Source: Candidatus Altarchaeota archaeon
Lineage (GTDB): Archaea; SpSt-1190
Reading direction: 5' to 3'
Length of the DNA stretch: 15,670 nucleotides
Assembly: GCA_030590165.1 (NCBI GenBank)
Contig: JAUUZA010000014.1
Coordinates: 1-15,670, forward strand
This document shows positions 1 through 15,670 of this stretch, one piece after another. Under the pieces are notes generated by a model, which was not told the origin of the DNA, did no database searches, and worked only from the letters and a program-made list of their open reading frames with translations. The translations under genes and the position numbers were made by a program. Position 1 is the first letter of the stretch. Each line of letters opens with the position of its first letter.

Positions 1-282
1 AAGTATCATACAAATAATATAATAAAGAATATAGCAGTTCCTGGAATTACTGCAATGGTGTATGGAGCTATTAGTGCAAAGGAGGGAGACGTATTAGAAA
101 AGAACATGGGGATTGGGACTCTTGCATTTGGTGGCCTTATAGTATTTGGCGTCTGCAAAGCTGCCTTTTCTAATTACCGATTGAAACGAAAATTTTCGAA
201 AATTACTAAAGCATCAAAAGAAGTTCGTAACGAAATTGAACGCATTGTTAATGAAAGTTCATTTAGTTATCAAGGAATTTAA
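1..282 (+). CDS. C-terminal part of a small hypothetical membrane protein (5' end outside window)
   Basis: The frame is open from base 1 with no stop before the first ATG at 55, so the gene may begin left of the window; if not, it starts at ATG 55 and is 75 residues long. The visible part holds one clear hydrophobic segment (MGIGTLAFGGLIVFGVC, about 30 residues after the first codon seen) and a weaker one around AVPGITAMVYGAIS. A basic stretch (RLKRKF) follows, then a charged, probably helical tail. Basic residues after the second hydrophobic segment suggest a cytoplasmic C terminus. I do not recognise the family. A T-rich stretch follows the stop. Confidence 0.5.
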   Translation, partial: KYHTNNIIKNIAVPGITAMVYGAISAKEGDVLEKNMGIGTLAFGGLIVFGVCKAAFSNYRLKRKFSKITKASKEVRNEIERIVNESSFSYQGI

Positions 283-351
283 TAATTAATTTTCAAAATA
301 CATTTGAAGTGTCATAGAAGTTAGGTATTATACTTTAACAAAAAAGTTGAA

Positions 352-378
352 ATTATTTCTTTTTTGATACTTTTTTTA
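352..378 (+). terminator. T-rich terminator-like tract after the first gene
   Basis: Runs of T (TTTCTTTTTTT, then CTTTTTTT) lie about 70 bases after the stop at 282. Archaeal RNA polymerase terminates at non-template T runs without needing a strong hairpin. A short A6G...CTTTTTT inverted repeat overlaps the first run. The rest of 283-416 shows no gene. Confidence 0.4.
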
Positions 379-398
379 GTGTTTAACTAAAATAGCAG

Positions 399-406
399 TT
401 ATAAAT
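399..406 (+). promoter_or_regulatory. TATA-like box before the gene at 426
   Basis: TTATAAAT is centred about 23 bases before ATG 426 and 14 bases before ATG 417. The other upstream boxes in this window sit 22-26 bases before their start codons, so this one fits ATG 426 on a leaderless transcript. Confidence 0.45.
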
Positions 407-425
407 TTACATCATTATGAAAAGC

Positions 426-941
426 ATGAGAAGTATAGTGGCGAAAGATGACATAAAAATTATGAAAGAAAAAATGAATGAACTTAAAACAGCAACACAA
501 AATTATATTCATTCTTCTTGTTTGTTTTCACCTTGGATGAAGGTAGGAAGATGTGATGAACTCAGTTTGGAATTAGAACAAAGAGTTCGAGAACTCAAAG
601 AAAAAATGAAAGAACCTTATCAGAAAATTGTAAAAATTAAAAGAAAAAAAGGAAAATATTTTGAAACATTAACAGAAGCCAATTTTGAAAATATTCCTTT
701 TGAAGAGATTTGTGAAATGAATTCAAATTATCAAGAAGCAAGGAAAGACGCTTTTTTTACGTGTCTCCTTTCAACTTCGCCTGCAGGGGTACTTGAAGAT
801 ACATACTTAGATTTTTGTAACTCGCGTCAAAAACTTAAAGAAATTAAACAAAAACATGATTCTTACTTCAAAGACATGGGTCTTAACAAAAAAGAAACAA
901 AAATACTCAAAAATTATGCAAGAATTGTGTGTGAAAATTAG
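426..941 (+). CDS. hypothetical charged helical protein
   Basis: This is an unrecognised soluble protein of 171 residues, or 174 if translation starts at ATG 417. It is very rich in Lys and Glu, with long predicted helices (for example DDIKIMKEKMNELKTA near the N terminus and RVRELKEKMKEPYQKIVKIK in the middle), so it is probably a helical bundle or partly coiled coil. It has six cysteines but no regular CxxC zinc motif. There is no signal peptide or membrane segment. I prefer ATG 426 because the TATA-like box at 399-406 then has the spacing seen elsewhere in the window. It stands alone between two T-rich terminator regions, so it is probably monocistronic. Start uncertain, function unknown. 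Confidence 0.6.
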   Translation: MRSIVAKDDIKIMKEKMNELKTATQNYIHSSCLFSPWMKVGRCDELSLELEQRVRELKEKMKEPYQKIVKIKRKKGKYFETLTEANFENIPFEEICEMNSNYQEARKDAFFTCLLSTSPAGVLEDTYLDFCNSRQKLKEIKQKHDSYFKDMGLNKKETKILKNYARIVCEN

Positions 942-999
942 TTTTTTCCTTTTGTTTCTTATTACTTTTTTTATTGATTTTTTTCTTTTTTTGTTTCAT
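942..999 (+). terminator. long T-rich terminator
   Basis: The stop codon at 939-941 is followed at once by almost 60 bases dominated by T runs of 5-8. This is typical of archaeal intrinsic terminators and separates the hypothetical gene from the ftsZ operon. Confidence 0.6.
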
Positions 1000-1012
1000 C
1001 TTTCAAGTAAAT

Positions 1013-1021
1013 GATATAAAT
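1013..1021 (+). promoter_or_regulatory. TATA-like box of the FKBP-ftsZ-secE-spt5-rpl11 operon
   Basis: GATATAAAT is centred about 24 bases upstream of ATG 1041. A TATA-box centre to transcription start distance of about 25 bases would put the transcript start at or next to the A of the ATG, implying a leaderless mRNA. No Shine-Dalgarno-like motif precedes this ATG. Confidence 0.55.
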
Positions 1022-1040
1022 CACAAAGACGAGCAATAAA

Positions 1041-1670
1041 ATGAAGCTCGGGAAGTTTGTAAGAATTGAATATACTGGGACTCTTGATAATGGTGAAATT
1101 TTTGATTCAACAGACCCCAAGGTTCTCGAGAGTGCTACCGGACCTGTAACTATTATTCTTGGGGCAGGTCATGTGATTAAGGGCATGGAAAAGGCCTTGC
1201 TTGAAATGAAAATGGGGGAATCCCGCGAATTAGACATAAGTGTAGATGATGGTTTTGGAAAGCGTGACTCTAAAAAAATCAAATTGTATAAACTTCGAGA
1301 TTTTCTTAAAGAAAAAATAAGGCCATATCCAGGAATGAGAGTGACTTTAGACGGTAAAATGGCCACAGTTAAGAGTGTTTCTTCAGGAAGAATTGTTGTT
1401 GATTTTAACCATTTACTTGCTGGTCGTTCTCTCAAATATAAGATTAAGTTAATTGAAGAAGTGATAGACGAGATGGCTCAACTTAAAGAACTTTTAAGTT
1501 TCCATTTTGGTGAAGAAGTTCAATTTAAGGTTGAGGCGGATGTATTGGAACTTACTGATGTTCCTGATTATTTTCAGGAAAGGCTCAAAGATGAGCTCGC
1601 GACATACACTAATTTTAAAAACATCCGTTTCTTAGTTTCGAAAGGTGAAGATGATGAAAAGCATGATTAA
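1041..1670 (+). CDS. FKBP/SlyD-type peptidyl-prolyl cis-trans isomerase, long archaeal form
   Basis: This cytoplasmic prolyl isomerase and folding helper has 209 residues. Residues 1-75 carry the FKBP core (VRIEYTGTLDNGEIFDST, then GAGHVIKGMEKALLEMKMGE). Residues about 76-120 form the insert-in-flap domain that binds unfolded chains in SlyD-like proteins. The strand VDFNHLLAGRSL (about 120-131) closes the FKBP fold. About 65 further residues (145-209) form an extra C-terminal alpha/beta domain, as in the longer archaeal FKBPs. There is no signal peptide. It is the first gene of the operon and its last 17 bases overlap ftsZ. The family call is firm; the substrates are unknown. Confidence 0.92.
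   Translation: MKLGKFVRIEYTGTLDNGEIFDSTDPKVLESATGPVTIILGAGHVIKGMEKALLEMKMGESRELDISVDDGFGKRDSKKIKLYKLRDFLKEKIRPYPGMRVTLDGKMATVKSVSSGRIVVDFNHLLAGRSLKYKIKLIEEVIDEMAQLKELLSFHFGEEVQFKVEADVLELTDVPDYFQERLKDELATYTNFKNIRFLVSKGEDDEKHD
1643..1648 (+). promoter_or_regulatory. ftsZ: Shine-Dalgarno-like AGGTGA that sets the ftsZ start
   Basis: AGGTGA lies inside the 3' end of the FKBP gene and is 5 bases before ATG 1654. Two other possible starts fit worse: GTG 1645 lies inside the motif itself and ATG 1651 is only 2 bases away. This favours ATG 1654. Confidence 0.5.
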
Positions 1671-2754
1671 AGCAGCTGAAAAAAAGACAAAAGTCAAAGT
1701 GGACAAAGAATTTGAAGAATTCTTACAAAGTCATAAGCCTAAAATCAAAGTCGTTGGTATAGGTGGAGCAGGTGGAAATACTGTTGCTAGACTCCTGGAA
1801 ATGGGGGTAAAGAGTGCGGAGCTCGTTGCAGTTAATACAGATGCACAAGATCTTTCAAAAGTTAAAGCTCACACAAAAATTTTAATAGGAAGAGAAGTTA
1901 CCCGCGGTTTGGGGGCAGGTTCAGACCCAAGTGTTGGTGAAGAAGCTGCAAAAGAAGATGAAACTCATTTGAGGAAAATGGTTGGAGATGCAGACCTTGT
2001 TTTTGTTACCTGTGGTTTAGGTGGTGGTACCGGAAGTGGTGCCGCACCAGTAGTTGCAGAATTATCAAAAAAAGCAGGATGCTTAACAATTGGTGTAGTA
2101 ACAGTTCCTTTCAATAATGAAGGTCTTTTGCGTTGGGAGAATGCAAGATATGGGCTTGAAAGATTGAAGAATAATGTTGATGCAGTGATAGTCATTCCAA
2201 ATCAGAAACTTTTAGATATTGTTCCAGACCTACCAATTACAACAGCCTTTAGAGTTGCTGATGAAGTCTTGGCAAATGCAGTAAAGGGTATAACACGAAT
2301 GGTAACTAGTCAAGGACTCATTAATGTAGATTTTGCTGATTTGAAAGCAGTAGTACGCAATGCTGGAGCTGCTTTGATTGGTGTTGGTGAGAGTGATAGT
2401 GATAAAAGAGCTGAAGAAGCCGTTTATAAAGCAGTGAATAATCCCTTACTCGATCTTGATATAACTGGGGCTAAAGGGGCTTTAATTTATATTGAAGGTG
2501 GAAAGGGTTTGAAATTAGAAGAGTCATACAAAATTATAGACTTAATTTCTCAAAATTTGGCAAAAGATGCCAAAATGATTTGGGGTGTTGGTTTACCTGA
2601 TGATACTCTTGGAAACACCGTTAGAGTAATTGTAATTGTTACTGGGGCAAACCTCAACGACTTTTATTATCCTCAAAGTGATGACCTCGAAAAACTCGAG
2701 AAAGAGAAGATGAGTAAGGAACTCGGAATTGAGTTTATTGAGGTAGACGAATAA
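1654..2754 (+). CDS. ftsZ: cell division GTPase FtsZ
   Basis: This tubulin-like GTPase polymerises into the division ring. From ATG 1654 it has 366 residues. A basic N-terminal extension (1-30) precedes the nucleotide-binding domain: GIGGAGGN (36-42), the tubulin signature GLGGGTGSG (121-129), and PFNNEG (152-157). The synergy (T7) loop NVDFADLK (224-231) keeps both acidic residues needed for GTP hydrolysis across the subunit interface, so the enzyme should be active. The C-terminal domain ends in a short acidic tail (EFIEVDE), the likely site for partner binding. Its stop overlaps the secE ATG by one base. Placement directly before secE-spt5-rpl11 is a familiar archaeal arrangement. The exact start codon (1645, 1651, 1654 or 1663) is the main uncertainty. 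Confidence 0.96.
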   Translation: MKSMIKAAEKKTKVKVDKEFEEFLQSHKPKIKVVGIGGAGGNTVARLLEMGVKSAELVAVNTDAQDLSKVKAHTKILIGREVTRGLGAGSDPSVGEEAAKEDETHLRKMVGDADLVFVTCGLGGGTGSGAAPVVAELSKKAGCLTIGVVTVPFNNEGLLRWENARYGLERLKNNVDAVIVIPNQKLLDIVPDLPITTAFRVADEVLANAVKGITRMVTSQGLINVDFADLKAVVRNAGAALIGVGESDSDKRAEEAVYKAVNNPLLDLDITGAKGALIYIEGGKGLKLEESYKIIDLISQNLAKDAKMIWGVGLPDDTLGNTVRVIVIVTGANLNDFYYPQSDDLEKLEKEKMSKELGIEFIEVDE

Positions 2755-2906
2755 TGTTTGAGAATTACAGGCGGGTTCTCCGCACGGCTAAAAGACCGAC
2801 TAAGGAAGAGTTTAAACGCTCAACCCTTCTGGTTGGTCTTGGAATGTTGGCTGTTGGGGCAATGGGGCTTGTAATTAATTTATTATTTCAATTGGTGGGA
2901 TTATGA
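2754..2906 (+). CDS. secE: protein translocase subunit SecE (Sec61 gamma)
   Basis: SecE is the small essential subunit that clamps the SecY channel in the membrane. This 50-residue frame starts at ATG 2754, overlapping the ftsZ stop (TAATG). Its cytoplasmic amphipathic part carries the SecE pattern YRRVLRTAKRPTKEEF (residues 5-20), followed by one membrane helix (about 24-48). The length and single helix match archaeal Sec61 gamma. GAGGT at 2740-2744 is a suitable Shine-Dalgarno motif 9 bases upstream. Its end overlaps the spt5 start (ATGA). The position between ftsZ and spt5 is strong independent support, because secE-nusG pairing is conserved in bacteria and archaea. Confidence 0.93.
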   Translation: MFENYRRVLRTAKRPTKEEFKRSTLLVGLGMLAVGAMGLVINLLFQLVGL

Positions 2907-3343
2907 TATTCGCAGTGAGAGTAACGCTTGGTAGGGAAGAGACTGTAATAGACGCAGTTGCAGAGTCAGTAAAAAAATTTGATTACAAAGTTTTTTCACT
3001 TTTTGTTCCTAAAGATGTAAGAGGATATATTTTCATTGAGGCTGAAAGTGTTGATGATGTTCGTTCATCAGTTCGTGGTATACACAATGCTAAGGGTGTT
3101 GTTGGACGTGCAGTTGAAATGAGTGAAGTTGAGAAATTTTTGGAAGCTAAACCCATTGAAATAAATCTCAAAAAAGGAGATTTAGTTGAAATTGTTGATG
3201 ATTCTTTCAGAGGCGAAAAGGCGAAAGTTATAAGAATAGACTCAGTGAAAAGAGAAGTAACGGTCGAAATGGTTGAAGCAGCAGTGCCCATACCTATGAC
3301 GCTTCCTATAGAAGCAGTTCGATTGATTAAAAGTGGTGCATAA
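2903..3343 (+). CDS. spt5: transcription elongation factor Spt5 (archaeal NusG)
   Basis: Spt5 binds the RNA polymerase clamp together with Spt4, improves processivity and can link RNA polymerase to the ribosome. The 146 residues split into an NGN domain (about 1-82; FAVRVTLGREETVIDAVAE, then VFSLFVPKDVRGYIFIEAE) and a KOW domain (about 92-146; KKGDLVEIVDDSFRGEKAKV). This is the archaeal two-domain size, without the long bacterial insert or eukaryotic extensions. The ATG overlaps the secE stop by four bases, with GGTGGG just upstream, indicating coupled translation. Confidence 0.95.
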   Translation: MIFAVRVTLGREETVIDAVAESVKKFDYKVFSLFVPKDVRGYIFIEAESVDDVRSSVRGIHNAKGVVGRAVEMSEVEKFLEAKPIEINLKKGDLVEIVDDSFRGEKAKVIRIDSVKREVTVEMVEAAVPIPMTLPIEAVRLIKSGA

Positions 3344-3345
3344 AA

Positions 3346-3804
3346 ATGGTTGGTCAAATAGTAAATATAATGGTAGATGGTGGGAAAGCCACCGCGGGAC
3401 CTCCTTTAGGCCCAGCATTGGGACCTTTGGGTGTTCCTGTTGGAAAAGTTATAGCTAAAATTAATGAGGAAACTAAAAAATTTGATGGAATGAAAGTTCC
3501 TGTAAAAGTTATTGTAGAACCTGCAACAAGGACATTTGAAATTGAAGTAGGTACTCCTCCTTCATCAGCTCTTATTAAGAAAGAAATAGGAATTGAAAAG
3601 GGAACTGGAGATGGTTCAACAGTTGGGAATATTACTTGGGACCAATTGAAAAAAATTGCAAAGAAGAAAGAAGCTCAATGTCTTGGCTCTGATACAAAAC
3701 ACGTAGTTAAAGAATTAATAGGAACTTGTGTGAGTATGGGCGTAACAGTAGAAGGGAAAAATGCATTAGACTTCTTTGGAGATATTCACAAATTTGATGC
3801 TTGA
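3346..3804 (+). CDS. rpl11: large ribosomal subunit protein uL11 (L11)
   Basis: L11 sits in the GTPase-associated centre of the 50S subunit and holds the 23S rRNA segment on which elongation factors act. The 152 residues show the N-terminal domain with the proline/glycine loop GGKATAGPPLGPALGPLGVP (residues 12-31) and PATRTFEIEVGTPPSSALIKKE (59-80), then the C-terminal rRNA-binding domain (about 85-140). It starts two bases after the spt5 stop, with GGTG at 3335-3338 as the likely ribosome binding site. In many archaea rpl1, rpl10 and rpl12 follow; here the next gene is on the other strand one base away, so the cluster ends here. Confidence 0.96.
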   Translation: MVGQIVNIMVDGGKATAGPPLGPALGPLGVPVGKVIAKINEETKKFDGMKVPVKVIVEPATRTFEIEVGTPPSSALIKKEIGIEKGTGDGSTVGNITWDQLKKIAKKKEAQCLGSDTKHVVKELIGTCVSMGVTVEGKNALDFFGDIHKFDA

Positions 3805-3805
3805 T

Positions 3806-4201
3806 TCACTCCATTATTAAACCGGTGCATCTCCAATTTATTGATGCCATTCTAGTATTTACATCAACTACACATGCAGGATTGCAACCTTCACTTTCAA
3901 TGGACAAATCGAACCAATAAGTTCCAGTTATTGAATTGTAAGTGTGGGTGCCTTCTAGGTCTCCACCATCAACACAATGACTGTTTTCAGCAATCTCACG
4001 CGCTTCTTCAAGTGTCATAAGAGACGAAGTTTCGTCATCAATAAGTTCATCGTCAATAATTTCATCATCTGTGGTGGAAGTTTCATTATTAATTTTTTCA
4101 TCTGATTGCAAATCTATTCTATTTATGTTTGGATTCATTAATATAAAAATTCCTGCAAGAAGAATTAAGGTTACACTTAAAATTGGGATGATTTTGTTCA
4201 T
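3806..4201 (-). CDS. exported, membrane-anchored PepSY-like cysteine protein
   Basis: The protein has 131 residues from ATG 4201. Residues 4-22 form an N-terminal signal or anchor helix (IIPILSVTLILLAGIFILM). An acidic linker rich in Asp and Glu follows (about 33-60), then a compact domain (62-131) with four cysteines at 76, 106, 110 and 125. The pattern AREIAENSHC ... TGTYWFDL ... GCNPACVVDV ... INWRCTG resembles PepSY-like exported domains that I recall as common in DPANN archaea. The cysteines probably form two disulfides outside the cell. There is no lipobox cysteine. I chose ATG 4201 over TTG 4213 because TTTTATAGA on the minus strand is centred 25 bases upstream. It converges on rpl11 with a one-base gap. 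Function unknown. Confidence 0.75.
   Translation of the reverse strand: MNKIIPILSVTLILLAGIFILMNPNINRIDLQSDEKINNETSTTDDEIIDDELIDDETSSLMTLEEAREIAENSHCVDGGDLEGTHTYNSITGTYWFDLSIESEGCNPACVVDVNTRMASINWRCTGLIME
4031..4069 (-). repeat. short acidic repeat DDE(I/L)I in the linker of the PepSY-like protein
   Basis: The linker reads DDEIIDDELIDDE (residues 45-57), nearly three copies of a five-residue unit, between the membrane helix and the cysteine domain. It looks like a flexible spacer rather than a fold. Confidence 0.55.
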
Positions 4202-4222
4202 ACAAATTCTCAACTCGTTTTC

Positions 4223-4247
4223 TATAAAACCGTTATCCTCATAAATT
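4223..4247. promoter_or_regulatory. divergent TATA-like boxes
   Basis: Two AT-rich boxes lie in the short spacer between the divergent genes at 4201 (minus) and 4266 (plus). TATAAAA at 4223-4229, read as TTTTATA on the minus strand, is 25 bases from ATG 4201. ATAAATT at 4241-4247 is about 22 bases from ATG 4266. Both imply leaderless transcripts. Confidence 0.5.
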
Positions 4248-4265
4248 ACTTAGAGTAGTAATGGT

Positions 4266-4490
4266 ATGTTCATTTTGGTTGATTTAGATGAGTTAAAAAA
4301 AATTGAAGCAAAATATGGTGTCCTAAAAAAAGTGAAGACTCCAGCAAAGCTGGAAAAGGAAAAAGTGAAATGGCTTTTACCTCCAAAGTGGAATGAGAAA
4401 ACTTATGAAGCCGCTTTGGTTGAAGTTCCAGATAATAAAGCTCAGGAAATTTTTGAAAAATTTAAAGTTAAAGCAATCAGAAAGGAATAA
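4266..4490 (+). CDS. small hypothetical basic protein
   Basis: The protein has 74 residues and is Lys/Glu rich, with no membrane segment and no cysteine. The N-terminal half looks helical (LDELKKIEAKYGVLKKVKT). The second half contains VKWLLPPKWNEKTYEAALVEVP, with two tryptophans and a proline pair, which suggests a small folded domain. The start has a TATA-like box at suitable spacing. It is followed 24 bases later by a membrane protein gene on the same strand. I considered an SRP19-like fold but saw none of that family's motifs. Family not recognised. Confidence 0.6.
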   Translation: MFILVDLDELKKIEAKYGVLKKVKTPAKLEKEKVKWLLPPKWNEKTYEAALVEVPDNKAQEIFEKFKVKAIRKE

Positions 4491-4514
4491 AAGCAACTGA
4501 AAGCTACTTTATTG

Positions 4515-5264
4515 ATGGAAATTTTATCTCATTTTGTTAAGGGATTAGAACTTTACAAAAAAAATTTTATTAATTTTCTTACTATTAGTTTATCTCGTTT
4601 AGGGATTGGATTTGGATTAATAATTTTGGCACTTATTTTAGCCTTACCAACAGTTTTAATTTCTGAGGTAATTCAGTTGAGTGCTTATAATTTAGCATAT
4701 GTTGTATTTTTAATTACAATTTTTTTATTGATTTCACCTTTTTTAATTTATCCAGTAATGGCTGGAATTGTTTTAACTCTTAAAAAGAAGAAAGTGAATT
4801 TGAAGGAAGTTTTTCTTATTATTAAAAATAATTATTGCAAATTACTTATTAATTTTGTAATTTATTTATTTGTGTTGTGGTTTCTCTTATTTGAGGGAGC
4901 AATTTTAATGTTGGTTTCCCCATTTGTAAGTTTATTCTTTTTAGTGTCGTTTATTTATTTTTGTATTAGATTCTTTTTCTGGGATGTACTCTTATTTCTT
5001 GGTGAAAAAAAATCTCTTCAAACTTCATGGAAAATAACTGAGGGGAAATTCACTTCAAGTTTTATTGTTATTTTATTAATGGGTTTTTGTTTACTTTTAA
5101 TTTCATCTTTAAGTTTCCAAATTGGTTCATTTTCAGATTCATTAGTTTGGCAATTTGTGTGGGGTTCTTTTGATACTTTAATTTGGATTATTATTCCTCC
5201 TTTTATTGTAGCTACAAAAATTATTTTTACAAGGCACTTGATGAAAGAGTTTAATAAGGCTTAG
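4515..5264 (+). CDS. six-helix integral membrane protein, possibly YciC/GPDPase-membrane-domain-like
   Basis: This very hydrophobic protein has 249 residues, with helices at about 28-49, 60-88, 109-127, 130-150, 182-203 and 217-237. Between helices 4 and 5 the segment RFFFWDVLLFLGEKKSLQTS followed by WKITEGKF resembles the pattern (aromatic helix end, short loop, AlxxSwxltkG) found in membrane proteins of the YciC, DUF975 and glycerophosphodiester-phosphodiesterase membrane-domain groups. This similarity is from memory and is weak. No catalytic motif is visible. I chose ATG 4515 over TTG 4512. An ATAAAA element at 4486-4491 could be its own promoter. The permease gene follows 13 bases downstream. 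Confidence 0.7.
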   Translation: MEILSHFVKGLELYKKNFINFLTISLSRLGIGFGLIILALILALPTVLISEVIQLSAYNLAYVVFLITIFLLISPFLIYPVMAGIVLTLKKKKVNLKEVFLIIKNNYCKLLINFVIYLFVLWFLLFEGAILMLVSPFVSLFFLVSFIYFCIRFFFWDVLLFLGEKKSLQTSWKITEGKFTSSFIVILLMGFCLLLISSLSFQIGSFSDSLVWQFVWGSFDTLIWIIIPPFIVATKIIFTRHLMKEFNKA

Positions 5265-5277
5265 GTATAATGAGAGT

Positions 5278-6360
5278 GTGGGTTTGCTCTTGGCCTTAGG
5301 ATATATGATTTCATATCTTTTTGGTGTTGGCCTTCTCCTTTTACCGGAATTAGTTCAGCAAATAGGTATTGGTTATTTTTTAATTGGTATGACTGGTGTT
5401 GCTATAACACTTAATCTTGCAGCTTATGTTATTCTTGAATTAATTGAAATAACTGGTGAAGATGTTGAAAATAGTGTTAAAGCATTTTTAGGTAAGGCAG
5501 GGAATTTAATACCGGCCTTGCTTGGTGTCTTTACATACAGTGCATTGACGGCTTATGTTGTTGCAGCTGGAGACCAACTTTCTGCTTGGTTGGGTGGTGA
5601 CCCTCGTTATTGGAGTGCCTTGTTTTTTATTTTAGCTGCAATTCCAGTTGTAAAAGGTTTGACTGCTGCGGCTAACCTTTCAATGTATCTTTCATTTTTT
5701 TTAATATCAGTACTCTTATTCATTATACCAATAAATCTTAAGTATGATTATATTGTTCCTCCAATTTATGGGAACGTAAGTGCCATACCTCTCTTCTTAA
5801 CTTTGGCAGTTTTTGCGTTGGCTGGGCACTTGGCAGTAAGAGAAGTTTATAATTTTGTTCGTGATGAAAAAAAGAGTCTTCAAATTTTTTTCTGGTCTTT
5901 TGCCTTTGCATTTTTAACTTATTTAGCATTTGGGATAACAACATCAGCAGTGGCACCAAATATTTCAGGACTTAGTACTGCAACTCTTGTAAAAATTTAT
6001 CCTCCGTTTTATTCACTTTTAATTTCAGTTGTAGCGGTCTTAGCATTTTATACTTCTTTTGTTGCGATATCTCATTCATTTATTAAAAGTTTTGAAAAGT
6101 ATACTTCAAAAAAATCAATTTATTCACTTTTGCTCTTTCCAATTGCAATTTTATACATGATGATTAGGGACTTTAATCTCTTTTCACTAACAACTTTAGT
6201 TGGCAGAGTTGGTGGAGTAAGTTTTCTTATCTTTTTATCTCTTGCTTGTTTTGCTCACTTTAAGGCTTCAAAGAAATGGAAGGTTAAGTTATCTCCTTAT
6301 TTGACACTTCCTTTATCGGTTATTTTTGGTTTAACTGCACTTATCGGACTTTTTGTGTAA
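5278..6360 (+). CDS. APC-superfamily amino acid permease (aromatic/AAAP-like)
   Basis: The protein has 360 residues and about 11 membrane helices. The first helix carries the broken-helix signature of this superfamily: SYLFGVGLLLLPELVQQIG (residues 12-30) matches the GxGxLxLPxAxxxxG pattern of Tyr/Trp permeases and AAAP transporters, where the backbone binds the substrate. It probably takes up an amino acid by cotransport, which would suit an organism with limited biosynthesis. The substrate cannot be read from the sequence. The start is GTG 5278, with TTTAATAA (5250-5257) about 24 bases upstream inside the preceding gene, so it may have its own promoter. Its last 20 bases overlap the convergent dtdA gene. 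Confidence 0.8.
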   Translation: MGLLLALGYMISYLFGVGLLLLPELVQQIGIGYFLIGMTGVAITLNLAAYVILELIEITGEDVENSVKAFLGKAGNLIPALLGVFTYSALTAYVVAAGDQLSAWLGGDPRYWSALFFILAAIPVVKGLTAAANLSMYLSFFLISVLLFIIPINLKYDYIVPPIYGNVSAIPLFLTLAVFALAGHLAVREVYNFVRDEKKSLQIFFWSFAFAFLTYLAFGITTSAVAPNISGLSTATLVKIYPPFYSLLISVVAVLAFYTSFVAISHSFIKSFEKYTSKKSIYSLLLFPIAILYMMIRDFNLFSLTTLVGRVGGVSFLIFLSLACFAHFKASKKWKVKLSPYLTLPLSVIFGLTALIGLFV

Positions 6361-7084
6361 GAATTCCTGTTTCTTCAGACCACTTTAACACTTGTTGTTT
6401 TATTCCCCCTGGCATCCCTTTCCAATCCAATAAAATTTTTGAAGGTTTTGGTGTTGTTTTTTGTATCATTTGTTTAAGCATTTCTTCACTAAAATATTCA
6501 AGTGAATATTTAGAACAAATATGACCAAAATTTTCACCCTCCAATGATTTTTTTGTAAAATAAGGGGCATAGTGTGGTCCACCAATTCCGAGTGAAGAAT
6601 TACCTTGAGGGGTTTCATCAAGTAAATGATTAATTACCTCAACAGCGGCGTTGATACCTTTCGGATTATTCCAACCGCTTTCATCAGAACCAATTTCAAC
6701 AAAAATAATTGGTAAATCAAAGCTTGGTCCATGATGAGTTACTTCAAGAGTTATTCGGTGTAATAAGTTTTCTCGTTTTGAAATTTCATTAAATTTTCTT
6801 ATTGCACTTCCGAGATATAATGCAGGTGCGATACTGAGTGTTTTTGGTTCGCCACCTAAATCAGCTGGTCCGAAGTTTCCAGGGGAGTGAGTACTAAGTG
6901 AAAGAATTTTTGATTTGCTTGCGTGTGAACTTGCGACTATTATTAATTTATTTTTTATGGATGAGATTTCATTAAGTTCAACAATCTTAGAATCACACAT
7001 AAAGACTTCGTTTATGTCTCCAAGTTCTTTTATTATATTAAGACTTGCAATATTATTAGAGGAACCAACTACAAGTTTCTTCAT
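6341..7084 (-). CDS. dtdA: D-aminoacyl-tRNA deacylase, archaeal/plant type (DTD2)
   Basis: This enzyme removes D-amino acids mischarged onto tRNA, a proofreading step in the cytoplasm. The 247 residues show the ordered motifs of the family: SSHASKS (52-58), THSPGNFGPADLGGEP (65-80), EVTHHGP (114-120), FVEIGS (128-133), GIGGPHYAPYFT (166-177) and a C-terminal LDWKGMPGGIKQ (219-230). The conserved histidines of SSHAS, THHGP and HYAP, linked to metal binding and catalysis in this family, are all present. The length is close to normal. It is divergent from rtcB, with TATA-like ATATTTAGA on the minus strand 23 bases from the ATG, and overlaps the permease 3' end by 20 bases. Confidence 0.92.
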   Translation of the reverse strand: MKKLVVGSSNNIASLNIIKELGDINEVFMCDSKIVELNEISSIKNKLIIVASSHASKSKILSLSTHSPGNFGPADLGGEPKTLSIAPALYLGSAIRKFNEISKRENLLHRITLEVTHHGPSFDLPIIFVEIGSDESGWNNPKGINAAVEVINHLLDETPQGNSSLGIGGPHYAPYFTKKSLEGENFGHICSKYSLEYFSEEMLKQMIQKTTPKPSKILLDWKGMPGGIKQQVLKWSEETGILTQKVR

Positions 7085-7102
7085 ATTTACTTAAAAAGTA
7101 GG

Positions 7103-7136
7103 TCTAAATATTGTTTTTGGTAGTAAATGATTTAAT
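7103..7136. promoter_or_regulatory. divergent promoters of dtdA and rtcB
   Basis: The 72-base spacer holds two TATA-like boxes: TCTAAATAT at 7103-7111 (minus orientation, 23 bases from the dtdA ATG) and ATTTAAT at 7130-7136 (24 bases from the rtcB ATG at 7157). The two appear separate and not shared. Confidence 0.5.
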
Positions 7137-7156
7137 TTTCTAATTTTATTTTGTTT

Positions 7157-8539
7157 ATGAAACAAATTTCTGAAGTTGTGTGGGAGCTTCCACCTGAGAA
7201 TGGGGGAGTTCCTGTGAAAGTTTATGCTTCAGAAATACTATTAAAAAATATGCAAAGAGATAGGACTCTTTTACAAGCAAGAAATGTTGCAAAACTTCCA
7301 AATGTTCTTCCCTGTGTTTCAGTTATGCCAGATGGCCATGAAGGTTATGGTTTTCCCATTGGTGGCGTTGCTGCCTTTCCAGCTGAAAGTGGTATTGTGA
7401 GTCCTGGGGGAATAGGTTATGATATTAATTGTGGAGTTCGTTTATTGAAGACAAACTTAGTTTTTGAAGATATTAAAAGTGAGTTACCAAGTTTGGTTAA
7501 TGAAATTTTTAAAGAAGTTCCGTGTGGTTTGGGTTCAGAAGGAAGACTTAATTTAACAAAAAAAGACTTTATTGAAATAAGTACTTCAGGTTTAAAATGG
7601 TCAGTAGATAATGGATATGCCAAAAAAAGTGAAACTAAGTTTGTTGAAGAAAAGGGAAGTATGGAAACCACACATTCAAATCTTAGTCAGAAATCAATTT
7701 CTCGAGGAATAAAACAAATTGGAACTCTTGGTGCTGGAAATCATTTTGTTGAAATACAAAGAGTCGAAAGTACATTTAGTCCAATTGCAGAAAAATTCGG
7801 ATTGAGTGAAAATCAAATAGTTATTATGGTTCATACAGGTTCACGCGGGTTTGGTCATCAAATTGCAAGTGAACATATTACGTCTCTTTTTCCAAAACAA
7901 AAAAAGTTTGGGTTTAATATTAATGAAAAAGAGTTAGTTGCTGCACCTCTTAATAGTAAAGAAGGTCAAGAATATCTTAGTTCAATGAAATGTGCAGTGA
8001 ATTTTGCGTTCACTAATAGGCAAGTTATTTCTCATTTTGTTGAACGAATTTTTGAAAAAAAGTTTGGTGAAACCTTTTCACTTTTATATGATGTAACGCA
8101 TAATATTGGGAAATTTGAAAAACATGGAGAAAACGTTTTTGTTCATAGAAAAGGGGCGACTCGCGCATTTGGTCCAGGAAGAAAAGAAATCCCACTTAAA
8201 TATCAAAAAACAGGTCAACCAGTTTTAATTCCAGGTTCAATGGGGACATCAAGTTATGTTCTTTTTGGCAAGGGAAATAAGGATACTTTTGAGAGTTCAT
8301 GTCATGGCGCTGGTAGAATTTTAAGTAGGTCAAAAGCAAAGAAAAGTTTTGATAGACAAGAAATTAAGACAAAATTAAAAAAACAAGGAATTTTTGTTAA
8401 ATCAAAATCAAGTTCAACTTTATCTGAAGAAGCTCCAAGGGCGTATAAAGATGTAGATGAAGTTGTTAAAGTAATTGAAAAGGCAAATATTTGTGGTTTA
8501 GTGGCAAGACTAAAACCGCTTGGTGTCGTCAAGGGATAA
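7157..8539 (+). CDS. rtcB: RNA-splicing ligase RtcB (tRNA ligase)
   Basis: RtcB joins exon ends with 2',3'-cyclic phosphate and 5'-OH using GTP and Mn, completing tRNA splicing. From ATG 7157 it has 460 residues. The metal and guanylylation residues appear in the expected order: DINC (D89, C92), GNHFVE (H196), VHTGSRG (H226), DVTHN (H315) and the GMP-accepting histidine in SCHGAGR (H383). The N-terminal VMPDGHEGYGFPIGGV (56-71) and the C-terminal LKPLGVVKG are typical. No intein is present, although RtcB is a known intein site in archaea. A TTG two codons upstream (7151) is a less likely start; the TATA-like box at 7130 is 24 bases from ATG 7157. Confidence 0.96.
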   Translation: MKQISEVVWELPPENGGVPVKVYASEILLKNMQRDRTLLQARNVAKLPNVLPCVSVMPDGHEGYGFPIGGVAAFPAESGIVSPGGIGYDINCGVRLLKTNLVFEDIKSELPSLVNEIFKEVPCGLGSEGRLNLTKKDFIEISTSGLKWSVDNGYAKKSETKFVEEKGSMETTHSNLSQKSISRGIKQIGTLGAGNHFVEIQRVESTFSPIAEKFGLSENQIVIMVHTGSRGFGHQIASEHITSLFPKQKKFGFNINEKELVAAPLNSKEGQEYLSSMKCAVNFAFTNRQVISHFVERIFEKKFGETFSLLYDVTHNIGKFEKHGENVFVHRKGATRAFGPGRKEIPLKYQKTGQPVLIPGSMGTSSYVLFGKGNKDTFESSCHGAGRILSRSKAKKSFDRQEIKTKLKKQGIFVKSKSSSTLSEEAPRAYKDVDEVVKVIEKANICGLVARLKPLGVVKG

Positions 8540-8540
8540 A

Positions 8541-8549
8541 TTTATAAAA
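8541..8549 (+). promoter_or_regulatory. TATA box before a 42-residue membrane microprotein
   Basis: TTTATAAAA directly follows the rtcB stop and is one of the best TATA matches in the window. It is about 26 bases before GTG 8571 and 24 before ATG 8569, so something begins here. Confidence 0.55.
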
Positions 8550-8570
8550 TTCAAATACGGAATCAATAAT

Positions 8571-8699
8571 GTGGAGCATACTCTTGATATTGGTTTTTCG
8601 GAAAGACCGAGGAGAATTACTCGAACCTTGCTTTTTTTGAGTATTCCATTTATGCTTACTTTACTTTTTTTATTTGTAACTGACTTCATTTTTAGATGA
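8571..8699 (+). CDS. candidate small single-helix membrane protein
   Basis: A 42-codon frame from GTG 8571 encodes a charged N terminus (MEHTLDIGFSERPRRITR) followed by one hydrophobic helix (about 19-37, LLFLSIPFMLTLLFLFV). Positive charges just before the helix predict the N terminus inside. Its start has a good TATA box at leaderless spacing. The competing ATG 8569 in another frame gives only 23 codons. I considered a Sec subunit (SecE or Sec61 beta), but the sequence lacks their motifs and secE is already at 2754. The ABC ATPase gene starts 38 bases after its stop. Existence is likely but not proven; function unknown. Confidence 0.5.
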   Translation: MEHTLDIGFSERPRRITRTLLFLSIPFMLTLLFLFVTDFIFR

Positions 8700-8710
8700 T
8701 TTCAAAAATC

Positions 8711-8718
8711 TTTTAATT
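8711..8718 (+). promoter_or_regulatory. TATA-like box of the ABC transporter operon
   Basis: TTTTAATT is centred 23-24 bases before GTG 8738. That spacing supports GTG 8738 over TTG 8726 as the start of the ATPase gene. Confidence 0.4.
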
Positions 8719-8737
8719 CCTTCACTTGTTCTCTATT

Positions 8738-9379
8738 GTGATTGTTGAAGAACTTGTTAAGGTTAGTAAAGTTTATCCAATGATTACGGCTCTATCGAAG
8801 GTTTCATTAAAAATTAAAGATAAAGAATTACTTCTAATTAGGGGTCCGAGTGGTTCTGGGAAGAGTACTCTTCTTAATATGGCTGGTCTTCTTGATTTAC
8901 CTTCTTCAGGAAAAGTATTGATACGTGGAAAACCAGTTTCTAAGGATGAATCTGAGAGGGCAAAACTTCGTTCCGAAGTTATGGGATTTATTTTCCAAGA
9001 TTTTGGCTTGATTTCAAGTTTGAATACTATTGATAATATTTTATTACCTACAATTTTTAGTGGAAAAAATTATGAAGAACGCGCACATAAGTTAGTGAGA
9101 TTACTTAGTATTGAAAAGAGAATTAAGCATTATCCAAATCAACTTTCAGGTGGTGAAAAACAAAGAGTAGCAATTGCGCGTTCACTGGTGAATAATCCTC
9201 AGATTTTATTTGCAGATGAACCTACTGGAAATCTTGATTCAAAGACTGGAGCTCAAGTTATGGATATGCTTAGAGGGGTGGCTGATGAGGGAAAAGCAGT
9301 TGTTGTAGTTAGTCATAATCCTGAACATGAAAAGTATTCTGATAGAGTTGTAAAAGTTAAAGACGGGGAAATAATTTAA
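8738..9379 (+). CDS. ABC transporter ATPase, MacB/LolD/FtsE type
   Basis: This is the cytoplasmic ATPase of a type VII (MacB-like) ABC system. From GTG 8738 it has 213 residues with every catalytic motif: Walker A GPSGSGKST (36-44), Q-loop FQDFG (86-90), signature LSGGEKQRVAIARSL (136-150), Walker B ILFADEPTGNLDS (156-168) with E161, and the switch histidine in SHN (192-194). FADEPTGNLD is characteristic of the MacB/LolD/FtsE branch. It leads an operon with an extracellular anchored protein and two FtsX-fold permeases. Such systems convert cytoplasmic ATP hydrolysis into movement of extracellular domains instead of carrying solute through a central channel. Confidence 0.93.
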   Translation: MIVEELVKVSKVYPMITALSKVSLKIKDKELLLIRGPSGSGKSTLLNMAGLLDLPSSGKVLIRGKPVSKDESERAKLRSEVMGFIFQDFGLISSLNTIDNILLPTIFSGKNYEERAHKLVRLLSIEKRIKHYPNQLSGGEKQRVAIARSLVNNPQILFADEPTGNLDSKTGAQVMDMLRGVADEGKAVVVVSHNPEHEKYSDRVVKVKDGEII

Positions 9380-9394
9380 ACAGAGAAGAGAAAG

Positions 9395-10669
9395 ATGAAT
9401 ATGAAAACTTTGTGGGTTTTATTTTTATTATTAGCTGCTCAAGCTATTGAATTAGATTATGATAGTTATTATACTGCACCAGCAAGCCTTCAAGAGAAAG
9501 GTTATTTGTATATTACTTTTTGTTCAACTAAAGATACAACAAGGGAGTTTGAATTTTATCCACAAGATTTTTCAGTGAGTCCCTTAGTTCTTGATATTAA
9601 TTTTGATGGAACTACTGCAGTTCCTGATTGTCGTCAAGTAGTTGTTCAGGCAACTTCAGATTCACCAGGATTGTTTGATTTGGTTATTGATGCCGGTGGT
9701 GATGATTGGGTACTTCCTGTTGAATTTTCTAAAATAGAACCAATTTTGATTTCTATTTCTGATTCAGTTTTGTATACAGGATACGACCAAGTTAATTTAG
9801 TTGTGAGTGGTATTGGGGATAATGTTTGGTTGACTATTGATTCTTCAATAGTTGGGGTGAATACTTTTCATAAGTCAAGTTTACCTGCAACATTTTCTGT
9901 AAATTTTTATTTTTCGAAAGAGGGATTTTATTCTGTCCCAGTTACCTTGTCGTATGACAAGAATGATTACACTTTAACTCAAACTTATGATTTAGGAATT
10001 AGAGTTGAAAAAGCACCAGTTCGAGTTAATAATAATTTAAGGGTTCCTTCAGATGGATATTCAAATATGACTATAGATTTAGAACTTCCTGAAAAAATAT
10101 ATAGTGGAACTTTAACATTAATTTCCGATTGTCTTTCTGGTGAAACATCAAAAAGAGTTGAAAATTTTCAATCAGGTGAACTTTCACTTTTAGTTAAAGG
10201 TGAATGTGACCCAGGGATTTATGAAGTTGATTTAACTATTGGAGATTTTGAGACCTCAGTTCCTCTTGATGTTTATGGACCTGAAGGTTATGAATTTTTC
10301 TTTAATACTTTTGAAAAAAGTGGCGTTCACAGTTTAGAAGTTGTTCTTGCTAATGAAGGAAGTCAAACAATGAAAGCCGTTTCAATGAGACTTCTTGATG
10401 GAGATTATCAAAAAGTTAGAGAGGGAAGTTTTATAGGGGATTTGGATTTTGGTGATTTTGATTCTTCTGAGCTTAAATTTATTCCACTTTCTAAATCTGT
10501 TGATTTGAATGTAAAAATTTCATATACTCAAAGTGGTGAAAGAAAAGAAATTCTTAAGACATATCCTTACACCTATGTAAAATCGTCAAATAGCACTTGG
10601 ATAATTATTGTTATTGTGTTGATTGGTGGAGGTTTTTGGTATGCGAAACGTCGTAAATCTCGTCGTTAA
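9395..10669 (+). CDS. secreted beta-rich protein with C-terminal membrane anchor, partner of the ABC permeases
   Basis: The protein has 424 residues. An N-terminal signal peptide (MNMKTLWVLFLLLAAQA) is followed by about 380 residues of beta-strand-rich, Asp/Ser/Gly-rich sequence, then a C-terminal helix (about 402-417) and a basic tail (AKRRKSRR). The chain therefore lies outside the cell, anchored at its C terminus. Four cysteines occur as two spaced pairs, near 43/79 and 246/272, suited to disulfides. It resembles the repeated immunoglobulin-like domains of archaeal S-layer-type (COG1361-like) proteins encoded beside MacB-type permeases; that assignment is by architecture only. Its 3' end overlaps the first permease by 29 bases, supporting a shared complex. 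Substrate or role unknown. Confidence 0.75.
   Translation: MNMKTLWVLFLLLAAQAIELDYDSYYTAPASLQEKGYLYITFCSTKDTTREFEFYPQDFSVSPLVLDINFDGTTAVPDCRQVVVQATSDSPGLFDLVIDAGGDDWVLPVEFSKIEPILISISDSVLYTGYDQVNLVVSGIGDNVWLTIDSSIVGVNTFHKSSLPATFSVNFYFSKEGFYSVPVTLSYDKNDYTLTQTYDLGIRVEKAPVRVNNNLRVPSDGYSNMTIDLELPEKIYSGTLTLISDCLSGETSKRVENFQSGELSLLVKGECDPGIYEVDLTIGDFETSVPLDVYGPEGYEFFFNTFEKSGVHSLEVVLANEGSQTMKAVSMRLLDGDYQKVREGSFIGDLDFGDFDSSELKFIPLSKSVDLNVKISYTQSGERKEILKTYPYTYVKSSNSTWIIIVIVLIGGGFWYAKRRKSRR
10628..10633 (+). promoter_or_regulatory. strong Shine-Dalgarno GGAGGT for the first permease
   Basis: GGAGGT lies inside the 3' end of the upstream gene, 7 bases before ATG 10641. This sets the permease start at 10641; TTG 10623 upstream is rejected. 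Confidence 0.7.
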
Positions 10670-11807
10670 GTTCTTGACTCATAGAAAGCTTAGAAGTGTT
10701 TTGACTACGCTTGGAATTGCAATAGGAGTTACTCTTGTTTTTAGTATTACTAGTTTGAAGGAAGGAACGATGGCAGCACTTACTGAAAATGTGAATGATT
10801 TAGGGGGGGATTTGATTACAATTATGCCTAAGTCAACAGGAATTTCTGGGACATCTCAATTATTTTCACAAAAGGAATTAAATGCACTTGAATCACTTTA
10901 TTTTGTTGAAGTTGCAGCTTCATTTTATTCTGGAATTCTTCCTGTAATAATTCGAGGAGAAGAAGAATATTTAACAGTGAGTGGAGTAAATCCAGAATCT
11001 GGAGAAAAACTTTTTAGAGAAATTTCAAGTTTTGAAGTTGAGTCTGGTAGAATGCTTGAAAAAAATGAACGGGGTAAAATTCTTATTGGTAGTAAATTGG
11101 CAACTGATAATAATCTTCAAATAGGGAGTCAAATTGAAATAAAAGATGAAAAATATCGTGTTGTTGGGATACTTGGTGAAGTAGGAAATCCACATAGAGA
11201 TTCTTCAATTAATATGAATGTTGAGGAACTTTGGGAACTTCTTGATGTTGAACCAGGAACGTATCAATATATGATGTTGAAAGTGAATGAAATAAAAATT
11301 GATGTGGTTGAAAGAACACTTGAACGCATAAGAGGAAAAGATAATTTTGAAGTTTCTACACCTCAAGATTTGATTAAGCAAGCCGGACAAATTCTTGATG
11401 TACTTAGTATTGTTTTTTCAACAATAGCAGGAATTAGTATAATTATTGGGGCAATTAATGTTGCTAATACAATGTATATGGCAGTAACTGAACGAACTAG
11501 AGATATTGGCATAATGAAGGCAATTGGAGCTAAAGAAAAAGACATATTAATAATTTTTTTACTTGAATCTGGATTTTTAAGTCTCATTGGGGGAGTTATT
11601 GGAGCTTTGTTTGGATATGGTCTTGCAACAATTTTTGCAATGGTGGCAAGAGAACTCACAGGAATTTCAAGTCTTTCACCAATATTTTCACCAGAACTTG
11701 TAGGTGGTACTATACTACTTTCATTTATTATTGGAGTTGTTTCAGGAATTTTTCCGGCAAGATATGCATCAAAATTAGAGCCATTGGAGGCGTTGAGGTA
11801 TGAGTGA
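10641..11807 (+). CDS. MacB/FtsX-family ABC permease, first paralogue
   Basis: The protein has 388 residues. The N-terminal cytoplasmic segment FLTHRKLRSVLTTLGIAIGV leads into helix 1 (about 17-37). A large extracellular MacB-type periplasmic-core-like domain covers about 40-245. Three C-terminal helices form the FtsX domain (about 250-280, 300-335 and 352-375), ending FPARYASKLEPLEALRYE. The phrase RTLGIAIG-like/RDIGIMKAIGA (coupling helix that contacts the ATPase) is conserved as TRDIGIMKAIGAKEKDI. It overlaps the next permease by 8 bases (ATGAGTGA), so the two are probably made in equal amounts. It pairs with the ATPase at 8738. It could move lipoproteins or peptides, or act as a mechanotransmitter. 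Confidence 0.9.
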   Translation: MRNVVNLVVKFLTHRKLRSVLTTLGIAIGVTLVFSITSLKEGTMAALTENVNDLGGDLITIMPKSTGISGTSQLFSQKELNALESLYFVEVAASFYSGILPVIIRGEEEYLTVSGVNPESGEKLFREISSFEVESGRMLEKNERGKILIGSKLATDNNLQIGSQIEIKDEKYRVVGILGEVGNPHRDSSINMNVEELWELLDVEPGTYQYMMLKVNEIKIDVVERTLERIRGKDNFEVSTPQDLIKQAGQILDVLSIVFSTIAGISIIIGAINVANTMYMAVTERTRDIGIMKAIGAKEKDILIIFLLESGFLSLIGGVIGALFGYGLATIFAMVARELTGISSLSPIFSPELVGGTILLSFIIGVVSGIFPARYASKLEPLEALRYE

Positions 11808-12975
11808 ATTCAGAAGACTTTTTGACTTAGTTTTCAAATTTGTGAAGCATCGTAAACTTAGAAGTATCTTAACAACTCTTGGAATTGCAGTTGGTGTCGC
11901 TCTTGTTTTTAGTTTAATGAGTATAAATGGAGGTCTCCAAAAATATATTTCAGATTCAATGGAAGGAATGGGAACTAATTTAGTTACAGTTATGCCAAAA
12001 GCAATGCTCAATCCAATGAGTGGAATTATTCCACCTTTTGATAAAGATGATATTGATGCACTCGATAATCTTTATTTTGTGAAAAACGCTTATGGTTTAA
12101 GTGTATCGATGCTTCCAATTGAAATAAAGGGTGAAGAATTTTATCAGATGGTTTTTGGAACAAAGTCAGGAATGACAAAATTATTTAGTGAAATGGAATC
12201 GTTTAAAATAGAAAAAGGGCGCGATTTTACTTTATCAGATAGAGGAAAAGTGGTGATGGGTTATGCCCTGGCTAAAACATATAATCTCGCACCAGGAAGT
12301 CAAATTAAAATTGATGATTTAGATTTTAGGGTGATTGGAGTTATTGGAGAAATTGGGAATAGTGAAGATGATAATAGTATTTTAATTCATATTGAAGATT
12401 TATGGGAGATTATTGGGGTTGATGAAGAATATAATATGATTTATTTAGACGTCCTTGAATTAAAAACTGAAGAAATAGAAAAAGCACTTGAAAAGTCAAG
12501 GGATGCTGAAGATTTTGATGTTATGACTATTGAAGGTATGATGGAACAAGTTGATCAAATTCTTTTAATTGTTAATGCAGTCTTTCTCGCACTTGCAAGT
12601 ATTAGTTTAATTGTCGGAAGTTTTGGTGTGGCTAATACAATGTATATGGCTGTACTTGAGCGCCATAAGGATATTGGAATTATGAAAGCAATAGGGGCAA
12701 GTTCTAAGGTTATTCTTTTAATTTTTGTTATTGAAGCTGGGTTTCTAAGTCTTTTAGGTGGAATTATGGGGATTGTGTTGGGGATGGGTCTTGCAAAATT
12801 ATTTGTTCTTGCTGCTGTGCTTGGAGCTGGTCTTACGACCTTAGAAGCAGTGTTTTCATTTGAGATGTTTATTATTACTGCAGTTCTTTCATTTATAATT
12901 GGGGTTGTTTCTGGTTATTTACCTGCAAAGAACGCATCTAGATTGGAACCTGTTGAAGCCTTTCGTCATAGCTAA
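11800..12975 (+). CDS. MacB/FtsX-family ABC permease, second paralogue
   Basis: The protein has 391 residues and the same architecture as its neighbour: KFVKHRKLRSILTTLGIAVG at the N terminus, helix 1, an extracellular core domain, the coupling segment RHKDIGIMKAIGASSKVI, and three C-terminal helices ending LPAKNASRLEPVEAFRHS. Close similarity along the whole length shows a tandem duplication, and the pair probably forms a heterodimer around the single ATPase. ATG 11800 is supported by GGAGG at 11786-11790 and by the overlap with the preceding stop. It is the last gene of the operon; the next gene has its own TATA box. Confidence 0.9.
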   Translation: MSEFRRLFDLVFKFVKHRKLRSILTTLGIAVGVALVFSLMSINGGLQKYISDSMEGMGTNLVTVMPKAMLNPMSGIIPPFDKDDIDALDNLYFVKNAYGLSVSMLPIEIKGEEFYQMVFGTKSGMTKLFSEMESFKIEKGRDFTLSDRGKVVMGYALAKTYNLAPGSQIKIDDLDFRVIGVIGEIGNSEDDNSILIHIEDLWEIIGVDEEYNMIYLDVLELKTEEIEKALEKSRDAEDFDVMTIEGMMEQVDQILLIVNAVFLALASISLIVGSFGVANTMYMAVLERHKDIGIMKAIGASSKVILLIFVIEAGFLSLLGGIMGIVLGMGLAKLFVLAAVLGAGLTTLEAVFSFEMFIITAVLSFIIGVVSGYLPAKNASRLEPVEAFRHS

Positions 12976-12978
12976 ATG

Positions 12979-12987
12979 ATTATAAAC
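12979..12987 (+). promoter_or_regulatory. TATA box of the ThiF-ThiI fusion gene
   Basis: ATTATAAAC is centred 24 bases before GTG 13007, in the 31-base gap after the second permease. There is no Shine-Dalgarno motif, so a leaderless GTG-start transcript is likely. Confidence 0.55.
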
Positions 12988-13006
12988 GAAAAATAGACAT
13001 ATTTTT

Positions 13007-14950
13007 GTGAGATATTCCCGTCAAGAAAAGTTAGTAAATCAAGAAGTTTTGAAAAAGACTAAAGTTGCAGTTGTTGGAGTGGGTGGATTAGGTTGTCCCG
13101 TCTCAACTTATCTTGCCTTAGCTGGGGTTGGAACTATTTTTTTAATTGATAATGATAAAATTGAATTATCCAATCTTAATCGTCAATTTTTATTTACTGA
13201 AAAAGATATAGGAAAAAAGAAAATAGATGTTGCAAAAAAGAAACTTGAAGAAATTAATCCAGAAATAAATATCAAAATATTTGATGAAATTAATGCGAAG
13301 TCACTTAAGGTTGATTTAATTCTGGATTGTCTTGATAATTGGAAATCACGTCAATTACTTTGGGACAAAGCATTCACTTTATCAAAACCCGTAGTTCACG
13401 GTGCTGTTGAAGGATGGAAAGGGCAAGTTGCAGTTTTATTAAAAAAAGAAGACGCAGTTTTTTTTCAGAATAAGAAATTTAGCAAAGCTGAAAAAAAGGA
13501 GAATAATGAGGTAGTTGGGGCAATTGCAGGACTAACAGGTTCAAGAATGGCTTTAGAAGTCTTGGATTTTTTACAAGGAGTAAGGGCTTCAAAATTACTT
13601 CGTATAACTGAAAAAGGAACAGAAATCTTTCCTATTGGAGTTAAATCAAAATTAAAGTATACGCATGCGATGATTCGTTTCTCAGAGATTTGGCTTAAGA
13701 CAACACCAACTAGAAAAAAAATGTTAAAATTAATGAGAAATAATATTCAAGAAAAAATAAGATTAAAAGCTAAGCAAGAAGCTGCCCGTATTGTCGTACC
13801 GTATAATGATTCATTTGAAAAGCTTTCAAATGTTTTTGGAGTAAAATCTTTTAGTCCTTGTGTTAAAGTGAATCTAACAACTTTGGAAGAAGGATTCCGA
13901 AAATATTCTGAATCTGTTCTTTATCCAGGGCTTAAGTTTAGAGTTACAGTGAAAAGGATGATTAAATCTGGGAATAAAACATCTCAACAATTACAGGTTG
14001 ATTTGGGTGCAATTGCATATGAAACTGGGGCTAAAGTTAATTTGACTAAGTTTGACGTGAATATTGAAGTAGAAATTCATAAAGATTTTGCATTCATTTT
14101 TCATGAACGAATGAATGGTCCTGGTGGTTTCCCATATGGTTCACAAGGTAGGGCACTTTGTCTTTTTTCAGGTGGGATTGATTCACCCGTTGCAGCTTGG
14201 ATGGTTGCGCGTAGAGGGGCCAGTCTTGATTTTATCTTTATTAATCCATTAGGCCCTGCATTAGAAGCAAAAGTTTTAGGTGTTTTTTCGAGCCTTAAGA
14301 AATGGATTCCAGACTCAAAATTAAGGGTTGTTGATGTTTCAAAAGAAATTGAAGAAATAAGAAATCAAGTGAATGAAGGAAATAGACAAACAATTCTTAA
14401 GCGGTTTATGTATAAAGTTTCTGAAAAAGTTTCAAGAGGTAAACCTCTGGTTACTGGTGAATCCTTAGGTCAAGTTTCTTCACAAACATTGAAAAGTTTG
14501 ACAGTTATTCAACAGTCTATTAAAAGTTTAATATTGAGACCTTTGATTGGGATGGATAAAGATGAAATAGTGAAATTAGCTAGAATGATAGGTAGTTTTG
14601 AAAAGAGTTCACAACTTTCTGAATATTGTTCACTTGAAAGCCATAGTAATGCAAATCCTGAATTATTAGAAATTATTCAAGAGGAAAAAAAGTTAGATTT
14701 TGATTATGTCGAAATTATTTCAAGAATTCGTGAAGCAAAGGCGGGAGAAGTTGATATCAGTCCACCTGATGGAAAATTTGAAATCGTTAAAATTTGGGAA
14801 GGAATTCCTGAATTAGAAAAAGAAAAGAAATATCTTTTTATTTGTAAAAGTGGAAACATGTCTGATGAAATGGCGCTGAAGGCAAGAAAACAAGGATTTG
14901 AAGTTTATTCCTTGGATTTGAAACAAGCTAAGAAAAAAAAATTTATTTGA
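13007..14950 (+). CDS. thiI: ThiF (E1-like)-ThiI tRNA 4-thiouridine synthase-rhodanese fusion
   Basis: This 647-residue protein combines two enzymes. Residues 1-215 are a ThiF/MoeB/UbaA-type adenylation domain: RYSRQ at the start, GVGGLG (24-29), DNDKIELSNLNRQF (48-61), DCLDN (107-111) and GWKGQVAV (136-143). Residues about 222-380 are the ThiI ferredoxin-like and THUMP regions that bind tRNA, ending GPGGFPYGSQG. Residues 383-580 form the PP-loop ATPase with SGGIDS (388-393), TGESLGQVSSQTL (483-495) and the cysteine of EYC (C541), matching the resolving Cys344 of E. coli ThiI. Residues about 590-640 are a rhodanese-like domain with active-site loop CKSGNMS (C613), matching Cys456. The E1 domain lacks the usual CxxC zinc pairs and the usual catalytic cysteine: there is no Cys from 109 to 284. 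The likely reactions are s4U8 formation in tRNA and carrier-protein thiocarboxylation. GTG start with a TATA box 24 bases upstream. Confidence 0.9.
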   Translation: MRYSRQEKLVNQEVLKKTKVAVVGVGGLGCPVSTYLALAGVGTIFLIDNDKIELSNLNRQFLFTEKDIGKKKIDVAKKKLEEINPEINIKIFDEINAKSLKVDLILDCLDNWKSRQLLWDKAFTLSKPVVHGAVEGWKGQVAVLLKKEDAVFFQNKKFSKAEKKENNEVVGAIAGLTGSRMALEVLDFLQGVRASKLLRITEKGTEIFPIGVKSKLKYTHAMIRFSEIWLKTTPTRKKMLKLMRNNIQEKIRLKAKQEAARIVVPYNDSFEKLSNVFGVKSFSPCVKVNLTTLEEGFRKYSESVLYPGLKFRVTVKRMIKSGNKTSQQLQVDLGAIAYETGAKVNLTKFDVNIEVEIHKDFAFIFHERMNGPGGFPYGSQGRALCLFSGGIDSPVAAWMVARRGASLDFIFINPLGPALEAKVLGVFSSLKKWIPDSKLRVVDVSKEIEEIRNQVNEGNRQTILKRFMYKVSEKVSRGKPLVTGESLGQVSSQTLKSLTVIQQSIKSLILRPLIGMDKDEIVKLARMIGSFEKSSQLSEYCSLESHSNANPELLEIIQEEKKLDFDYVEIISRIREAKAGEVDISPPDGKFEIVKIWEGIPELEKEKKYLFICKSGNMSDEMALKARKQGFEVYSLDLKQAKKKKFI

Positions 14951-15353
14951 TTGTGTGAAAGGTAATTTTTGTTTGTTCCTTTTTAGAAAATTTTTTTAAT
15001 TCATTTAATAATTCAGGAACAAATTTGAATAAGTGACCGGAATCCCGACAGTCACTACTTCCAAAATTTTTTATAACTTCAAATTTTTTTACAAGAAGTT
15101 TAGCTAATTTTTCTTCAAAGTCTTTTGTTAAAGGCATTGTTGCTATGTGTTTGATTCTAGATTTATTAGTTAAATAATCAATATGCCATTTTTGAATTTT
15201 GCCTTTTTTTAAGTGGCGTTTAATACGTCCACCTCCTTGATTTGAGCCAATATATGCATATTTACCTTCAAATTTTAGTTTTCCAAGTTTTCCTACTTCA
15301 ATTTCACAAGAAGGAATTTCGAAGATTAAGACATAAATTCCTTTTTCAAACAT
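14943..15353 (-). CDS. DUF123-family GIY-YIG nuclease-like protein
   Basis: The protein has 136 residues with the DUF123 version of the GIY-YIG fold. GIYVLIFE (5-12) and GKYAYIGS (30-37) are the two signature strands. GGGRIKRHLKKGKIQKWHIDYL (40-61) supplies the arginine and histidines. FGSSDCRDSGHLF (97-109) is the closing motif. The more usual closing motif has a second cysteine (CxCxSHLF); here it is replaced, so a metal site may be altered. Proteins of this group occur alone or fused to endonuclease III in archaea and are presumed to act on nucleic acids; activity is not established from sequence. It overlaps the fusion gene by 8 bases tail to tail and is divergent from the carrier-protein gene. 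Confidence 0.85.
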   Translation of the reverse strand: MFEKGIYVLIFEIPSCEIEVGKLGKLKFEGKYAYIGSNQGGGRIKRHLKKGKIQKWHIDYLTNKSRIKHIATMPLTKDFEEKLAKLLVKKFEVIKNFGSSDCRDSGHLFKFVPELLNELKKFSKKEQTKITFHTIK

Positions 15354-15370
15354 ATATTTTTAAGATTCAA

Positions 15371-15381
15371 AACTTTATTAA
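15371..15381. promoter_or_regulatory. possible shared TATA element for divergent genes
   Basis: AACTTTATTAA sits in the middle of the 48-base spacer. Its centre is 23 bases from the minus-strand ATG (15353) and about 26 bases from the plus-strand ATG (15402). No other good AT box is found at these distances, so one element may serve both directions. Confidence 0.45.
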
Positions 15382-15401
15382 GACAGGTGGATTTTTTTTA
15401 T

Positions 15402-15599
15402 ATGGTTGAAGTCGAGTTTGAAGGTAAGATTAAAAACTTAAAATTAAATGAGCCTCAGCTTATTATAGATTTAATGACTATATTAAAAATAAACACGGAA
15501 GCATATGTTTGCATTCTTAATGGTTGTGTAGTTACTGAGAACGAAAAAGTGACTGAAACAGACAAAATTAAATTGGTGAAGGTGTGGAGTGGTGGTTAA
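15402..15599 (+). CDS. ThiS/MoaD/Urm1-type beta-grasp sulfur carrier (ubiquitin-like) protein
   Basis: The protein has 65 residues from ATG 15402. Its length, the NG turn in CILNGCVVTE (37-46), the TDKIKLVKV strand and the terminal Gly-Gly (64-65) identify a beta-grasp carrier of the ThiS, MoaD, Urm1 or SAMP kind. The C-terminal glycine would be adenylated by an E1-like enzyme and converted to a thiocarboxylate that donates sulfur. The fusion protein upstream is the obvious E1 candidate and the thiolase downstream the obvious recipient. It ends exactly at SGG, needing no processing. GTG 15387 would add five residues and is less likely. Two cysteines (37, 42) are unusual in so small a carrier. 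Whether it serves tRNA thiolation, thiamine or molybdopterin cannot be read directly. Confidence 0.82.
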   Translation: MVEVEFEGKIKNLKLNEPQLIIDLMTILKINTEAYVCILNGCVVTENEKVTETDKIKLVKVWSGG

Positions 15600-15670
15600 T
15601 TGTTTTTGTGGAAAAAAAGCAGTTTATTTAGAAAATAAAGCTTTATGTAAATTTCATTTTAATGAATGGA
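15592..15670 (+). CDS. N terminus of an Ncs6/CTU1/TtcA-type tRNA 2-thiolation enzyme (cut by window end)
   Basis: The frame starts at GTG 15592, overlaps the carrier-protein stop by 8 bases and stays open to the window end (26 codons). GGTG at 15581-15584 gives a ribosome binding site at 7 bases. The visible residues MVNCFCGKKAVYLENKALC followed by KFHFNEW match the N-terminal zinc motif of archaeal Ncs6/TtcA proteins (CxC or CxxC, then A-V-Y, LC, and a HF pair). The PP-loop domain would lie beyond the window. With the adjacent carrier protein this predicts s2U formation at tRNA position 34. The short visible part limits certainty. Confidence 0.7.
   Translation, partial: MVNCFCGKKAVYLENKALCKFHFNEW

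Follow-up and report, generated by a model that had tools for sequence, protein, structure and literature searches.

An archaeal E1-ThiI-rhodanese fusion protein, an apparently undescribed architecture, and its proposed role in sulfur distribution for tRNA thiolation

A gene of Candidatus Altarchaeota raises the question of what a single polypeptide would do that carries an E1-like adenylation domain, the domains of ThiI and a rhodanese, and whether such a polypeptide is genuine at all. The E1-like activator of a ubiquitin-like sulfur carrier and ThiI, both enzymes of tRNA sulfur chemistry, normally occur as two proteins. Proteins joining an E1 domain to a rhodanese and encoded beside ThiS/MoaD-like carriers have long been known in bacteria (PMC1779556). 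Archaeal Urm1 activators are described as having no rhodanese (PMC7911844), and a review gives the rhodanese as absent from most archaeal ThiI and lists the sulfur donor of archaeal tRNA thiolation as unknown (PMC5372739). A 2010 survey of archaeal ubiquitin-like systems reports a rhodanese-ThiI fusion and gene links between E1 and ThiI, and the portions of it available to us contain no E1-ThiI fusion (PMC2948915); that same paper, in those portions, was the sole match for a ThiF-ThiI fusion in the open-licence literature, matching by its statement on the rhodanese. An earlier note on this DNA, made from the sequence by itself, knew of no described protein of such architecture, which is consistent with these literature searches and with the genome surveys given below, within their limits. 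We find that the E1-ThiI-rhodanese architecture is real and conserved, and it is apparently an undescribed arrangement of known parts.

One open frame and its domains

The window, by which we mean the whole 15,670-nucleotide stretch of DNA analysed, contains the fusion gene and its parts as follows.

13007..14950, + strand: ThiF-ThiI-rhodanese fusion gene, 647 aa (single open frame; Pfam domains; orthologues in genomes G006 and G002 with the same order)
13037..13591, + strand: E1-like ThiF/MoeB adenylation domain, residues 11-195 (Pfam ThiF, E 2.2e-54; alignment to ThiF 1zud)
13667..13855, + strand: ThiI N-terminal ferredoxin-like domain, residues 221-283 (Pfam ThiI_fer, E 2e-9)
13880..14104, + strand: THUMP tRNA-binding domain, residues 292-366 (Pfam THUMP, E 3.2e-6)
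14138..14698, + strand: ThiI PP-loop domain, residues 378-564, with SGGIDS at 388-393 (Pfam ThiI, E 1.3e-49)
14627..14629, + strand: codon of C541 (in EYC), which corresponds to C344 of E. coli ThiI (sequence and alignment)
14774..14947, + strand: shortened rhodanese, about residues 590-647 (hhalign 97.3%; short form also in L077-L080 and L082)
14843..14845, + strand: codon of C613, counterpart of the persulfide carrier C456 of E. coli ThiI (alignment)

By an open-reading-frame check the frame runs from a GTG start through 647 codons with zero internal stops, and Pfam places in it, in this order, ThiF, ThiI_fer, THUMP and ThiI, all four passing the curated cut-offs. The motifs follow the same course (GVGGLG at residue 24, NLNRQ at 56, LDCLDN at 106, SGGIDS at 388, EYC with C541 and CKSGNMS with C613), and they lie where the earlier note had placed them, in one 647-residue protein. 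About 24 bases 5' of the GTG, at 12980-12986, stands a TTATAAA that, to the eye, would suit a TATA box of archaeal type and transcription without a leader.

That an assembly or frame error merged two adjacent genes is scarcely credible, even with all assemblies being drafts of many contigs and with an Aenigmatarchaeota contig (L059) having ThiF and a ThiI-like PP-loop protein as adjoining separate genes, given that the junction is identically in frame in two relatives and that the fused domains behave as single clades in trees. The G006 orthologue has 645 aa and is 53% identical over residues 1-647, and the G002 orthologue is 43% identical over 2-600, where the contig end cuts off the remainder; a stop or frameshift at residues 205-225, the junction, was looked for, and both genomes read through it in frame. 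Because the junction recurs in two more genomes of the family, the fusion is not an assembly error, and these independent orthologues rule out a misassembly or frameshift artefact.

The E1 half aligns to structures of ThiF, MoeB and Uba4, 1zud and 1jw9 among them, and the adenylation fold with its nucleotide residues is present according to Pfam, these alignments and a Foldseek search with the AlphaFold model, which returned ThiF, MoeB and Uba4 for this half and solved ThiI for the other. It retains R5, GVGGLG at 24-29, D48/D50, R59, K72 and D107; R5, R59, K72 and D107 are invariant across the aligned fused proteins and are the counterparts of the MoeB adenylation residues R14, R73, K86 and D130. 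A listing of cysteines finds no CxxC zinc motif anywhere in the fused proteins or in their relative in G005, and of seven other ThiF proteins inspected five have two CxxC pairs. The CYRC of E. coli ThiF aligns with FFQN in the fusion, and at the position of the E1 thioester cysteine the window protein has asparagine, the catalytic cysteine being gone; in G002, G005 and G006 the alignment places a cysteine near this position. For the window E1 to be active, the direct attack on the adenylate would have to come from the persulfide of the rhodanese, as is supposed for systems of the MoeB type. Scores with the NCBIfam equivalog models for ThiF, MoeB and UbaA are all far under their cut-offs (103 against 450 for UbaA) and therefore place the E1 half in the family and in no named subfamily. 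The same genome has a second ThiF-family protein of 369 aa (L032:1129-2238, contig C36), whose N-terminal part is long and which has a single CxxC.

The ThiI structures 2c5s and 4kr6 align to the fusion from residues 216/222, and the NCBIfam ThiI model TIGR00342 scores 262.9 bits, just under its cut-off of 264.5. Both redox cysteines of rhodanese-type ThiI, C541 and C613, are present and are kept in the fused relatives where these are sequenced. The motif of C541 reads EFC in G002, G003, G004 and G006, and C613 is kept in G003, G004, G005 and G006, that is, in every relative with a sequenced tail, G002 ending earlier.

The tail itself has no match to the Pfam rhodanese model (PF00581), and a phmmer search of the last 79 residues against the PDB gave a best E of only 0.13. 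When ten short tails were compared by hhalign with the full rhodaneses of archaeal ThiI, a single comparison, the probability was 97.3% with an E of 1.7e-11, a score to which the shared linker may contribute part. The first strand and the cysteine loop align, and roughly 22 columns in the middle are absent, the H/W-x-PGA segment among them; the unfused ThiI proteins L077-L080 and L082 have the same short tail, and in the AlphaFold model its pLDDT is about 59-70, of moderate confidence. Of the full ThiI with a C-terminal rhodanese that had been claimed at first sight, the ThiI domains and the SGGIDS, EYC and CKSGNMS motifs are thus borne out, and the rhodanese turns out to be shortened and invisible to Pfam. 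A Pfam search of the window genome for further rhodaneses gave none, with a positive control in 13 of 14 genomes, though a second short rhodanese could escape a model that is blind to this form. The AlphaFold model of the whole protein has a mean pLDDT of 72.6 and a pTM of 0.42, and since its inter-domain certainty is too low we draw nothing from the placement of the domains as to whether C613 reaches either active site.

Spread and history of the fusion

In this family of archaea with small genomes, of which seven genomes were covered, the window genome and G006 have the whole fusion and G002 has all but its end; G003 and G004 have pieces at contig ends that are consistent with it, and G001 has no match. 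In 394 archaeal genomes searched at E <= 1e-46 no single match spanned both halves outside the family, nor did any in the phyla of G224 (19 genomes), G142 (29) and G167 (156), samples that overlap. Bacteria were covered by a pattern scan over 84,980 species genomes, of a kind that finds close relatives, and its matches were ThiI or ThiF as separate genes; in viral contigs there was a single weak ThiF-like match, and plasmid records gave none covering >80% of the query. Whether the architecture might already be common had been a concern of the earlier note, and the outcome favours the finding, with the fusion seen in one archaeal family only among the genomes searched; restriction to this family is a statement on that searched set.

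Three candidates were rejected. L020 looked like a ThiI with a 224-residue N-terminal extension, and the extension is just open frame 5' of a likely internal start, with no ThiF match; the match of L059 to residues 2-574 comes from two separate adjacent genes; and the match of L056 to residue 273 comes from an ordinary ThiF followed by an unrelated gene. On the Aenigmatarchaeota contig (L059:392-4282) IscS, IscU, a cysteine-synthase-like gene, a PP-loop-only ThiI-like protein and ThiF stand in a row, the last two overlapping as separate neighbours of the kind that is fused in the window.

When 54 ThiI domains are placed in a tree, the five from fused proteins group as one clade (99/87), which nests in archaeal ThiI with a short rhodanese (100/98); these in turn group with ThiI that has a full rhodanese, from Pyrobaculum and others (99/95), and the ThiI of G007 and G009, which belong to the same class, are placed elsewhere. 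The nearest relatives of the ThiI half, L077-L080 and L082, are 39-44% identical to it and share its short rhodanese; they differ in having no E1 domain, and ThiF is not adjacent to them in the stretches read. The E1 tree likewise unites the window protein with those of G006, G002 and G005 in one clade (100/97), whose internal order is unresolved.

The G005 protein is of a different build, with 292 aa comprising E1, a short linker and a short rhodanese with its cysteine kept, and no ThiI core, and G005 is assigned to one genus with G006, which has the full fusion. Apart from this protein G005 has just one ThiI-like match, to a degenerate paralogue (E 7.6e-4), and as that genome is 87% complete a separate ThiI might in principle lie elsewhere, in its unsequenced part. 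Because the short tail is characteristic of ThiI, the simplest history would have the fusion arise first and G005 later lose the ThiI core and keep the rhodanese. A short rhodanese typical of the unfused ThiI of the sister clade would therefore have arrived with ThiI and been kept for another use after ThiI was lost, and the G005 protein stands as a natural control that separates use of the rhodanese for the carrier from its use for ThiI.

A conserved protein of about 330 aa occurs in the window genome (L036:1279-2298, contig C43), in G005 (L037:1489-2475) and in G006 (L035:1174-2169). It has a weak match to ThiI and none to Pfam and keeps a GGLP motif, and its PP-loop is degenerate, with VIWENNYQSQ, FIWDGTYKSQ and FIWDGGYKSQ replacing SGGIDS. 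It sits between EF-1A-like and GlmS-like genes in the window genome and in G005, and is possibly a catalytically dead ThiI paralogue.

Neighbouring genes

The genes flanking the fusion in the window are these.

10623..12975, + strand: two MacB/FtsX-type permease genes, directly upstream of the fusion (Pfam MacB_PCD, FtsX)
14943..15353, - strand: DUF123 protein, lying between the fusion and the carrier and presumably no part of their pathway (Pfam DUF123, E 2.4e-20)
15402..15599, + strand: putative ubiquitin-like sulfur carrier, 65 aa, ending VWSGG (PDB SAMP2 5lda, E 2.9e-4; PF1061 1rws)
15592..15670, + strand: start of NcsA, a tRNA 2-thiolation PP-loop enzyme, truncated by the contig end (VVNCFCGKKA is the NcsA start in L106 and L107)

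For the carrier we preferred the ATG at 15402 to the GTG at 15387. Its matches to Pfam SAMP2/ThiS are weak and below cut-off; its orthologues in G003, G005 and G006 end VRVWSGG, with the terminal GG conserved. The start of NcsA overlaps the end of the carrier, and there the window, which is the whole of contig C11, stops. Contig C25 of the same genome opens inside NcsA (C25:2-730; NCBIfam NcsA, E 2.8e-41) and continues with SufC, SufB, SufD, SufS and SufU; as G005 and G006 show the same order, NcsA and then SufC-B-D-S-U, on single contigs, C25 very likely follows C11. The NCBIfam model that fits this NcsA best is the one for NcsA, ahead of that for TtuA, yet the scores are under both cut-offs, and s2U34 is for this reason tentatively preferred over s2T54 as its product.

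The carrier adjoins NcsA in the window genome and in G003, G005 and G006. The genes for fusion, carrier and NcsA overlap in G003, and in G005 carrier and NcsA follow directly after the E1-rhodanese gene, the carrier starting 14 bases past its end. A DUF123 gene lies between fusion and carrier in G006 as well and is absent from this position in G003 and G005; with this opposite-strand gene intervening, co-transcription of fusion and carrier is not a given in the window or in G006. The permease genes hold the same position in G003, G005 and G006. Farther upstream in the window, 7151-8539 encodes an RtcB ligase (462 aa). The NCBIfam models that it matches best describe RtcB with an intein, yet given its length it seems to be without one; in G002 (L004) an RtcB-like gene stands just upstream of the fusion.

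SufS is present in the window genome. G001 and G004 have MoaE, which was not found in the window genome or in G002, G003, G005 and G006. A search for Thi4 in the window genome also gave nothing, and as this genome is 87.6% complete such an absence is weak evidence. The neighbourhoods examined showed no thiamine genes. With MoaE and Thi4 not found, use of the fusion for molybdopterin or for Thi4-type thiamine synthesis is unlikely, and the thiamine (ThiS) background against which the protein had first been read is a poor fit, the carrier adjoining NcsA. In G004 a MoeA gene (L109:1080-2330) overlaps the end of the fusion, in the place of the carrier, and since MoeA adjoins the fusion and MoaE is present, the E1 of that genome may serve molybdopterin synthesis as well.

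A shared persulfide and the alternatives

The fusion resembles three known systems. E. coli-type ThiI has the same order of ferredoxin-like, THUMP, PP-loop and rhodanese domains, and its C344 and C456 correspond to C541 and C613; it differs in not being joined to ThiF, the fusion adding a whole E1 in front and having its rhodanese shortened. Uba4, MOCS3 and MoeZ carry E1 and then rhodanese on one chain, with an Urm1-like carrier and an Ncs6/NcsA-type enzyme as partners, and the 292-aa G005 protein has exactly their two-domain plan; the fusion, unlike them, has a complete ThiI between E1 and rhodanese, no zinc CxxC and, in the window genome, no E1 thioester cysteine, and its rhodanese is of the shortened ThiI type. 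UbaA, the archaeal SAMP-activating E1, is likewise an archaeal E1 domain with a SAMP2-like carrier and NcsA as partners, and differs in being without ThiI and, by a statement on archaeal activators, without rhodanese (PMC7911844).

We consider it probable that the fusion is a sulfur-distribution enzyme for tRNA thiolation, in which C613 would supply sulfur in two directions, to the carrier, on the way to NcsA and s2U, and to the PP-loop of ThiI, on the way to s4U8. The following scheme, in which we infer every transfer of sulfur, builds on what was observed: the parts with their residues, how these are conserved, the order of the genes, and the variant in G005. SufS with SufU would transfer cysteine sulfur to C613 of the short rhodanese, and the E1 domain, which has the residues for it, would adenylate the GG end of the carrier encoded at 15402. 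As this E1 is without the usual thioester cysteine, the C613 persulfide would attack the carrier adenylate directly, and release would leave a carrier thiocarboxylate. From gene order and family, the carrier would then pass its sulfur to NcsA, which would make 2-thiouridine with wobble U34 as the likeliest site. The persulfide would also have a second use, in which the ferredoxin-like and THUMP domains would bind tRNA, and the PP-loop would adenylate U8 on the way to s4U8, with C541, a residue found in place, forming and resolving a disulfide as E. coli C344 does. The two routes would share the C613 persulfide, and one rhodanese would therefore serve two routes of tRNA thiolation. The earlier note had the C613 persulfide attack a carrier adenylate made on the same chain or supply the PP-loop; both transfers keep their conditional standing, with the E1-rhodanese of G005 and the carrier-NcsA-Suf neighbourhood now pointing the same way.

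The E1 and ThiI might instead be joined just for co-production, the rhodanese working for ThiI alone and the E1-carrier pair taking sulfur from sulfide or SufS. The same short rhodanese does occur on unfused ThiI in other archaea, the Urm1-activating enzymes of archaea are described as being without a rhodanese (PMC7911844), and purified Methanococcus NcsA can use sulfide (PMC10067955). We nevertheless regard a mere tether as unlikely: in G005 the rhodanese and its cysteine are still fused to E1 after loss of the whole ThiI core, and E1 and rhodanese remaining joined there lends support to dual use of C613.

A carrier thiocarboxylate that also feeds the PP-loop of the same chain, making s4U8 carrier-dependent, strikes us as quite improbable. 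To our knowledge no carrier-dependent ThiI has been described, and the fusion keeps C541 as well as C613, the two residues by which E. coli ThiI works independently of a carrier. Such a transfer would nonetheless come naturally to a chain that has E1 and PP-loop together, and two other PP-loop enzymes, NcsA and TtuA, are considered to take their sulfur from carrier thiocarboxylates (PMC5372739). If it held, one polypeptide would be a sulfur hub for two tRNA modifications and 4-thiouridine synthesis would depend on a ubiquitin-like protein.

It is very improbable that the E1 half works mainly in SAMPylation or molybdopterin synthesis with tRNA sulfur secondary, for all that archaeal UbaA performs all three jobs (PMC7911844) and that G004 combines MoeA beside the fusion with MoaE elsewhere, since five of the genomes yielded no MoaE and the carrier adjoins NcsA in four.

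On the reading that we prefer, with C613 serving both routes, this family unites E1, ThiI and rhodanese in one protein, encoded next to a carrier, NcsA and a cysteine desulfurase, C613 is the candidate persulfide residue for both s2U and s4U synthesis, and the fusion makes the standing question of which sulfur donor serves the archaeal carrier directly testable.
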